From assembly GCA_027491235.1 (NCBI GenBank), contig JAIXWO010000021.1, forward strand, positions 620,001 through 684,000: a stretch of 64,000 nucleotides of DNA, written 5' to 3'. Position 1 is the stretch's first letter. Each line of letters starts with the position of its first letter. This DNA is from Sphingomonadales bacterium. GTDB lineage: Bacteria; Pseudomonadota; Alphaproteobacteria; Sphingomonadales; Sphingomonadaceae. The notes beneath the pieces were generated by a model that had not been told where the DNA came from, ran no database searches, and saw only the letters and a program-made list of their open reading frames with translations. Below are positions 1-64,000 of this stretch, one piece after another. A program made the translations under genes and the position numbers.

Positions 1-140
1 TTGACCTCTCAACCCATCTAAGCCGCGCAGGCTAACTCAAATTTGCCGCAACGCAAAATAATTTAAGTTTTGAGTTGCAACTTGCAATCTAATTAAGTAG
101 GTAGTGATTCGCAACTTAAAAAACGAAAGGACCTCCCCTT

Positions 141-458
141 ATGCGTACCCTCATCGCTCTCGCAGCCCTCGCTACATCCGCCTCGCTGTTTGCAGGTTCT
201 GCGACCGAAGCATTCGCCGGCACCGCTGGCTATCGCCTCGTCCCGGCAACCGCCTTCAGCGCCGCCAACACCGTCGTCGCCCGTGATGTCCTTTGGAAGT
301 GCGCCGGCGAAGCCTGCGTTGCCACCAAGGCGACCAGCCGCCCAGAAATCGTCTGCTCTTCTGCAGCGCGTGAAATCGGCAAGATTTCGGCCTTCTCAGC
401 CAACGGCAAGGACTTCTCGGCCGAACAGCTGGCCAAGTGCAACGAAAAGGCCCGCTAA
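141..458 (+). CDS. Small exported protein with four cysteines, function unknown
   Basis: The 105-residue product starts with a classical Sec signal peptide (residues 1-26, cleavage likely after AFA). The mature part of about 79 residues has four cysteines (54, 59, 72, 100), enough for two disulfides in the periplasm. The ATG at 141 is preceded by GAAAGG. It resembles the small exported proteins of Caulobacter and sphingomonads annotated as CC_3452 family, which I recall only loosely. No catalytic motif is visible. It is a single-gene unit: upstream DNA is AT-rich with repeated GCAACTT words, and a strong terminator follows. ORFs 104..286 and 190..525 are other-frame shadows. Confidence 0.75.
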   Translation: MRTLIALAALATSASLFAGSATEAFAGTAGYRLVPATAFSAANTVVARDVLWKCAGEACVATKATSRPEIVCSSAAREIGKISAFSANGKDFSAEQLAKCNEKAR

Positions 459-488
459 GCGGCACGAACACAGACACAATAGACCCCG

Positions 489-571
489 CCCGACGACACT
501 CCCTCATCTCCCGTCGGGCACTTAAAAGGCAGCCGCGCAGGTATCCCCCGCACGGCTGCCTCTTTGTTTTT
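489..571 (+). terminator. Tandem hairpins ending in an intrinsic terminator
   Basis: A first stem pairs CCCGACG (489-495) with CGTCGGG (512-518). A second, stronger stem pairs AGGCAGCCG (527-535) with CGGCTGCCT (553-561) and is followed by CTTTGTTTTT. It terminates the small exported protein gene ending at 458. Confidence 0.85.
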
Positions 572-694
572 GGAGCATGTCTGCCGGTGCAAGATTGGCA
601 GCGCCTGTCATGACCACGTCATGCCCTATTGATAGCCATTGAGTCGCGACCCGGGAGTGTGGAATTCGAAAGAGTGTCGGCACCCCAAATAACT

Positions 695-726
695 CGGCGT
701 CCCGTGCTGCCCCGCCCGGGGCGCCG
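695..726 (-). terminator. GC-rich hairpin after the thioesterase gene
   Basis: An outer CGGCG/CGCCG pairing encloses GCCCCG-CC-CGGGGC just past the minus-strand stop at 736. The downstream minus-strand sequence is only weakly T-rich, so this may be a weak or factor-dependent terminator. The rest of 572-735 shows no gene. Confidence 0.4.
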
Positions 727-735
727 ATTTCGCTT

Positions 736-1194
736 CTAGAGGCCTTCGCCGCGCATCACAGGCGCGGTCTGCGCATCAAAGGCGGCAAAGCGCTCTCGCA
801 CCCCATCCGGTATCGGCTTTGGGCTATGCGTTTCCAGATCCACATTGACCTGAACCTCGGTCACCCGCGCGCGCAGATCCTCTCCACTGGTGCCGGCACC
901 ATGGAGTTCCATCAGGATCGTCATTGACGTCGTCCCGAACCGATCAATCCGACACCAGATGTCGATGAGTTCATCGGCCACGATGGGCTTGCGATAGGTG
1001 ACATCAGCATGGGCAACATGGAAATCCATCGGTCCCGCCCCGCCTTCACCCCGGAAATCGACAGCGCGCCAATACTCGGTCAGCCCGACGTCCCCATAGT
1101 CGAGATATCGCGCATTGAAGACGACCTTTTGCGGGTCCACTTCAGACCAACGCACACGAAAACGATAGCAAAAGGCAAAGCCGGGGACGCCCAT
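736..1194 (-). CDS. Acyl-CoA thioesterase, 4HBT (YbgC/FadM-like) family
   Basis: The 152-residue product has a single hot-dog fold of normal family length. The segment WSEVDPQKVVFNARYLDYGD near residues 17-36 holds the usual D-x(n)-N-x-x-Y active-site pattern of 4-hydroxybenzoyl-CoA thioesterase-like enzymes, with Asp20 as the probable catalytic residue. These enzymes hydrolyse acyl-CoA thioesters in the cytoplasm; the chain specificity cannot be read from sequence. The gene starts 5 bases after the aminotransferase stop at 1200 on the same strand, so the two are probably cotranscribed and perhaps translationally coupled. Confidence 0.85.
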   Translation of the reverse strand: MGVPGFAFCYRFRVRWSEVDPQKVVFNARYLDYGDVGLTEYWRAVDFRGEGGAGPMDFHVAHADVTYRKPIVADELIDIWCRIDRFGTTSMTILMELHGAGTSGEDLRARVTEVQVNVDLETHSPKPIPDGVRERFAAFDAQTAPVMRGEGL

Positions 1195-1199
1195 GGGAT

Positions 1200-2408
1200 T
1201 TAGTCCGCTTTGCCCGGAGGGGCATTGACGCCCATAGACTGCAGATATTTGCGGATGTTGCGCGCGGCCTGACGCAGGCGCTGCTCATTTTCGACCATCG
1301 CAATACGGACATAGCCTTCGCCGTCTTCGCCATAGCCAACGCCTGCCGCGACTGCGACCTTGGCTTCGGTGAGCAACTGCTTGGAGAATTCAAGGCTGCC
1401 CATGTCTTTCAGTGCCGGTGGCAAAGGTGCCCAGGCGAACATGGAGGCTTTGGGGCTGGGGATGTCCCACCCGGCACGGCCAAAGGATTCGACCATCACG
1501 TCGCGGCGCTTCTGGTAAAGCTCGCGGTTGGCGGCAACGATATCCTGCGGGCCGTTGAGCGCAGCGCAGGCGGCGGCCTGAATGGGGGTGAACGCCCCAT
1601 AATCCAGATAGCTTTTCACCCGCTTCAACGCGGCGATGAGCTGCTTGTTGCCGACCGCAAAGCCGACACGCCATCCGGCCATGGAGAAGGTTTTGGACAT
1701 GGACGTAAACTCGATCGCGACATCCTTCGCGCCGGGCACCTCAAGGATAGAGCGCGTCGGGTTGCCGTCAAAATAGAGTTCTGAATAGGCAAGGTCAGAA
1801 ATGATCCAGACCTTGTTCTCCTTCGCCCAGGCGACGAGCCGTTCGTAGAAGGCAAGGTCGACCGTCTCTGCCGTCGGGTTGGACGGATAGTTGACGATCA
1901 GCACAGACGGCCGCGGCACCGAATAGCGCATCGCCCGGTCCAGCGATTCCCAATAACGTTCATCGGGCGTGGTCGGGACAGAGCGGATGGTCGCGCCCGC
2001 AATGATGAAGCCAAAGGTGTGGATGGGGTAGCTGGGGTTTGGTGCCAGCACGACATCGCCGGGCGCCGTGATCGCGGTCGCAAGGCTCGACAGGCCTTCT
2101 TTCGACCCCATCGTCATGACAACTTCAGTTTCGGGGTCGAGGTCGACCTGAAAGCGACGACCGTAATAATTGGCCTGTGCGCGGCGGATGCCGGGGATGC
2201 CGGACGACGCCGAATAGCCATGCGCATCCGGCTTCATCGCGACTTCGCAAAGTTTTTCAATCACATGCGCAGGCGGCGGCAAATCTGGGTTGCCCATGCC
2301 GAGGTCGATAATGTCCTGTCCGTCCGCACGGGCGGCCGCACGCATCGCATTGACTTCAGCAATGACGTAGGGCGGCAGGCGCTTCATGCGGTAGAATTCT
2401 TCAGACAT
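1200..2408 (-). CDS. alaC: PLP-dependent class I/II aminotransferase, AlaC-like
   Basis: The 402-residue product is a fold-type I aminotransferase. DLGMGNPDLPPP near the N-terminus, NYPSNPT, SDLAYSELYFDG and the PLP-lysine motif SMSKTFSMAGWR (lysine at about residue 239) are all present. Sequence style fits the AlaC / LL-diaminopimelate aminotransferase-like subgroup, which transfers amino groups between alanine or related amino acids and 2-oxoglutarate or pyruvate. The track's start at 2507 would overlap divergent phaC. The ATG at 2408, with GAAAG just upstream, matches the family N-terminus and leaves an 80-bp divergent spacer. Exact substrate is uncertain. Confidence 0.85.
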   Translation of the reverse strand: MSEEFYRMKRLPPYVIAEVNAMRAAARADGQDIIDLGMGNPDLPPPAHVIEKLCEVAMKPDAHGYSASSGIPGIRRAQANYYGRRFQVDLDPETEVVMTMGSKEGLSSLATAITAPGDVVLAPNPSYPIHTFGFIIAGATIRSVPTTPDERYWESLDRAMRYSVPRPSVLIVNYPSNPTAETVDLAFYERLVAWAKENKVWIISDLAYSELYFDGNPTRSILEVPGAKDVAIEFTSMSKTFSMAGWRVGFAVGNKQLIAALKRVKSYLDYGAFTPIQAAACAALNGPQDIVAANRELYQKRRDVMVESFGRAGWDIPSPKASMFAWAPLPPALKDMGSLEFSKQLLTEAKVAVAAGVGYGEDGEGYVRIAMVENEQRLRQAARNIRKYLQSMGVNAPPGKAD

Positions 2409-2488
2409 TGGCTTCTTTCGGTTGACGAATTTCGGCGCTATGCCATCCAAAGGGCGCTGCCGCAACTCAGGCCCGACGGGATGAATCG

Positions 2489-4078
2489 ATGACGTTTGAA
2501 CCGCCAAAGCCTGAACTCCCGGTCGATCCGCAAGCCGCCTACCACCAGATGATGGACATGCTGGGCCAGATGCTCGCCCCCATTGCGCAGGCTATGGAGA
2601 CGCAGGCGCCGCAAAAAGACCGCCGCTTTCAGGGTGCGGAATGGGATCATCCGCTCTTCGCGCTGGTGCGGCAGGGCTATGCCACCATGTCCGATCACAT
2701 GATGTCGCTTGTCGATGCCGTGCCTGTGACGGACGACCATGAACGCGCCAAACTGCGCTTTGCGATGCGCACGGTTGTTGATGCGATGAGTCCCGCAAAC
2801 TCCCCCTTCACCAATCCCCTCGCGCTGCAAAAGGCCGTGGAGACGAACGGCGCGAGCTTGATGACAGGCATGCAGCACATGATGGCCGACCTACAGAGCG
2901 GGCAGCTGACGCACACCGACCCTGAGGCCTTCAAGCTGGGCGAAAACATCGCCACGACGCCGGGCAAGGTCGTCTATCAAACGCCGCTCTTCCAACTGAT
3001 CCAATACACGCCTGCCACCGACAAGGTGCTGGCAACGCCGCTCGTCATCTTCCCGCCCTGGATCAACCGCTTCTACATCCTCGATCTGACGCCGCAGAAG
3101 AGTTTCATCAAATGGTGCGTCGATCAGGGCATCACGGTGTTCGTCGTCTCTTGGAAGTCGGCGGATGCCTCAATGGCGGACACGATATGGGACGATTACA
3201 TCGCCGCGCAGATGGAGGCGATCGACACCGTGCGCGATCTGTTGGGCGTCGAGGCGGCGCACACCATCGGTTACTGCGTGGCAGGCACGACTTTGGCGGC
3301 GACCCTTGCCGTGCTGGCGGCCAAAGGGCAGGCGAATAAGGTCAAGTCCGCGACGTTCTTTACCGCGCAAGTGGACTTCGCGAAGGCGGGCGAGCTGCTG
3401 AACTTTGTGGACGACGCGCAGATCAAGATGGTCGAAGGCATGGCGACCGACGGCTATCTCGATGGCCGCTTTCTCGCCGCGACCTTCAACCTGCTGCGCG
3501 GCAATGACCTGATCTGGAGCACCGTCGCCAAAAACTATCTGATGGGCGAACCCTATCCTGCGTTTGATCTGCTCCACTGGAATGGCGACGTCACCAACCT
3601 GCCCGCCAAATGGCATAAGAGCTATCTGTGCGATCTCTATCGCGACAATCTGCTGTCAAAGCCGGGCGCATTGTCTGCGCTCGGCGTGCCGATTGACCTG
3701 ACCAAGGTGAAGACCCCCAGCTTCATTCAGGCCGGCCGTGAAGACCATATCGCGCCTGCCGAAAGCGTGTGGGAATTGCGCAACCAGTTCACCGGAGACA
3801 ACACTTTCCTGCTTGCAGGCTCCGGCCATATCGCCGGTGTGGTGAACCCACCCTCGGCGCAGAAATATCAGTATTGGACGAATGACGCGCGGGTTGGGTC
3901 ATTCGCTGAGTTCATCGCGGGCGCCAGCGAGACCAAGGGCAGTTGGTGGCCCTATTGGCGTGGCTGGCTGACAGATCAGGCGCCGGAGACGGTTGCGGCC
4001 AAGGGCGCGCGCGTACCGGGTGAGGGCAAGCTCAAGGCAATCGAGGATGCGCCGGGGACGTATGTGAAGACGCGATAG
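2489..4078 (+). CDS. phaC: Poly(3-hydroxyalkanoate) synthase (PhaC)
   Basis: The 529-residue protein has a PhaC N-terminal region followed by an alpha/beta-hydrolase core. The lipase-like box is GYCVAG with nucleophile Cys263; the rest of the triad is probably Asp419 (GREDHIAP) and His447 (GSGHIAG). The enzyme polymerises (R)-3-hydroxyacyl-CoA into PHA storage granules. It is somewhat shorter than typical class I synthases (about 560-600 residues), mainly at the N-terminus. No phaA, phaB, phasin or phaR lies beside it; it stands divergent from the AlaC-like gene. A palindrome-bounded repeat follows its stop. Confidence 0.93.
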   Translation: MTFEPPKPELPVDPQAAYHQMMDMLGQMLAPIAQAMETQAPQKDRRFQGAEWDHPLFALVRQGYATMSDHMMSLVDAVPVTDDHERAKLRFAMRTVVDAMSPANSPFTNPLALQKAVETNGASLMTGMQHMMADLQSGQLTHTDPEAFKLGENIATTPGKVVYQTPLFQLIQYTPATDKVLATPLVIFPPWINRFYILDLTPQKSFIKWCVDQGITVFVVSWKSADASMADTIWDDYIAAQMEAIDTVRDLLGVEAAHTIGYCVAGTTLAATLAVLAAKGQANKVKSATFFTAQVDFAKAGELLNFVDDAQIKMVEGMATDGYLDGRFLAATFNLLRGNDLIWSTVAKNYLMGEPYPAFDLLHWNGDVTNLPAKWHKSYLCDLYRDNLLSKPGALSALGVPIDLTKVKTPSFIQAGREDHIAPAESVWELRNQFTGDNTFLLAGSGHIAGVVNPPSAQKYQYWTNDARVGSFAEFIAGASETKGSWWPYWRGWLTDQAPETVAAKGARVPGEGKLKAIEDAPGTYVKTR

Positions 4079-4097
4079 GCGTGAGTTTTCCCACCCG

Positions 4098-4255
4098 CGT
4101 CGCCCCGTGCTTGACACGGGGCTGGGCTAAACTTCGTCCAGTATCAGCCTATTTCTAGCCGGAGACCACCGCTCCCACAGCGTCAGCAGTTCGGGCATCA
4201 GGCCCAACGGGAAAGTGCAAGAACAGACAAGCCCCGTGTCAGGCACGGGGCGACG
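4098..4255. repeat. 158-bp palindrome-bounded intergenic repeat, copy 1
   Basis: Left arm 4098-4123 begins CGTCGCCCCGTGCTTGACAC. Right arm 4230-4255 is its inverted complement with one or two mismatches (GTGTCAGGCACGGGG against GTGTCAAGCACGGGG). Each arm is itself a hairpin (CCCCGTG..CACGGGG). The roughly 105-bp interior is partly shared with copy 2 at 17634-17789. The layout suits a REP doublet or small non-autonomous MITE. No ORF is inside. It lies between convergent genes phaC and the glycosyltransferase, where it may also stop transcription. Confidence 0.85.
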
Positions 4256-4264
4256 GAGAGTGGT

Positions 4265-5137
4265 TTAGGCTGGTTGTCCTTGACGAACCGCCTGCTGCAC
4301 CATCCATCCGGCCCGCACGATCCGCTGCCGGAAAAGAGTCATTGTTCCGCGCAGCCGCTCGCCCGCGCCATTGAGCTTCGGGCTCCCCCACACCTTCACA
4401 CTATGCGGCAAAGCTGACAGCAGCACCGCCCCCGCCCGCAGGCCCCAGCTTGCCCTGCTCCCGCCATCGGCAAGATGCAGCGCGAAGCTCTCCTCGGTCA
4501 GCCGCAGCCATTTCTTGCGTAGTGCAGGCCAGTCGCTGCGGGTGGGGTGGGAGACGGCCATGGCGTCGACATAGACGAGGGTGAACCCGGCACGGACGGC
4601 GCGATGGCACCAGTCTTTATCTTCAGACAGGCCAACGCGGAAATCGCCCACCGCATCAAACACACGGCGCGTGGTCGCAAGGTTGGCGGTGACGGCAAAG
4701 CCCTGCTTTTCGATATAGTCCTTCTGCCGGAAGGCGAAGACGGTTTCAAACGCCTGCGCGCCGGTGCGCGGGGCACCCTCTCCAGCTGGCCCCTCGTCAA
4801 ACGAATCGACGCGGCCCGAGACGACATCACCCTTGGGCAGGGCGCTGATCGACTGCGCGACCCAATCGGGTGCAGGCACGCAATCGGCGTCGATGAAAAG
4901 CAAGGTCTCCGACGTCGTTTCCCGCACGCCCCGGTTGCGCGCGGCGGCGGCGCCCTTTTCCGGCTCGGTCACAAAGCGCGCCCAAGGGTGGGCGGCTTTT
5001 ATCGCTGTGAAATCCAGCCCGCTGTCATTGTCGACCACGACCACGTCAACGCCATTCACCTGCGGGGCAAGGCCGGTCAAGCACCGGTCCAGCCGCTCCA
5101 TATCGCGGTAGTGCGGGATGATGATGCTGGCCGTCAT
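4265..5137 (-). CDS. Family 2 glycosyltransferase
   Basis: The product of about 290 residues has a GT-A fold: SIIIPHYRDMERLDRCL at the N-terminus, VVVDNDSG, GAAAARNRGV and the metal-binding LFIDADC motif around residue 90. Such enzymes add a sugar from an NDP-sugar to a lipid carrier or polysaccharide at the cytoplasmic membrane face. The C-terminus has amphipathic, membrane-associated character. The ATG at 5137 lies 2 bases after the acetyltransferase TGA; the track's TTG at 5143 overlaps that stop. Coupling to the hexapeptide acetyltransferase points to polysaccharide or glycolipid assembly; acceptor unknown. Confidence 0.85.
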   Translation of the reverse strand: MTASIIIPHYRDMERLDRCLTGLAPQVNGVDVVVVDNDSGLDFTAIKAAHPWARFVTEPEKGAAAARNRGVRETTSETLLFIDADCVPAPDWVAQSISALPKGDVVSGRVDSFDEGPAGEGAPRTGAQAFETVFAFRQKDYIEKQGFAVTANLATTRRVFDAVGDFRVGLSEDKDWCHRAVRAGFTLVYVDAMAVSHPTRSDWPALRKKWLRLTEESFALHLADGGSRASWGLRAGAVLLSALPHSVKVWGSPKLNGAGERLRGTMTLFRQRIVRAGWMVQQAVRQGQPA

Positions 5138-5139
5138 GC

Positions 5140-5718
5140 TCAATGGGGCAGGTCGGACGGCTCAAACACAGGATTGCGGCTGCCCACGACCTTGGCCGGA
5201 GACCCGACAGCGAGCGCGAAGGCAGGGATGTCCCCCTTCACCACGCTGCCCGCGCCGATGACCGCGCCGTCGCCGATGCGTGTGCCGGGCAGGATCACCG
5301 CGCGTACGCCGATCCACACATCACGTCCAATGATGATGTCGGCCTCGTCCATCAGCTGCTTGGTGACGGGCGTGCCATCATTGTAGCGATAGGTCGCCGC
5401 CGTCACCATCACCTCGGGTCCGAACAGCACGTCATCGCCGATGACGATGCGGCCCGTCGATGGCCCCGCCCAGATGTGGCAGCGCGATCCGATGCGGACG
5501 CGGTCACCAATGGTGATGCGGTCGGGGTCCGCAAAAACGGCATCGGGGCTGATCGCGAGATCGCGGCCCTTGGTCACGCGACGTAGCGGCTGGACGTGCG
5601 AATAATTCCAGTAATTCAGCATCTTGATGCCGTGCAGATAGATGCGCGGATCAAGGAAGGACGCGATCAGGCGGAACGCCTTGCTGGCTTTGGAAAGCTG
5701 GTTCTTGCGGACCGCCAC
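5140..5718 (-). CDS. Hexapeptide-repeat acyltransferase (LbetaH, WcaF/NodL-like)
   Basis: The 192-residue protein carries left-handed beta-helix hexapeptide repeats, for example IGDRVRIGSRCHIWAG, IVIGDDVLFGPEVMV, IIIGRDVWIGVRAVILPG and IGDGAVIGAGSVV. It ends with the ALAVGSPAKVVG signature of the maltose/galactoside acetyltransferase-like group. These trimeric enzymes transfer acetyl from acetyl-CoA to sugar hydroxyls. The start is a GTG at 5718 with GGGGG upstream. The stop overlaps the start region of the glycosyltransferase, and rlmE lies 58 bp upstream. It probably decorates the sugar handled by its partner. Confidence 0.85.
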   Translation of the reverse strand: MAVRKNQLSKASKAFRLIASFLDPRIYLHGIKMLNYWNYSHVQPLRRVTKGRDLAISPDAVFADPDRITIGDRVRIGSRCHIWAGPSTGRIVIGDDVLFGPEVMVTAATYRYNDGTPVTKQLMDEADIIIGRDVWIGVRAVILPGTRIGDGAVIGAGSVVKGDIPAFALAVGSPAKVVGSRNPVFEPSDLPH

Positions 5719-5776
5719 GCGTCACGCCCCCTGTTACGTCAACTGCGACGCACAAAGACCGACCATAAGGGGGAGA

Positions 5777-6478
5777 TCAAGTTAACTCGGCGTCATTCTC
5801 AGCTGCGTCTTCCGCGTCACCACGGCCCTTAAAGCCCGAGGCGATGACATACCATTCCGACGAATCCTTGCGGCTGGCAGGCGGCTTGGCGTGCTTCACG
5901 GCGGTGAAGTTGCGCTTGAGTTCGGCCACCAGATCATTGTCGGCGCCGCCTGCCAAAACCTTTGCGACGTAGACGCCGCCGGGCCGCAAAATCTCACAGG
6001 CGAAATACATGCCTGCCTCCACCAGAGCCATGGTCCGCAAATGGTCGGTCTGCGGGTGGCCCACGGTGTTGGCCGCCATGTCAGACAGCACAATATCGGC
6101 AGGGCCGCCCAGAGCTTCGGTCAGCCAAGCGGGTGCGGCATCATCCATGAAATCCATCTGCGTGATGATGACACCGTCAATTGGGTCCACCGGCAAAAGA
6201 TCGATGCCGACGACATGCGCCTTGGGGCAGGTGCGCCGCACGACCTGCGCCCAGCCGCCCGGCGCAATGCCCAGATCAACGACGCGCTTGGCGCCTTTCA
6301 GAAACCCGAAGCGTTCATTGAGTTCAATGAGCTTATAGGCCGCGCGGCTGCGATAGCCCTCCGCCTTGGCCTTCTTCACATAGGGGTCGTTCAGCTGGCG
6401 TTCGAGCCAACGGGTGGAGCCAACCTTGCGCCCCTTGGCGGTCTTGACGCGCGTCCTGCCGCCGGAACTGGTGCTCAT
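5777..6478 (-). CDS. rlmE: 23S rRNA (uridine-2'-O-)-methyltransferase RlmE
   Basis: The 233-residue FtsJ/RrmJ family enzyme methylates the 2'-O of a uridine in the 23S rRNA A-loop (U2552 in E. coli). The SAM-binding motif is [11 protein letters not shown] (about residues 66-76). The K-D-K-E catalytic set is visible as Lys49 (RSRAAYKL), Asp133 (LSDMAAN), Lys173 (VAKVL) and Glu208 (SSEWY). A basic N-terminal extension precedes the domain. Its ATG overlaps the ppx stop by 4 bases (ATGA), so it is translationally coupled to that gene. Confidence 0.95.
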
Positions 6479-7545
6479 TTTCTTTCCCCTGCGGTCATCA
6501 ACTGACGCAAAATGCCTTCTCGGATGCCCCGGTCTGCCACGCCGACAAAGGGCGCGGGCCAGGCATCAAAAATCGTTTCAAGGATGGCGCAACCGGCGAC
6601 GACCAGGTCGGCACGCTCCGGCCCGATACAGGGCAGCTTGGCCCGTTCTGTCACCGATTGCTCGGCCAATTGGCGGCAGATGTCGCGCATCGCGGGCACC
6701 TCGACACGCAGGCCGTCGATCAGCTTGCGCTCATAATGGGTGAGGCCAAGGAACACGCTGGCGAGTGTTGTCACTGTGCCGCTCGTGCCGAGCAGACGGG
6801 GCGCTTCTGCGGCCGCGTCGGCCAGCCGGTCGGTAAAGGGGCCCATGGCCTCGCGCACCTTGGCGCACATCATTTCATAGGCAGCGGCACGGGCGGTGGC
6901 ATCATGGCTGTCATGCGGCACGCTCTCGCTGAGGGAGACGACCCCCCAGGGCAGGCTGCACCAGTCCAGCGTGCGGGGGTGCGGGCCGCTGGTATCCACC
7001 AGCACCAGCTCGGTCGATCCGCCGCCAATGTCGAAGATGAGCGCGGCGCCTTCGCCGTCTTCCAGAAGAATGTGGCAGCCGAGCACGGCCAGCCGCGCCT
7101 CTTCCTGCGGGGCGATGATATCCAGCTTGATGCCTGTTTCGCGGTAGACACGATCGACAAAGGTCTGCCCGTTTGTTGCCCGCCGACACGCTTCGGTTGC
7201 CACAGAGCGTGCCATGAAGACATTGCGTTTGACGAGCTTGTCCGCGCAGACGGAAAGGGCAGAGAGCGCCCGGTCCATCGCGGCCTGGCTGATTGCGCCA
7301 TTGGCTGCCAGCCCCTCGCCCAGACGCACGATTCGCGAAAAGGCATCCACCACGGTGAAACGGCTGCCCTCGGGCCGGGCAATCAGTAGGCGGCAGTTAT
7401 TGGTGCCAAGGTCGAGCGCGGCATAGTTACGGCGGGGCGGCGCGCGGTCACGCGGCGCAGTCTTCACCGCTTGGGATGTTGCCGCCTTACCCGTCCCCAC
7501 ATGATTCCGACGGGGTGGCGGCATCTGGGTGGGCTGGTCCACCAT
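6475..7545 (-). CDS. ppx: Ppx/GppA family exopolyphosphatase / guanosine pentaphosphate phosphohydrolase
   Basis: The product of about 356 residues has the actin-like ASKHA fold: [16 protein letters not shown] (phosphate-1 loop) after a proline/arginine-rich leader, EEARLAVLG with the catalytic Glu, and [14 protein letters not shown] (phosphate-2 loop). Family members cleave polyphosphate and/or pppGpp. The length fits the short alphaproteobacterial form that lacks the C-terminal HD-like domains. The track start at 7554 is a TTG; I prefer the ATG at 7545. It is the first gene of the ppx-rlmE unit. Confidence 0.9.
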
Positions 7546-7657
7546 TGGCCGCAAACTCTTTTATACTTCCGTCCGGGAAATGCCCGGCGGTACTTGGGGC
7601 CAAGACTAAGGGCAGACGGCGATTGCCGCAAGCTTTGCGACCTAAGTTGCGCACCCG

Positions 7658-7686
7658 TTGACAGAATCAGGTCAAAAACCTATCTG
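7658..7686 (+). promoter_or_regulatory. Sigma70-type promoter of tRNA-Gln
   Basis: TTGACA (7658-7663), a 17-bp spacer and TATCTG (7681-7686) lie 14 bases before the mature tRNA 5' end. Spacing and position are ideal for a stable-RNA promoter. Confidence 0.75.
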
Positions 7687-7700
7687 CCCGCCCTCACTGA

Positions 7701-7774
7701 TGCCCCGTCGTCTAACGGTAAGACTACGGACTCTGACTCCGTCTATTGAGGTTCGAATCCTCACGGGGCATCCA
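7701..7774 (+). tRNA. tRNA-Gln (anticodon CUG)
   Basis: The acceptor stem pairs TGCCCCG (7701-7707) with CGGGGCA (7764-7770). The anticodon stem ACGGA/TCCGT encloses loop CTCTGAC, giving anticodon CTG for glutamine codon CAG. The TPsiC arm is GAGGTTCGAATCCTC, and CCA is encoded at 7772-7774. A good promoter lies upstream; no clear terminator follows. Confidence 0.95.
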
Positions 7775-7835
7775 ATTTCCGCAAATCGCAAATGAAGTTG
7801 AGGCCGGACGCCGTGTGCCCGACCCCTTATTGCTG

Positions 7836-8231
7836 CTAAGCGCCTTGCTTTGACAGACCCGCCCGCAGCCAGAGCAGAAGGCCGATTGTCACCGCTTCGA
7901 CGATGATTGGCTGGATCACGGCATCGCCGCCGCCATCCATGACGAGGCCGATAAAGCGGCCCGTGATGGCAACCCCGACAAAGACCAGCACCGCATTCAC
8001 CCACTGCACGCTTTGCCGGATCACGGCGATCAACATGCAGATGCCCATGCCGCCAAACAGGCCGGCAATGTCGGCGCGCACTGTTGCCCGACCGACCAAC
8101 CCCCCGGCGAGATCGGTGGTGGCAATGCCAAGTGCGGGGATGACCTGTTCCTGACCCAGCCAGAGGCCAAGCGCGAGGATGATTGAACCGAGTGCGGCGA
8201 CGCCGACGAGAATACGTGGAATGATGACCAT
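7836..8231 (-). CDS. Four-helix inner-membrane protein, DUF4345-like
   Basis: The 131-residue protein is almost entirely hydrophobic, with about four transmembrane helices: residues 4-25, around 57-68, 75-92 and 105-123. The conserved-looking core VRADIAGLFGGMGICM resembles the R-A-D/G-G-hydrophobic motif of DUF4345 membrane proteins, a tentative match by eye. No catalytic residues are evident. It stands alone between tRNA-Gln and a divergent J-domain gene. Confidence 0.7.
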   Translation of the reverse strand: MVIIPRILVGVAALGSIILALGLWLGQEQVIPALGIATTDLAGGLVGRATVRADIAGLFGGMGICMLIAVIRQSVQWVNAVLVFVGVAITGRFIGLVMDGGGDAVIQPIIVEAVTIGLLLWLRAGLSKQGA

Positions 8232-8365
8232 GTTGAGACCCCTCCTGTTGTTTTGATCGCGGCCCGGTCTGCCACAGGGCGCGCCATTGTCAAACCTTGG
8301 GGGTGGATGCCTGACGTTCCCTTTGCGGTGGCAAGCGAAGCGGGAATCGCCTAGACTGGTCTCTT

Positions 8366-8899
8366 ATGACACGCCGACAGACACGCAGATTGGATTGGGG
8401 TTTCCCGCGCTGGCGCGGCTATGGCGCGGAAAGCGAAGCGGTGAAGGTGCGCCTGTGTGATCGACATGGCTGCGACTTGCCGGGGGATCGGCCTGCACCG
8501 AAATCACCCAATAGCCCCGAAAAATGGTGGTTTTGCGAAACGCATGCGGGCGAATATAACAAGAATTGGGATTACTTCGCCGGACTGACGGCCGAAGAAG
8601 CCGCCGAGCGTGAGGCCAATGAACGGCGCGATGCCTCGGGCTATCAGGATCCGAAACATTATGGCTGGGCGGGTCCCGGTGATGGCTCCCGCAGCCGCGA
8701 TGAACTCCGTGCGCTCGATGCGTTGGGGCTGGAGGTTGATGCCGAATTTGACGCAGTGCGCGTTGCCTGGCGCAAGCTTGCCAAGGAAAACCATCCGGAT
8801 GTGAAGCCCGGTGATGCCGCGGCCGCCGAGCGCTTCCGCCAGATCCAAGCCGCCTATGACGTGCTGCGCGCCGCTGAGGAGCGCCGTCTGGCGCTCTGA
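8366..8899 (+). CDS. J-domain (DnaJ-like) protein with N-terminal Cys/His module
   Basis: The 177-residue protein has a C-terminal J domain (about residues 115-174) including KENHPDVKPGD, the HPD motif needed to stimulate DnaK ATPase, and a helix IV ending RAAEERRLAL. The N-terminal half has CDRHGC, then WFCETHAGEYN, a possible Cys/His metal site, so it may recruit DnaK to a specific client. It lacks the G/F region and zinc fingers of DnaJ itself. The ATG at 8366 is the first in frame. It converges with the exported protein gene to its right (stops 1 base apart). Confidence 0.85.
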   Translation: MTRRQTRRLDWGFPRWRGYGAESEAVKVRLCDRHGCDLPGDRPAPKSPNSPEKWWFCETHAGEYNKNWDYFAGLTAEEAAEREANERRDASGYQDPKHYGWAGPGDGSRSRDELRALDALGLEVDAEFDAVRVAWRKLAKENHPDVKPGDAAAAERFRQIQAAYDVLRAAEERRLAL

Positions 8900-9283
8900 C
8901 TAGTCCTCAAGACTGTCGGGCACAGGGTCCTTGCCGGAGATTTCGCGGGCAAGCCGCTCACATTCACGAAAGTCCTGCAGGCCGGAAATTTCGAGGACGC
9001 CGCCTGCAATGGGCTCCCGCACGATGGGGGCGGTGAGTTCCTTGCCATTGAGCAGCACGGGCAGCGGCTGACCCGTCATGGACAGGGTGAGCTGATGCAG
9101 GCGGGAGGCCGCCGTTTCAGCCAGTGTGATCATCAGCACCGGCATACCGTCCACTGACGCCACAGCGCGGGCATCGAGGATCTCTGCTTCGGCAAAGCGT
9201 TCCGGCCCGATGCGGAAATCACGCGCCGCAAAGGCGGGAGATGCAGCCATGAGAGCTGCGAGAATCATCAGCAATCTGATCAT
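8900..9283 (-). CDS. Exported protein resembling a lone SecDF P1 head subdomain
   Basis: From the ATG at 9283 the product has 127 residues with a Sec signal peptide (MIRLLMILAALMAASPAFAA). The mature part reads like the P1 head subdomain of SecD: ITLAETAASRLHQLT, then PVLLNGKELTAPIVREPI and GGVLEISG, close to the SecD 'dG..vsaPvvrepI.gG...isG' pattern. In SecD this subdomain contacts translocating protein in the periplasm; here no membrane domain is attached. The role is unknown. The track start at 9298 is a TTG with no advantage. It lies 52 bp downstream of sufE. Confidence 0.75.
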   Translation of the reverse strand: MIRLLMILAALMAASPAFAARDFRIGPERFAEAEILDARAVASVDGMPVLMITLAETAASRLHQLTLSMTGQPLPVLLNGKELTAPIVREPIAGGVLEISGLQDFRECERLAREISGKDPVPDSLED

Positions 9284-9335
9284 GCGCGGTGCCCCCAAAT
9301 CAATACATCCATCGTCCGCTTGGACGGAGGGACTG

Positions 9336-9743
9336 TCAACCCGCGACGCGGGCCGCGGTCTCGCGGATCAGGGCGATCATATTGGGGATGCCCTGCGTCC
9401 GGTTGGACGACAGCTGGTTCTTGAGATCAAATGGGGCGAGCGCGCCTTCGATGTCAGTCGCCAAAATCTCGGCGGCAGGCGCGTCCTGCACCGTCTTGAG
9501 CACCAGCGCGATGATGCCCTTGGTGATGGCGGCATTGCTGTCCGCCAGAAAGTGGAGGTGACCCCCGTCTTGCGCGGCGGGATAGACCCAGACGCTGGCG
9601 GAGCAGCCACGCACAAGCGTCGCGTCGGTTTTGAGCGCGTCGGGCATAGGCTCCAGCTCGCGTCCCAGATCGATCAAAAGGCGATAGCGATCGTCACCGT
9701 CGAGGAATTCATATTCCTCCTGAATATCGGACAGGCTGGTCAT
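9336..9743 (-). CDS. sufE: SufE family Fe-S biogenesis protein
   Basis: The 135-residue protein has the SufE/CsdE fold, with the sulfur-accepting Cys47 in LVRGCSASVWV and an N-terminus typical of the family (IQEEYEFLDGDDRYRLLIDLG). SufE takes persulfide sulfur from the SufS cysteine desulfurase and passes it to SufB for Fe-S assembly in the cytosol. No suf operon lies nearby, as is common for sphingomonad sufE. It starts 8 bp after the stop of the CNNM transporter gene and probably shares its transcript. Confidence 0.93.
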   Translation of the reverse strand: MTSLSDIQEEYEFLDGDDRYRLLIDLGRELEPMPDALKTDATLVRGCSASVWVYPAAQDGGHLHFLADSNAAITKGIIALVLKTVQDAPAAEILATDIEGALAPFDLKNQLSSNRTQGIPNMIALIRETAARVAG

Positions 9744-9751
9744 AGGTTTCT

Positions 9752-11074
9752 CTAATGTGCGGTTTCGACGAGGATTTTGTCGATCTTGCGACCGTCCATA
9801 TCGATGATTTCAAAGCGGTAGCCTTGGTCGATGAAGGATTCCCCGGTGGTCGGGATGCGCTTCATGCGATCAAGAACGAAGCCGGCGACGGTTGCATAGT
9901 CGCGGTCTTCCTCAAGGCTAATGCCAATGCGTTCGGACAGGCCATCGGCGGTGGCCCAGCCGGAGACGAGCAGGCTGCCATCTTCGCGTTCAAAGATCGC
10001 CGGTTCCTCGCCATCATCCTGATCGGACACGAAGTCCCCGGCTATGGCAGAGAGGAGGTCGGCTGGCGTGACGATCCCTTCGAAATGCCCATATTCGTCA
10101 TGAACTAGGGCGACGGGCACATCCGCATCGCGCAGCACTTCCAACACGTCCATCGCATCGACCTGATCGGGGATGATCGGTGCGCGCTTCATCAGCGCCT
10201 TGAGGTCGAGCTTTTTGCCGGTGAGTTCGGCGGCCAGAAGATCGCGGGCAGAGACGACCCCAACAATTTCATCGACCGAGCCGCGCGCGATGAGCAGGCG
10301 GCTGTGCGGGGAGGCAAGGACGGCCTGATGGATTGTTTTGGCGTCTGCCTTTTCATCGAGCCAGTCAATTTCGGTGCGCGGCGTCATCACTTCACGCACC
10401 GGCCGGTCGGCAAGGCGCACGACGCCTGAAATAATGGCGCGTTCGCTTTCTTCGATCACCCCGGACTTAGATGCTTCCGCGACAATCAGGTGCAGCTCTT
10501 CCGCCGTCACATGATTTTCCGATTCGCGGTTCATGCCGAGGATGCGGAAGATGAGCGCACTGGTGCGATCGAGCAGCCAGACCAGAGGCGCTGTCACGCG
10601 CGACAGGACGACCATCGGCATCGCCATGACGACGGCAATCGGTTCCGGTGCCCGCAGGGCGAATTGCTTGGGCACCAGTTCCCCCACGATCAGCGAGGTG
10701 AAGGTGGTGAGGCCGACGACGAGCGTGAAGGAGATATCGTCAGACCATTGGGCCGGGACACCAAGAAGCAGGAGACGCTCTGCGACCGGTCCGCCAAGGC
10801 TGGCGCCGGAATAAGCACCCGCGATGATACCGATCAGCGTGATGCCGATCTGAACGGTGGACAGGAACCGCCCGGGATTGGATGCCAATAGCAGGGCGGT
10901 CTTTGCGCCGCGCAGCTGGCTCTTCTTCGTGATCGATTCCAATCGGGCCCGGCGGGCGGAGACAATGGCCAGTTCCGACATGGCCAAAACGCCGTTGAGC
11001 GCGATCAAGGCAAGGATGATCGCGATATCGCCCCAGGGGAACGGGGTCAGGGGAATGGGAAGGGCTGTGGCCAT
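9752..11074 (-). CDS. CNNM/CBS-domain transporter (HlyC/CorC/CorB family)
   Basis: The 440-residue protein has an N-terminal CNNM (DUF21) membrane domain of 3-4 helices (residues 10-190, with MSELAIVSARRARLE and GELVPKQFALR), a CBS pair (about 210-340, with REVMTPRTEIDWLD and ALVHDEYGHFEGIVT) and a C-terminal CorC_HlyC domain. Bacterial homologues export or couple Mg2+ with Na+; older annotations call them hemolysins. The full domain order and length are intact. It leads the transporter-sufE pair; the divergent strand carries nothing real. Confidence 0.9.
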   Translation of the reverse strand: MATALPIPLTPFPWGDIAIILALIALNGVLAMSELAIVSARRARLESITKKSQLRGAKTALLLASNPGRFLSTVQIGITLIGIIAGAYSGASLGGPVAERLLLLGVPAQWSDDISFTLVVGLTTFTSLIVGELVPKQFALRAPEPIAVVMAMPMVVLSRVTAPLVWLLDRTSALIFRILGMNRESENHVTAEELHLIVAEASKSGVIEESERAIISGVVRLADRPVREVMTPRTEIDWLDEKADAKTIHQAVLASPHSRLLIARGSVDEIVGVVSARDLLAAELTGKKLDLKALMKRAPIIPDQVDAMDVLEVLRDADVPVALVHDEYGHFEGIVTPADLLSAIAGDFVSDQDDGEEPAIFEREDGSLLVSGWATADGLSERIGISLEEDRDYATVAGFVLDRMKRIPTTGESFIDQGYRFEIIDMDGRKIDKILVETAH

Positions 11075-11142
11075 TGGTTGCGGCGCTTATGGCAGATTCT
11101 AGGCCAAGGGCTCAAGTGGTCTGCGCAAAAGGTTCATTGTGC

Positions 11143-11595
11143 CTAACGTTTTGCGGCGAAGAACGCCCGCAGCTGGTCCGATGCTTGCGCCTCACCAAGG
11201 CCGGAATAGACATCGGGCCGGTGGTGGCAGGTTGGCTGGGTGAAGATGCGCGGTCCATGATCGACGCCGCCGCCTTTTGGGTCGGGCGCTGCATAATAGA
11301 CGCGGGCGATTCGCGCATGGGCGATGGCTCCGGCGCACATCGGGCAGGGTTCCAGCGTCACCCACAGATCGCAATCGTCGAGCCGTTCATTACCAATCGC
11401 GCGCGCTGCTGCCCGAATGGCCTCCATTTCCGCATGCGCCGTCGGGTCTTTCAACGCCCGCATCGCATTGGCGCAAGCGGCGATTTCCACGCCATTGCGC
11501 ACGATGACAGCCCCCACGGGGACTTCGCCGGCCAGTGCTGCCTCTTGCGCAAGATCCAGCGCGCGTTGCATGAAGGGGGAGAGAGGAATTTCCAT
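11143..11595 (-). CDS. tadA: tRNA-specific adenosine deaminase TadA
   Basis: The 150-residue cytidine-deaminase fold enzyme converts A34 to inosine in tRNA-Arg(ACG). The zinc site is His54 and catalytic Glu56 in DPTAHAEMEAI, with Cys84 and Cys87 in TLEPCPMCAGA. The C-terminal half shows the family's Y/F-rich helix. It is single-gene and divergent from rpmB, sharing the 100-bp region 11596-11695. Confidence 0.95.
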   Translation of the reverse strand: MEIPLSPFMQRALDLAQEAALAGEVPVGAVIVRNGVEIAACANAMRALKDPTAHAEMEAIRAAARAIGNERLDDCDLWVTLEPCPMCAGAIAHARIARVYYAAPDPKGGGVDHGPRIFTQPTCHHRPDVYSGLGEAQASDQLRAFFAAKR

Positions 11596-11621
11596 GGGCC
11601 TGCCTTAAGCCTGCCTTTGGC

Positions 11622-11650
11622 TTGACGAAAGCACCTTCCACGGTTAGGTG
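11622..11650 (+). promoter_or_regulatory. Possible rpmB promoter
   Basis: TTGACG (11622-11627), a 17-bp spacer and TAGGTG (11645-11650) lie 46 bp before the rpmB ATG. The -35 box is good and the -10 weak, as often seen in alphaproteobacteria. Confidence 0.4.
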
Positions 11651-11695
11651 CGCAGCCTTTCCGAATTCATTGATTCAACTTCAGGACGAACACAC

Positions 11696-11983
11696 ATGTC
11701 GCGCATTTGCGAACTGACTGGCAAGGGCCGCCAGGTGGGCAACAACGTTTCCCACGCGAATAACAAGACCAAGCGGACTTTCCTGCCGAACCTGCAGAAT
11801 GTCACGCTGATCTCCGAATCGCTTGAAAAGAGCGTTCGTCTGCGTGTTTCGACCAACGGTCTGCGTTCGGTTGAACATGTCGGCGGCCTCGACAACTGGC
11901 TGATCAAGACCTCGGACGAAAAGCTGAGCCTGAAGGCCCGTCGCCTGAAGCGCGAAGTCGCCAAGAAGGCGGTCGCCGCTTAA
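11696..11983 (+). CDS. rpmB: 50S ribosomal protein L28
   Basis: The 95-residue protein begins [20 protein letters not shown], the L28 signature, and continues with [13 protein letters not shown]. It binds 23S rRNA in the large subunit. The start is the ATG at 11696; the track ORF begins 48 bases earlier in untranslated leader. No rpmG (L33) follows. Its stop overlaps the stop of the convergent phytase-like gene by 4 bases (11980-11983). Confidence 0.97.
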
Positions 11984-12972
11984 TCTTTCAGCGCAAACTT
12001 CAGCAGGTAAGACTGCTGGAGTGGCCAGAAATTATCATCAGAGGCGAGCCAGATAATGGTTCGCCTCTTTTCTTGCGTCACGGCAAGAGCCTCAAAGTTA
12101 TCGACGAGTGTCGGCGCCTCCAGTCGGGCAATCTCTTTGCCTTTTAGGAGCATACCGGGGTGCACGGCCTTTGGCACGTCCATGATATACAGACGGTTGC
12201 GGAACCACTGCCGGGCCGAAAACAGGCGATAGAGCACAAGCAGGCGTCCATCAGGCAACTCCGCTGCATCAACCGGCAGATAGCCGGGCGGCCGGTCCAG
12301 GATCGCCGTGACCGGTTTGATCGCCGGGTTCAGGGGATCGCCTTTGAAGACGAGCACTGGCGTCAACTGCCCCGAATCATCGGGGTCTGCCTCTGCAAAG
12401 ACCAGCATCCGCCCATCGCGCAGCCGCACCATGGCTTCGGGTCCATAGGTGATCTGCCAATTTTTCATTTCCGGCCGCGCAATCCAGGTGGCACGCCCGC
12501 GCTCGCCGGAGAAGCGGCACAGCATGTTCGTGTTTTCCAGCCCGATCCAGCTTTGACTGCTCACAGGATCAACGGTGAACGATTCGGAATCCTGCTTTTC
12601 TTTGATCCAGTGAAAACCGCAGCCTTTGGGAATTTCCGAAATCCTGCCGGTGATCGCCGATCCGGTGGGGAATGGGATATCGAGCATGGCGCCTGCATCC
12701 GAGATCAGCCGCAGCCCGCCTTTGTGCGGCGCCATGGCGGACCAGCCCCCAAAATCAGGATGGTCCGCACGCATCGCCCAGCCCGCCAGATAAATAAGTT
12801 TCCCCGTCTGCCGTAAATGGTTCGAGTCCTTGGACAATTTTGTCGGCTCGAGTGCGATGCGTATCCATTGAGGGGCAATCGGCATCTGGCCAACCTTGGC
12901 CGATGACGCGCAGAAAAGGAGCACACAAAACAGCAGGGCAAGACTGGTCCGGCGCATCATCCCTTCCGCCAT
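11980..12972 (-). CDS. Exported esterase-like protein of the phytase-like family
   Basis: The 330-residue product has an N-terminal signal peptide (hydrophobic residues 9-24). The rest looks like a beta-propeller with family-type segments such as [48 protein letters not shown] and [21 protein letters not shown]. This matches the 'esterase-like activity of phytase' (phytase-like) domain. The substrate is not known, probably a periplasmic ester or phosphoester. The C-terminal coding end overlaps the rpmB stop convergently. Confidence 0.8.
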
Positions 12973-13145
12973 TAGCCGAACGACAGGCTATTCCTAGCCC
13001 CGCTCAATTCTGAACGGCGGCTAACGAACACATTCAGCAAAGGTCCAATCGGGCGTGGCCATAAGGCCAGTGTCGACGACGCCGGGATGATCCTGACACC
13101 GCCGACGTGTTTGGTCGATGCGTTGCGTCAAGTTGGAGAGGTTCG

Positions 13146-13586
13146 ATGAACAAGAAGCTGGTCAATCTGGGTGCTGCTGCCGCGATGGCAGTGACGACCC
13201 TTGTCCCCGCCGCACCTGCGTTCGCGCATGACCGTGGGCACGGCGACGACGGCTATTATCAGGAGCGTGGTTATGGCGATGGTTATTATGACCGGCGCGG
13301 CTATCGCGGGGTGCGCTATGACAGGCGGGGCGGACAGTATGATGGCCGATATGATGCCCGTTACGACAATGGCGGCAGCTATCGTGACCAGTCCTATCGC
13401 TATCGCGGTCAGCGCTGCGGCAAGGGCAAGACCGGACTGATCATCGGTGCAGTGGCCGGTGGCCTGCTTGGCCGGTCGATCGTCGGGTATCGTGGAGACC
13501 GCACGGCAGGCGCGATTGTCGGGGCTGGTGTCGGTGCCCTTGCGGGCCGCGCCATCGACAAATCCGATGATCGCGGACGCTGCTGA
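13146..13586 (+). CDS. Exported glycine-zipper 2TM-type protein
   Basis: From the ATG at 13146 (GGAGAG upstream) the protein has 146 residues: a signal peptide (1-27, ending APAFA), a low-complexity Tyr/Arg/Gly/Asp tract (about residues 30-85, repeats like YDRRG and GRYD), and a glycine-zipper hairpin GLIIGAVAGGLLGRSIVG ... AGAIVGAGVGALAGRAID. Such Rick_17kDa/glycine-zipper proteins sit in or on the outer membrane. The Tyr/Arg tract may give surface or peptidoglycan interaction. The track's longer start (13107) would precede the signal peptide. Confidence 0.85.
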   Translation: MNKKLVNLGAAAAMAVTTLVPAAPAFAHDRGHGDDGYYQERGYGDGYYDRRGYRGVRYDRRGGQYDGRYDARYDNGGSYRDQSYRYRGQRCGKGKTGLIIGAVAGGLLGRSIVGYRGDRTAGAIVGAGVGALAGRAIDKSDDRGRC

Positions 13587-13605
13587 TCAAGAATTCCTGA
13601 CCCCT

Positions 13606-13800
13606 CCCGATGGGCTGGCCCGTGTAGCATAGGGGCTTGCGTAACGCTCATCGGGAACCTGGTCCCGGTCTCGCCCAAGGGCAGGCCGGGCCTTCGTTGC
13701 AGATTGGATAGATCTGCAGCGGCAACGGGGGGAAGGGGCCCCAGGGTCGCGTACTTGGGGGGTAGGGGCCGGACCGGTGTATTGGTCCGGCCCTTATTTT
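13606..13800 (+). ncRNA. Candidate structured RNA ending in an intrinsic terminator
   Basis: This gene-free stretch has nested or successive pairings: CCCGATG (13606-13612) with CATCGGG (13649-13655), TGCAGAT (13698-13704) with ATCTGCA (13712-13718), and a final terminator stem. The density of stems over about 190 nt exceeds what a simple 3' UTR needs. It could be a small RNA, the structured 3' UTR of the glycine-zipper mRNA, or chance in GC-rich DNA. I could not match it to 6S, SRP, tmRNA or RNase P motifs. Confidence 0.35.
13766..13800 (+). terminator. Strong intrinsic terminator
   Basis: GGGCCGGACC (13766-13775) pairs perfectly with GGTCCGGCCC (13784-13793) around an 8-nt loop and is followed by TTATTTTAT. 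It ends transcription from the glycine-zipper gene or from the candidate RNA, and lies just past the stop of the convergent M23 peptidase. Confidence 0.85.
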
Positions 13801-13830
13801 ATAAGGGCCAGCCAATTGCGCGCGCCAAAT

Positions 13831-14745
13831 TTACGGCGCGGGCATTGCCCCCACGAGGGTTTGCGGATCAATCCGCTCCTCATTCCATTTCATGCCCCAG
13901 TGCAGATGCGGCCCTGTCGCGCGCCCCGTCGCGCCGATGGCGCCGATCAGTTGGCCCTGCCGGACCACATCGCCCTTTTTCACATCGATGCGCGACAGAT
14001 GCAGGAACGCGCTGTTGAGCCCCCCGCCATGGTCGATCATCAGCAGATTGCCTTCCAGCGTGAAGGGGCTGGCGGCAGCGAGTGTTACGACGCCATTGGC
14101 AGGGGCGTAGACAGGTGCACCGGTGCCGCCTGCCACATCAACGCCATTGTGTGGCGCGCCCGGTTCTCCGGCGTAAATGCGTTGCGATCCAAACACGCCG
14201 CTGATGCGGCCCTTGGCGGGCCATATGAACCTCTGCCGCCAGCCATCGGCGTCCACGACCATGCGCCGTGCCGCGTTGATCTGTGCCAGCTCGCCGGGCC
14301 TGCGCGCCTGAAACTCGGCAGAGGGTTGGGAATAGCGGCGTAGCGTTTTCAGGTTTTCAATCCGCCATTGGCGGGGCGCTACACTGATCTTGTCCGTCAC
14401 GGCGCGCCCATCGGCCAGAAAGGCGGTAATGGTCGCTGTCGGTTGATGGTCCCGCCCAAAGCCGATGCCAAAGCGGCCATCGGCGGCAAAGCGGACGTCT
14501 GCGCCTTCAATAACCAGACGGACGGTGCCTTTGGGTGCCCAGCCGAGAGCATAGCTGCCCTGTTGTGCAGGCTGGTTCAACCGGAAGACGCCCAGAGCAA
14601 CGGGCGGGGCAGGTTCTGCGGGGCGCGCTGAGGGGAGGGGAAGGGCAGATTGGCTTGCGCGAACATTGGACGCTGGAGCGCCGATGCAGCTGCCCGGAAT
14701 TGTGCCCAGCAACAGGGCGACCAGCGCGGTCCGCAGCAGGATCAT
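13831..14745 (-). CDS. Exported M23 family metallopeptidase (LytM-like)
   Basis: From the ATG at 14745 the product has about 304 residues with a signal peptide (MILLRTALVALLLGTIPGS, then Cys, a possible lipobox variant). The C-terminal M23 domain carries HNGVDVAGGTGAPVYAPANG (first zinc ligands), LLMIDHGGGLNS and GPHLHWGM (H-x-H). It cleaves or regulates cleavage of peptidoglycan peptides in the periplasm. The track start (14856) is upstream of the signal peptide. ATGA overlap couples it to the DUF2093 gene, giving xseA-DUF2093-M23. Confidence 0.9.
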   Translation of the reverse strand: MILLRTALVALLLGTIPGSCIGAPASNVRASQSALPLPSARPAEPAPPVALGVFRLNQPAQQGSYALGWAPKGTVRLVIEGADVRFAADGRFGIGFGRDHQPTATITAFLADGRAVTDKISVAPRQWRIENLKTLRRYSQPSAEFQARRPGELAQINAARRMVVDADGWRQRFIWPAKGRISGVFGSQRIYAGEPGAPHNGVDVAGGTGAPVYAPANGVVTLAAASPFTLEGNLLMIDHGGGLNSAFLHLSRIDVKKGDVVRQGQLIGAIGATGRATGPHLHWGMKWNEERIDPQTLVGAMPAP

Positions 14746-14939
14746 CCCTCGACGGCGGCTCTGGCTGCAATTTCGGCGGTAGAATAGGCTTCCTGCTTTG
14801 CGACACTCCAATAGCGTAGCGATTCGAGGGGGACGGGATGGCCCGTCTTTGCGCACACCACATGATCCCCTTGGGCCAGCACGCGAAATCCGTTCGCCAT
14901 GTAAAACAATCGAGCGGGGCGGCCTTGCGACATCAACAT
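14742..14939 (-). CDS. DUF2093 family protein
   Basis: The 65-residue protein contains the DUF2093 core: RPARLFYMANGFRVLAQGDHVVCA, then TGHPVPLESLRYWSVAKQEAY with the C-x-x-TG-x-PI/V-x-L-x-LRYW pattern. Function is unknown; a single CAKTGHPV knuckle is too short for a zinc ribbon alone. It lies 14 bp after xseA and overlaps the M23 start, a conserved-looking position in sphingomonads. Confidence 0.88.
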   Translation of the reverse strand: MLMSQGRPARLFYMANGFRVLAQGDHVVCAKTGHPVPLESLRYWSVAKQEAYSTAEIAARAAVEG

Positions 14940-14953
14940 TTGGTTTCCTTCAT

Positions 14954-16321
14954 TCAGAACAGATCAGGCTGTTCGGGCTTGTCCTTCACATAAGGCGCAG
15001 CGCCCGCGCGCTCAACCCGTGCGTCGACCGATCCATCGGCAAAGCGCAGGACCAGCGCCCCTGCGGCCTTGGCATCGGCGGCGGAGATGACTGTTCCCCC
15101 GGCGCGCCTTTCGACCCGGGCATAGCCGCGTTCCAGCACGCGATCCGGGTTGAGCGAGGTTGCGACGCGCCACAATTGATCAAGGCGGATGCGGGCATTG
15201 TCGAGCCGCTGCGACAACATGGTCGGGCGAAGCGCGCCTGCGACCTGAGCCAATTCCCCCCGCGCATCGGCAACGACATGTGACAGGCCACGCTTCAGCC
15301 GCTCCCCCATCTCATCCACCTTCTGGCTTTGCGGGCCGAGCAGTGTTTCGGGCGTCGGCAGGCGGCGCGTGGCATTGTCCAGCTTTTCGCCTGCCCGCTC
15401 GCGGTAGCGCTGGACGCAGCGCAAGGAGCGTGCGCCATAGCTCTGCAAGCCCGCCAGAAGCTCCGTACGCACCGGTACGGCCATTTCGGCAGCGGCAGTC
15501 GGCGTTGGGGCCCGCACGTCTGCAGCATGGTCACAGAGCGTCGTATCGGTCTCATGCCCGACAGCAGAGATGATGGGGATCGTGCAGGCGGCCACCGCCC
15601 GGACGACGACTTCCTCATTAAAGCCCCAAAGGTCCTCAATAGACCCGCCCCCGCGTGCGACGATGACGAGGTCGGGTCGGTCCACCCCTTGCATGGCGGA
15701 GAAGCCGTTGACGGCAGCGGCAACCTGTTCGGCAGAGCCCGGTCCTTGCACCAGCACCGGCCAGACGATCACCCGCGTCGGGCAACGGTCGGCAAGCCGG
15801 TGGAGGATGTCGCGGATGACGGCGCCGGTGGGCGACGTCACGACACCAATGGTGCGCGGCAGGAAAGGCAGGTCGCGTTTGCGTTCAGCCGAGAACAGCC
15901 CTTCGGCAGCGAGCTTGGCCTTGAGCTTTTCAAGGAGCGCGAGCAGCGCGCCCTCGCCCGCAATTTCCATCGTCTCAATGACGATCTGATATTTGGACCG
16001 GCCCGGATAGGTGGTGAGCTTGCCGGTGGCGATGACCTCGACGCCGTCCTGCGCGTTAAAGGCGAGCCGCGCTGCGCTCCCCTTCCACATGATGCCGTCG
16101 ATCACGGCGTTCTCGTCCTTGAGCGCGAGATAGAGATGGCCGGAGGCCGCGCGTTTGAAGCCCGAAATCTCGCCCCGGATGCGGACATGGGAGAAGCCCT
16201 GCTCCACATGGCGCTTCAGCAGGTTGGATATTTCACTGACGGACAGCGCACCTGCATTGTCGCCTGCGCGTTCCCCCGCTAACAGGCCCATCTTGCCTTC
16301 GGGCACATCATCAAAGGGCAT
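14954..16321 (-). CDS. xseA: Exodeoxyribonuclease VII large subunit
   Basis: From the ATG at 16321 the product has 455 residues. It begins with an OB-fold ([29 protein letters not shown]) followed by the catalytic core with [39 protein letters not shown] and [17 protein letters not shown] long coiled-coil and C-terminal segment ends in DARVERA. With XseB it degrades single-stranded DNA. xseB is not in the window. The start is ambiguous: ATG 16333 would overlap the divergent purD start by 2 bases; ATG 16321 leaves 10 bp. Confidence 0.95.
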
Positions 16322-16331
16322 TTCGGCGGGC

Positions 16332-17603
16332 ATGAACATCCTTCTGATCGGGAGCGGCGGGCGTGAACATGCGCTGGCATGGAAGCTCACGCAATCTCCT
16401 TCCTGCGATACACTCTATGCCGCGCCCGGCAACCCCGGCATTGCCGAAGAGGCGACGCTGGTGGCGCTTGACGTGATGGATCATGCCGCTGTCATCGCCT
16501 TTTGTGCGGACAAGCTGGTTGGCCTGGTCGTCATCGGACCGGAAGCGCCTTTGGTCGATGGACTGGGGGATAGCCTGCGTGCAGCTGGCGTGCCGGTGTT
16601 TGGCCCCAATGCAAAGGCCGCGCAATTGGAAGGCTCCAAGGGCTTTACGAAAGACCTGTGCACGCGCGCGAACATCCCGACCGCAGGCTATGCGCGCCAT
16701 ACGGACAAGGCAGCGGCACTCGCTGATCTAGCGCGCTTCGGCCTGCCGGTCGTCATCAAGGCCGATGGCCTCGCTGCGGGCAAGGGCGTGATCATTGCCG
16801 AGACCGCAGCAGATGCCGCCGCTGCGATTGAAGACATGTTCGATGGCAGCTTTGGCGACGCCGGTGCAGAGGTCGTGATCGAAGAGTTCATGGTCGGCGA
16901 GGAAGCGAGCTTCTTCGCACTGACCGATGGCAAGAGCGTCGTTGCCTTTGGTTCGGCTCAAGATCACAAGCGCGTTGGTGATGGCGATGTCGGGCCGAAC
17001 ACCGGCGGTATGGGCGCCTACTCCCCCGCGCCGGTGCTGACGCCCGAACTTGAAGCCCGCGTGATGCGCGAGATTGTCGAACCCACCGTCGCGGCCATGG
17101 CGGCGGAGGGGAACCCCTATTCGGGTGTACTCTATGCCGGGCTGATGCTGACGGATCAGGGCCCCAAGCTGATCGAATATAATGCGCGCTTCGGTGACCC
17201 CGAATGCCAGGTGCTGATGTCGCGCTTCGAAGGCGATCTGGCGGCGCTGCTGCTCGCCATTGCGCAGGAACGGCTGGCCGAGGCCGAGGCGCCGCGCTTC
17301 TCAGACGATACCGCGCTCACCGTTGTGATGGCCGCCAAGGGCTATCCCGGCACGCCCGAAAAAGGTGGCGCGATCACGCTGCCCGCGCAGGCCGACGCCA
17401 AGATCTTCCACGCAGGCACCGCCATGAAGGATGGCCAGCTCGTCGCCAATGGCGGGCGCGTGCTCAACGTGACCGGACGCGGCAAGACCGCCACCGAAGC
17501 GCAGGCAAAGGCCTATGCGGCTGTGGACGCCATCGTGTTTCCCAGCGGGTTCTGCCGTCGTGATATCGGCTGGCGTGAGGTCGCGCGGGAGCGGGGGGCA
17601 TAG
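16332..17603 (+). CDS. purD: Phosphoribosylamine-glycine ligase (GARS)
   Basis: The 423-residue ATP-grasp enzyme makes GAR from phosphoribosylamine, glycine and ATP in de novo purine synthesis. It begins [19 protein letters not shown]. The ATP-grasp segments include [61 protein letters not shown] and [14 protein letters not shown]. The track ORF starts 177 bases too early, inside xseA antisense. Start-to-start distance to xseA is about 10 bp, so any promoters must lie inside the opposite gene. Confidence 0.96.
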
Positions 17604-17633
17604 GCGGCGGCGATAGATTCGCCTTCACTCACC

Positions 17634-17789
17634 CGTCGCCCCGTGCTTGACACGGGGCTTGGCTTAACCTCTGTCCGATTTCAGCCCCTTGGTTAGCCGC
17701 ATTTGAAGGCCAAAGGTTGGCCAATCGGGCATCATGCGAAATGAGTAGGTCCAAGAAAAGCCTAGCCCCGTGTCAAGCACGGGGCGACG
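17634..17789. repeat. 156-bp palindrome-bounded intergenic repeat, copy 2
   Basis: Left arm 17634-17659 is identical to that of copy 1 (starts CGTCGCCCCGTGCTTGACAC). The right arm 17764-17789 is its perfect inverted complement. The interior shares blocks such as GGCTTAAC/GGCTAAAC, TTCAGCC/ATCAGCC, TAGCCG and CGGGCATCA with copy 1 at the same offsets, so the element is homologous over its whole length. It lies between the convergent purD and rlmH stops. No ORF is inside. Confidence 0.88.
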
Positions 17790-17813
17790 GGGAGGTTATG
17801 GGGCCTGAGGCCC

Positions 17814-18236
17814 TCACCCCTCGCGGTGATAGGGATGCCCGGCGATAATGCTCGTCGCGCGGTAGAGTTGCTCCACCAACATCGCGCGGGCCAGCATGTG
17901 CGGCCAAGTCGCCTTGCCGAACGCGATGCTCAGGCTGGCCGACGCGCGCTCCTCCGGCGTCAGGCCATCGGCCGCGCCGATCAGAAAGCGCAGCTCGCGC
18001 GTCCCCGTATCGCGCCAATGTTCGATCTTCTTGGCAAAGGCGGACGAGGTGAGTTGTTCCCCGGTCTCATCCATCGTCACGACGATTGTGCCAGGGGCGA
18101 CAGGTGGTTGTTTGCCGCCCATATCGGGCAATTCGGTGATCTGGAACGGCCAAGTGATGCGCTTGGCATAGCGCTCAATCAGATCAGCCTCAGGTCCGCG
18201 CCCGATCTTGCCGCGGGCGATGATGTGCAGCTTCAA
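17814..18236 (-). CDS. rlmH: 23S rRNA (pseudouridine1915-N3)-methyltransferase RlmH
   Basis: The 140-residue SPOUT methyltransferase has the trefoil-knot SAM site in ELRFLIGAADGL and LARAMLVEQLYRATSIIAGHPYHREG, the C-terminal RlmH signature. It methylates pseudouridine 1915 on assembled 70S ribosomes. Its ATG overlaps the rsfS stop (ATGA). It is last in proA-nadD-rsfS-rlmH. The repeat element after it occupies the place where other alphaproteobacteria often continue with a peptidase gene. Confidence 0.96.
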   Translation of the reverse strand: MKLHIIARGKIGRGPEADLIERYAKRITWPFQITELPDMGGKQPPVAPGTIVVTMDETGEQLTSSAFAKKIEHWRDTGTRELRFLIGAADGLTPEERASASLSIAFGKATWPHMLARAMLVEQLYRATSIIAGHPYHREG

Positions 18237-18613
18237 TTGGCGGGCGGGGCGTCACCAAACGCCCACATGCGCTCCAGATTGTAGAAGCTGCGCACTTCCG
18301 GGCGGAACAGGTGGATGATGACATCGCCGGCATCGATCAGCACCCAATCCGCCGTTTGCAGGCCTTCGACGCGGGCGAGAACGCCGAACTCGGTCTTCAT
18401 CTTCTGCTGAAGCTTTTGCGCCATGGAGGAGACCTGACGCGTCGACCGGCCGCTCGCGATCACCATATGGTCCGCGATGGCTGTCTTTCCGGCAAGCGGG
18501 ATCGAGATGGTTTCAACCGCCTGATCGTCTTCCAAAGACTGGAGAATCATCTTGTGAAGGGCGTCGACCGAATCGGTTGGAGCGGCGGCCTTACGTTTGG
18601 GGGAAGCGGACAA
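18233..18613 (-). CDS. rsfS: Ribosomal silencing factor RsfS
   Basis: The 126-residue DUF143 protein binds L14 and blocks 30S-50S joining in slow growth. Recognisable segments are DHMVIASGRSTRQVSSMAQKL, EGLQTADWVLIDAGDVIIHLF and VRSFYNLERMW. The start is a TTG at 18613 with GAGGA 6 bases upstream; no ATG lies before residue 22, which is inside the conserved domain, so the TTG is well supported. It is 9 bp downstream of nadD and overlaps rlmH. Confidence 0.94.
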   Translation of the reverse strand: MSASPKRKAAAPTDSVDALHKMILQSLEDDQAVETISIPLAGKTAIADHMVIASGRSTRQVSSMAQKLQQKMKTEFGVLARVEGLQTADWVLIDAGDVIIHLFRPEVRSFYNLERMWAFGDAPPAN

Positions 18614-18622
18614 AATGGATCC

Positions 18623-19285
18623 TCAATATACCATGCGCCGCGTTATCGCGTCGCGTGTGGGGGTCTGGGAGAAGGGAAGCGCCCAATCGGGATGATCCCG
18701 TCGCAGCGCCGTTGCGGAGTGTTTATCGGGGCGAAAGCGCAACAGCACGAGCGCCGGCGGTCTCCACGTCGTCCAGTCGATCGCAGCATGTCGGGGTTGG
18801 ACGAATCCCCGCAGCCATCCCATTGCGCGGCTCGCACGGGCGACATCGTCATACCCCGGGCGGGCCAGAACTGCAATCGGCATCGTTTTGGCGATCCGCC
18901 GCCAGTCGCGCCACTGGTGGAACTGGGCGAGATTGTCGCCCCCCATCAGCCAGATGAAGGCGCGTTCGGGGTGGCGCTTCTTGAGCGCGGCAAGCGTGTC
19001 CACCGTGAAGCGGGTGCCGAGTTGCTGCTCGATCGCGGTTGGGCGGATGATGCTGCGCCGCGCCACTTTGCGTGCGGACCGAAGCCGAACCACAAGCGGG
19101 GCCATCCCCCCCTTTGGCTTCAGCGGATTGCCCGGAGAGACGAGCCACCAGACCTCATCCAGCCCCAGCGCCTTGGCCGCCAGCAAGCTGATGTGGCGGT
19201 GGCCCGCATGGGCAGGATTGAATGACCCGCCGAGAAGTCCGGTGCGGATCAGGGCCGGGTCTGCCCGGTGCCGCGCACGACCCAT
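18623..19285 (-). CDS. nadD: Nicotinate-nucleotide adenylyltransferase
   Basis: The 220-residue nucleotidyltransferase joins ATP and nicotinate mononucleotide in NAD synthesis. [19 protein letters not shown] carries the (H/T)xxH-type nucleotide site, followed by [25 protein letters not shown] and [10 protein letters not shown] in place of the usual IS(A/S)T-x-IR helix. The start ATG lies 37 bp inside the proA 3' end, giving a sizeable same-strand overlap that ties it to proA expression. Confidence 0.94.
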
Positions 19286-20514
19286 TTATAGGTCGTCAGC
19301 CCTTCCAGTGCGACCGGCCCGCGCGCGTGGAGCCGGCCTGTGGCGATGCCGATTTCGGCGCCCAGCCCAAATTCACCGCCATCGGCGAACTGGGTGGAGG
19401 CGTTCCACATCACAATCGCTGAATCGACGCCGTTCAAAAAGGCTTCGGCGGCGCTCGCGTCTTCGGTGACGATGGCGTCGGTATGGTGGGAGCCGTTGGT
19501 GTTGATATGGGCAATTGCGGCCTCAACGCCGTCCACAAACGCGACCGAGCAGATCGCATCGAGATATTCGGTGGTCCAGTCTTCGTCACGCGCGGGTGTG
19601 ATGCGGGCGTCGAGCGCGCGCACCTCAGGCGTGCCACGCACTTCGCATCCGGCGTCGAGCAATGCCGCCACAACCGGTGTCGGATCCGCAAAATGACGGT
19701 CGATGAGGAGGGTCTCCATCGACCCGCAAATGCCGGTGCGCCGCATCTTGGCGTTGAGCGCAATATCGCGCGCCTTTGCGGGGTCAGCCTGCGGGTGGAT
19801 GTAGGTGTGGCAAATGCCGTCGAGGTGCGCGAGCACAGGCACGCGCGCTTCCTCCTGCACGCGGGCGACCAGCGCCTTGCCACCACGCGGAATGATGATG
19901 TCGATCAGGCCATGTGCTGCGAGCATGGCGCCGACAGCGGCGCGGTCCTGCGTCGGGACAAGCTGGATCGCGTCTTCGGGCAGGCCACCCTTGATGAGCC
20001 CGGCCCGCAGCGCGGCGTAAATGGCGCGGTTGCTGTGCACCGCCTCCGTCCCGCCGCGCAGGATGGCCGCATTGCCCGATTTAAGGCACAGGGCAGCAGC
20101 GTCTGCCGTCACATTGGGGCGGCTTTCATAGATGATGCCGATGACGCCCAGTGGCACCCGCACGCGGGAGAGGTGAAGGCCATTGGGCCGCACGGCTTCA
20201 TCAATCACCATGCCGACGGGATCACGCAGGACGGCGACGGCATCCACCGCTGCGGCGATGCCGTCCAGCCGCTCGGGTGTCAGGCGCAGCCGGTCCAGCA
20301 TGGCGCCGGACAGTCCAGCCTGTTCTCCGGCTTGAATGTCGCGTTGATTGGCCGCCAGAATCTCATCGGCGCGGGCCCGCAGTTCCGCAGCGGCGAGATT
20401 GAGCGCATCGGCCTTGCGCGCCACCGGCACATTGGCCAGCAAGGCGCTGGCGGCGCGTGCTTTTTGGCCCATTTCAGCAATCAGTTGCTGTGCGGTGTTG
20501 TCGCTCGTCTGCAT
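19249..20514 (-). CDS. proA: Gamma-glutamyl phosphate reductase
   Basis: The 421-residue aldehyde-dehydrogenase-superfamily enzyme reduces glutamyl-5-phosphate to the semialdehyde for proline synthesis. Motifs are [42 protein letters not shown] and the active-site cysteine region [30 protein letters not shown] closes the protein as expected. proB is not adjacent. It leads the proA-nadD-rsfS-rlmH operon and is divergent from the DUF3667 gene across 75 bp. Confidence 0.96.
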
Positions 20515-20589
20515 GGAAGCCGGTTAGCAAAGCGGCATTCAAAACGCAAAAGCGATGACAAGCGCGGGTCCGGCTGCAATACTTATCCC

Positions 20590-21849
20590 ATGGCGGGTGA
20601 TATTGAGGCAATGGGTGATGTTGTGACAGGCGGGCTGCTGGCCCGCGCTGTCGAACCACAGGCCGGTGAGGCGCATGAGGGCCAAGACGGCACCTGCCTC
20701 AATTGCGGTGCAGAGGTGTCCGGCGCCTTTTGCGCGGCCTGCGGACAGAAGCTGCATCTTCACCGCAGCTTGGGGGCATTCTGGCACGACCTGGCTCACA
20801 GCGTGTTCCATTTCGACGGGAAAATCTGGCGGACCTTGCCCTTGCTTGTCTGGAACCCCGGGCATCTGACGCGCCGTTACATCCATGGCGAGCGGGCGAA
20901 GTTTGTCTCGCCCTTTGCGCTCTTCCTGTTCAGCGTGTTCCTGATGTTCGCCATTTTCAGCTGGGTCACCCCCAAGGGGACGGCGACTGAAAAGGCCCCG
21001 ACGCCCAAGGAGGCGGTGGCCGCGCTGGATGAAGACAGGCAGGAACTGCGCACCAAGATAGAAGAGCTTGTCGTCCTGCGACGTAACGCCGAGGCGCGCC
21101 GTGCGCGGACGGACTGGATCGAAGGTGAAATCGGGCGGACGCGCGCGCTCCTCGCCAAAATTGAGCAGGATAGAAATATCGAGGTGTCTGCCGAGGCCCT
21201 CACCAAAAGGCGGCTGGCCGTGAACCAGCGTAAGATGGAAGCAGGCATTGCGGAGCTGGAAGCGCAGAAGGCCGACGCGCTCAAGGCCGGGCAGCCAATC
21301 GAGGACATTCAGAACGAGATAGATGGGCTAAAAACGGGGCTGGCGGTAATGACGGCCGCGTCTTCCAATGATGGCGATGGCGCGTTCAAGGTCGACAAAG
21401 TAAACCTCAATTTCGGCTGGCCGGCCATTCAGGAAGCGATCAAGCACGCGGCCAAAAACCCGCAACTGCTGATCTACAAGCTGCAGTCCAACGCTTATAA
21501 GTTCAGCTGGGCGCTGATCCCGCTGTCGACCCCGTTCCTCTGGCTGTTGTTTTTCTGGCGGCGGCAATTTTTCGTGTTCGATCACGCGGTGTTTGTCACC
21601 TACTCCATCGCCTTCATGATGATGCTGACGACGGTCTGTGTGGTCGCGATCCAGTTTCCGGCCACAGAAGTGATCGGCGGCTTGGCGCTCACCCTCTATC
21701 CGCTGGTCCATATGTATCGGCAGTTGAAGCAGGCCTATGGGCTCACCCGCTTCGGCGCGATCTGGCGCACGATGTTTCTATCAACCTTTGCGGTGACGGC
21801 GCTCAGCCTGTTCTTTGCCTTCATTCTGACCATGGGGCTCGCCGGCTAG
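20590..21849 (+). CDS. DUF3667 membrane protein with N-terminal zinc ribbon
   Basis: The 419-residue product starts at ATG 20590; the track ORF (19483..21849) runs open through antisense proA and is 369 codons too long. A zinc ribbon CLNCGAEVSGAFCAACGQK lies at about residues 36-54, then HRSLGAFWHDLAHSVFHFDGKIWRT typical of DUF3667. About five transmembrane helices follow, the first split from the others by a charged coiled coil (about residues 140-235). Function is unknown. The last 69 bases overlap the convergent DUF3800 gene. Confidence 0.88.
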   Translation: MAGDIEAMGDVVTGGLLARAVEPQAGEAHEGQDGTCLNCGAEVSGAFCAACGQKLHLHRSLGAFWHDLAHSVFHFDGKIWRTLPLLVWNPGHLTRRYIHGERAKFVSPFALFLFSVFLMFAIFSWVTPKGTATEKAPTPKEAVAALDEDRQELRTKIEELVVLRRNAEARRARTDWIEGEIGRTRALLAKIEQDRNIEVSAEALTKRRLAVNQRKMEAGIAELEAQKADALKAGQPIEDIQNEIDGLKTGLAVMTAASSNDGDGAFKVDKVNLNFGWPAIQEAIKHAAKNPQLLIYKLQSNAYKFSWALIPLSTPFLWLLFFWRRQFFVFDHAVFVTYSIAFMMMLTTVCVVAIQFPATEVIGGLALTLYPLVHMYRQLKQAYGLTRFGAIWRTMFLSTFAVTALSLFFAFILTMGLAG

Positions 21850-22437
21850 GATCCGCATCGTGATACGCCCGGCCTCCATCATCGGGGTGACGATGGCCGA
21901 CATCCGCGCCTGACGTTCGCCGGGCAAAGCGCGGGTGAAGAAGCTGTTGGCAATCACATCGGCCAATTGCAGGCCTGCGGCCCGGTGGCTGAGTTCAAGC
22001 TGCGCTGAACCACACGGGCCGACGAGGTCGCCAATGTCTGATCGGATGTGCGCTAAGGTGTCCGCCCCGTAGCGGCCATCATCAATGACCACCTTTGCGC
22101 ATTCGCCGGCAGCCGGCAGCATGGCGCCGACCACGTCTTCCAACAGGGCTGCATAGATGTCGATGTCATGGTCGCCGCGATCCATGCCCAGCGCGGGCCG
22201 CGTTGCTGAAAGCGCGATCCCGATTGTGGCCGTCGCATGCGATTTTTCAAGGAGCTCGAACAGCAGTCCGCGCTCGCCAAGGCCGATGCGGCTTCCCTTT
22301 ATCTCGCTCGTAATCCCTGTCACCGCCCGAAAGCGGGCAATGATCGCGTCTGCCTCTGCCGGATCAATGCAAAGGCCCGCGAGCGTCATGACATTGCGTC
22401 CGACGCCCCCGGACTCATCGCAATAGATTTCCGGCAA
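21781..22437 (-). CDS. DUF3800 family protein (RNase H-like fold)
   Basis: The 218-residue protein opens with PEIYCDESGGVG, the Y-x-D-E-S-G signature of DUF3800. Near the C-terminus is LQLADVIANSFFTRAL, the second conserved acidic site; VVIDDGRYGADT carries a middle Asp. The family is predicted to be metal-dependent, RNase H-like, sometimes linked to phage or mobile DNA, with no proven role here. It starts 6 bp after ftsH stops and its end overlaps the DUF3667 gene antiparallel by 69 bp. The C-terminal tail is highly charged. Confidence 0.85.
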   Translation of the reverse strand: MPEIYCDESGGVGRNVMTLAGLCIDPAEADAIIARFRAVTGITSEIKGSRIGLGERGLLFELLEKSHATATIGIALSATRPALGMDRGDHDIDIYAALLEDVVGAMLPAAGECAKVVIDDGRYGADTLAHIRSDIGDLVGPCGSAQLELSHRAAGLQLADVIANSFFTRALPGERQARMSAIVTPMMEAGRITMRILAGEPHGQNEGKEQAERRHRKG

Positions 22438-22443
22438 AAGGGG

Positions 22444-24387
<1,944 letters not shown>

Positions 24388-24448
24388 GTTTATTCCGCCT
24401 TTCGTGCGGCCTAGATAAGCACGCCAAACTTAATAACAATGCAAAGAA

Positions 24449-25411
24449 TCAGCAAATCCGCTCGTTTTTGCGGCGGGGTGGCGCTTTTTGGAATGTCCAG
24501 AAGTCGCCCCCTGAGCATTTGACCCCGGCAAGGGTGCAGACTTTGCGGGCCCAGAGCGCCCCAATCATCCGGTCAAGGTCATCGCTGCGGGGCGCGGCCC
24601 CTGGCATCACCTGAGCCATGCATTTTACGACAATGCGGCGGACAAGCTCATGCGGCAGGCCCTTGGCATCCAGCGAGACGATGCCGAGCGCAAGTGTACC
24701 GCGCCGCGACAGATAATCATCAGCCGCCCAGTCCAGAGCCTGATCTGCCGACGCAAGGGCCGACCCCGCCCGCACCGCACCGGCCGGATCCAGCCAGCTG
24801 GCCTGTTCCAGCGCCCGCCGCAACCGTGCGCGGTCATAGCGGTCATCATGATTTGAGGGGTCATCAACGGCCTCAATGCCCTGTGCTTTGAGCAGCGCGA
24901 CCAGCTCTGCCTTACGCCAGGCCATCAGCGGACGGGCGATGCGTCCGCGCAGCGTCCGGATGCCAGCCATGCCGCCCACGCCTGCCCCGCGATTGAGGCG
25001 CATGAGCATGGTTTCCAGCTGGTCATCGGCGTGATGTGCCGTGAGGATAAGGTCAAGCTCCAGCGCATCGGCCCATTTTTCCAGCACTTCATAGCGCTGC
25101 CTGCGGGCCCAGGCAGATGTGTTGCCGGGGGGCTTGGGCGGCAATGTGAGAATGCTGTGGCGGACGGCGAGCGCCTTGGCGATACCGGAGACATAGCGGG
25201 CTTCGGAGGCCGCTTCCGGGCGCAGGCCATGATCCACGGTCGCCGCCTCAACATGGTCCAGCGTTTTGGCGGCCAGCAACAGGAGGGCAAGGCTGTCCGG
25301 CCCGCCGGACACTGCAAGCCCGACGCGCTTTTTGCCGGATCCGGCAACAGCCCGAAAATCACGCAGAAAGCGGGTGGCGGCAGTTTCGTCGAGAGTGCGG
25401 ACCTGATTCAC
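24449..25411 (-). CDS. tilS: tRNA(Ile)-lysidine synthase TilS
   Basis: The 320-residue N-type ATP pyrophosphatase has the PP-loop LAVSGGPDSLALLLLA (about residues 32-47), then ATVDHGLRPEAASEA and LTAHHADDQLETMLMRLNRGAG. It puts lysidine at C34 of tRNA-Ile(CAU), changing both charging and decoding. The short C-terminal domain fits the alphaproteobacterial form without the extended TilS C-domain. It sits between cpoB-like and ftsH, all on the minus strand. Confidence 0.95.
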   Translation of the reverse strand: MNQVRTLDETAATRFLRDFRAVAGSGKKRVGLAVSGGPDSLALLLLAAKTLDHVEAATVDHGLRPEAASEARYVSGIAKALAVRHSILTLPPKPPGNTSAWARRQRYEVLEKWADALELDLILTAHHADDQLETMLMRLNRGAGVGGMAGIRTLRGRIARPLMAWRKAELVALLKAQGIEAVDDPSNHDDRYDRARLRRALEQASWLDPAGAVRAGSALASADQALDWAADDYLSRRGTLALGIVSLDAKGLPHELVRRIVVKCMAQVMPGAAPRSDDLDRMIGALWARKVCTLAGVKCSGGDFWTFQKAPPRRKNERIC

Positions 25412-25482
25412 AACCCAGAGTGTGCCGCGACCCGCCCTGAGATGTCACGCGCTTTATCGCCGCTTTGGCTAATTTTGTCGGA

Positions 25483-26457
25483 TCAGGCGGAACAACTCGC
25501 GTCTGTGCGGGCTTTGGCGACACGAGCCTTCAGGTCTGCGGCCGCGCTGGCCCCATAGACGTCCTTGAACTCGTCAAACACCTTGCAGGCATCGGGCAGC
25601 TTCTTGAGGCGCGTCAGAGCAACGCCCAGATAATAGAGGCTTTCCGACGCACGTTCACCCTTCGGATTTTTGGTGTAATTGTCATAAAAGGCAACCGACG
25701 CCAGCGCAGGTTTCCCTTCATCCAGATAGGCCCGGCCAAGAAGGTTCTGGGCAAAGCTCGCGCGCTTGTGCTTGGGATATTTGGCGGAGAATTCCTTCAG
25801 CTTCACCTGCGCTTCGGGGTAGAGCTTGGCCGTCCAGAGGCGGAAGCCATAGGTATAGGCATCTTCTGCTGCGTCGCCCGTCGCCGGGATCTCCACAGCG
25901 TCGACCAGCGCCTTGCGCTTGGGGTCTGTCTTTGCAGGCGTCACGGCTTTTGTGGTCGTGGCCGCAGGGGCGTCGACTTTGGGCTTGGTCGGGGCAGGCT
26001 TCAGCGTTTCGGCCACCGCTGCGGGGACGAGGGCGACAGGTTTTGCAACGAGCGGGGCGGCAGCGGGTGGCGCGACCTCGGGAACGATGGGCTCCAGCGT
26101 CTTCAGTCGCGCATCGGTTGTGCCCTGATAGGTCTTGAAGGCTTCCTCAAGCTTCTTCAGGCGATTGCCATCGGTCTCAACCTGTCCGGTCAGCATCTTG
26201 AGCTGCGCTTCAAGCGAGTCCACGCGGGCGCTTAGGTCGTTGAGCGGGGTGGAGGCGGGGGCCGCTCCGGCGTCGCCGGTATCCAGCGGGCCAATTTCCG
26301 GCTGCACAGGCACGCCTGTTGGAAAGACCTTGCGCTGAACGGCCTTCATTTCCTTTTCAAGTTTTCCAACCCGAAGTTCGACGGCACCGTCCTGCGCGGC
26401 CAAAGGCGCTGCAGCGACAGCCGACAACAGGGCAATCGAAATCAAAGCATGACGCAT
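25483..26457 (-). CDS. Exported TPR protein, CpoB/YbgF-like (Tol-Pal associated)
   Basis: The 324-residue protein has a signal peptide (1-21, ending AAQ), an N-terminal coiled coil (VGKLEKEMKAVQR, LSARVDSLEAQLKML), an Ala/Pro/Lys-rich linker (about 125-190) and C-terminal TPRs starting YTYGFRLWTAKLYPEAQVKLKEF. This is the CpoB/YbgF layout; E. coli CpoB links Tol-Pal constriction with peptidoglycan synthesis. Here it is away from tolQRAB-pal and sits in the ptsP-rodZ-tilS-ftsH neighbourhood, so the Tol link is by family only. Two C-terminal cysteines (KVFDE region and end) are noted. Confidence 0.85.
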   Translation of the reverse strand: MRHALISIALLSAVAAAPLAAQDGAVELRVGKLEKEMKAVQRKVFPTGVPVQPEIGPLDTGDAGAAPASTPLNDLSARVDSLEAQLKMLTGQVETDGNRLKKLEEAFKTYQGTTDARLKTLEPIVPEVAPPAAAPLVAKPVALVPAAVAETLKPAPTKPKVDAPAATTTKAVTPAKTDPKRKALVDAVEIPATGDAAEDAYTYGFRLWTAKLYPEAQVKLKEFSAKYPKHKRASFAQNLLGRAYLDEGKPALASVAFYDNYTKNPKGERASESLYYLGVALTRLKKLPDACKVFDEFKDVYGASAAADLKARVAKARTDASCSA

Positions 26458-26517
26458 GACTGGTTATTCCCCTCGCGACCTAATCTTGTTGATCTCTGAA
26501 CCAGAGTGGACCGGCAA

Positions 26518-27330
26518 TCAAGGCCGGGCCGCCGCACCTGTTGACGGCGGGGCGGTGGTTGCGGCTGCCGGTGCTGGCCTTGCGACCAGTGCGGGGCCAG
26601 TCAGCACGACGTCCTTTACGGTCGCCTCCGCTGGACCAAGCGCCGGAACAGCCTGTCCGCCGACTGTGACGGCAATCTGATCAGCCCGACCCGTCCGGAT
26701 CATCGGCGTGTCGGCGTCGGTGGGCACCGGATAGGTCTCGCCCTTCTTCTTCACGCCTTCAAACAGGACCTTGTCATTCTTGTCGTAGATGCGGAACCAG
26801 ACGTCATCTTGCGCCGTCAGCACAACAGGACCTGCGACCGGCTTGGGCTGCGGTGCGGCAATTGTGATGCTGTTGGCGGGTTCAGGTGCTTCAGTGGCGA
26901 TCGCTGCGGGCCCAGTTTCCAAGGCGCCGCTGCGCCATATGCCATAGCCCGCCGCGATCAGGATCACGATGAGGGCAGCACTCCAGGCAAGCCAGCGGGG
27001 CGGCACCCGGGCGGGATCGGCGATGTCGTCATCCAGCTGGGCGTGACGGTTTTCACCATCATGGCCGAGTTCAGCGCGGAGGCATTTGGCCAGCCCAACC
27101 TCATCGGCACCGACGGCGCGGGCATAGGCTTTCACGAAACCGACAGCATAAGTGATGGACGGTAAGGCGGAATAGTCGCCTGATTCTATGGCTTCGAGGT
27201 GACGCTGAGGGATTCGGGTTTTCGTGGCAATATCAGCCAGATCGAGGCCGACCGAAGTGCGCGCCGCTCTCAGCTTATCACCCACACGTTCAACAATGAG
27301 CGGATCTGACCCACCCTCGGCTTCGGTCAT
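26518..27330 (-). CDS. rodZ: RodZ-like cytoskeletal HTH membrane protein
   Basis: From ATG 27330 the product has 270 residues. It has an N-terminal Xre-like helix-turn-helix (VGDKLRAARTSVGLDLADIATKTRIPQRHL...), a basic juxtamembrane stretch, one transmembrane helix (WLAWSAALIVILIAAGYGI), and a periplasmic DUF4115 domain with DDVWFRIYDKNDKVLFEGVKKKGE. RodZ anchors MreB to the membrane and guides rod growth. The Ala/Pro-rich tail is of low complexity. The track start adds 21 residues before the domain with no support. It lies between ptsP and the cpoB-like gene. Confidence 0.88.
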   Translation of the reverse strand: MTEAEGGSDPLIVERVGDKLRAARTSVGLDLADIATKTRIPQRHLEAIESGDYSALPSITYAVGFVKAYARAVGADEVGLAKCLRAELGHDGENRHAQLDDDIADPARVPPRWLAWSAALIVILIAAGYGIWRSGALETGPAAIATEAPEPANSITIAAPQPKPVAGPVVLTAQDDVWFRIYDKNDKVLFEGVKKKGETYPVPTDADTPMIRTGRADQIAVTVGGQAVPALGPAEATVKDVVLTGPALVARPAPAAATTAPPSTGAAARP

Positions 27331-27411
27331 TATATACTCCCCAACTACGCAGGCCCCGAACGCCGCTTTCCCAAGCTTGAACGCGGGTGTCAATGCCCTG
27401 CCAATTTGGTG

Positions 27412-29685
27412 CTAAACGATCTCTACATTCTTCTCTCGTGCCCACTCGATGAGAGTGGCCCTGATGTCTGCAGGCGGATGCGCCAACAGGGTTTCCATAA
27501 TTTCCTTGGTATCACAAATGTTTAGGGAGCGCACCATTGCTTTGACAGGCGCGATGGCTGCCGGTGTAATGGAAAGACGTTCGATGCCAATGCCAATAAG
27601 CGCCATCGCCTCCAGCGTTCTTCCGCCCATTTCTCCGCAAATTGTGACAGGCACGTCTGCTGCTTGGCATTCGCGAGTCACGCGGCGGATGAATCGAAGG
27701 ATCGCAGGCGACAGCCAGTCATAGCGCTCTGCCAGCTTAGGATTGGCGCGGTCAGCCGCGAACAGGAACTGCGTCAGGTCGTTGGTCCCAATTGACAGAA
27801 AATCGAGCTTAGGCAGGATCATGTCCAACGTTTCGGCAAGTGCCGGCACCTCCAGCATCGTCCCATATCGGATGCGGGTCGGGGTCGCGCGGCCCTGCTT
27901 TGCGATCCATTCCCGCTGGCGTTCAAAAATCGCGCGCGCTTCGTCAAATTCCCAAGGTTCGGACACCATCGGGAACATGACGCTGAGTGTGCGGCCCGCA
28001 GCTGCCTCCAGCAAGGCGCGCGCCTGTGCCTTCATGAGGCCGTCGCGTTCCAGTGCCAGGCGGATGGCGCGCCACCCCATGGCGGGGTTTTCTTCTTCGC
28101 CGGTGTCGATCCGCAGATAGGGCAGGGCCTTGTCTCCGCCGATATCGACAGTCCGGAAGATGACTGGCCGGTCGCCCGCCGCATCCAATACATCGCGGTA
28201 CAGGCGCTGCTGGCGTTCGCGCTGCGGCATGGTGGCGGATACGAGGAACTGGAATTCAGTGCGGAACAGGCCGATGCCGTCGGCACCTGTCACGTCGAGT
28301 TGGGCCACATCATCCCGCAGGCCGGCGTTCACCATCAGGGTGATGCGGGCATCATCCAAGGTGACGGGCGGCTGGTTGCGCATCGCGGCATAAGCGGCAC
28401 GCCGCTTCTGGGATGTTTCCAGCCGTGCCTCAAAGGCTTCCTCCATTGCGGCGCTGGGCCGGACAAAGGCAGAGGCCTTGCCGACGTCAAGAAGGACAAG
28501 ATCGCCTTCGCCGATGATACGTCGGACGTTGCGCACGCGGCCAAGAACAGGGACGCCCATCGCACGCGCGACGATGGTGACGTGCGCGGTCAGCGAGCCT
28601 TCTTCAAGGATGACGCCTTTCAGGCGCCGCCGGTCATATTCCAGCAGTTCGGCCGGCCCCAGGTTGCGGGCAATAAGGATCGTGTCATGGCGCAGACCCG
28701 CTTGTGCGGCAGACCCCAATTGGCCGGAGACGATACGGAGCAGGCGGTTCGCCATGTCTTCCAGATCGTGCATCCGGTCCGCCAGCAAGGGATCGTCGAT
28801 CTGACGCATCCGCATGCGGGTGCGCTGCTGCACGCGTTCAATCGCGGCCTCTGCAGTCAGACCACTGTCGATGGCTTCGTTGATGCGCCGACGCCAGCCT
28901 TCATCATAGGCGAACATCTTATACATCTCGAGCACTTCGCGATGCTCACCTTCGACGCCGAATTCGGCTTCGCTGGCCATGCGCTCAATCTGCTCGCGCA
29001 TCTTGTCAAAGGCGGCATAGACGCGGTGGCGCTCCGCTTCGGTGTCTTCAGCAACAGTGTGTTCAATGGTGACGCGCGGCTGGTGGAATACGGCACGGCC
29101 CGAGGCCATGCCATCGACCAGCTTAAGCCCGGACAGGCTATGGGCGGACGTGTCCTGCACCTTGGAACCGCGGCGTTCTTCATTATCGATCAGCCCGGCA
29201 TTGGCGATCAGTTCCGACAGAACCATGGCGACGGTTTGCAGCGCCTCAATTTCTTCCTCGGCATATTTGCGCGGGTCGACATGCTGGACGCAGACGACGC
29301 CGACGGCATCTTCCTTGCGGATGATGGGGACACCGGCAAAGCTGTGGAACAGGTCTTCGCCCGTTTCCGGCTTATAGGCAAAGTCCGGGTGGCTCGTCGC
29401 TTCGTCAAGGTTGAGCGTTGATATCTGTTCGGCAATTGTGCCGACCAGACCTTCGCCCAATGCCATCTTGGTGACGTGGACGGCCTCTTGCTTCAGGCCT
29501 TTGGTCGCGAAAAGTTCCAGCAAGCCATCGCGCCGCAGATAGATGGAGCAGACTTCGCTTTGCAGAACATCAGCGATGATGGCGACCACGCGGTTCAGCT
29601 TGGCCTGCGCACTGGTCCGCGCTGCCATCACTTCATGGAGGCGGGTCAAAATTTCCCGGGACGCGGAAGCGGCGCTGGCTGGCAT
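27412..29685 (-). CDS. ptsP: PEP-phosphotransferase PtsP (enzyme I-Ntr)
   Basis: The 757-residue protein has an N-terminal GAF domain (about 1-165), a linker, the EI swivel domain with the phosphohistidine in LTAHVTIVARAMGVPVLG, and the PEP-binding barrel with GLFRTEFQFL, RTVDIGGDKALPYL and SIGTNDLTQFLFAADR. EI-Ntr passes phosphate from PEP to NPr and EIIA-Ntr and senses glutamine/2-oxoglutarate through GAF. Partners ptsO/ptsN are not in the window. It is first in ptsP-rodZ-cpoB-tilS-ftsH. Confidence 0.96.
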   Translation of the reverse strand: MPASAASASREILTRLHEVMAARTSAQAKLNRVVAIIADVLQSEVCSIYLRRDGLLELFATKGLKQEAVHVTKMALGEGLVGTIAEQISTLNLDEATSHPDFAYKPETGEDLFHSFAGVPIIRKEDAVGVVCVQHVDPRKYAEEEIEALQTVAMVLSELIANAGLIDNEERRGSKVQDTSAHSLSGLKLVDGMASGRAVFHQPRVTIEHTVAEDTEAERHRVYAAFDKMREQIERMASEAEFGVEGEHREVLEMYKMFAYDEGWRRRINEAIDSGLTAEAAIERVQQRTRMRMRQIDDPLLADRMHDLEDMANRLLRIVSGQLGSAAQAGLRHDTILIARNLGPAELLEYDRRRLKGVILEEGSLTAHVTIVARAMGVPVLGRVRNVRRIIGEGDLVLLDVGKASAFVRPSAAMEEAFEARLETSQKRRAAYAAMRNQPPVTLDDARITLMVNAGLRDDVAQLDVTGADGIGLFRTEFQFLVSATMPQRERQQRLYRDVLDAAGDRPVIFRTVDIGGDKALPYLRIDTGEEENPAMGWRAIRLALERDGLMKAQARALLEAAAGRTLSVMFPMVSEPWEFDEARAIFERQREWIAKQGRATPTRIRYGTMLEVPALAETLDMILPKLDFLSIGTNDLTQFLFAADRANPKLAERYDWLSPAILRFIRRVTRECQAADVPVTICGEMGGRTLEAMALIGIGIERLSITPAAIAPVKAMVRSLNICDTKEIMETLLAHPPADIRATLIEWAREKNVEIV

Positions 29686-29759
29686 TTTACTGCGCTAGCA
29701 GTTTGTGAACGCGGATGCCAACGCGAAGAAATCGTATGTCGGTTAGGCGTCGCGACGCC

Positions 29760-30242
29760 TCAACCACCATCGCCATCCTTGTCTTCATTATCGGCATTTG
29801 GGTCTGGGTTTCCGGACATCGAGGGCAGTGGCGGACGCTTTGGAAACTTGCCGCCATTGCAGGCATAGACCATCGCCTGTTCGACCAGCGATCCCGGGGC
29901 GACAGGTTCATATTTCAGGGCCACATCTGCCCCCGCCCAATCGTGCGATCTCCGGCCATTCACGGTGCGCGCATAGGTCAATGTCGCAAGGGTGCGGCGC
30001 GCACAATCAAAGCTATAGCGCACGCGCTCCACGCTGCCCCGGCCTGCACTGTTCCGCATCTCGACAAAGACCTGCATCACCGGAAAATCGCGTAGGCCAA
30101 AGATCGGTGCCGAGGGTTTCAGGCTGGTCACGTCGACCAGGATCTGGCGACCGCCTTCATTTTCGCCGAGGACGACGAGCGCCTGCGCAAAGGCGGGCGC
30201 CGGGAAACTTGCCAGGAATAGCGAGAGGGCGACACGCTTCAT
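29760..30242 (-). CDS. Small exported protein, surface-adhesin-E-like
   Basis: The 160-residue product has a signal peptide (MKRVALSLFLASFPAPAFAQA). The mature domain contains VDVTSLKPSAP, MQVFVEMRNSAGRGSVERVRYSFDCARRTLA, a layout like the surface-adhesin protein E-type domain (paired beta strands, two cysteines), a tentative match. The C-terminus is a Pro/Asn/Asp/Gly-rich tail. Its ATG overlaps the monooxygenase stop by 4 bases (ATGA), so it is coupled to that gene though no joint function is obvious. Confidence 0.65.
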   Translation of the reverse strand: MKRVALSLFLASFPAPAFAQALVVLGENEGGRQILVDVTSLKPSAPIFGLRDFPVMQVFVEMRNSAGRGSVERVRYSFDCARRTLATLTYARTVNGRRSHDWAGADVALKYEPVAPGSLVEQAMVYACNGGKFPKRPPLPSMSGNPDPNADNEDKDGDGG

Positions 30243-31600
30243 GCAGCGGCGGTCGCCCTGCCGGGCACAGGCACGGGGTTGCCCTTAGCCGCCGCCCGCT
30301 TGGCCCCCTTGGCCAGTTCCTTCTTCAGGGCACGGCAATAATGATCAAAGTCGAGCTGGATCGTATGGCGGCGGGCCGCGTAATATTGGCCGGTATAATA
30401 GTCCTCATCCGCGGCAATGATGCGCTGCATCTCGTCGACAGCCGGTGGCAGATAGTCGCCCGCCAGATAGGCGCCGACCAGTTTGGATTGTTGTTCGGCA
30501 AAGTTGACGAGGGTCGGCACGGGTTGGGCGAGCCCCATGTAGAAAAGGTCGGGCACGCCCGGTTTCATGATGCGCTTGTAGAGGGGCGGCGGCCGGTTGT
30601 CGGCATCGGCGATCAGGCCGGGATCCTCAAAGAACGGGAATTTGATGTCATAGCCCGTTGCCCAGACGATCACGTCGATCTGCTCGCGGCTGCCATCGGC
30701 AAAGACGACGCCGTCACCGTCCAGCCGGTCAACACCGGGCTTCATGGTCAGGTCGCCGGAACCGGCGCGCAGCAGAAATTCGCCCGAGACAGTGCCGTGG
30801 CTTTCAAAGGGGGTGATTTCGGGTTCCGGCAAGCCATAGTCGCTCATCTTGCCAACCAGACCGCGGATCATCTTTTCACCCAGCTTCTGGCGCATCCATT
30901 TGGGCATCCAGGCGGGGGCCGGATTTTTGTCGAGCGGCTGCCCGCGATAATATTTGGGGAAGACCCAGACGCCGCGCCGGGCGGAGACGAACAGCTTCTC
31001 CGCAATCGGGCGCTGCGACAGTTCCGACGCGACATCCATTGCCGAATTGCCCATGCCGACGACGAGCACCCGCTTGCCGACGCAATTCACCGGTTCAAAC
31101 GGGCTGCGGTAATTGTGCGAATGGATCTGGGCGCCGGTGAAGGTGCCGGGATATTCGGGGATGCGTGCGGCCCAATGATGTCCGTTGGCAACCACCAGCG
31201 CGTCATAATCGCGCACCTCGCCGGTCGACAGCGTGATCGTCCAACCGCCGCCGGACTTCCGCTGCGCCTTTTCCACCCGCGTGTTGAACCGGATGTGCTT
31301 CCTCAAGTCGAAATGGTCGACATAGTCATGGAAGTATTGGAGCAGCTGCGCGTGGTGCGGATAATCGGGCCAATGCGCCGGGACAGGGTAATCTTCAAAG
31401 GCCAGCCGCCATTTCGACGTGTCGATATGCAGGCTTTTATAGCAGGCCGACATGCCGTTGGGATTGTTGTAATACCAGTTGCCACCGATGTTGTCGGAGG
31501 CCTCAAATATCTCAAACGGTATCCCGTAATCCTGAAGGCGTTTGGCAGTGGTAAAGCCGGAGCAACCGGCGCCGATAATGCAGACTTTGGGCATGTTCAT
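30239..31600 (-). CDS. Flavin-containing monooxygenase (FMO/BVMO-like)
   Basis: The product of about 453 residues has FAD motif VCIIGAGCSGFTTAKRLQ at the N-terminus and the NADPH motif VLVVGMGNSAMDVASEL (about residue 185). A flavoprotein ATG motif, VWATGYDIKFPF, lies near residue 330. These enzymes oxygenate soft nucleophiles or ketones. The track start at 31618 is a TTG; ATG at 31600 or 31594 sits just before the Rossmann strand. Substrate is unknown. The small exported protein is translationally coupled downstream. Confidence 0.88.
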   Translation of the reverse strand: MNMPKVCIIGAGCSGFTTAKRLQDYGIPFEIFEASDNIGGNWYYNNPNGMSACYKSLHIDTSKWRLAFEDYPVPAHWPDYPHHAQLLQYFHDYVDHFDLRKHIRFNTRVEKAQRKSGGGWTITLSTGEVRDYDALVVANGHHWAARIPEYPGTFTGAQIHSHNYRSPFEPVNCVGKRVLVVGMGNSAMDVASELSQRPIAEKLFVSARRGVWVFPKYYRGQPLDKNPAPAWMPKWMRQKLGEKMIRGLVGKMSDYGLPEPEITPFESHGTVSGEFLLRAGSGDLTMKPGVDRLDGDGVVFADGSREQIDVIVWATGYDIKFPFFEDPGLIADADNRPPPLYKRIMKPGVPDLFYMGLAQPVPTLVNFAEQQSKLVGAYLAGDYLPPAVDEMQRIIAADEDYYTGQYYAARRHTIQLDFDHYCRALKKELAKGAKRAAAKGNPVPVPGRATAAA

Positions 31601-31677
31601 GCTGGTAGAATGGCGCAAGCGTTGCGGATTGCAACCCTCAGAAGCATCAGCGGTCGGGCTTGGCGGGTCGCAACGGC

Positions 31678-32538
31678 TCAGATCGCGTTTACAGGAAGGC
31701 GCAGATAGACATGACCCTCAGACGTGGCCGGGGGCAGGTTTCCGGCCCGGATATTCACCTGAAGCGATGGCAGAATGAGGAGAGGTGCGGCCAACGTCTT
31801 ATCCCTCGCTTCCCGCATGGCGACGAAGGCCGCTTCGTCGATGCCATCATGGATGTGGATGTTGGCCGCGCGGTGATCCGCCACCGAGGCTTCCCAAGCG
31901 GGGGTGGGGCGCGTCTCTGGCGGGTAATCGTGCCCGGTAAAGAGCCGCGTGTCCTTGGGGAGGTTGAGGATCTTTCGGATGGAGCGATAGAGAGTCCGTG
32001 CGTCACCTCCGGGAAAATCGGCGCGCGCCGTCCCATAATCGGGCATGAACACGGTATCCCCGACAAAGGCAGCATCGCCGATGATGTAGGTGACGCAGGC
32101 AGGCGTATGCCCCGGTGTATGAAGGACTTTGATGGCGAAGTTGCCCAGGGGCAATTCATCGCCATCGCTGACGAGCCGATCAAAAACAGATCCGTCACGG
32201 GCCACGTCATCGGCTTCAAACAGGTCTGCGAAAATCGTCTGCACGTCGGTGATGTGCGCCCCGATGACGACCGGTGCGCCTGTCTTTTCGCGGATGTGAT
32301 GCGCGGCAGACAGATGGTCGGCATGGGCATGGGTTTCGAGAACGTATCGCAGATCAAGGCCTTGCGCGTGAACATAATCCAGAACGGCATCGGCAGACGC
32401 TGTGGAGATGCGCGCGTTGCGTGGCGAGAAATCGAGCACCGGATCAATGATCGCTGCGGCCCTACTGGCCGGATCATGCACGACATAGGTGATGGTGTTG
32501 GTGGCGGTGTCGAAAAAGCCGTGGACCTGAGGCTGCAT
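31678..32538 (-). CDS. MBL-fold hydrolase, persulfide dioxygenase / Blh-like
   Basis: The 286-residue metallo-beta-lactamase-fold protein has zinc/iron motif THAHADHLSAAHHI, then HTPGHTPACVTYIIGDAAFVGDT and FTGHDYPP. The sequence fits the Blh/ETHE1-like sulfur dioxygenase group, which oxidises glutathione persulfide. It is divergent from an ArsR-family regulator gene across a 78-bp AT-rich gap, the arrangement of bigR-type H2S detoxification loci. A glyoxalase II role is less likely because of this context. Confidence 0.88.
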   Translation of the reverse strand: MQPQVHGFFDTATNTITYVVHDPASRAAAIIDPVLDFSPRNARISTASADAVLDYVHAQGLDLRYVLETHAHADHLSAAHHIREKTGAPVVIGAHITDVQTIFADLFEADDVARDGSVFDRLVSDGDELPLGNFAIKVLHTPGHTPACVTYIIGDAAFVGDTVFMPDYGTARADFPGGDARTLYRSIRKILNLPKDTRLFTGHDYPPETRPTPAWEASVADHRAANIHIHDGIDEAAFVAMREARDKTLAAPLLILPSLQVNIRAGNLPPATSEGHVYLRLPVNAI

Positions 32539-32567
32539 GAAAATCGACTCCTTTGTCGCGGGTGATG

Positions 32568-32612
32568 TCTAAATATTAGGTATTGCTAAATTAGAATCAA
32601 GTAATATATTCC
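32568..32612. promoter_or_regulatory. AT-rich divergent promoter/operator of the sulfur locus
   Basis: The 78-bp gap between the MBL gene and the ArsR regulator holds a markedly AT-rich run (AATATTAGG, TTGCTAAATTAGAATC, GTAATATATT) in GC-rich DNA. BigR/SqrR family regulators bind AT-rich imperfect dyads in just such gaps. I see only an imperfect AATATTA / TAATATATT symmetry, so the exact operator is not assigned. Confidence 0.55.
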
Positions 32613-32616
32613 TATC

Positions 32617-32946
32617 ATGTTTGATCTTTCCCGCTTTGACCTGAGCCTTTTTGAAGACAGCGCCGGACGCGCCGCATCGCTGCTGCGCACCCTTGCCAAT
32701 GAACGACGGTTGATGATCCTGTGTCAGCTGGTGGACGGAGAAATGTCGGTTGGCGCGCTGCAGCCCCGCGTCGGCCTGTCGCAGTCCGCTTTGTCCCAGC
32801 ACCTCGCCTTGCTGCGCGAGGAAGGTGTGGTGGCGACGCGGCGTGAAGGGCAATCTATTTTCTACCGCGTCGCCGATCCGGCCGCGTTGCGCGTTCTCCA
32901 GACATTGGCCGAATTGTTCTGCCCCCCTGACATGAGGACTGATTGA
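32617..32946 (+). CDS. ArsR-family persulfide-sensing repressor (BigR/SqrR-like)
   Basis: The 109-residue winged helix protein has RAASLLRTLANERRLMILCQL at the start of the domain and recognition helix LSQSALSQHLALLREEGVVATRREGQSIFYRV. Two cysteines, in MILCQL and near the C-terminus in LFCPPD, fall where BigR and SqrR carry the pair that forms a disulfide or polysulfide link with reactive sulfur species. It likely represses both the MBL gene and its own operon with the rhodanese and TauE/SafE genes. The next gene starts 1 base after its stop. Confidence 0.88.
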   Translation: MFDLSRFDLSLFEDSAGRAASLLRTLANERRLMILCQLVDGEMSVGALQPRVGLSQSALSQHLALLREEGVVATRREGQSIFYRVADPAALRVLQTLAELFCPPDMRTD

Positions 32947-32947
32947 T

Positions 32948-33484
32948 ATGACCGCCACTCTGACGCCGCTTTCCCCGGAGGAGGTCAAGGCACGCCTTGA
33001 TGCCGGAGGTGCGGTTCTCATCGACATTCGTGAGCCGGATGAATTTGCCCGCAGCCATGTGCCGGGTGCCCGGTCCCATCCCCTTTCGGTTTGGGAAGCC
33101 GCGCATTTGACGGTCGATCCGGATGCCGATGTTGTCTTCACCTGTCGGTCCGGGATGCGCACTGCGGGGGCATGTGACCGTTTGGCCGCGCGCGTGACGG
33201 GCGATGCCTATGTTCTGTCCGGTGGTTTGGATGGCTGGACGAAGGCGGGCCTTCCTGTTGCAACCGACGCCAAAGCGCCGATGGAGATTATGCGTCAGGT
33301 CCAGATTGCCGCCGGCTCGCTGGTGCTGCTTGGCGTTGTGTTGGGCTTTGCGGTCGCACCGGCGTTTTTCGGGCTGTCCGCCTTTGTCGGCGCGGGCCTC
33401 ACCTTTGCCGGTGCCACAGGTTTCTGCGGCATGGCACGGCTGTTGATGCTGGCCCCTTGGAACCGCCGGCCGGTCACGGCCTGA
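32948..33484 (+). CDS. Rhodanese domain protein with C-terminal membrane segment (DUF2892)
   Basis: The 178-residue protein has a rhodanese domain (about residues 8-105: IDIREPDEFARSHVPGA and active loop FTCRSGMRT with catalytic Cys). A C-terminal two-helix membrane hairpin of DUF2892 type follows (LVLLGVVLGFAVAPAFFGL, GATGFCGMARLL). It probably moves sulfane sulfur at the membrane as part of the sulfide detoxification locus. Its TGA overlaps the next ATG by one base (TGATG). Confidence 0.9.
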   Translation: MTATLTPLSPEEVKARLDAGGAVLIDIREPDEFARSHVPGARSHPLSVWEAAHLTVDPDADVVFTCRSGMRTAGACDRLAARVTGDAYVLSGGLDGWTKAGLPVATDAKAPMEIMRQVQIAAGSLVLLGVVLGFAVAPAFFGLSAFVGAGLTFAGATGFCGMARLLMLAPWNRRPVTA

Positions 33485-34242
33485 TGCTGGACCCGCACCT
33501 CATCGCCGCAATTGGCGGGATGCTTGTCGGCCTTTTGCTGACGGTGTTTGGCGGCGGCGGGTCTGTGCTGGCAACGCCATGGCTGCTTTATGCGGTCGGG
33601 GTTGCCGACGTTCATATCGCGATTGGGACCTCGGCGGCGGCGGTCGCGGTTAACGCGGCAACAGGCCTTGCGGTGCAAGCGCGTGCCGGACGGGTGAAAT
33701 GGCCCTGTGCGTCCGTCTTTGCGCTGGCGGGTCTCGCCGGGTCTCTCATCGGCGCGCACCTTGGCAAGCAGGTCGATGGCGCACACCTCGTCAAATGGTT
33801 TGCCGTCGCGATGATCGCAATTGCTATCTCCATGGTCATCCCCCGCAAGTCGGAAGGTGATCCGTCCGTCCATCTTCAGCCTGCGATGGTGCTGAAACTG
33901 GCGCCGGTTGGGTTTCTCGCAGGGCTCGCCGCTGGATTTTTCGGGATAGGTGGTGGCTTTCTCATCGCGCCGGGGCTGATGGCCTCAACGGGGATGACAT
34001 TGGCCAATGCCGCCGCATCGTCGCTCGTTTCTGTGACGTTGTTCGGCGGCGCGACCAGTGCCTCCTATGCGCTGTCGGGCCAGATCGACTGGGGCCTTTT
34101 CGTAGCTCTCGTGATTGGCGGGGCCGGTGGTGCATTGCTCGGCGCGCCTGTCTCGCGTTGGTTCGCGCAGCGGATTGCGGCGGCGCGGCTGGGCTTTGCC
34201 GGGTTTGTTGTCGCAGTCGCGGTTTACATCCTGCTGCGGTGA
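33484..34242 (+). CDS. TauE/SafE family sulfite/anion exporter
   Basis: From ATG 33484 the 252-residue protein has about 7-8 transmembrane helices. It includes GGGGSVLATPWLLYAVGV and GFFGIGGGFLIAPGL, the duplicated G-x-G-G-G-F motifs of TauE/SafE. It most likely exports sulfite or thiosulfate made by the dioxygenase and rhodanese steps. The track ORF starts 27 bases earlier within the rhodanese gene. Its stop faces the amidohydrolase stop, 3 bp apart. Confidence 0.92.
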   Translation: MLDPHLIAAIGGMLVGLLLTVFGGGGSVLATPWLLYAVGVADVHIAIGTSAAAVAVNAATGLAVQARAGRVKWPCASVFALAGLAGSLIGAHLGKQVDGAHLVKWFAVAMIAIAISMVIPRKSEGDPSVHLQPAMVLKLAPVGFLAGLAAGFFGIGGGFLIAPGLMASTGMTLANAAASSLVSVTLFGGATSASYALSGQIDWGLFVALVIGGAGGALLGAPVSRWFAQRIAAARLGFAGFVVAVAVYILLR

Positions 34243-34245
34243 GTG

Positions 34246-35517
34246 TCAGCGGACGACAGCGCCGCCCTTGATCACGCCCGCGACTGTTTCCAGCACACGC
34301 ACATTCTTCAGCGGGTCGCCATCAACGGCAATCATGTCGCCAAACTTGCCGACGGTGATGCTGCCCACATCCTTGTCGCGCATCATGACCTTGGCGGCGT
34401 CCAGCGTCGCGGCGCGGATCGCCTGAAGCGGCGTCATGCCATAGCGGACCATATAGGCGAATTGGCGCGCATTGAGTCCGTGCGGATAGACGCCGCTGTC
34501 GGTCCCAAAAGCAATCGGTGCGCCCATGGCCACGCCTTTGCGGAACATCTCGCGCTGGATGTCGGTCGTCTCGCGGTTCTTGCGCAGATATTCGGCGGGC
34601 CAGCCCTCTTTGGTGCCGATCTCCTCAATCCAGTCGCCATTATAGACATCCATGACGAGCCAGACGCCCTTGGCCTTGGCAAGCGCGAGGCCTTCTTCAT
34701 CAATGATGCTGGCATGTTCGATCGAACGGACGCCTGCGCGGATCGCGGCCTTGATGCCTTCGGCGCCGTGCGCATGGGCCGTCGCATAGCTGCCATGTTT
34801 GGCGGCGACCTCCACGGCGGTGCGCATTTGCTCTTCGGTCAATTCGGGCTGGCCGGGTTCGGTGCCGATGGCAAGGACCGCGCCGGTTGCGATGAGCTTC
34901 AGGAAATCGGCCCCGCCCTTGAACAGGGCTTCGGCCTTGTCGCGCGCTTCGGCGGCATTGGTCACAACGCCAAAGCGCATTTCGGGTGGCACGGTGCCGG
35001 GTGGCAGGCCGTTAATCTCGCCACCGCCACCGGGGATGGTGATGTAGGTGCCGACCACAGCCATGCGGGGGCCGGGGATCAATCCCTTGTCGATGGCGTT
35101 GCGCAATTTGACGTCGGAGAAGACACGGAACGTCCCCACATCGCGCGCCGTCGTGAACCCGGCCATCAACGTGTCGCGGGCATTTTTCGCCCCGATAAAG
35201 GCGCTCTCGGCCGGGCCAGTGGTGATCGGCTCGGCAATGTCCGCGCCTTGCCCAACATCGGCCAGATGGGTGTGCAGATCGATCAGACCGGGCAGGACAG
35301 TATATTTGCGCCAGTCGATGACCGTCGCGCCTTCGGGCGGCGTGCCGCATGTCGCGACGGAAGTGATCCTCTGATCAGTGATGGTGACGCACTGGCCCTT
35401 GCGGACCGCGCCGGTCTCAACATCGACCAGCCGACCCGTCTGAACATAGGTTGTGCCCGCCGCTGCACCAGATGCCGCAAGGGCGCCCAGCAGCAGGGCG
35501 AGCGCAACGGACCTCAT
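34246..35517 (-). CDS. Exported metal-dependent amidohydrolase
   Basis: The 423-residue protein has a signal peptide (1-20) and an amidohydrolase TIM barrel. Its metal motifs are GLIDLHTHL, a carboxylated-lysine candidate in DFLKLIATGAV, ATAHAHGAEGI, SIEHASIID and FGTDSGVYPHG. It resembles the Xaa-Pro dipeptidase/prolidase-like group of exported amidohydrolases in sphingomonads. Its ATG overlaps the PhoD stop (ATGA), so it is coupled to the phosphatase, suggesting joint scavenging in the periplasm. Confidence 0.88.
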   Translation of the reverse strand: MRSVALALLLGALAASGAAAGTTYVQTGRLVDVETGAVRKGQCVTITDQRITSVATCGTPPEGATVIDWRKYTVLPGLIDLHTHLADVGQGADIAEPITTGPAESAFIGAKNARDTLMAGFTTARDVGTFRVFSDVKLRNAIDKGLIPGPRMAVVGTYITIPGGGGEINGLPPGTVPPEMRFGVVTNAAEARDKAEALFKGGADFLKLIATGAVLAIGTEPGQPELTEEQMRTAVEVAAKHGSYATAHAHGAEGIKAAIRAGVRSIEHASIIDEEGLALAKAKGVWLVMDVYNGDWIEEIGTKEGWPAEYLRKNRETTDIQREMFRKGVAMGAPIAFGTDSGVYPHGLNARQFAYMVRYGMTPLQAIRAATLDAAKVMMRDKDVGSITVGKFGDMIAVDGDPLKNVRVLETVAGVIKGGAVVR

Positions 35518-37139
35518 GCCTGTTCGAGCACCTTACGGCCGGGACGGACGAGCATTTTGTGACCCGGCTTGGTGTTGAGCGACAGGTCCTTCACCGTGTC
35601 CATGAACACCCATTCATTGGTCGCCGCCTTGGGTGTCATCGACAGGTGCATATAGCCGCGGTTCGACGTGTCGACCCAGCGCAGCTCCTGCTTATTGTGG
35701 TCGAGAATGTCGCGCGCGATGCGCTTGGGGTCCACACCCACGGTCGAGGATTCCAAGCCGGGCGAAGATACGCTGTGCCCGCCAAACTCAACCCCGGCAG
35801 GGCGGCCGCCTTCGGGAAGGTCAAACGCCCAAGCATTGTGGCTATCGCCTGTGACGACGACGAGGTCGAGGTCGTTCTTCTGCGCAGCGGCAAGGATGCG
35901 GCTGCGCGCCTGCGGGTAGCCACCCCAATTGTCCAAATTATAGGGCAGGCCGGCTTTGCCCGCTGCAATGCCCTGCCGCGCGTAGTTTTTGCGGAAGTCG
36001 GGGACGTCATTGCCAAACCAGTTCATCGCTTCTTCAGGCGTATAGTTATAGCCCATGTTGGTGCCGGATCCGAACACGGTCCATGTTGCCTTTTGCCGCG
36101 CAAACTGATGGAACAGCCAGCTTTCCTGTTCGGTCCCCATCATCGTTGCCGAAGGGTCTTTCCAGGCGCCATCGCGGAATTCGGCAAAGGCCTTTGCCGG
36201 GTCAGGCGCACGCATCATCTCCCCCGCCCCATAAGGCTTGGTCCGCGCGATCATCCTTGTGTCCGTGCGGAAATAGGTGGCCAGATCACCGATCTCATAG
36301 GACTTCCAAGGCTGTTCGCCTACCGGCAGCCATTCGCGCCACACCTGCATGGCGGCATTGCGACGGACGGACCAATCGCCTTCATCGGACGTATGGTTTT
36401 GTGCGCCACCTTCCCAGCTGTCATTTGCGCCTTCGTGATCGTCCGTATTGGGGATCACCGGGAAATTGGCATGGAGCGCCTGCAACTGCGGGTCAGAGCG
36501 ATAGCTGGCATAGCGCAGCCGGTAATCGGTCAATGTAAAAATCTCTCCGGTCGGGAAAATCCGGGCCGCAAACTTGGCGCCGCCATCATATCCACCGCGA
36601 CCATATTCGTAGATATAGTCACCCATGTGGAGGACAAGGTCGATGTCGTCACGCGCGGCGGCATGGCCATAAGCGTTGAACTCGCCAAAGCCGAGGTTGG
36701 AGCAGGAGAAAATGGCGATGTTGAACTTGGATGTCTTGCCAACCGGCAGGGTCTTGGTCCGGCCGATGGGGGAGATGGTGCCGTCGGGCGCGATGAAGCG
36801 ATAAAAATAGGTGCGGCCCGGCTGCAACCCGTCAACCGTGACCTTCACAGTATGGTCGCGCCAGGGGCCAGTCACCATCTGACCACCGCTGACGATCTTC
36901 GTGAATTCGCGGCTCTCCGATACTTCGGCGCGCACCTTGGACGGGCTGCCGGTTGCACTGACATAACGGGTCCATAGCAGCATCGAATCCGGCCCCGGCT
37001 CGCCCGAGGCGACATTGTGCGTAAAGCCGGTGAGACCGAGCAACGTCTGTGCAGCAAGGCGCCCGCCCGGCAGCATCAGGCCGCCGAGGCCAAAGCCGGC
37101 AGTTGCGATCAGAGCGCGGCGGTCGATGCGAAATGTCAT
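35514..37139 (-). CDS. phoD: PhoD-like alkaline phosphatase/phosphodiesterase, Tat-exported
   Basis: From ATG 37139 the product has 541 residues. It has a Tat-like leader (RRALIATAGFGLGGLML), an N-terminal fibronectin-like PhoD_N domain (HNVASGEPGPDSMLLWTRY) and the metallophosphatase domain with HMGDYIYEYG, PVIPNTDDHEGANDSW and VVVTGDSHNAWAFDL. Family enzymes hydrolyse phosphate mono- and diesters with Fe3+/Ca2+. The track start adds 10 residues before the leader. Coupled downstream is the exported amidohydrolase. No Pho box was identified. Confidence 0.9.
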   Translation of the reverse strand: MTFRIDRRALIATAGFGLGGLMLPGGRLAAQTLLGLTGFTHNVASGEPGPDSMLLWTRYVSATGSPSKVRAEVSESREFTKIVSGGQMVTGPWRDHTVKVTVDGLQPGRTYFYRFIAPDGTISPIGRTKTLPVGKTSKFNIAIFSCSNLGFGEFNAYGHAAARDDIDLVLHMGDYIYEYGRGGYDGGAKFAARIFPTGEIFTLTDYRLRYASYRSDPQLQALHANFPVIPNTDDHEGANDSWEGGAQNHTSDEGDWSVRRNAAMQVWREWLPVGEQPWKSYEIGDLATYFRTDTRMIARTKPYGAGEMMRAPDPAKAFAEFRDGAWKDPSATMMGTEQESWLFHQFARQKATWTVFGSGTNMGYNYTPEEAMNWFGNDVPDFRKNYARQGIAAGKAGLPYNLDNWGGYPQARSRILAAAQKNDLDLVVVTGDSHNAWAFDLPEGGRPAGVEFGGHSVSSPGLESSTVGVDPKRIARDILDHNKQELRWVDTSNRGYMHLSMTPKAATNEWVFMDTVKDLSLNTKPGHKMLVRPGRKVLEQA

Positions 37140-37270
37140 TTGGTTCAATCCCCTAAGGCTTTGCCGCACCTTGCGACGATCTTGAGGCGCCGGTCAACAT
37201 CCTCTGCGCGGTCGTATCGCGAATTGCTGTTGCAGGGCAATGACAAGGCCCTTCGCATCCCATGTGCCGA

Positions 37271-38065
37271 CTATAGCCGCGTCCTGAGGCTCCAGAGTTC
37301 GGGGAAGGCGCGCTTGGTGAGTGTTCCTTTGAGATAGGACGCGCCAGCGGTGCCGCCTGTTCCCGGCTTGCCACCGATCACGCGTTCCACGGTCAATATG
37401 TGCTTGTGCCGCCAGCTCGCCATCGCATCGTCCAGATCGACCAGCTTTTCGGCGAGTTGATAGAGGTCCCAATAGGTTTCCGGCGCGCGGTACACGTCCA
37501 GAAACGCGTCTTCGACGGCCTGAGACGGCACATGTGGCTGTGTGACATCGCGGTGCAGGACGTCATCCGGAATGGCAAAGCCTGCACGGGCGAGGGCGGC
37601 GATCACATCATCCCACAGGCCGGGTGCGTCCAGCGCGGTGCGCATCGCCGCCTGTGCGTCTGGCCGGTCATCCTGAAAGCGCAGGAAATTGCCGTCTTTG
37701 ATCCCCAGCAGATATTCGACGGTGCGGAACTGGTCCGACTGGAAGCCCGAGCTCGGCCCCAGCACATGGCGGAATTGGGTATAGTCGCTCGGCGTCATTG
37801 TGGAGAGCACGTCCCAACTCAGCGTCATCACCGCCTGAATGCGGCTGACGCGGGCGAGCGCCTTATAGGCGGGGACGAGCGCATCGGCCTTAACCTGTGC
37901 CTTGGCGAGGCGCAGTTCGCGGATGATCTGCTTGAGCCAAAGTTCCTTGGTCTGATGGATGATGATGAACAGCAGCTCGTCATCGGCATCGGATTGCGGA
38001 TGCTGGCAGGCGAGGAGGTTGTCGAGCGCCAGATAGCGCGCATAGGTCATGGTTGAGTCTGTCAT
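37271..38065 (-). CDS. kynA: Tryptophan 2,3-dioxygenase
   Basis: The 264-residue heme protein has MTYARYLALDNLLACQHP, DELLFIIIHQTKELWLKQI, the heme/substrate region SGFQSDQFRTVEYLLG and C-terminal GKPGTGGTAGASYLK. It opens the tryptophan indole ring to N-formylkynurenine. kynB and kynU are not in this window, so the rest of the pathway must lie elsewhere. The aldolase gene ends 39 bp upstream on the same strand. The 131-bp gap on the other side shows no feature. Confidence 0.95.
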   Translation of the reverse strand: MTDSTMTYARYLALDNLLACQHPQSDADDELLFIIIHQTKELWLKQIIRELRLAKAQVKADALVPAYKALARVSRIQAVMTLSWDVLSTMTPSDYTQFRHVLGPSSGFQSDQFRTVEYLLGIKDGNFLRFQDDRPDAQAAMRTALDAPGLWDDVIAALARAGFAIPDDVLHRDVTQPHVPSQAVEDAFLDVYRAPETYWDLYQLAEKLVDLDDAMASWRHKHILTVERVIGGKPGTGGTAGASYLKGTLTKRAFPELWSLRTRL

Positions 38066-38104
38066 GACCCAGCCTAACGCTGCGCGCGACCCAGCGGAAG
38101 CGGC

Positions 38105-38899
38105 CTAGTTGCGGAAGCTGCTGTCGATCCGGTCGAGCTTGCGGAGCAGCGCCGGCCAAGCGAGGTGATCAGCGACCATGCTCATGCCCGGGCCATTGGA
38201 TTGTTGCTCCACCTTTTCCGGCGTTCCCTGCGGCGGGTTGTAAAGGCCGTCGCGTCCCGCGCTCAGCATCTTCACCTGTGCTTCGCACGCGCGTTCGAGG
38301 AAGTAGAGGCGCAGGAAGCACTGGGCGACGGTTTCGCCGACCGTCAGCGTGCCATGGTTGCGCAGGATCATCGCGTTCTTGGTGCCCATGTCCTCGACCA
38401 GCCTTTCGCGCTCCTCCAGATAGGTCGCGATGCCTTCATACTCATGATAGGCGACATCGTGCTTCGCGATCATAGCCGTTTGCGTGTGTGGCAGCAGCCC
38501 CTCCGCCATCGCGCTCACCGCCTGACCATGCGGCGTGTGGAGGTGCATGACGGCATGGGCGTCTTCGCGCGCCATATGCAGGGCGGAGTGGATGACGAAG
38601 CCAGCTGGATTGACGGGATGTGAGGTCGGCACGACGGGCTGGCCTTCGACATCAATCTTGACGAGTGATGACGCGGTGATCTCTTCAAACATCATGTCAT
38701 AGGGGTTGATGAGGAAGTGATGCTCCGGCCCCGGCACGCGCGCCGACAGATGCGTGAAGATCAGATCATCCCAGCCATAAAGCGCGACCAGCCGGTAGGC
38801 GGCAGCGAGATCAACGCGGACGGCCCATTCCTCCGCGCTGACAGCACCCCGGATGTGGTCGTCATTGGCGACGTTGTTGGTCTGCATCACTGTGGCCAT
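38105..38899 (-). CDS. Class II aldolase/adducin domain protein
   Basis: The 264-residue protein has the class II aldolase/adducin fold. The metal-site histidines lie in AVMHLHTPHG and the third in ILRNHGTLTVG, with FTHLSARVPG upstream. Members include fuculose-phosphate aldolase and decarboxylase-like proteins, but the adducin-like type here often has unknown activity. It lies between kynA (39 bp downstream) and the TetR gene, and may belong with either. Cytosolic. Confidence 0.85.
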   Translation of the reverse strand: MATVMQTNNVANDDHIRGAVSAEEWAVRVDLAAAYRLVALYGWDDLIFTHLSARVPGPEHHFLINPYDMMFEEITASSLVKIDVEGQPVVPTSHPVNPAGFVIHSALHMAREDAHAVMHLHTPHGQAVSAMAEGLLPHTQTAMIAKHDVAYHEYEGIATYLEERERLVEDMGTKNAMILRNHGTLTVGETVAQCFLRLYFLERACEAQVKMLSAGRDGLYNPPQGTPEKVEQQSNGPGMSMVADHLAWPALLRKLDRIDSSFRN

Positions 38900-38999
38900 G
38901 TCTTCTCTCCGTGAATCTTGTTTTGGGGATTATCTAGATTGGCCGCGCGGAAGTAAAGCCAAGCCTCTTGCCCGTTCTGCCCGGGACGAACGGTGTCTG

Positions 39000-39608
39000 C
39001 TAGATGCGGGGGAGCAGCGCGGCCAACCAGCGTGCGGCAAGGGCTGTGGCTTCGTCCGGTGTGAAGGGCGCATTGCCCAAGCTTAACTCCAGCCAAAGTC
39101 CGTCGACCAATGCGGTGAGCGCAATGGCCGTCAGCCGGTGGTCGCTCCCCGGAGCATGGGCATCCAGCAGGCGCTCCAGCGTGATCCGGTTTTCGGCGTA
39201 AATCTCATCATGCAAACGCGCGATCTTGGCGTCGGTGCGCGTCAGACTCCAAAAGGCGAGCCATGTGGAGAGCAGGTCGGCATCGGCAATCGGCGGCGCA
39301 AAGCTGGCGGTGAGATAGGCGATCAGCCGCGCTTCGGGCGTCGGGTCGGCCGCTTCCACGGCGTCGTTGAGCGCGGCCTGAACCTGCGCGCCAACGGCCG
39401 CATATGTGTCGGCCACCAGCTCATCGATCCCGGAAAAATAGTGCCGCAATAGGCCGGGGGAGACGCCCGCTGCGGCGCAGATTTCCCGCACGGAGGTGCC
39501 GTGCACGCCTTTGCGCGCCAGCGTCGCGGCACAGGCGTCAATTAGCGCCAACCGCCGTTCATCGGCCGGGGCGCGGTGAAATTGTGCCCGTGGTTCCTTG
39601 GCTTGCAT
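39000..39608 (-). CDS. TetR-family regulator (BetI-like C-terminal domain)
   Basis: From ATG 39608 the product has 202 residues. The N-terminal HTH is ALIDACAATLARKGVHGTSVREICAAAGVSPGLLRHYFSG, followed by an alpha-helical ligand domain with WLAFWSLTRTDAKIARLHDEIY and LTALVDGLWLELSLG, like BetI. It is divergent from a Rieske oxygenase operon across 44 bp that contain a perfect palindrome, so it very likely represses that operon and itself. The ligand is probably the oxygenase substrate. Confidence 0.9.
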   Translation of the reverse strand: MQAKEPRAQFHRAPADERRLALIDACAATLARKGVHGTSVREICAAAGVSPGLLRHYFSGIDELVADTYAAVGAQVQAALNDAVEAADPTPEARLIAYLTASFAPPIADADLLSTWLAFWSLTRTDAKIARLHDEIYAENRITLERLLDAHAPGSDHRLTAIALTALVDGLWLELSLGNAPFTPDEATALAARWLAALLPRI

Positions 39609-39622
39609 GGCGCTCACTCTCT

Positions 39623-39642
39623 TGTTATACAACCGTATAACA
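39623..39642. promoter_or_regulatory. Perfect palindromic TetR operator
   Basis: TGTTATACAACCGTATAACA has 8-bp inverted arms around a 4-bp spacer, placed centrally between the TetR gene and the Rieske oxygenase start (10 bp before its ATG). Size and position suit a TetR dimer blocking transcription in both directions. Confidence 0.85.
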
Positions 39643-39652
39643 GGAAAACGCA

Positions 39653-40816
39653 ATGGCCACTGCATTCAAACCTTCAAACGAAAATGACGATCTGGACGGC
39701 TGGAGTCTGCCCGCCTGGACCTATCATGATCCCGAGTTCGCAGCGCTTGAGGTGGACCGAATCTTCCGGCGTGGCTGGCAGGTCGTCTGTCACGTCAGCG
39801 ACGTGCCCAATGCGGGGGATTGGCATAGCCTTGATTATATCGGCGAGAGCGTTCTTGTTGTGCGCGGGGCCGACAACCAAGTCCGTGCCTTCACCAATGT
39901 CTGCCGCCACCGGGGCAGCCGACTGGTCGATGGAGCCTCGGGCTGCGCGAAGAAGCTCATCTGCCCCTATCATGCCTGGACCTATGAACTCGATGGCCGC
40001 CTGACCGGCGTGCCCGACAGCGCGACTTACCCCGCGCTCGATAAGGACAAGGCAGGGCTCGTCCTCGTCGACATCGAAATCTGGCGCGGCTTTATCTTCG
40101 TCCGTCTGGAAAGCGGCGGACCCTCTGTGGCTGAGATGACGGCGCCCTATGAGGCAATGGTCGCCCCCTATCAGTTTGAGAAACTGGAAGCTCTGGGCCG
40201 CGTGACGATGCGTCCACGGAGTGTGAACTGGAAGAATGTCGGCGATAACTATTCGGACGGGCTGCACATTCCCGTCTCGCATCCCGGCCTGACGCGCCTG
40301 TTTGGCAAAAGCTACGGCGTGGAGGCGCAGCCGCATGTCGACCGGATGTGGGGCGATATGGAAGATCGTCCGTCCTCTAATTGGTCGGAACGGCTCTACC
40401 AAAAGCTTCTGCCGCCGGTCCCGCATCTTCCGGACGCAAGCCAGCGCCACTGGCTCTACTTCAAGCTTTGGCCCACGGTCGCTTTTGACATCTACCCCGA
40501 TCAGATTGACTTCATGCAGTGGCTGCCCACCGGCCCGACCAGCTGCGTGATCCGCGAGATCAGCTACGTCCTTCCCGATGACCGGCGCGAGATGCGCGCG
40601 GCGCGGTATCTGAACTGGCGGATCAACCGTCAGGTCAATGCTGAGGACACCGCCCTCATCACCCGCGTGCAGGAAGGGATGGCGAGCAAGACCTTCTCCA
40701 TGGGCCCGCTGTCCGACAAGGAAGTTTGCCTGAAAAGCTTCTGCCGCAAGATGCGCGAAATCATTCCCGAAGCCCGGCTGGAACAGCAACCGCCTGCCGG
40801 GTGGAGCCGCGGTTGA
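39653..40816 (+). CDS. Rieske non-heme iron oxygenase, alpha subunit
   Basis: The 387-residue protein has a Rieske [2Fe-2S] site (C-x-H in NVCRHRGSRL and C-x-x-H in LICPYHAWTYELDG, about residues 83-115). The catalytic domain has iron ligands in NVGDNYSDGLHIPVSHPG (D, H, H). It resembles ring-hydroxylating and CntA-like oxygenases. No small subunit, ferredoxin or reductase gene lies beside it, so electrons must come from elsewhere or from a downstream flavoprotein. The stop overlaps the next gene's TTG start (TTGA). Confidence 0.9.
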   Translation: MATAFKPSNENDDLDGWSLPAWTYHDPEFAALEVDRIFRRGWQVVCHVSDVPNAGDWHSLDYIGESVLVVRGADNQVRAFTNVCRHRGSRLVDGASGCAKKLICPYHAWTYELDGRLTGVPDSATYPALDKDKAGLVLVDIEIWRGFIFVRLESGGPSVAEMTAPYEAMVAPYQFEKLEALGRVTMRPRSVNWKNVGDNYSDGLHIPVSHPGLTRLFGKSYGVEAQPHVDRMWGDMEDRPSSNWSERLYQKLLPPVPHLPDASQRHWLYFKLWPTVAFDIYPDQIDFMQWLPTGPTSCVIREISYVLPDDRREMRAARYLNWRINRQVNAEDTALITRVQEGMASKTFSMGPLSDKEVCLKSFCRKMREIIPEARLEQQPPAGWSRG

Positions 40817-42033
40817 CGACAGACCTGCCCGTTGTGATTGTCGGAGGCGGTCCCGCAGGCATGGTTGCGGGCCTGCTCTTCGCGCGCGCCGGCGTGCCGA
40901 TTGTCATTCTTGAAAAGCATGCCGACTTCCTGCGCGATTTCCGGGGCGACACGGTGCACCCGTCGACGCTGGAGGTGTTCCATGAACTTGGCCTGCTGAA
41001 CGCGTTGTTGAAGCTGCCGCACACGCCCATCGACAGCGTTGGGCTGGACCTGAATGGGCGCCGATATGCCGTGGCGACGATGAAGCATCTTCGGGTGGCG
41101 GCTCCGTTCATTGCGATGATGCCGCAATGGGATTTGCTGAATTTCATCGCGGACTGTGGAACGCGGTATCCGACCTTCGATCTGCGCATGTCCACCGAGG
41201 CGACCGGGCTGGCACATGACGCAGCCGGACGTATCAATGGCGTGAAGCTGGCCGATGGAGGCTTTATCGAAGCGCGGCTTGTGATCGCGGCAGACGGGCG
41301 ACGATCTGTCCTGCGCGACGCTGCTGAATTGCCGCTCCATGATCTCGGCGCACCAATGGATGTGCTGTGGTTCCGGCTTCAAGTCCCTTCCGGTCAAGCC
41401 CAGGGGGAGGTGCCGCTCGGCAACATCACGCCTGATGGCATGGTTATTGCCATTCCGCGCGGGGATTATTGGCAGTGCGCCCGCATCATTGAAAAGGGCG
41501 CGTTTGCCAAGATGGAAGCCCGTGGCATTGCCGCCTTCCGCGATGAGATCACGCGCATTGCGCCGGGGCTGGCCGGCGGCGTCGACGCGCTGCACAGCTT
41601 CGACGACATCAAACTGCTTTCGGTCACGCTGGATCGGCTGACGCGCTGGTCATGTCCGGGCCTGCTGGCGATCGGCGATGCGGCGCACGCGATGTCGCCT
41701 GTGGGCGGCGTCGGCATCAACCTTGCCGTGCAGGATGCCGTCGCTGCGGCCAATGTTCTGGCCAAACCCTTGACCGATGGCGTGAACCCCGACCCGCTTT
41801 TGCCGCGTGTGCAGGCCCGCCGTTGGTCCGCAACGCGACGGATGCAGATGATCCAGCGGAACGCGCACGAACGGGTCATCTCGCCCATGCTGCGGGGGGA
41901 ACTTCGTTCCGCCCCTATGGCGATCCGACTGCTCGACACATTTCCACCTCTGCGCCGGATTCCGGGCCGTGTTATCGGCCTCGGCTTCGGACGGCAGCAC
42001 GTTCAATCTCCGCTTGCGAAAGAGTTTCAATGA
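40813..42033 (+). CDS. FAD-dependent aromatic-hydroxylase-type monooxygenase
   Basis: The product of 406 residues has FAD motif PVVIVGGGPAGMVAGLLFARAG at the N-terminus, a middle DG motif LVIAADGRRSVLRD, and GDAAHAMSPVGGVGINLAVQDA, as in class A flavin hydroxylases. The true start is probably the TTG at 40813, which overlaps the oxygenase TGA (TTGA); the track start lies inside that gene and no ATG fits. The stop overlaps the next ATG (ATGA). Substrate unknown. Confidence 0.87.
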   Translation: MTTDLPVVIVGGGPAGMVAGLLFARAGVPIVILEKHADFLRDFRGDTVHPSTLEVFHELGLLNALLKLPHTPIDSVGLDLNGRRYAVATMKHLRVAAPFIAMMPQWDLLNFIADCGTRYPTFDLRMSTEATGLAHDAAGRINGVKLADGGFIEARLVIAADGRRSVLRDAAELPLHDLGAPMDVLWFRLQVPSGQAQGEVPLGNITPDGMVIAIPRGDYWQCARIIEKGAFAKMEARGIAAFRDEITRIAPGLAGGVDALHSFDDIKLLSVTLDRLTRWSCPGLLAIGDAAHAMSPVGGVGINLAVQDAVAAANVLAKPLTDGVNPDPLLPRVQARRWSATRRMQMIQRNAHERVISPMLRGELRSAPMAIRLLDTFPPLRRIPGRVIGLGFGRQHVQSPLAKEFQ

Positions 42034-43634
42034 CCAAGAAATATGATGCCGTCATCATCGGCGCGGGCCATAATGGCCTTGTCTGCGCCTTCTACCTTGC
42101 CCAGGCCGGGCTGAAGGTCCGCATTGTCGAGCGCCGCGATATTGTGGGCGGGGCGGCGGTCACGGAGGAGTTCCACCCCGGCTTCCGCAACTCGGTTGCC
42201 AGCTACACGGTCAGCCTGCTGCAACCGCAGGTCATCCGCGACATGAAGTTGGAGGCCGAAGGCTATCGCGTGATCGAGCGGCCGATCTCCAACTTCCTCC
42301 CGCAGGAAGATGGCGGCTATCTGAAACTCGGCGGCGGGCTGGAGCGGACACAGGAAGAGTTCCGGCGCTTCTCCAAGCACGATGCCGATGCTCTGCCCGA
42401 TTATTATGACTCGCTGGAAGTCGTGGCCGACGTGCTGCGCGATCTGGCCATGAAGACACCGCCGAACCTTGGCGGTGGCATCAAGACGTTGATCGACGCT
42501 GCCCTGCAGGGGCGCAAGCTGGCGGGTCTCTCGCTCGAACGGCAGCGCGACGTGCTCGACCTGTTCACCAAGTCCGCGCGCACGCTGCTGGACAGCTGGT
42601 TTGAAAGCGAGGCGGTCAAGGCCGCCTTCGGTTTCGATGCCGTGGTCGGCAACTATGCCTCTCCTGACACGCCGGGCAGTGCTTATGTGCTGCTCCACCA
42701 CGTCTTTGGCGAAGTGAACGGGAAGAAGGGCGCCTGGGGCCACAGCATCGGCGGCATGGGTGCGATCACGCAGGCCATGGCGCGCGTCGTGACGGCGCTG
42801 GGTGTCGAGATCAGCCTTGAAGCGCCGGTCGCGCGCGTGCTCCTCAATGGTGGCAAGGCTGCGGGCGTGAAGCTCGTGAGCGGCGAGGAAGTCATCGCCG
42901 ACCGCGTGATTTCTAACGTCGGTCCCAAAATCCTTTACGACCAGATGTTTGACGAGGGCGATCTGGCACCCGAATTCAAGCGCCGCATGAAGGGCTTTAA
43001 GGTCGGATCGGGCACGTTCCGCATGAACGTCGCTTTGTCCGAATTGCCCAAGTTCACCTGCCTGCCTGAACCGGGCGAGCATCATCAGTCGGGCATCATC
43101 ATTGCGCCGACGCTCGATTATATGGATCAGGCGTTCATCGACGCGAAGGCCTATGGCTGGTCCAAGAAGCCGATTGTCGAAATGCTCATTCCGTCGATCA
43201 TCGATGACAGCCTTGCGCCTCCGGGCCAGCATGTCGCCTCACTCTTCTGTCAGCAGTTCGCGCCGGTCCTGCCCGATGGGCGCGACTGGGATGCCGAAGA
43301 AGGCAAGGCCGCCGATACGATCATCGACACCGTCGAAGCCCACGCACCCGGCTTCCGCGCCTCGATCCTTGGGCAGCAGGTGCTGTCGCCCAAGGGGCTG
43401 GAGCGGAAGTTCAATCTGGCGGGTGGCGACATCATGCACGGCAACATGTCGCTCGATCAGCTGTGGTCGGCGCGGCCGATGCTGGGTCACGGCGCCTATC
43501 GCGGACCGGTGGACGGCCTGTACATGTGCGGGGCCGGGTCGCATCCGGGCGGCGGTGTCACGGGTGCGCCGGGGCATAATTGCGCGCAGGAAGTGCTGGC
43601 GGATCGCAGCTTCTTCGGGCGGATTTTTGGCTGA
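42030..43634 (+). CDS. Phytoene-desaturase-like FAD oxidoreductase (PYROXD2-like)
   Basis: From ATG 42030 the 534-residue protein has the FAD motif DAVIIGAGHNGLVCAFYLAQAG and a C-terminal GLYMCGAGSHPGGGVTGAPG, both typical of the CrtI/PYROXD2 group of 'NAD(P)/FAD-dependent oxidoreductases'. No carotenoid genes are nearby, so a PYROXD2-like role is more likely than carotenoid desaturation. It is third in the TetR-controlled operon with two 4-base overlaps. The track ORF from 41652 is an out-of-gene extension. Confidence 0.88.
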   Translation: MTKKYDAVIIGAGHNGLVCAFYLAQAGLKVRIVERRDIVGGAAVTEEFHPGFRNSVASYTVSLLQPQVIRDMKLEAEGYRVIERPISNFLPQEDGGYLKLGGGLERTQEEFRRFSKHDADALPDYYDSLEVVADVLRDLAMKTPPNLGGGIKTLIDAALQGRKLAGLSLERQRDVLDLFTKSARTLLDSWFESEAVKAAFGFDAVVGNYASPDTPGSAYVLLHHVFGEVNGKKGAWGHSIGGMGAITQAMARVVTALGVEISLEAPVARVLLNGGKAAGVKLVSGEEVIADRVISNVGPKILYDQMFDEGDLAPEFKRRMKGFKVGSGTFRMNVALSELPKFTCLPEPGEHHQSGIIIAPTLDYMDQAFIDAKAYGWSKKPIVEMLIPSIIDDSLAPPGQHVASLFCQQFAPVLPDGRDWDAEEGKAADTIIDTVEAHAPGFRASILGQQVLSPKGLERKFNLAGGDIMHGNMSLDQLWSARPMLGHGAYRGPVDGLYMCGAGSHPGGGVTGAPGHNCAQEVLADRSFFGRIFG

Positions 43635-43658
43635 GACTGTCGCAACGGCTTTTATAAG

Positions 43659-43750
43659 CCGTCTGTCCTGAGCTTGTCGAAGGACTGTTCTTCGCTTTTC
43701 CGCCTTGGGTGGAGAAAAGGACGGTGCTTCGACGAGCTCAGCACGAACGG
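43659..43750. repeat. REP-type inverted repeat (GAGCTTGTCGAAG family)
   Basis: The left arm (43659-43688) contains CCTGAGCTTGTCGAAGGAC. The right arm (43721-43750) is ACGGTGCTTCGACGAGCTCA followed by GCACGAACGG. Arms match with a few mismatches, and a smaller CTTTTC/GAAAAG stem lies between. GAGCTTGTCGAAG..CTTCGACGAGCTC is a common sphingomonad REP sequence. It lies between the convergent PYROXD2-like and receiver genes. Confidence 0.75.
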
Positions 43751-43772
43751 AGTTAGAACCTAAGTTCGGGGC

Positions 43773-44120
43773 CTATCCCGCCAGCGCTTGTCCCACGACT
43801 TCGGACAGCGACGCCGCAGTGAACGGCTTGGGCAAAAGCGGCCAGCCGCCAAAGGCTTCGGGTGGTGTGTCGCCAATGTCGCCACTCATATAGATGACGC
43901 GCAGTTCCGGGCGTTCGGCGTGGACGCGGGCGATGAAATCAGGGCCGCGCATGCCCGGCATCAGCACGTCGGTGACGACGAGCTGAATGTCATCGCGGCT
44001 GCTGCAAATGGTCAGGGCTTCGGTGCCGTCACAGGCCGACAAAACCTCATGCCCCATGGCAGACAAGGCGCCCGCCGTGGCGGTGCGGATGCGGGCGTCG
44101 TCGTCGACGACGAGGATCAT
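43773..44120 (-). CDS. Stand-alone response-regulator receiver domain
   Basis: The 115-residue protein is one CheY-like domain: MILVVDDDARIR acidic pocket, VVTDVLMPGMRGPDF with the phospho-acceptor Asp, YMSGD and LLPKPFT with the conserved Lys. No output domain or kinase is adjacent. The ATG at 44120 overlaps the spt stop (TAATG), so it is translationally coupled to serine palmitoyltransferase. The track ORF's first 99 codons are spt in another frame. It may be a phosphorelay shuttle. Confidence 0.88.
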   Translation of the reverse strand: MILVVDDDARIRTATAGALSAMGHEVLSACDGTEALTICSSRDDIQLVVTDVLMPGMRGPDFIARVHAERPELRVIYMSGDIGDTPPEAFGGWPLLPKPFTAASLSEVVGQALAG

Positions 44121-45322
44121 TACGAAATAATGCCTGTTGCCCGGCCCGCAATGGCGAACCGTTTCAGGATATCCGCGACCTGCTCCGACGTGTGTTCGGC
44201 GCAGAGCGAGCAGCGCAGCAGCGTCATACCCGCAGGCGTCGCCGGTGGACGCGCGAGGTTCACGTAAAGCCCGTTGTCGAGCAGCGCTTCCCACATCATC
44301 GCGCCGCGTTCGAGGTCCGGCATGATGACGGCGATGATTGCTGACTGGGGCGTTTCGGTGCCCAGCTTGAAGCCAAGATCGCGCAGACCCTTGTGCAGGG
44401 TCTTTGAATTTTCCCACAGATGCGCGCGCTTGTTGCTACCGTGCATCAGCTTGCGGATCGATGTGGCCGAACTCGCCATCACGCTCGGCGGCAGGGCCGC
44501 TGTGAAGACATAGGGACGGCAGACGAGGCGCATCACCTCAAATTTCGGGTGATTGGACACGCAGAAGCCGCCAACGGTGCCGACGGATTTGCTGAACGTG
44601 CCGATGATGAAATCGACATCGTCGATGACGCCCTGTTCCTCGGCAACGCCGCGGCCATGTTCCCCGATAAAGCCCATCGAATGCGCTTCGTCGACCAGCA
44701 CCATCGCGCCCGCTTCCTTGGAAACGCGGATCATCTCCTTGAGCGGCGCGACATCGCCGAGCATCGAATAGACGCCTTCCAGAACGACGAGCTTGCCCGC
44801 TTCGGGTGGCAGGCGCTTCAGTCGCTTTTCGAGCGCTTCGACATCATTGTGGCGGAAGGCAACAACTTCGGCATCGCCCATCTTGCACCCATCATAGATG
44901 GAGGCATGGCTGTCGATGTCGAGGATGATGTAATCCCCCTTGCCGGCAATCGTCGAAATGATGCCGAGGTTGGCCTGGTATCCCGTTGAAAACACCATGG
45001 CATGGTCCATGGCGTAGAATTCCTTGAGCGCCTCTTCGACATCGCGGTGGTCGCGGAAGGTGCCGTTGAGCACGCGGCTGCCGGTCGTGCCTGCGCCGAA
45101 TTCATCAAACGCTTTCTTGCCGGCTTCGATGACGTCGGGGTCGAACGTCATGCCCATATAGTTATAGGTGCCGAGCAGAATGGTCTCACGGCCATTGCAG
45201 ACAGCGACGGTCGGGGACTTCACCTCTTCCATCACGAGTGAGAAGGGATCACGCACGCCGGTGGCGAGCAGATTTTCACGCTGTTGGATCAGAGGATCAA
45301 ATTTCGAAAAAAGATCAGTCAT
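44120..45322 (-). CDS. spt: Serine palmitoyltransferase
   Basis: The 400-residue soluble alpha-oxoamine synthase condenses serine with palmitoyl-CoA (or acyl-ACP) to 3-ketosphinganine, the first step of sphingolipid synthesis. PLP segments are TGYQANLGIIS, DIDSHASIYDGC, VDEAHSMGFIGEHGRG and the lysine motif IGTFSKSVGTVGGF. The ATG at 45322 has GGGAAG at good spacing; ATG 45331 has it too close. AcpR-type ACP is encoded just upstream. It marks the organism as a sphingomonad. Confidence 0.93.
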   Translation of the reverse strand: MTDLFSKFDPLIQQRENLLATGVRDPFSLVMEEVKSPTVAVCNGRETILLGTYNYMGMTFDPDVIEAGKKAFDEFGAGTTGSRVLNGTFRDHRDVEEALKEFYAMDHAMVFSTGYQANLGIISTIAGKGDYIILDIDSHASIYDGCKMGDAEVVAFRHNDVEALEKRLKRLPPEAGKLVVLEGVYSMLGDVAPLKEMIRVSKEAGAMVLVDEAHSMGFIGEHGRGVAEEQGVIDDVDFIIGTFSKSVGTVGGFCVSNHPKFEVMRLVCRPYVFTAALPPSVMASSATSIRKLMHGSNKRAHLWENSKTLHKGLRDLGFKLGTETPQSAIIAVIMPDLERGAMMWEALLDNGLYVNLARPPATPAGMTLLRCSLCAEHTSEQVADILKRFAIAGRATGIIS

Positions 45323-45369
45323 TTTTTTCATTCTTCCCGTTGCGTCGTGCCGACTTGGCCCCCGGCACC

Positions 45370-45424
45370 TTGCCAACCCAGACGCCCGTTCTGGCTGGCA
45401 TGACCCCGAAAAAACACGTCGGGG
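45370..45424. other. Two hairpins between acp and spt
   Basis: In the 119-bp acp-spt gap, TGCCAACCCAGA pairs with TCTGGCTGGCA (one mismatch and a bulge), and CCCCGA (45404-45409) with TCGGGG (45419-45424). On the minus strand the second loop is T-rich (CGTGTTTTT). They may partly terminate or process the acp-spt transcript. Confidence 0.4.
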
Positions 45425-45441
45425 CGACGGAAATTAGAGGC

Positions 45442-45684
45442 TTAACTGCCCAGTTTGATCACGGCATCCACAAGCTGCCCGACCGTTTCAATTTCGGCCT
45501 GCATGTTCATGGTGATGATGATGTCAAATTCGTCTTCAACCGCGGCCACGAAATCCATGACCGTCAGGCTGTCCCATTCCAGATCATGCTGGAATGTCGT
45601 TGCGTCTGAGAGTTCCGTGCCTTTTTTGTTAAAGGGCGCGATCAGGTCGGCAACCTTGTCAAATACTGTCTGGCGATCCGTCAT
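45442..45684 (-). CDS. Acyl carrier protein associated with Spt
   Basis: The 80-residue acidic protein has the phosphopantetheine site at Ser39 (LEWDSLTVMDFVAAVEDEF) and a four-helix ACP layout. In sphingomonads and Caulobacter a dedicated ACP next to spt supplies or positions the acyl chain for sphingolipid synthesis; position and divergence from AcpP-type sequences suggest the same here. It is 119 bp upstream of spt on the same strand. Confidence 0.9.
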   Translation of the reverse strand: MTDRQTVFDKVADLIAPFNKKGTELSDATTFQHDLEWDSLTVMDFVAAVEDEFDIIITMNMQAEIETVGQLVDAVIKLGS

Positions 45685-45744
45685 GTGTCTTCCTTAACGC
45701 GTTGGATACTAATGCCAAGCGATTGCGGCGCAAACGGGGCAGCA

Positions 45745-45768
45745 CCCGGAGAACAACGGTGCTCCGGG
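45745..45768 (-). terminator. Hairpin after fdxA
   Basis: CCCGGAG (45745-45751) pairs with CTCCGGG (45762-45768) in the gap between fdxA and acp. On the minus strand the following bases lack a long T run, so termination is probably partial. Confidence 0.4.
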
Positions 45769-45810
45769 GCCACTTTCGGCGTCAATTCGTCGCAGAAAAG
45801 CAGGTGGAGC

Positions 45811-46152
45811 TTAGTCGCCCTTGCCCGGCTCAGCCGAGAAGTACTTATCGAACTTGCCGTCTTCGCCCTTATGGTCGTCGGCGTCGGCAGGGGTCTGGTC
45901 ACCCTTGCGGGTTACGTTGGGCCATTCGGCGGAATAGCTGTTGTTCAGCTCGAGCCACTTTTCCAGACCGCTTTCGGTGTCGGGCAAGATGGCTTCCGCC
46001 GGGCATTCCGGTTCACACACACCGCAATCGATGCATTCGTTCGGGTTGATGACGAGCATATTCTCGCCTTCATAGAAGCAGTCGACGGGACAGACCTCCA
46101 CGCAATCCATGTACTTGCACTTGATGCAGGCTTCGGTGACGACATAGGTCAT
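45811..46152 (-). CDS. fdxA: Seven-iron ferredoxin FdxA
   Basis: The 113-residue ferredoxin has cysteines placed as in Azotobacter FdI. Cys9, Cys17 and Cys50 would hold a 3Fe-4S cluster; Cys21, Cys40, Cys43 and Cys46 a 4Fe-4S cluster ([33 protein letters not shown]). A charged C-terminal tail of about 45 residues follows. It is a low-potential electron carrier, partner unknown. It follows the S4 gene by 35 bp. In many alphaproteobacteria carD comes next; here acp and spt do. Confidence 0.95.
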
Positions 46153-46187
46153 TGCGGGTCCTCCGGAATGTGTAGTTTTGCGGTTCG

Positions 46188-46472
46188 TTAGATGGCGATA
46201 AGGGCGCCGTCAATCGGCTGCGGTGGGGCAATTTCGCGATAATGCCCCCGCGCCTCTTCTGCCGGGCCTCTCCTTTGGGGGAGGGCCTCCACCCGAATGA
46301 CATGGATGGCGCCATGCAGGGGGATGGTGATGACGCTGCCGGGACCGACATCGGTATGGGCGCGTTTCACATTTTGGCCATTGAGGCGGATGCGGCCTTC
46401 TCCCACAATTTGCTGCGCAAGCGTGCGGGTTTTGGTGAGCCGGGCGAAGAAGAGAAATTTATCGAGCCGCAT
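46188..46472 (-). CDS. S4-domain RNA-binding protein (HslR-like)
   Basis: The 94-residue protein begins [23 protein letters not shown] and continues [26 protein letters not shown], a complete S4 domain as in heat-shock protein 15 (Hsp15/HslR). Hsp15 recycles stalled 50S subunits carrying peptidyl-tRNA. The protein has a short non-S4 tail. It starts 6 bp after the helicase stop. Confidence 0.92.
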
Positions 46473-46478
46473 AAACTC

Positions 46479-48986
46479 CTATCTCTTTAATTGGCCAAGC
46501 ACGGCGAAAGCCGCATTGACCGGGGTGGGGGCCTGGACACGCCGTGGGCGGCCGCGCCAGCGCCATTGGTTCGGCTGGATATTGCCCACAGGATGAAAGC
46601 CGATCGCCCGCATGATCCGGGCAAAGGTCTCGCTGCCGATGCCAAGCGACACGGCCATGGCGGGGTCGAGCATCGACGTTCGTTCTTTGCCGCGCGCATC
46701 ATGGGCGGCGCGCGCGATCCGTTCAACAAGGTCGATGCGCAGCATCTGGTCCCCAAAGCGGCGGTATCCGGCCAGCCGCGCGGCCTCAGCCAGCACAGGG
46801 GCCGGCTTGTCGAGCAGGCCAAGCCCGGCGAGCGGCCGCGGCGGCATCATCTGGCCTGCCCGAATGGCGGAAAGCGCCAGCCGCAGGCGGGTCGGCTCTG
46901 GCTTGAGCAGAACCGGCAAGAAAACATCAAGCGCGCCAATGGTCACACCAAGGCGCTGGAGAAACTGCCGCTGGCCCCGATCGAGCGACGCCAGTGCATC
47001 ATCGCTGGCCGCACGATCGAGCACGCCGCCATGTTCAGCCAGCTGGACCAAAATGCCCCGCAGGACAGGCGGCGTCTCCCGATCTGCGGCCACAGCCGAA
47101 ATCTTGTTAAGCGGCCCAAGCTTGCCGGTGATCATGCGGGCAACCCAGGCCTCAAGTCGTGCCTCGACAGCTGCGCGACTGGCCGGATCCACCCGCGACA
47201 AAGCGGGGCTCAAAAAGAGACGCGGGGTGACAAGTGTTTTGCCCGGTTTGAAACGGGCCAGCTCAACGTCTGTCCAGACAATGCGGACCGGTGTTCCGGG
47301 TTCGGTAATCAGGCTGAAAGCGCTGTCTGCGGCCTCGACGACCTTCTGCGCGCGCCGGGCGAATTCCTTGGGCAGGCGCAACTCAGCCGCAGCAAGCAGC
47401 CTCTTATGGTCTTTGCCCCGCGCGGCGGCATCGGGTGCAAAGGTGAAGCCATTCAGCGTCCCGATCATCTCCCCATCCACCAGAACCTCGCCATTGTCAT
47501 CAACCTGCACGTCGAGAAGGGCGGGATCATTGCTGACGGACTTCATCAGGATCGACGTGCGCCGGTCCACGAACCGTTCGGTTAGGCGCGCGTGAAGGGC
47601 ATCGGATAGTTTGAGTTCCAGCTCGCGGGTCCGCTCGGCCCATGTGGGCGCGTCAATCAACCAGTCAGCCCGCTGGGCGACATAGGCCCAAATGCGGACT
47701 TCAGAGATGCGGGCGGCAAGTGTTTCGACATCGCCCTGCACGCTATCCAGCCGCGCAATCTGGGCAGCAAACCAGGGGCCGGGGATATGGCCTGACCCTT
47801 CGGACAAGAAGCCGAAAATCTGGCTGACCATGCGGGAATGATGTTCTGCGCCCACCTTGCGGAAATCAGGCAGGCCGCAGGCGGCCCAGAGCCTTTGGAC
47901 CATGCGGGGCCCGCGCGCCCGGTCGATGACCATCCGGTCGTTGGACAGGATGCGCAGCACGGTCAGGTCGATAGAGTCCGGCGCAGCCCGCAGCACGGGG
48001 TTGTCGGGCCGGACGCCCAAGGACTGCGTCAGTGCGTCGACCGAGCCAAAATCAAGATCGCTGTTGCGCCACATCAGATGCTCGAGCGGTTTGAAGCGAT
48101 GCTCCTCAATCCGTTCAATCTCAATGTCTGAGAATGCCGCTTCATCCGGCCCGCCGGATAGAACGCCAAAGGTGCCGTCGCGCTGGTGACGCCCGGCGCG
48201 GCCTGCAATCTGCGCCATTTCCGAAAGATGCAGCCGCCGTTGGCGTTTGCCGTCAAATTTGGTGAGGCTGGCAAAGGCGACATGGCCGACATCCATGTTC
48301 AGCCCCATGCCGACGGCGTCCGTCGCGACCAGGTAGTCGACTTCGCCCGCCTGATACATGGCGACCTGCGCGTTGCGCGTGGCCGGCGACAAGGCGCCCA
48401 TGACAACCGCCGCGCCGCCGCGCGTCCGCCGCAGCATTTCGGCCACGGCGTAAACATGCTCGGCCGAGAAGGCGACGATGGCGGTGCGCGGTGGCAGGCG
48501 GGACAACTTCTTGCCGCCTGCATAAGTCAGCTGGGAAAAGCGGGGGCGGGTGATGATCTCTGCCTCGGGAAGCAGCGTGCGCACAAGGGGCTTCAGGCTT
48601 TCCGACCCGAGGATCATCGTTTCTTCGCGACCGCGGGCACGCAGCAATCTGTCAGTAAATACATGGCCGCGTTCGGCATCAATGCCGAGCTGCGCTTCAT
48701 CGAGCGCCACAAAGGCGACGTCCCGGTCGGTCGGCATCGACTCCGCTGTGCACAACAGCCAGCGCGCGTCGGGGGGGAGGATACGCTCTTCGCCGGTGAT
48801 CAGGCCGACATGCTTTGCGCCTTTGATGCGGACAACGCGGTCATACACTTCGCGTGCCAAAAGGCGCAAAGGGAAGCCCATGATGCCGCTGGAATGGGCA
48901 CATAGCCGCTCAACCGCGAGGTGCGTCTTTCCCGTATTGGTCGGCCCGAGAACGGCCGTAATCGCGGAACGCGCGCGTTGGCTCAT
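46479..48986 (-). CDS. SUV3/MgpS-like superfamily 2 helicase
   Basis: From ATG 48986 the product has 835 residues. It has Walker A LGPTNTGKTHLAVE, DEAQ-type motif II VALDEAQLGID, SF2 motif V YLVATDAVGMGLNMDV and motif VI QIAGRAGRHQRDGTFG, the Suv3 signature. A long C-terminal region follows. Suv3 unwinds RNA in mitochondrial turnover; the bacterial homologues are little studied. The order helicase-S4-fdxA is typical of alphaproteobacteria. The track start (49094) adds 36 unsupported residues. Confidence 0.9.
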   Translation of the reverse strand: MSQRARSAITAVLGPTNTGKTHLAVERLCAHSSGIMGFPLRLLAREVYDRVVRIKGAKHVGLITGEERILPPDARWLLCTAESMPTDRDVAFVALDEAQLGIDAERGHVFTDRLLRARGREETMILGSESLKPLVRTLLPEAEIITRPRFSQLTYAGGKKLSRLPPRTAIVAFSAEHVYAVAEMLRRTRGGAAVVMGALSPATRNAQVAMYQAGEVDYLVATDAVGMGLNMDVGHVAFASLTKFDGKRQRRLHLSEMAQIAGRAGRHQRDGTFGVLSGGPDEAAFSDIEIERIEEHRFKPLEHLMWRNSDLDFGSVDALTQSLGVRPDNPVLRAAPDSIDLTVLRILSNDRMVIDRARGPRMVQRLWAACGLPDFRKVGAEHHSRMVSQIFGFLSEGSGHIPGPWFAAQIARLDSVQGDVETLAARISEVRIWAYVAQRADWLIDAPTWAERTRELELKLSDALHARLTERFVDRRTSILMKSVSNDPALLDVQVDDNGEVLVDGEMIGTLNGFTFAPDAAARGKDHKRLLAAAELRLPKEFARRAQKVVEAADSAFSLITEPGTPVRIVWTDVELARFKPGKTLVTPRLFLSPALSRVDPASRAAVEARLEAWVARMITGKLGPLNKISAVAADRETPPVLRGILVQLAEHGGVLDRAASDDALASLDRGQRQFLQRLGVTIGALDVFLPVLLKPEPTRLRLALSAIRAGQMMPPRPLAGLGLLDKPAPVLAEAARLAGYRRFGDQMLRIDLVERIARAAHDARGKERTSMLDPAMAVSLGIGSETFARIMRAIGFHPVGNIQPNQWRWRGRPRRVQAPTPVNAAFAVLGQLKR

Positions 48987-49181
48987 CCCGGTCAGATTGC
49001 CATGATCTTGCCCATGCGCAAGGGCTAATCGACCTAGGTGACCAAAAGGGCAGTGCAACTCTTCGGCAATTTGGCACGGATGGCCGCTGCACACCTGTTT
49101 TGCCCAAACATAAGTTTGACATTAACCATTGGCGTTTACAGGTAGCGCAACGGGATCGCGGTCGGAAAGGCCAGAGCAAGC

Positions 49182-50684
49182 TTGTTTGAACGAAACGAAC
49201 ATGGTTTTGGCGCGTTTGGCGCGACGATGGCGTTGTCGCTCGATCAGGCCTTGCCGGTCCCGCATGATCTGACGACATGGTCCGGGCGGATCGACCATGT
49301 CGTTGACCGTCTCCATCATCTGGATCTTGTACCTGATCTTGGCGCCGATATCGGCACGGGCCGCTGGTTCCGTGGGCTCGCCACCTGTCTGGCCTTGTGC
49401 GGAGTCACTTTGGCGTTTGCGCCGGGTATTCATCCTCTTGTCGGCCGCGCGCCTGCGCCGGTTGAGGGTCGGGCCTGGGATGATAGCCGCGCACAGGCCA
49501 TCGCGCCGCTCGCTTATGGCGGCAATACCGGCAAACGGATGGCGGCGAACGATCTGGTCACGCCCCTGGCCGACGCGCCGGAACGCCCGACCATCGAACT
49601 CACAACAACCATCGGACAGGGCGACGGCTTTGCCCGTGTGCTGGAACGCGCCGGTGTCGCCGCAGGAGAGGCCAGTCGCGCCGCCTGGCTGGTGGCCTCG
49701 GTTGCGCCGCTGTCCGGCATTGAACCGGGCACGGTGATGCCCATTGTACTTGGCCCCCGCTCCTCGCGCAGCGTCGCCCGCCCGCTGCAGTCGCTGGATG
49801 TGCGCGCGCGTTTTGACTTGAACGTCCGCATTTCCAACGTCGGCGGCACTCTCCAAATGGTCCAGATGCCGATCAAGGTGGACAATACCCCGCTTCGGAT
49901 CGTCGGCCGTGTGGGGGATAGCCTTTATCGGTCTGCGCGTGCGGCAGGTGTTTCGGCGGGTGTCGCCCAATCCTTTATCCGTGCCATTTCCAGCAAGGTC
50001 GATTTTGACCGTGATCTGGCGTCCGATGCCCGCTTCGACATGATTGTGGAGCATCAGCGGGCGGAAACCGGCGAATCCAAAACCGGTAAACTGATGTACA
50101 TCGGCATCCATCGTGGCAACCGCGCGATCCGCATGATCCCCTGGACCATCGGCGGACGGACCGACTGGTATGATGCCGCAGGCGTCGGCCAACGCCGCGA
50201 GGGCATGGTGCGCCCGGTTGCGGCGGCGCGCATTTCTTCAGGTTTCGGTATGCGTTTCCACCCGCTGCTCGGCTATTCGCGCTTCCACAAAGGCACGGAC
50301 TATGCCGCGATGACGGGCACGCCGATCCGCGCTGTTACGGACGGCATTGTCACGCTGGCCGGATGGTCGGGGGGCTATGGCAATATGGTCAAGCTGTCGC
50401 ATGCCGGCGGTTTGGGCACCGGCTATGCCCATATGAGCCGCATCGCCGTGCGTCCGGGCGCACGCGTCGTGCAGGGGCAGGTCATCGGTTATGTCGGCAC
50501 CACCGGCCTGTCGACAGGGCCGCATCTCCATTTCGAAGTGTATCGCAACGGACAGGCGGTCAGCCTCAATTCGGTGAACTTTGCCTCATCCTCGCTGCTT
50601 TCGGGCAGGGAGTTGGAGGCGTTTCGTGCGCGGCTGCGCGCAATGTTGGCCATCCCCGTTTCGGGTGAAGGGCGCGATCTTTAG
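49182..50684 (+). CDS. M23 family metallopeptidase with LysM/OapA-like middle region
   Basis: The 500-residue protein has one N-terminal transmembrane segment (about residues 64-82), a middle domain resembling cell-wall peptidase propeptides (GFARVLERAGVAAGEASRAAWLV, VVGDSLYRSARAAGVSAGVAQSFI-like) and a complete M23 domain: SGFGMRFHPLLGYSRFHKGTDYAA, MVKLSHAGG and GPHLHFEVYRNG. The start is a TTG with GGAAAGG 11 bases upstream; ATG 49227 is an alternative. It probably trims crosslinks during growth or division. It is preceded by a gap of 195 bp with no visible feature. Confidence 0.9.
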   Translation: MFERNEHGFGAFGATMALSLDQALPVPHDLTTWSGRIDHVVDRLHHLDLVPDLGADIGTGRWFRGLATCLALCGVTLAFAPGIHPLVGRAPAPVEGRAWDDSRAQAIAPLAYGGNTGKRMAANDLVTPLADAPERPTIELTTTIGQGDGFARVLERAGVAAGEASRAAWLVASVAPLSGIEPGTVMPIVLGPRSSRSVARPLQSLDVRARFDLNVRISNVGGTLQMVQMPIKVDNTPLRIVGRVGDSLYRSARAAGVSAGVAQSFIRAISSKVDFDRDLASDARFDMIVEHQRAETGESKTGKLMYIGIHRGNRAIRMIPWTIGGRTDWYDAAGVGQRREGMVRPVAAARISSGFGMRFHPLLGYSRFHKGTDYAAMTGTPIRAVTDGIVTLAGWSGGYGNMVKLSHAGGLGTGYAHMSRIAVRPGARVVQGQVIGYVGTTGLSTGPHLHFEVYRNGQAVSLNSVNFASSSLLSGRELEAFRARLRAMLAIPVSGEGRDL

Positions 50685-50757
50685 CTCTCTTACCTGCTGA
50701 ATTTAGCGGGGTGTGATGGCCGTCACATTGCGAATCAGTTTCCACCAATATGGAGGT

Positions 50758-50842
50758 GAAGCGACCCAAGGCGCTTCCCTTTTCGGTCATTTAGGGGGCG
50801 CCCCCTCCTTGACGGCCCGGCAACTATCCCTGTCGGGCCGTC
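50758..50842. terminator. Stacked hairpins with bidirectional terminator
   Basis: Three stems lie between convergent stops: GAAGCG/CGCTTC (50758-50777, then CCCTTTT), the perfect palindrome GGGGGCGCCCCC (50794-50805), and GACGGCCCG (50811-50819) with CGGGCCGTC (50834-50842) followed by ATTTTCT. The last is the main terminator for the M23 gene. Confidence 0.75.
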
Positions 50843-50875
50843 ATTTTCTGACGGTCAACCGCATTGCCCCAGATC

Positions 50876-51745
50876 CTATCTTACCGCGCCCTGCCGCAGC
50901 AGGCGGGGCACAAGGAACAGCGCCGCCACCAAAGGAAAACGCCGCTGCCAGGGTTTGATCTCAATCTGCGTGCCGGCATGCCGGTTGATCTTCCAGGCGA
51001 GGTAATCAATCCCGCCTGAAAAGGTCAGGCTGGCCTTGGCGAGGCGCAGGACGCTTGCCCGCTTTCCGCGCTTGCGCAATTTGGTCCAGACGCGTTCTGT
51101 GGCCGGGCGGCTCATCGTTGCAGAGAGGGGGATGGCCGCGCCAAAGCGTGCATAGCGCGCCGGGTCTGCTTCAACGATAGAGCCGGACCGCGTCGTCTTT
51201 TCTGCGCGCAATTCGCATTGATAGGTCCGGGCAAAGCCTTCCTGCCAGACGATCATCGGGTCATGCGATGCCGCCACAGGCCGGGCGAGATCAAACAAGG
51301 TTGGCGCCGCCTTGGCGACCGCGTCCACAGCCCGGTCTCGCGCGGCGGCATCTTTCGACCAGACCAGCCGGGACGGTTGGGCAAAGCGCGCCCAGACGGA
51401 AACGGTGGTGGCGTCGGGTCTGTTGAGCGCTGCAAAGTCCGCCTCGCTCAGCACCGCATATTTGGCCGCAAGGCCATCTGCTGTGAACGGAAAGACATTG
51501 GGGGGGATCAGCCGGTTGGCGGTGGCGAGCCAGCGCTTTTCATAAGCCGATGGATAGTCCGACACGATCAGGTAGAAATCGAGCATCAGCCCATCAAGCC
51601 GCGCTTCGCGCAGGCAGGACCCGTAAAACAGCACGGCCCGCGCAGCATCACCGTAAAGGGCAGCGATGGCAGTTGCCATCTCGGTGACTTGGGGAAGGAC
51701 AGGGTGCGCCAGTTCTTCTTCAACCAGCGCGCGCAGCGCAGTCAC
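50876..51745 (-). CDS. Tam41-like nucleotidyltransferase (probable CDP-DAG synthase)
   Basis: The 289-residue protein has a polymerase-beta-type site, FYGSCLREARLDGLMLDFYLIV (G-S...D-x-x-x-D), followed by KYAVLSEADFAAL and WARFAQPSRLVW. These mirror the KYGVIS..DL and W..LY.AGRLHKPV segments of Tam41/Mmp37, the mitochondrial phosphatidate cytidylyltransferase. A peripheral-membrane enzyme making CDP-diacylglycerol from phosphatidate and CTP is inferred. It overlaps the diacylglycerol-kinase-family gene by 4 bases, supporting a PA-to-CDP-DAG step. Assignment is by eye only. Confidence 0.7.
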   Translation of the reverse strand: MTALRALVEEELAHPVLPQVTEMATAIAALYGDAARAVLFYGSCLREARLDGLMLDFYLIVSDYPSAYEKRWLATANRLIPPNVFPFTADGLAAKYAVLSEADFAALNRPDATTVSVWARFAQPSRLVWSKDAAARDRAVDAVAKAAPTLFDLARPVAASHDPMIVWQEGFARTYQCELRAEKTTRSGSIVEADPARYARFGAAIPLSATMSRPATERVWTKLRKRGKRASVLRLAKASLTFSGGIDYLAWKINRHAGTQIEIKPWQRRFPLVAALFLVPRLLRQGAVR

Positions 51746-52710
51746 ACTGCCAGCTTGAGGAAGGGAATAGGCGGCGTGGAGCGGAGCACAATGGGTCGCC
51801 CTTCAATGGCCCTGAATGTTTCGCCATCCAGAATGACGCTGGTGCCGCAGCTTTCGATGCGGATAACATCGCCCTGCTGCACATGCACGCCGCGCACAGG
51901 TTCCCGGCCGAGCCTGCCGGCAATGGCGGCCCAGAGCGCGCGGACAAGTGCCGGGGCCGATTGCTCGATGGCGAGCAGCTTCAACCCCATCGCGCCGGGC
52001 GCGCTGGTCCGGCCGTTGAGCAGCAGCTTTTCCAAAGTCGTGACGATCAGGAAGGAGAAGCGGCGTGTTGCCTCTCCATCGCGGATCAACGAGACGGAGA
52101 CGGGGTTTGGCGCGGGCGGCAGCAGACGGCCATGCAGGCCAGAGATCATCGCGAATACAGCGGCAATCCCGGCAATCACATGGCACAGCCCGTTGGGCAG
52201 GCCGAGGGGATAGAGTTTTTCGCGGCAATAGAGAATTGTGTCAGCAAGGCCTGCGCCGCCCAGAAACATACCAAGGACAGGGCGGTTGCTATGTTCGCCC
52301 TCGGTCAGCGAAATGAGCTCCCGCTGGACGACATGGTCATGCAAGTCATGGCGTGCGGCCTCGACAATCCGCTCCAGCATCCCGATGGGATCCCCATCAG
52401 CCCCCAGATCAAGCGCGATCAGGTTGGTCTTGCCATTGGGCAGGACAGCGACCGGCGGCGGTGACGCGCCGAAATAACCGCCATGGTGAATTTCGGTCAG
52501 GGCGGCCTGCACCGTCCCATCGCCGCCATTGATGATCAGAATGCGCGGCTTGACCTGCGCAATGGAGGTGAGGGCGGCACCAATCTGGCTCGCATCCTCA
52601 ACCTCATAATGGAACACTTCGGGGTGTTGCGCGCAAAAGGAACGGATGCGCGGCAGGATGGCGCGGTTGCCCGTCGAATTCGGGTTCGAAAGCAGGGCAA
52701 CAAGCGCCAT
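51742..52710 (-). CDS. Diacylglycerol-kinase catalytic domain protein
   Basis: The 322-residue protein has the lipid-kinase fold: LLSNPNSTGN at the start, ILIINGGDGTVQAALTEI (the GGDGT nucleotide motif, about residues 57-74), and AVLPNGKTNLIALDLG in place of the usual GTGN-x-x-A. The C-terminal beta domain has VSVSLIRDGEATRRFSF and VILDGETF. Substrate may be diacylglycerol or a sphingoid base. The gene is the middle of DUF2141-DAGK-Tam41-like, with 2-bp spacing and a 4-bp overlap. Confidence 0.88.
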   Translation of the reverse strand: MALVALLSNPNSTGNRAILPRIRSFCAQHPEVFHYEVEDASQIGAALTSIAQVKPRILIINGGDGTVQAALTEIHHGGYFGASPPPVAVLPNGKTNLIALDLGADGDPIGMLERIVEAARHDLHDHVVQRELISLTEGEHSNRPVLGMFLGGAGLADTILYCREKLYPLGLPNGLCHVIAGIAAVFAMISGLHGRLLPPAPNPVSVSLIRDGEATRRFSFLIVTTLEKLLLNGRTSAPGAMGLKLLAIEQSAPALVRALWAAIAGRLGREPVRGVHVQQGDVIRIESCGTSVILDGETFRAIEGRPIVLRSTPPIPFLKLAV

Positions 52711-52712
52711 GC

Positions 52713-53204
52713 CTAGAGGTACCGCACCGTGATCGGCACAATGGTTGTGCCGTTGGCGACAGAGACCTGCACTTGGCTGGCCGGCGGCTTGCGTCCAAAC
52801 AGCACGGACATCAGCGAGAATTTCGGGTTGCCCGATGCGCCAATGCCGTCAGACCGGTCTGTATCGCCGTTCTTATTAATATCATGGCGGACATCGACGG
52901 CATAGGTGCCGGCCGCGCCAACGGGAACGCAAATTTCAATCGGGCCGGATGCCGGCACGTCATATTCATAGCGCTTATGCGCGAACTTCTTGTTGAAATA
53001 GGTGTCTGGGTCACCGGTGAAGGTGCGCACACGCACCGTGCCCGCACGACTTTTGAGGCCTGCCACACGGACGAGGATCGTCGGCTCGCGGCCGCCGGAA
53101 CACAGCGACGGGTTCGGGCCCAAAGCTTGGGCCATCCCGAATCCGGGTAAGCCCAAAGCCGCCGTTGCCAGCACCAACATTCCTTTACGCAACTTTGCCA
53201 TCAT
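52713..53204 (-). CDS. Exported DUF2141 protein
   Basis: The 163-residue protein has a signal peptide (about 1-26) and a DUF2141 beta-sandwich: ILVRVAGLKSRAGTVRVRTF, PIEICVPVGAAGTYAVDVRHDINKNGDTD and GIGASGNPKFS, with the typical D-x-N-x-N-G loop that may bind calcium. The family is periplasmic and of unknown role. It is first in the three-gene operon with the lipid kinase and Tam41-like genes. It is divergent from lptF across 133 bp. Confidence 0.85.
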   Translation of the reverse strand: MMAKLRKGMLVLATAALGLPGFGMAQALGPNPSLCSGGREPTILVRVAGLKSRAGTVRVRTFTGDPDTYFNKKFAHKRYEYDVPASGPIEICVPVGAAGTYAVDVRHDINKNGDTDRSDGIGASGNPKFSLMSVLFGRKPPASQVQVSVANGTTIVPITVRYL

Positions 53205-53337
53205 TCTGACACCCTTGAAAAATGCATCGGGCCGTTTGCACTCACGGCCAGACTCACCTAATCCTCGTTGGCACGATCCATCTGGACTCCATTTGCGGCC
53301 AAATCATGGTCAGGAATCGACTGAATTCAGAAATACG

Positions 53338-54543
53338 ATGTTGACCTCCACTGACCGCTACATTGCGCGATTGATCGCTGTGCCGTTGTTTTCGACGCTC
53401 GTCATCGCGGCCATGCTGCTTGTGCTCGACAAAATGTTGCGCCTTTTTGATTTTGTGGCGCAGGAAGGTGGCCCCGTCAGCGTCATTTGGCGCATGCTGG
53501 CAAATCTGCTGCCCGAATACCTCTCGCTCGGCATTCCCATTGGTTTGATGCTCGGCATCCTGCTCGCATTCCGGAAGCTGGCAACGACGTCGGAGCTCGA
53601 TGTCTTCCGCGCCGTCGGCATGAGCTATGGGCGGCTTCTGCGCGTCCCCTATATCTTTGCCGGAGTGCTGGCGCTTGTGAACTTGGGCATTGTCGGCTTT
53701 GTTCAGCCCTATTCCCGCTATGCCTATGAGGGGTTGCGGTTTGAACTGCGCTCCGGTGCGCTTGGGGCCTCTATCAAGGTTGGGGAGTTTGCCCGCTTCG
53801 GCAAGCGGATGACGATGCGGATCGAACGGTCCGAAAATGGCGGACAGGATCTCTACGGCATTTTTGTGCGCGCGACGTCAAAGAACAATACCTCGCTGTC
53901 GGTCACGGCGGAGCGGGGGACGTTCATGGCGACGGATGACCCGGACGTCATCATTCTGCGCCTGAAAAATGGCGTGCTGGTGCATGATGCGCCAACCTAT
54001 ATCCAGCCCCGCGTGCTGACCTTCACGGCCCATGATCTGCCCATTGACCTTCCAAAGATTGAGGCGTTCCGTGGGCGCGGCGACAAGGACGGGGAATTGA
54101 CGATTCCGGAACTCGTCCGGGTCAGCCAGGACAAGAATACGCCGCTTGCCTTGCGACACCAAAGCCGCGCCAATTTCCATTTCCGGCTGGTCGAGGTCGC
54201 CATGATGCTGCTCTTGCCGTTGCTTGCTGTCGCGCTCGCAGTGCCGCCCAAACGGTCGTCTTCAGCGCTTGGTGTCTTCCTGTCGATCGTGATGGTTGTG
54301 ACCTATCACAAGATAAATGAATGGGCCGAAGGCATGGGATCGCTGAACAAGGTGGATCCCTTCTTCGCGCTGTGGACGCCGTTCCTCCTGTTTGCGGGCC
54401 TCATCTGCTGGATGTACTGGACGCTTGCCTATAAACCCGGTGGGCAGCCTATCGGTGCTTTGGAAAAGGGCTTTTCTGTCCTCGGCAAATCGATCCGCAA
54501 TCTCCTGGCCCGTAAACAGGCTAAAGGGATGCCGCCTGTATGA
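53338..54543 (+). CDS. lptF: LPS-transport permease LptF
   Basis: From ATG 53338 the product has 401 residues: DRYIARLIAVPLFSTLVIAAMLLVLDKML at the N-terminus, six transmembrane helices in 3+3 arrangement, and a periplasmic beta-jellyroll between (about residues 115-270). LptF with LptG and ATPase LptB extracts lipid from the inner membrane. In LPS-less sphingomonads the cargo may be glycosphingolipid. The track ORF starts 336 bases too early, in antisense DUF2141. The 3' end overlaps lptG by 4 bases. Confidence 0.93.
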   Translation: MLTSTDRYIARLIAVPLFSTLVIAAMLLVLDKMLRLFDFVAQEGGPVSVIWRMLANLLPEYLSLGIPIGLMLGILLAFRKLATTSELDVFRAVGMSYGRLLRVPYIFAGVLALVNLGIVGFVQPYSRYAYEGLRFELRSGALGASIKVGEFARFGKRMTMRIERSENGGQDLYGIFVRATSKNNTSLSVTAERGTFMATDDPDVIILRLKNGVLVHDAPTYIQPRVLTFTAHDLPIDLPKIEAFRGRGDKDGELTIPELVRVSQDKNTPLALRHQSRANFHFRLVEVAMMLLLPLLAVALAVPPKRSSSALGVFLSIVMVVTYHKINEWAEGMGSLNKVDPFFALWTPFLLFAGLICWMYWTLAYKPGGQPIGALEKGFSVLGKSIRNLLARKQAKGMPPV

Positions 54544-55634
54544 GTGCGCAGTTTTTCCCGTCCAAGACGATGTCCCTCTATATGGGGCGGCTCTTTCTTG
54601 TGCGCAGCGTCGCGGTGCTGGCGGCTCTGGTCCTTGTCTTGCAGGCGCTTGATCTGCTGGGAGAGTCGGACAAGATTCTCGCGGTCCCCGGAAATGATAA
54701 TGGCGATATCTGGCGCTACGTGTCCATGCGGATGCCGCAGATCATCCAGCGGTTTCTACCTTTTTCGGTCCTCTTGGGCGCCCTCATCACCATGGTGACG
54801 CTCAACCAGAATAGCGAAGTGGTGTCGATGAAGGCGTCGGGGCTCTCCGCGCATCAGGTGCTTGCTCCGTTGATCATCGCAAGCATCGGGGTCGCCGCCA
54901 TCTCGTTTGCCTTTAATGAGCGGATTGTGACACGGGCGACGGCCACGCTGAACCGCTGGCAAAAGGTGGAATATGCCGCGATCCCGATGGACAGCCGGGT
55001 GCAATCTGACATTTGGGTCCGCGATGGAACGAACCTCATCAATGCCGGCAGCGTGCAGGGGCGCGGCATGGGCACGCGTCTGGCCGATATCACCATCTAT
55101 GATCGCAGCGGCGGGGAATTGAGCGCCATCATCAAGGCGAAGGCGGGGCGTCCGCAGGACACGGGTTGGCAGCTCGATGGGGCCAGCCGTTTCGATGTGA
55201 AGCGCGGCGTACGTGAAGATTTAGGCAAGGTCACCGCCGCTTCGGGCGTCCGTCCCGACCAGTTCACTCTGGCCAGTGTCGATCCCGACGGACTTTCTTT
55301 CCTGCAGCTTTGGGGCGCCATTGACGATCTGGAGGCCGCGGGTCGACCGACGCGGTCGCTCAAGGCATCGCTCTGGCATAAGATTTCCGGTCCGATGTCA
55401 ACCGTGCTGATGCCCCTGCTGGCGGCCGTTGCCGCCTTTGGGGTTGCCCGATCCGGCAAATTGTTCGTCCGCGCCGTCATCGGGATGGCGCTGGGCTTTG
55501 CTTATTTCGTCGCAGACAATTTCGGCCTCGCGATGGGAGACTTGGGCGTCTACCCGCCGCTGCTGGCGGCCTGGGGGCCGTTCTTCCTTTTCCTGCTTAT
55601 CGGCGAATATGTGCTGGTGAAGACCGAGGAGTAG
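54540..55634 (+). CDS. lptG: LPS-transport permease LptG
   Basis: The 364-residue partner of LptF has the same 3+3 helix plan: LFLVRSVAVLAALVLVLQALDLLGESD, then periplasmic domain (about 115-265, with VQSDIWVRDGTNLINAGSVQG), then three C-terminal helices ending FLFLLIGEYVLVKTEE. ATGA overlap with lptF ensures equal synthesis. The pair lacks lptD, surA or pdxA in this window. It converges with the desaturase gene, stops 7 bp apart. Confidence 0.93.
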   Translation: MSAQFFPSKTMSLYMGRLFLVRSVAVLAALVLVLQALDLLGESDKILAVPGNDNGDIWRYVSMRMPQIIQRFLPFSVLLGALITMVTLNQNSEVVSMKASGLSAHQVLAPLIIASIGVAAISFAFNERIVTRATATLNRWQKVEYAAIPMDSRVQSDIWVRDGTNLINAGSVQGRGMGTRLADITIYDRSGGELSAIIKAKAGRPQDTGWQLDGASRFDVKRGVREDLGKVTAASGVRPDQFTLASVDPDGLSFLQLWGAIDDLEAAGRPTRSLKASLWHKISGPMSTVLMPLLAAVAAFGVARSGKLFVRAVIGMALGFAYFVADNFGLAMGDLGVYPPLLAAWGPFFLFLLIGEYVLVKTEE

Positions 55635-55641
55635 CGGAGCC

Positions 55642-56745
55642 TTAACGCCCGCGCTGGAACGTGCTTCTCACCAACGTCGTCAACAGCCCCGGAAGCCCGG
55701 CATAGCTTGCGGCATGATAGCGCGAGGTCTCTGGCAGCGCGGCGACGAGACGGCGGTGCGCTTCGGCCAGCGAGTGATAGGGCAGCCCTGGCAGCAGATG
55801 GTGAAGCGCATGGTAGCGCAGCCCCACCGGTGCCCAAAGCGCGGGCAGGAAAGCAGGCGGCGGCACGTTGACGCTGTCGAGATATTGGCCGGTGACGGTC
55901 ATGACCTCGCCGTCATTCTCCCAAAGATGGGCGACCAGCGTGCGGAACTGGTTGATGACGACCACCCCTGCATGAATGGCGAGCGCAATGAGGAAGGCGC
56001 GCAGCGGGATGATGCCTGTGGCCACCAGCGTGATCAGCGTGATCGCCCATAGGCTCGCGGCGGTTTCCTGCACGATCCACATCCGGCGGAAATCCCCTTC
56101 GGGCATCCGCCTGCGATAGTCGGGATTGATCGATAGGCTCGAATAGCGCTCCACCACCGTGCGACGCAGGGTCGACGAGAGGAGCGACAATGGTGCCAGC
56201 AGGCCATAGCGGACCAGCACAGCAATCGGCCCGAGCGCCGACACGATCACAAACAGCGGCACCGTCCATGGCTTCATCAGCGCCAATGGCAGATATTCAG
56301 GGTCTTCCTTCGTGCCATAGCGCGTGCGGGCATGGTGCAGGCTGTGCACCCCTTCATACATGAAGGACGGCACCAGCAAAGGCACACCGATGAGCGCGTT
56401 CCAGGCAAAACGGAAGCCGGGCAACGCGGTCGGACGGATATGCGTCAGTTCATGAATGAACAGGCCCGCGCGATACAGCGTCGCAATGGCGAGCGCAGCC
56501 CAGCCGAGCAAGGCACCGGTCGTATCGGCCATGATGGCCATTGCCAAGGCGACATAGCCCACAAGCGTGCAGGCGAGAAAATCGGGCCAATAATATTCGG
56601 GCCGCGCGGTCGAAAGGTCGCGCGTCAATTCGGCGGCCGCGCGGATCATCGCGGCATCGTCGGGATGCTGTGAAAGCGGGATGGACGCCGTCTTGGGCGC
56701 GCCGGATGCAGTCGCTTCATCAGCCGAAAGGAGCGAGGTTTTCAT
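55642..56745 (-). CDS. Membrane fatty acid desaturase
   Basis: From ATG 56745 the product has 367 residues and four or more transmembrane helices. The three histidine boxes of di-iron desaturases are HELTH, EGVHSLHHARTRYG and LRYHALHHLLPGLPYHSL. It introduces a double bond in an acyl or sphingoid chain using O2 and a ferredoxin or cytochrome donor. In this genus a ceramide or phospholipid target is equally possible. GGAAA precedes the start. It is divergent from a GNAT-like gene across about 190 bp (no feature seen). Confidence 0.9.
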   Translation of the reverse strand: MKTSLLSADEATASGAPKTASIPLSQHPDDAAMIRAAAELTRDLSTARPEYYWPDFLACTLVGYVALAMAIMADTTGALLGWAALAIATLYRAGLFIHELTHIRPTALPGFRFAWNALIGVPLLVPSFMYEGVHSLHHARTRYGTKEDPEYLPLALMKPWTVPLFVIVSALGPIAVLVRYGLLAPLSLLSSTLRRTVVERYSSLSINPDYRRRMPEGDFRRMWIVQETAASLWAITLITLVATGIIPLRAFLIALAIHAGVVVINQFRTLVAHLWENDGEVMTVTGQYLDSVNVPPPAFLPALWAPVGLRYHALHHLLPGLPYHSLAEAHRRLVAALPETSRYHAASYAGLPGLLTTLVRSTFQRGR

Positions 56746-56936
56746 ATCGTTTCCAAATCTCTCTTGTCCCTTAGACGAGATCATCGTGGCAGGATGATGG
56801 CGGTGGGGCGGCCGGCCTGCACTGGCGACTGTCCTTTGGCGCGTTTCATATCGCCCGACTCATATTGGTTGCCTTGACATCGTTGCAAGAAGGCGGGACT
56901 TGGCAGCCTTCATTGCGGGCAGAGGGAACCGAGGCA

Positions 56937-58094
56937 TTGACCCAGATCAGTTTGAGCGTCCGACCGGTCAAAACCAAGGCGGACCGCGCAGCCTTTGTGG
57001 ACCTGCCTTTCCGGCTTTACGCCAAGGATCCCAACTGGGTGCCGCCGCTGAAGGATGAGGTTTATGGCCTGATCACGCCGGGCAAAAATCCCTGGTTTGA
57101 ACATGGCGAGGCGCAACTCTTTTTGGCTGAACGCGGCGGGCAGGTTGTTGGCCGGATCACCGCGCATATTGATCAGCTTGCGCTCGCCCAACCGCCAGAA
57201 CAGGGCATGGGGCCGGGCGTCGGCTTTTGGGGTTTCTTGGAAGCCGAAGATGAAGAGGCCGGCAAGGCGCTCCTCGACGCGGCGGCAGACTGGCTCCGCA
57301 CCAAGGGCATGAACCGCGCCATGGGGCCGTTGAGCTTTTCCTATTGGGATGAAATCGGCCTGCTGGTCGATGGGTTCGATACGCCGCCTGTCGCTATGAT
57401 GGGCTTCAACGCCGCGTCCTATCAGGCATGGATTGAAGCATCCGGTTATGGAGGCGTGCAAGATCTTTTCACCTACGCCGTGCCGATTGCCGATGGCTTC
57501 CCTGAACTGGTCAATCGCCTTGTCGCGATGGGGGACAAGAGCGAGCGGATTCGCATCCGCCGCGTCGACAAAAGCCGTTTCGATGAAGAGGCCGCGCTCA
57601 TCATCGGCATATTGAATGACGCTTGGTCCGACAATTGGGGCTTCGTGCCGTTCACGCCGGCCGAAATTGCCTATGCGGGCAAGAAGCTGAAACCGATTGT
57701 CTATGAAGACCTGATCCGTGTGGCGGAGGTGGATGGTGAGCCTGTCGCCTTCATGATGACGATCCCGGATCTCAATGAGAAGACCAAAGGCTTCAATGGG
57801 GCGCTCTTTCCGTTCAATTGGGCCAAGCTGCTCTGGTGGCTGCGCGCGCCCAAGGTCCGCACCATGCGCGTCCCCCTGATGGGCGTGCTGAAAAAGCACC
57901 AGAGCTCACGCCTGGCCAGTCAGCTCGCGATGATGATGATCGAGTATATCCGGCGAGATGCAGTATCGAAATTTGGCGCGACACAGGGCGATTTCGGCTG
58001 GGTGCTGGCATCCAACGGCCCGATGCGCTCAGTGGGCGAAGCTGTGGGCGGCACGGTCAACAAGGTTTACCGCGTCTACGAAAAGGCAATCTGA
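56937..58094 (+). CDS. GNAT-like N-acyltransferase family protein, function unknown
   Basis: The protein of about 385 residues has VRPVKTKADRAAFVDLPFRLYAKDPNW at the N-terminus, then SYWDEIGLLVDGF and a C-terminal LASQLAMMMIEYIRRDAV and FGWVLASNGPM. This is the large GNAT-related family in which related proteins occur near lipid genes; substrates are unknown. I favour the TTG at 56937, with GAGG close upstream, over the track TTG at 56865, which lacks a ribosome site. The last 19 bases overlap the convergent hydrolase. Confidence 0.8.
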   Translation: MTQISLSVRPVKTKADRAAFVDLPFRLYAKDPNWVPPLKDEVYGLITPGKNPWFEHGEAQLFLAERGGQVVGRITAHIDQLALAQPPEQGMGPGVGFWGFLEAEDEEAGKALLDAAADWLRTKGMNRAMGPLSFSYWDEIGLLVDGFDTPPVAMMGFNAASYQAWIEASGYGGVQDLFTYAVPIADGFPELVNRLVAMGDKSERIRIRRVDKSRFDEEAALIIGILNDAWSDNWGFVPFTPAEIAYAGKKLKPIVYEDLIRVAEVDGEPVAFMMTIPDLNEKTKGFNGALFPFNWAKLLWWLRAPKVRTMRVPLMGVLKKHQSSRLASQLAMMMIEYIRRDAVSKFGATQGDFGWVLASNGPMRSVGEAVGGTVNKVYRVYEKAI

Positions 58095-58846
58095 TCGCCC
58101 GACGGCGCCATGATATGCGGCAAGGCCGCCGCGAGCGTTGAGTAATGCGACCCATCCATGATCTGGCGGACGCACGCCACATTGGGGAGCGCCTGTGCAA
58201 GCGCTTCGGCCATGGCGGGCGGCACCCAGTTATCCGCCGTGCCATACCAGATGGTGGTGGGCACGCCGACGCGGGCGAGCACGCCTGACCAAGGTGCCAC
58301 ATAAGCGGTGATCTCTGCCCGATAGGCGGCAGCGCCTCCGCTCAGGCACGTTTGCGCAACGGCAGACCAGTCGCGCCGGAAGGTCGGATCGGCGGCAAGC
58401 GGCGCGTCTTTTCCCTGCGACAAGGCAAACACCTGCCGCGCGAAGAAATCTGGCGCAATCCGGGCCACCAGCGCCTGCACACGCGTGACGAGACGAAACA
58501 GCCAAGGGTGGTTTCGCGCCATGCGGAAGATGGGGCCGCCTGCCATGTCCTTCAGAAAATCGCCCAGCTCGAGCGGTGCGGCAGGCGCAATCAGATGGAG
58601 ATGCGCAATCTGGGATGGATGGTCGGCGGCAAAGCGCATCGCGCCAAAAGCCCCGAGCGAAAAGCCAATCAGTGTGACAGGGGTTGCGCCGAACCGGGCT
58701 TTGATCTGGTCGGACACCGGCCCATCGCGCAGGTCCGGGGCAAAGGCGTCTACCCTCTCCGAAACCAGTTTGAGCTCGTCAGGGCCACCGGGCAGGCCGT
58801 GCAGGTAAACGAGCGGCGCCGCGGCATTCAATCCAGCACAATCCAT
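58076..58846 (-). CDS. Alpha/beta hydrolase
   Basis: The 256-residue protein has the oxyanion region LVYLHGLPGGPDEL, the nucleophile elbow GFSLGAFGAM (Ser), acid candidate in WYGTADNWVPP and catalytic His in MDGSHYSTLAAALP. Substrate is unknown. Its start overlaps the xth 3' end by 19 bp on the same strand. The 3' end overlaps the GNAT-like gene antiparallel by 19 bp, so this is a very compact region. It looks like the last gene of erpA-xth-hydrolase. Confidence 0.88.
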   Translation of the reverse strand: MDCAGLNAAAPLVYLHGLPGGPDELKLVSERVDAFAPDLRDGPVSDQIKARFGATPVTLIGFSLGAFGAMRFAADHPSQIAHLHLIAPAAPLELGDFLKDMAGGPIFRMARNHPWLFRLVTRVQALVARIAPDFFARQVFALSQGKDAPLAADPTFRRDWSAVAQTCLSGGAAAYRAEITAYVAPWSGVLARVGVPTTIWYGTADNWVPPAMAEALAQALPNVACVRQIMDGSHYSTLAAALPHIMAPSGDQIAFS

Positions 58847-59598
58847 GTTGCGGCATGGTCGCTCGCCTTTTCGCGGCCGCGATAGTCCTTGTCGACGCCC
58901 GCATCGACCAAACGGTCAGCGGCTTCAGGTGAGAGCATCAGATGGTCGATGCGGAAGCCTGCATCGCGCTGCCAGGCGCCGGCCTGATAATCCCAGAAGG
59001 TCCACAACCGTCCCTTGGGATGGCGTGCCTCCAGCGCATCAGTCAGGCCGAGCGCGGAGAGGCGGCGGAAGGCAGCGCGGCTTTCAGGCTGCATCAGCGC
59101 GTCGTCGATCATTGCCTTGGGGTTGGCGATGTCGTCGTCGGTTGGGATGACATTATAGTCACCTGCCAGCACGACAGGGATTTCGAGCGCCAGCAACTCC
59201 GCCGCCCGCGCGGTTAGCCGCTCGAACCAGCGCAGCTTGTAATCGAACTTCGGCCCCGGTTGCGGGTTGCCATTGGGCAGATAGATAGATGCCACGCGGA
59301 TGCCGAACGCATCGGCCTCGATATAGCGGCTGTGCTCATCGTCAGGCTCTCCGCTCAGGCCCTTTTGGACCTCAACGGGCCTTTCCCCGCGCGCAAGGAT
59401 AGCGACGCCGTTAAAGCCCTTTTGGCCATGGAAGACGCCGTAATAGCCAGCTGCCTCAATGTCAGCGACGGGCAGTGTCTCGTCGCTTGATTTGAGTTCC
59501 TGCAGGCAGACGATATCGGGCTTCTGTTCGTCCAGCCATTCGATCAGGCGGGGAAGACGGGCCTTGATGCCGTTGACGTTATAGGTGGCGATCCGCAT
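58828..59598 (-). CDS. xth: Exodeoxyribonuclease III
   Basis: From ATG 59598 the 256-residue EEP-fold enzyme has MRIATYNVNGIKARLPRLIEWL, IVCLQELKSSDETLP (metal Glu), VVLAGDYNVIPTDDDIANPK (GDxN) and KASDHAATWIVLD (catalytic H in SDHA). It is an AP endonuclease and 3'-5' exonuclease in base-excision repair. The ATG overlaps the erpA TGA (TGATG). The track start adds 8 residues inside erpA. Confidence 0.95.
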   Translation of the reverse strand: MRIATYNVNGIKARLPRLIEWLDEQKPDIVCLQELKSSDETLPVADIEAAGYYGVFHGQKGFNGVAILARGERPVEVQKGLSGEPDDEHSRYIEADAFGIRVASIYLPNGNPQPGPKFDYKLRWFERLTARAAELLALEIPVVLAGDYNVIPTDDDIANPKAMIDDALMQPESRAAFRRLSALGLTDALEARHPKGRLWTFWDYQAGAWQRDAGFRIDHLMLSPEAADRLVDAGVDKDYRGREKASDHAATWIVLD

Positions 59599-59924
59599 CA
59601 GACAGAAAAGCTGGCGCCGCACCCGCAGCCGGAGGCCGCATTGGGGTTGGTGACGCGAAACGCGCTGCCGCCCAGCGATTCGACATAATCGACATGGGAG
59701 CCATCGAGCAGGTCGAGGCTCATCGGGTCCACGACGAGCTTTACGCCATCTGTTTCCGTCACCAGATCATCGGTGTCGATGCCCTCGGCAAGACCAAAAC
59801 GATACTGAAAGCCCGAACAGCCGCCGCCTTCAACCGACAGGCGCAACATCGCGGGTTTGCCCTGTTTGCTCGCGATAAAGGCGACACGCGCGGCAGCGCT
59901 TGGGGTCAGGTCAACGGTTTGCAT
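59598..59924 (-). CDS. erpA: Iron-sulfur cluster insertion protein ErpA
   Basis: The 108-residue A-type carrier has the three cluster cysteines in VEGGGCSGFQYRFGLAE and NPNAASGCGCGASFSV. It transfers Fe-S clusters to targets such as IspG/H. A sufE gene is 50 kb away, and no suf or isc genes are adjacent. It is first in a tight group with xth and the alpha/beta hydrolase. Confidence 0.93.
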   Translation of the reverse strand: MQTVDLTPSAAARVAFIASKQGKPAMLRLSVEGGGCSGFQYRFGLAEGIDTDDLVTETDGVKLVVDPMSLDLLDGSHVDYVESLGGSAFRVTNPNAASGCGCGASFSV

Positions 59925-59983
59925 GAGGTACAGATAGGCGCGACGGGCGTTCGGGGCAAGGCGCGCCAGCTGCCGGGGTAGGT

Positions 59984-60052
59984 GTCATTCCCGCGAACGC
60001 GAGAATCCAAGGGGCGTTAGAGAAGCTGGATTCCCGCTTTCGCGGGAATGAC
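59984..60052. repeat. REP palindrome (GTCATTCCCGCG family)
   Basis: The left arm GTCATTCCCGCGAACGCGAG runs on to AATCCA (59984-60009). The right arm (60027-60052) starts TGGATTCCCGC and ends CGCGGGAATGAC, an imperfect inverted copy. This is a widespread sphingomonad-type REP. It sits between the M23 peptidase stop and the erpA start, both minus strand, and may modulate readthrough into erpA. Confidence 0.8.
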
Positions 60053-60075
60053 ATAAGCAACGTGACGGTTAAGTC

Positions 60076-61257
60076 TTACTCAGCCTTGCCCGGACCACCG
60101 AGGGCGACATTGCCGGCGGCGCGACGTTCCATGGCCAACAGATAACCGTCGGTCCGCAGGAACGGCGTCGGGTTCACAGCGCGGCCGTCAAGGCGCACTT
60201 CATAGTGCAGATGGCTGCCCGTGGAACGGCCGGTTGAACCCATCAGTCCGATGAGATCACCGCGCTTCACGCGGGTTCCGGCGACTGCGCGGATTGCCGA
60301 GAGGTGGCCATAACGGGTCTGGATGCCCTTGCCATGGTCGATTTCAACAAGATTGCCATAACCGCCGACCCAGCCGGTGCGGCCGATGATGCCATCAGCC
60401 GTTGCATAGATCGGTGTGCCAACGGGGCCGGGAATGTCGACGCCGCTATGCATGGCAGCACCGCCACGGAACGGGTCGGACCGGACACCAAAGCCGCTGG
60501 TCAGCGAAATCGCGGTCGCAACCGGCTTTGCAGAAGGAATGGCAACCATCGCCTGCTCCAGCTGGTCGAGACGCTTCCAGCTGTTGAACAGCGCGCGGAA
60601 CTGGGCATCGGTCTTTTCAGAAGTCGGTGCCTTATAGTCCGCAGGAACAGGCTCATATGGGCCACCCATGGCAAGGCTCAAACGCTGCGGGTTGATACCC
60701 AACTTCGCGACGACGCCTGCCTTCATGCGATATTCGTTTTCGGTTGCAGCCAGCAGCTTGCCGGCAATGACGCTCTGCTTGGCAGCAACCGGCGCAAAGG
60801 CGGCTGCGATATCTGCGGACTGGGGCGACGTGCCAGCATCAGAGGGCAGCAACGTGGCCAAAGTCTTGGCGTCGCCCTTGCCTGCAAGAACGCTGGCGAG
60901 GAAAGCCTGACGCTTTTCAAGGCGTTCTGCATGGGTGCGCGCATCCTTGCGGATGGTCGCCACTTCGGCCTGAAGCGATGCCACGCGCGTTTCCATGGCG
61001 GAAACGGCGGCAGACTGTTCAGCATAGTTGGTGAGAGTCGACGAAACGGCGGGGGCGGAAATCGCCACGCCCGCGGCGCCTGCAATGCCGGATGTCGCGC
61101 ACAGGGCGAGACAAGCGGCGGCAAGGACCTGTGTGCGGGTGCTCAAAGCCACGCGGCGCATCGCTTTGCCGTCATGAAAGAACACTTCTTTCGGTCTAAA
61201 AAACTCACGTACGCGCTCCACTATCCCGGTCGCGGCCGTGAACGAAACGAACGTCAT
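60076..61257 (-). CDS. Membrane-anchored M23 family metallopeptidase
   Basis: The 393-residue protein has one N-terminal transmembrane helix (about residues 42-70, after a basic leader), a coiled coil (YAEQSAAVSAMETRVASLQAEVATI), and the M23 domain with TSGFGVRSDPFRGGAAMHSGVDIPG, NLVEIDHGKGIQTRYGHLS and GSHLHYEVRLDG. This EnvC/ShyB-like plan suggests septal or sidewall hydrolysis. All three zinc ligands seem present. Start ATG 61257; an internal ATG at residue 33 is the alternative. Upstream 61258-61350 shows no feature. Confidence 0.9.
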   Translation of the reverse strand: MTFVSFTAATGIVERVREFFRPKEVFFHDGKAMRRVALSTRTQVLAAACLALCATSGIAGAAGVAISAPAVSSTLTNYAEQSAAVSAMETRVASLQAEVATIRKDARTHAERLEKRQAFLASVLAGKGDAKTLATLLPSDAGTSPQSADIAAAFAPVAAKQSVIAGKLLAATENEYRMKAGVVAKLGINPQRLSLAMGGPYEPVPADYKAPTSEKTDAQFRALFNSWKRLDQLEQAMVAIPSAKPVATAISLTSGFGVRSDPFRGGAAMHSGVDIPGPVGTPIYATADGIIGRTGWVGGYGNLVEIDHGKGIQTRYGHLSAIRAVAGTRVKRGDLIGLMGSTGRSTGSHLHYEVRLDGRAVNPTPFLRTDGYLLAMERRAAGNVALGGPGKAE

Positions 61258-61350
61258 TATGTGACGACCCCCAAAACATTTCGACCCCGGCCCTACCGCT
61301 TTCGGTCTACGGTGGACCTTCTCTCAGCCGAGATGCTTAACACCGTCCTA

Positions 61351-62139
61351 TCATGCAAGTTCGGTGTAATATTCCCGCGTTAGACCGGCTTGGCTTCGCG
61401 CTGAGTCGTTGAATGGAGGCTTTAATGGCCCGGAAAAATGAGTCCGGACCAAGGATTTCCAATGCGCGACAGAAGCTAACCCTTGTGATTCGCATAAGTT
61501 TGAGAACCATTTGGACCCGACGCCGACATGGCGGATTTCATCCATGTAGATTCGATTCAAAATGGACGCACTGCGGGCATCGCCCATGCGGGTCAGACGT
61601 TCGATGGTCGCGGGGCTGACGTCGAGGCCACGGGCTTCGAGCACCATGGGGACAAGGGCCAGCCGGGCGAGCACATCGTGCCGCGTGTCCCAAGCCGTCT
61701 GCCATAGGCCGTCATGGGCCGGGTGCGCGCCATAATGGCTGCCAAGGGCGTTCAGGCGCCGCTCAATGAGCATGAAATGCATCGCCTCTTCAGCACCGAC
61801 AGAGAGCCAGTCTGTGATGAAGTCGCGGGGAAGGCCCGCGCCAAAGCGGCCCGCAATGTCAAAGGCCAAGTCAATTGCCGAGAATTCGATATGCGCAAAG
61901 GCATGCATCATCGCGACTTTGCTGGCGAGTGACCCGGCCCGCCTGCGGTGTGGCATCTTATTAGGGGGTAGCAATTCGGGATGTTCGGGCCGGCCGGGCC
62001 TTTCGGGCATGTCCACGTCAAAGACATGCGCCAGCCGCCCCGCCCGCCAATCGCGCGCGACAGCGCGGGCGCGCAGCACCTTCTCGCGCGGCTCGGTTGC
62101 TTCGAGAACCGATCGGATGGCAAGAGCAATGCTCGTCAT
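61351..62139 (-). CDS. DUF455 ferritin-like di-iron protein
   Basis: The 262-residue protein has ferritin-like helices with metal-type motifs: MHAFAHIEFSAIDLAFD (E-x-x-H equivalents), SVGAEEAMHFMLIERRL and MDEIRHVGVGSKWF. This is DUF455, related to MiaE-type and ferritin-like oxygenases. Function is unknown, possibly an oxidoreductase or tRNA-related enzyme. It lies 19 bp after the bcp stop on the same strand. Confidence 0.85.
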   Translation of the reverse strand: MTSIALAIRSVLEATEPREKVLRARAVARDWRAGRLAHVFDVDMPERPGRPEHPELLPPNKMPHRRRAGSLASKVAMMHAFAHIEFSAIDLAFDIAGRFGAGLPRDFITDWLSVGAEEAMHFMLIERRLNALGSHYGAHPAHDGLWQTAWDTRHDVLARLALVPMVLEARGLDVSPATIERLTRMGDARSASILNRIYMDEIRHVGVGSKWFSNLCESQGLASVAHWKSLVRTHFSGPLKPPFNDSARSQAGLTREYYTELA

Positions 62140-62158
62140 GGCAAGCGATATGCCGCCA

Positions 62159-62620
62159 TTAGAGGGCCTTTGCCGCCTCCAGCACTGCAGCTGCGTGACC
62201 GGCTACTTTCACTTTGCGCCAGACATGGGCGACTTTGCCATCGGCGCCGATGAGGAAGGTCGCGCGTTCAATGCCCATGTAATTGCGGCCATACATCGAC
62301 TTTTCAACCCAAGTGCCAAAGGCCTCGCACACGGCGCCATCGGCGTCGCTGCCGAGCTCGACCTTCAAGTCATATTTGGTGGCGAACTTGGTGTGGCTCG
62401 CGACGGAGTCCTTGGAGATGCCGACGATGCTGGCACCGGCGGCTTCAAACTCACCAGCGAGGGCAGTGAATTCCTGTGCTTCCTTGGTGCAGCCGGAGGT
62501 ATCGTCCTTCGGATAGAAATAGAGGACGAGCTTGCGGCCCTGATAGCCTGCAACAGACCGGTCGCCGTCCGGCGTCGCAAAGGTCACGTTCGGTGCGGTA
62601 TCACCCTGTTCCAACATCAT
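62159..62620 (-). CDS. bcp: Thioredoxin-dependent peroxiredoxin, Bcp type (1-Cys)
   Basis: From ATG 62620 the product has 153 residues. The peroxidatic Cys44 is in YFYPKDDTSGCTKEAQEF. E. coli Bcp has a resolving Cys five residues later; here that position is Gln, so this is a 1-Cys or differently resolved form. It reduces alkyl hydroperoxides. Its ATG overlaps the glnE TGA (TGATG), coupling it to glnE. The track start adds 11 residues. Confidence 0.93.
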   Translation of the reverse strand: MMLEQGDTAPNVTFATPDGDRSVAGYQGRKLVLYFYPKDDTSGCTKEAQEFTALAGEFEAAGASIVGISKDSVASHTKFATKYDLKVELGSDADGAVCEAFGTWVEKSMYGRNYMGIERATFLIGADGKVAHVWRKVKVAGHAAAVLEAAKAL

Positions 62621-64000
62621 CAGTCTCCTTGCGGGGCCGCAATGGCCATCCATGCACTGGCCACCCTCTGCCGCGTCACATCAAGCTCTGCAAGCAGGCC
62701 TTCCCATTCGGACATACCACAGGCCCGCGCGATGACGGGGCGGGTGATCTCCGGCGGGATGTCGAGCGTGGGGGCCATCAACCGGACGGTGACAAGCATC
62801 CGCGTCAGCAGGGCATGGGCCTCGATCATGAAGGGGTCGAGCAGCCCAAGGGCGACAAGCTCTCTGATGGCTTCGCTCAGGCGCGGGGTCAGGCCCTTGC
62901 CGGTGCGCAATTGGGTCACATGCGTCACGAATTCGAGATCAACGAGGCCACCTGCGGAGAGCTTGACGTCGAGCGGACCTTTGGGCTGTTTATGCGCCGC
63001 CATGTCGCCGCGCATCTTGGCGGCGTCCGCGATCAGCTTGGCGTCGTCGCGCGGGGCGGTCAGCACGCTGTCGATGATGGCCTGTGTCGCAGCGCGGGCC
63101 TGAGGCGCGCCATAAACGGGTCGCGCGCGGGTGAGCGCCATATGCTCCCATGTCCAGGCATCTTCCCGCTGATACTGCGCAAAGCCGTCGAGCGAGACGG
63201 ACAGTGGGCCATCATTGCCCGAGGGACGCAGGCGCGTGTCGACGTCATAGAGTGGCCCCGCCGCCGTCGCGACGGACAGGCCGTTGGTCACGCGCTGGGC
63301 AAGGCGGTTGAAATAATGGACGGCCCCCAAGGGCTTGGCGCCATCCGATTCGGCGGCAAAGTCGCCCGTGAACAGATAGATGAGATCCAGGTCCGACGCG
63401 TGGGTGAGTTCTGCCCCGCCCATGCGCCCCAGCGCGAGGATGACAAGCTCTCCGCCAGGCACCTTGCCATGGACCCGTTCATATTCACTAATGGTGGCAT
63501 CGGTGACGACTGTGATGGCGGCCTCTGCAATCCGTGCATAGCCTGCGGCCACATCAAGCGCATCATGGACCCCGCCGAGGAGCTGTACACCCAGCGCAAA
63601 GCGCATCTCCCCCACCACCCGGCGGACACGATCCAGCTTGTCTTCCAGCGTCTCGCCGCCGCGCAACTGGCTGGCCAATTCTTCCACGCTGCCCGGTGCG
63701 TCGAGGGCCGAGGCATCAATGAGCCGGTCGAGCATATCCGGGCGCCGCCCCAGCTGTTCAGCGAGCGTCGGCGCATGGCAGAGAATGTCGGCCAGCATGG
63801 CCAGCAAGGCGGGGCGCGCCTCCAGCAGCCGAAACAGATTGATGGCGCTCGGCAGGCGTTCCACGATGGTCGAGAATTGGTTGATCGCATGGAGCGGATC
63901 AGGTGCTTTTCCCAGCCCGTCGATCAGCTTGGGGAGGACCGCCTCCAGCGCCTCGCGCGCTGCAGGCGTGCGGAGCGCCCGGACTGTGCCGGATCGCCAA
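62620..64000 (-). CDS. glnE: Glutamine-synthetase adenylyltransferase/deadenylyltransferase, partial
   Basis: The frame stays open to the window's right edge, beyond the track's first GTG: upstream codons read WRSGTVRALRTPAAREAL, then HAINQFSTIVERLPSAINLF, which is internal GlnE sequence. Visible is the C-terminal part, with the second nucleotidyltransferase site ILALGRMGGAELTHASDLDLIYLF and YDVDTRLRPSGNDGPLSVS. The complete bifunctional enzyme adenylylates or deadenylylates glutamine synthetase. The N-terminal half lies past 64000. bcp is coupled downstream. Confidence 0.95.
   Translation of the reverse strand, partial: WRSGTVRALRTPAAREALEAVLPKLIDGLGKAPDPLHAINQFSTIVERLPSAINLFRLLEARPALLAMLADILCHAPTLAEQLGRRPDMLDRLIDASALDAPGSVEELASQLRGGETLEDKLDRVRRVVGEMRFALGVQLLGGVHDALDVAAGYARIAEAAITVVTDATISEYERVHGKVPGGELVILALGRMGGAELTHASDLDLIYLFTGDFAAESDGAKPLGAVHYFNRLAQRVTNGLSVATAAGPLYDVDTRLRPSGNDGPLSVSLDGFAQYQREDAWTWEHMALTRARPVYGAPQARAATQAIIDSVLTAPRDDAKLIADAAKMRGDMAAHKQPKGPLDVKLSAGGLVDLEFVTHVTQLRTGKGLTPRLSEAIRELVALGLLDPFMIEAHALLTRMLVTVRLMAPTLDIPPEITRPVIARACGMSEWEGLLAELDVTRQRVASAWMAIAAPQGD

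Follow-up and report, generated by a model that had tools for sequence, protein, structure and literature searches.

This locus raises the question of what kind of element is represented by the 158-bp palindrome-bounded unit at positions 4098–4255, which has a 156-bp homolog at 17634–17789 of the window (the whole stretch of 64,000 nucleotides analyzed here), and by what means such a unit could have spread. Both units are present as originally predicted. Their left arms (4098–4123 and 17634–17659, plus strand) are identical (CGTCGCCCCGTGCTTGACACGGGGCT), and their right arms (4230–4255 and 17764–17789, minus strand) are the left arms inverted with 0–1 changes (one in the first copy). Every arm forms a hairpin with an 8-bp stem and a 5-nt loop, and the window holds four arm matches, where 0.02 would be expected by chance. 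The first copy sits between phaC (PF07167) and a GT2 glycosyltransferase gene, and the second between purD (GARS) and rlmH (SPOUT_MTase). In both cases the neighbors are convergent, as stated in the original prediction. An Rfam search of the window returned nothing but one tRNA.

The units belong to a larger family. A BLAST search of the genome they come from (G000; 3.39 Mb in 29 contigs) with the first copy yielded 15 full-length copies of 142–160 bp, together with many shorter partial copies and longer relatives, and the family also occurs in congeners. The second copy aligns to the first at 74% (E 8e-20), the interior included. The family is thus neither confined to the window nor alike in its arms alone, the two outcomes named beforehand as counting against it, and the suggestion that the whole unit was mobilized, beyond a simple REP pair, agrees with an interior that is repeated along with the arms and with the insertion polymorphism described below. 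The matching interior blocks hold up in that the interiors align, although one quoted block was inexact, the first copy having GGCTAAAC and not GGCTTAAC. A division of the interiors into two unrelated types (A and B) was dropped, as type A is type B in reverse orientation.

Which enzyme could have moved such units? It had been proposed that they are either RAYT/REP doublets or MITEs. The first option, a REP system served by a REP-associated tyrosine transposase, draws on the look of inverted REP doublets and on insertion near gene ends. A search of the whole genome for the Y1 transposase domain (PF01797) gave no match, the same search being positive in 5 of 14 control genomes. Moreover, the hairpins carry a CGTC tag and not GTAG, and arms of this kind flank GIY-YIG genes. 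We therefore regard a RAYT/REP origin as highly improbable. The MITE half of the proposal fared better, as a longer relative supplied the coding counterpart. This full-length element (G000:C5:20898-21315) measures 418 bp, has the same arms and end sequences as the short units, and encloses an intact open reading frame for a 107-aa protein with a GIY-YIG domain (PF01541, 44 bits). The nearest solved relatives of this nuclease are PDB 1zg2 and 1ywl (A1 against 1zg2, 1.9e-7). Among its homologs, which are small single-domain GIY-YIG proteins, the catalytic motif is intact in 70 of 74 and the catalytic glutamate is present in 73 of 74, and the nuclease is under purifying selection (median dN/dS 0.114 over 2335 pairs).

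The window units are reversed relative to the nuclease sense, which runs along the minus strand in both, and once they are turned around, both ends match the 418-bp element. When 32 short units of this genus are combined into a consensus, it agrees with the first 70 bp of the element at 65/70 (left) and with its last 98 bp at 87/98 (right), and the deletion junction falls at CCGGAATGGC / CCCGAATGGC, which are alike in 9 of 10 bases (microhomology). What is left of the 3' part is still similar to the final nuclease codons; in the first copy this remnant of the reading frame occupies 4158–4195 (minus strand) and matches the codons of the full-length element for PEWLDLWEQWYP. Short units of other genera derive from their own nuclease cut elsewhere (168 and 218 bp in G277, 180–181 bp in G269), and since the deletion points differ between genera, deletion derivatives have arisen repeatedly. 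Judged by their sequences, the two 157-bp units are decayed, noncoding, MITE-like internal-deletion derivatives of a GIY-YIG mobile element. They resemble MITEs in being short, multicopy, and internally deleted while keeping the ends of an autonomous element, and differ from them in their hairpin ends, in additional conserved outer flanks, and in that no target-site duplication is seen. A phage origin was also considered and set aside, with no PHROG match and only distant phage homologs.

Empty sites provide the evidence for insertion. Five congeners lack the copy between purD and rlmH and have the stop codons of both genes 0–7 bp apart. In G000 and the congener G249, the spacing is 206–210 bp, which implies that the inserted unit includes about 24–31 bp beyond each arm. 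Indeed, the outer flank of the second copy at 17604–17633 (common to other copies; reverse complement GGTGAGTGAAGGCGAA...) and its second outer flank at 17790–17813 are both missing at the empty sites, where no target-site duplication is visible and the ancestral junction bases cannot be fixed. The phaC side offers no clean empty site in relatives, as the neighboring genes differ, and at the orthologous nuclease locus in G249 the element is missing, but other sequence differs too. The purD–rlmH junction also holds other insertions (1.5 kb in G250, L310; 684 bp in G241, L311) and may therefore be prone to insertion.

These same empty sites bear on the possibility that the units are no longer mobile and owe their retention mainly to a role as bidirectional terminators or RNA hairpins. 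Such a role would suit their very stable fold (z -8.1) and the location of 9 of 19 copies between convergent open reading frames (rough calling), and a bidirectional terminator had been part of the original prediction. However, the copy is missing from five congeners with convergent genes 0–7 bp apart, and likeness to an intrinsic terminator is limited to one arm: when the four arms were scanned with a terminator consensus, a single one passed, which is about the level of shuffled sequence. Terminator or promoter function is therefore a weak explanation of the units, and we think it unlikely that they persist mainly for such a role.

Further loci concern complete cassettes. In Azospirillum lipoferum 4B, a nuclease gene with REP dimers lies between sufB and sufC (L365, 1869-2487), which lie side by side in three close relatives. 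Related Sphingobium plasmids vary at one intergenic site: three strains have the nuclease cassette (L366, L378, and L379) and two have a solo palindrome, CGTCACCCCGGGTCAAGCCCGGGGTGACG (L374 and L375, one of them with two changes), whose sequence is that of the outer arm halves put together; in two more strains the site is occupied by other sequence. In an Erythrobacter metagenome-assembled genome, the cores of two loci (L216/L217) are identical (406/406), whereas their right flanks agree in 34 of 40 positions (p=1.5e-6), and in Novosphingobium percolationis the outer flanks are conserved but the core between them runs in the opposite direction. Identical cores and an inverted core point to an exchange (inversion or conversion) that would be bounded by the arms.

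Both the Sphingobium site and the Erythrobacter cores could also be accommodated by a homing endonuclease, for which the solo palindrome would be the natural target, the cassette would insert by break repair, REP pairs would be split targets, and the 157-bp units deleted homing cassettes. The presence of either the full cassette or the joined arm halves at one and the same site is what this scheme would lead one to expect. On the other hand, the solo palindrome may equally be a deletion scar between repeated ACCCCGGG stems, and the empty sites at purD–rlmH and sufB–sufC lack a solo palindrome. We consider homing of this kind a possible account, though a doubtful one.

The pairing of nuclease and repeats extends beyond this one element. 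All five small GIY-YIG genes of G000 lie between inverted CGTC-tagged hairpins, with a different sequence for each. We surveyed 241 alphaproteobacterial genomes, found homologs in 103, and fetched 100 loci. Tagged perfect hairpins flank both sides of 42 of 97 high-scoring nucleases, compared to 7 of 2222 control windows. Matched inverted arms occur in 63 of 96 loci, with about one expected at the cut-off (the 99th percentile of the null), leaving approximately one-third of these class-wide homologs with no detectable matched arms. Matched arms also occur at 13 of 17 loci outside the Alphaproteobacteria, and a Neisseria gonorrhoeae homolog is flanked by dRS3-type ATTCCCGC repeats. E. coli yhbQ, taken as a negative control, shows no inverted arms. 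A distant second GIY-YIG subfamily (~50 bits) had been intended as an arm-free control and was dropped from that role: CATCCTGAGCTTGTCGAAGGATGA-like inverted palindromes, missed by the perfect-stem detector, flank 9 of its 13 loci (among them L152, L156, L158, L161, L162, L283, and L297).

The pairing is also specific. Within the genus, the REP type is constant for each nuclease clade. Over 88 nucleases from 53 genomes, arms are more alike where the proteins are more alike (Mantel r 0.178, with 0 of 2000 permutations as high), a correlation that is weak overall, is carried by pairs above about 60–70% identity, and involves related sequences that are not independent. Median arm similarity reaches 0.84–0.96 above 70% protein identity and is about 0.2 below 60%. 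The more similar arm belonged to the best homolog in another genome in 40 cases and to other nucleases of the same genome in 16 (p=0.002). Among 161 genomes of the family, the REP CGTCGCCCCGTGYNYGRCACGGGGC is found only in G000, G241, G269, G277, and G361, precisely the five with the best L062-type nucleases (at least 167 bits), and two further genomes with an L062-type nuclease of 155–165 bits have diverged arms. The hypergeometric chance of this co-occurrence is about 2.5e-8, a value calculated by hand that ignores relatedness and counts as positives the seven genomes above 150 bits, a cut-off picked after the data were seen.

Could the nucleases nevertheless be passengers, small genes captured between REP pairs that an unrelated host or mobile enzyme moves? 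That the nuclease drives the movement is indeed something we infer, and the congeners G249 and G250 keep 157-bp units while an L062-type nuclease was not found in either, which we read as nuclease loss after spread. A passenger would, however, hardly be expected to show the co-occurrence of REP and nuclease in the 161-genome set, the retention of an own REP type by independent nuclease clades across genomes, or matched arms at 13 of 17 loci beyond the class, and we thus hold this alternative to be distinctly improbable.

The explanation that we find likely is that the units are nonautonomous, MITE-like derivatives of an element made up of two inverted CGTC-tagged REP hairpins and a GIY-YIG gene, whose nuclease acts on its own REP. 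The enzyme would recognize and cut its REP hairpin, which would probably be in single-stranded or cruciform form; repair from another copy could then spread, convert, invert, or delete the cassette between the arms, and the same enzyme may also mobilize copies that lack a nuclease gene. More tentatively, and with somewhat less than even confidence, we propose to read the CGTC REPs of proteobacteria, many dRS3-like repeats among them, as remnants of a single kind of mobile element, whose GIY-YIG nuclease, acting on its own hairpin pair, drives homing, inversion, and excision of the cassette. This would correspond to RAYT/REP with a nuclease as its enzyme, and it is not known to have been described as a mobile element before.

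How does this relate to known systems? CGTC REPs were defined by Di Nocera, De Gregorio, and Rocco (2013) by an unpaired CGTC tag and a short hairpin with an 8–9 bp stem and a 4–5 nt loop, with A-T pairs at the first stem positions and a CCA tail as near-general features and apparently no dedicated transposase (PMC3733652). The arms of the 157-bp family share the CGTC tag, the 8-bp stem, and the 5-nt loop, as well as the arrangement in inverted dimers with conserved spacers, the predominance in alphaproteobacteria, and the location beside gene 3' ends. Their stem starts with GCCCC (G-C pairs) and their tail is TTGG, so the two near-general features are missing here; both are found in sister REPs elsewhere in this genome (L059). 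The main difference is that some of the pairs studied here enclose a nuclease gene, which makes the flanked nucleases the best candidate for the dedicated enzyme of CGTC REPs, and their recurrent pairing with palindromes points to an enzyme partner that had been missing for a large group of bacterial repeats.

RAYT-REPs and REPINs likewise have an enzyme gene between inverted REP hairpins and enzyme-less doublets spread through the genome, yet they rely on a Y1 HUH transposase and a GTAG tag, neither of which was found here, where GIY-YIG and CGTC take their place. E. coli YhbQ (UPF0213; PDB 1zg2 and 1ywl) has the same single-domain GIY-YIG fold but lacks the inverted arms. Closest in kind are the Ssn enzymes, which Chenal et al. 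reportedly described in Nature Communications in 2025 as GIY-YIG site-specific single-strand nucleases with cognate repeats (NTS) in Neisseria, and which are said to have been studied for ssDNA cutting and transformation. Like them, the nucleases in this study are small, retain the catalytic residues, and have cognate repeats both beside the gene and elsewhere in the genome, and the N. gonorrhoeae homolog has its dRS3-type flanks. Unlike Ssn as reportedly studied, the pair described here makes up a mobile cassette that has left deletion derivatives, is missing at empty sites, and also occurs inverted between its arms. Apart from the Ssn work, our literature search found no paper linking REP repeats with GIY-YIG nucleases. 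If Ssn is as reported, the enzyme–repeat pairing was already known, and what appears to be new is the mobile anatomy: units shortened by deletion, empty sites, and inversion or conversion of cassettes within the bounds of the arms.

With each REP family paired to a specific small nuclease, the transposase question for CGTC REPs becomes directly testable, and the presence of several REP families in one genome finds an explanation. Poorly annotated genes ("GIY-YIG nuclease family protein", sometimes "excinuclease ABC subunit C") become candidate drivers of repeat spread, and the matched enzyme–substrate pairs may be of use for single-strand DNA tools.

A few other repeats were noticed along the way. 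The window contains an inverted 71-bp CGTC-type REP pair at 59983–60053, of the type flanking another nuclease of the same genome (L058), and an inverted pair of the TCCTGAGCTTGTCGAAGGA palindrome at 43666–43743, of the type flanking the second GIY-YIG subfamily in relatives. Elsewhere in the genome (G000:C17:321914-324270; L029 and L030), an array is made up of single CCCCGTG REPs and CCCCGGATCA REPs in alternation, at a spacing of about 1.1 kb; no nuclease matching the latter type was seen in G000. Finally, two PLSDB records (NZ_CP119140.1 and NZ_CP119142.1), listed as 2.17-Mb "plasmids" of Neisseria gonorrhoeae, look like chromosomes.
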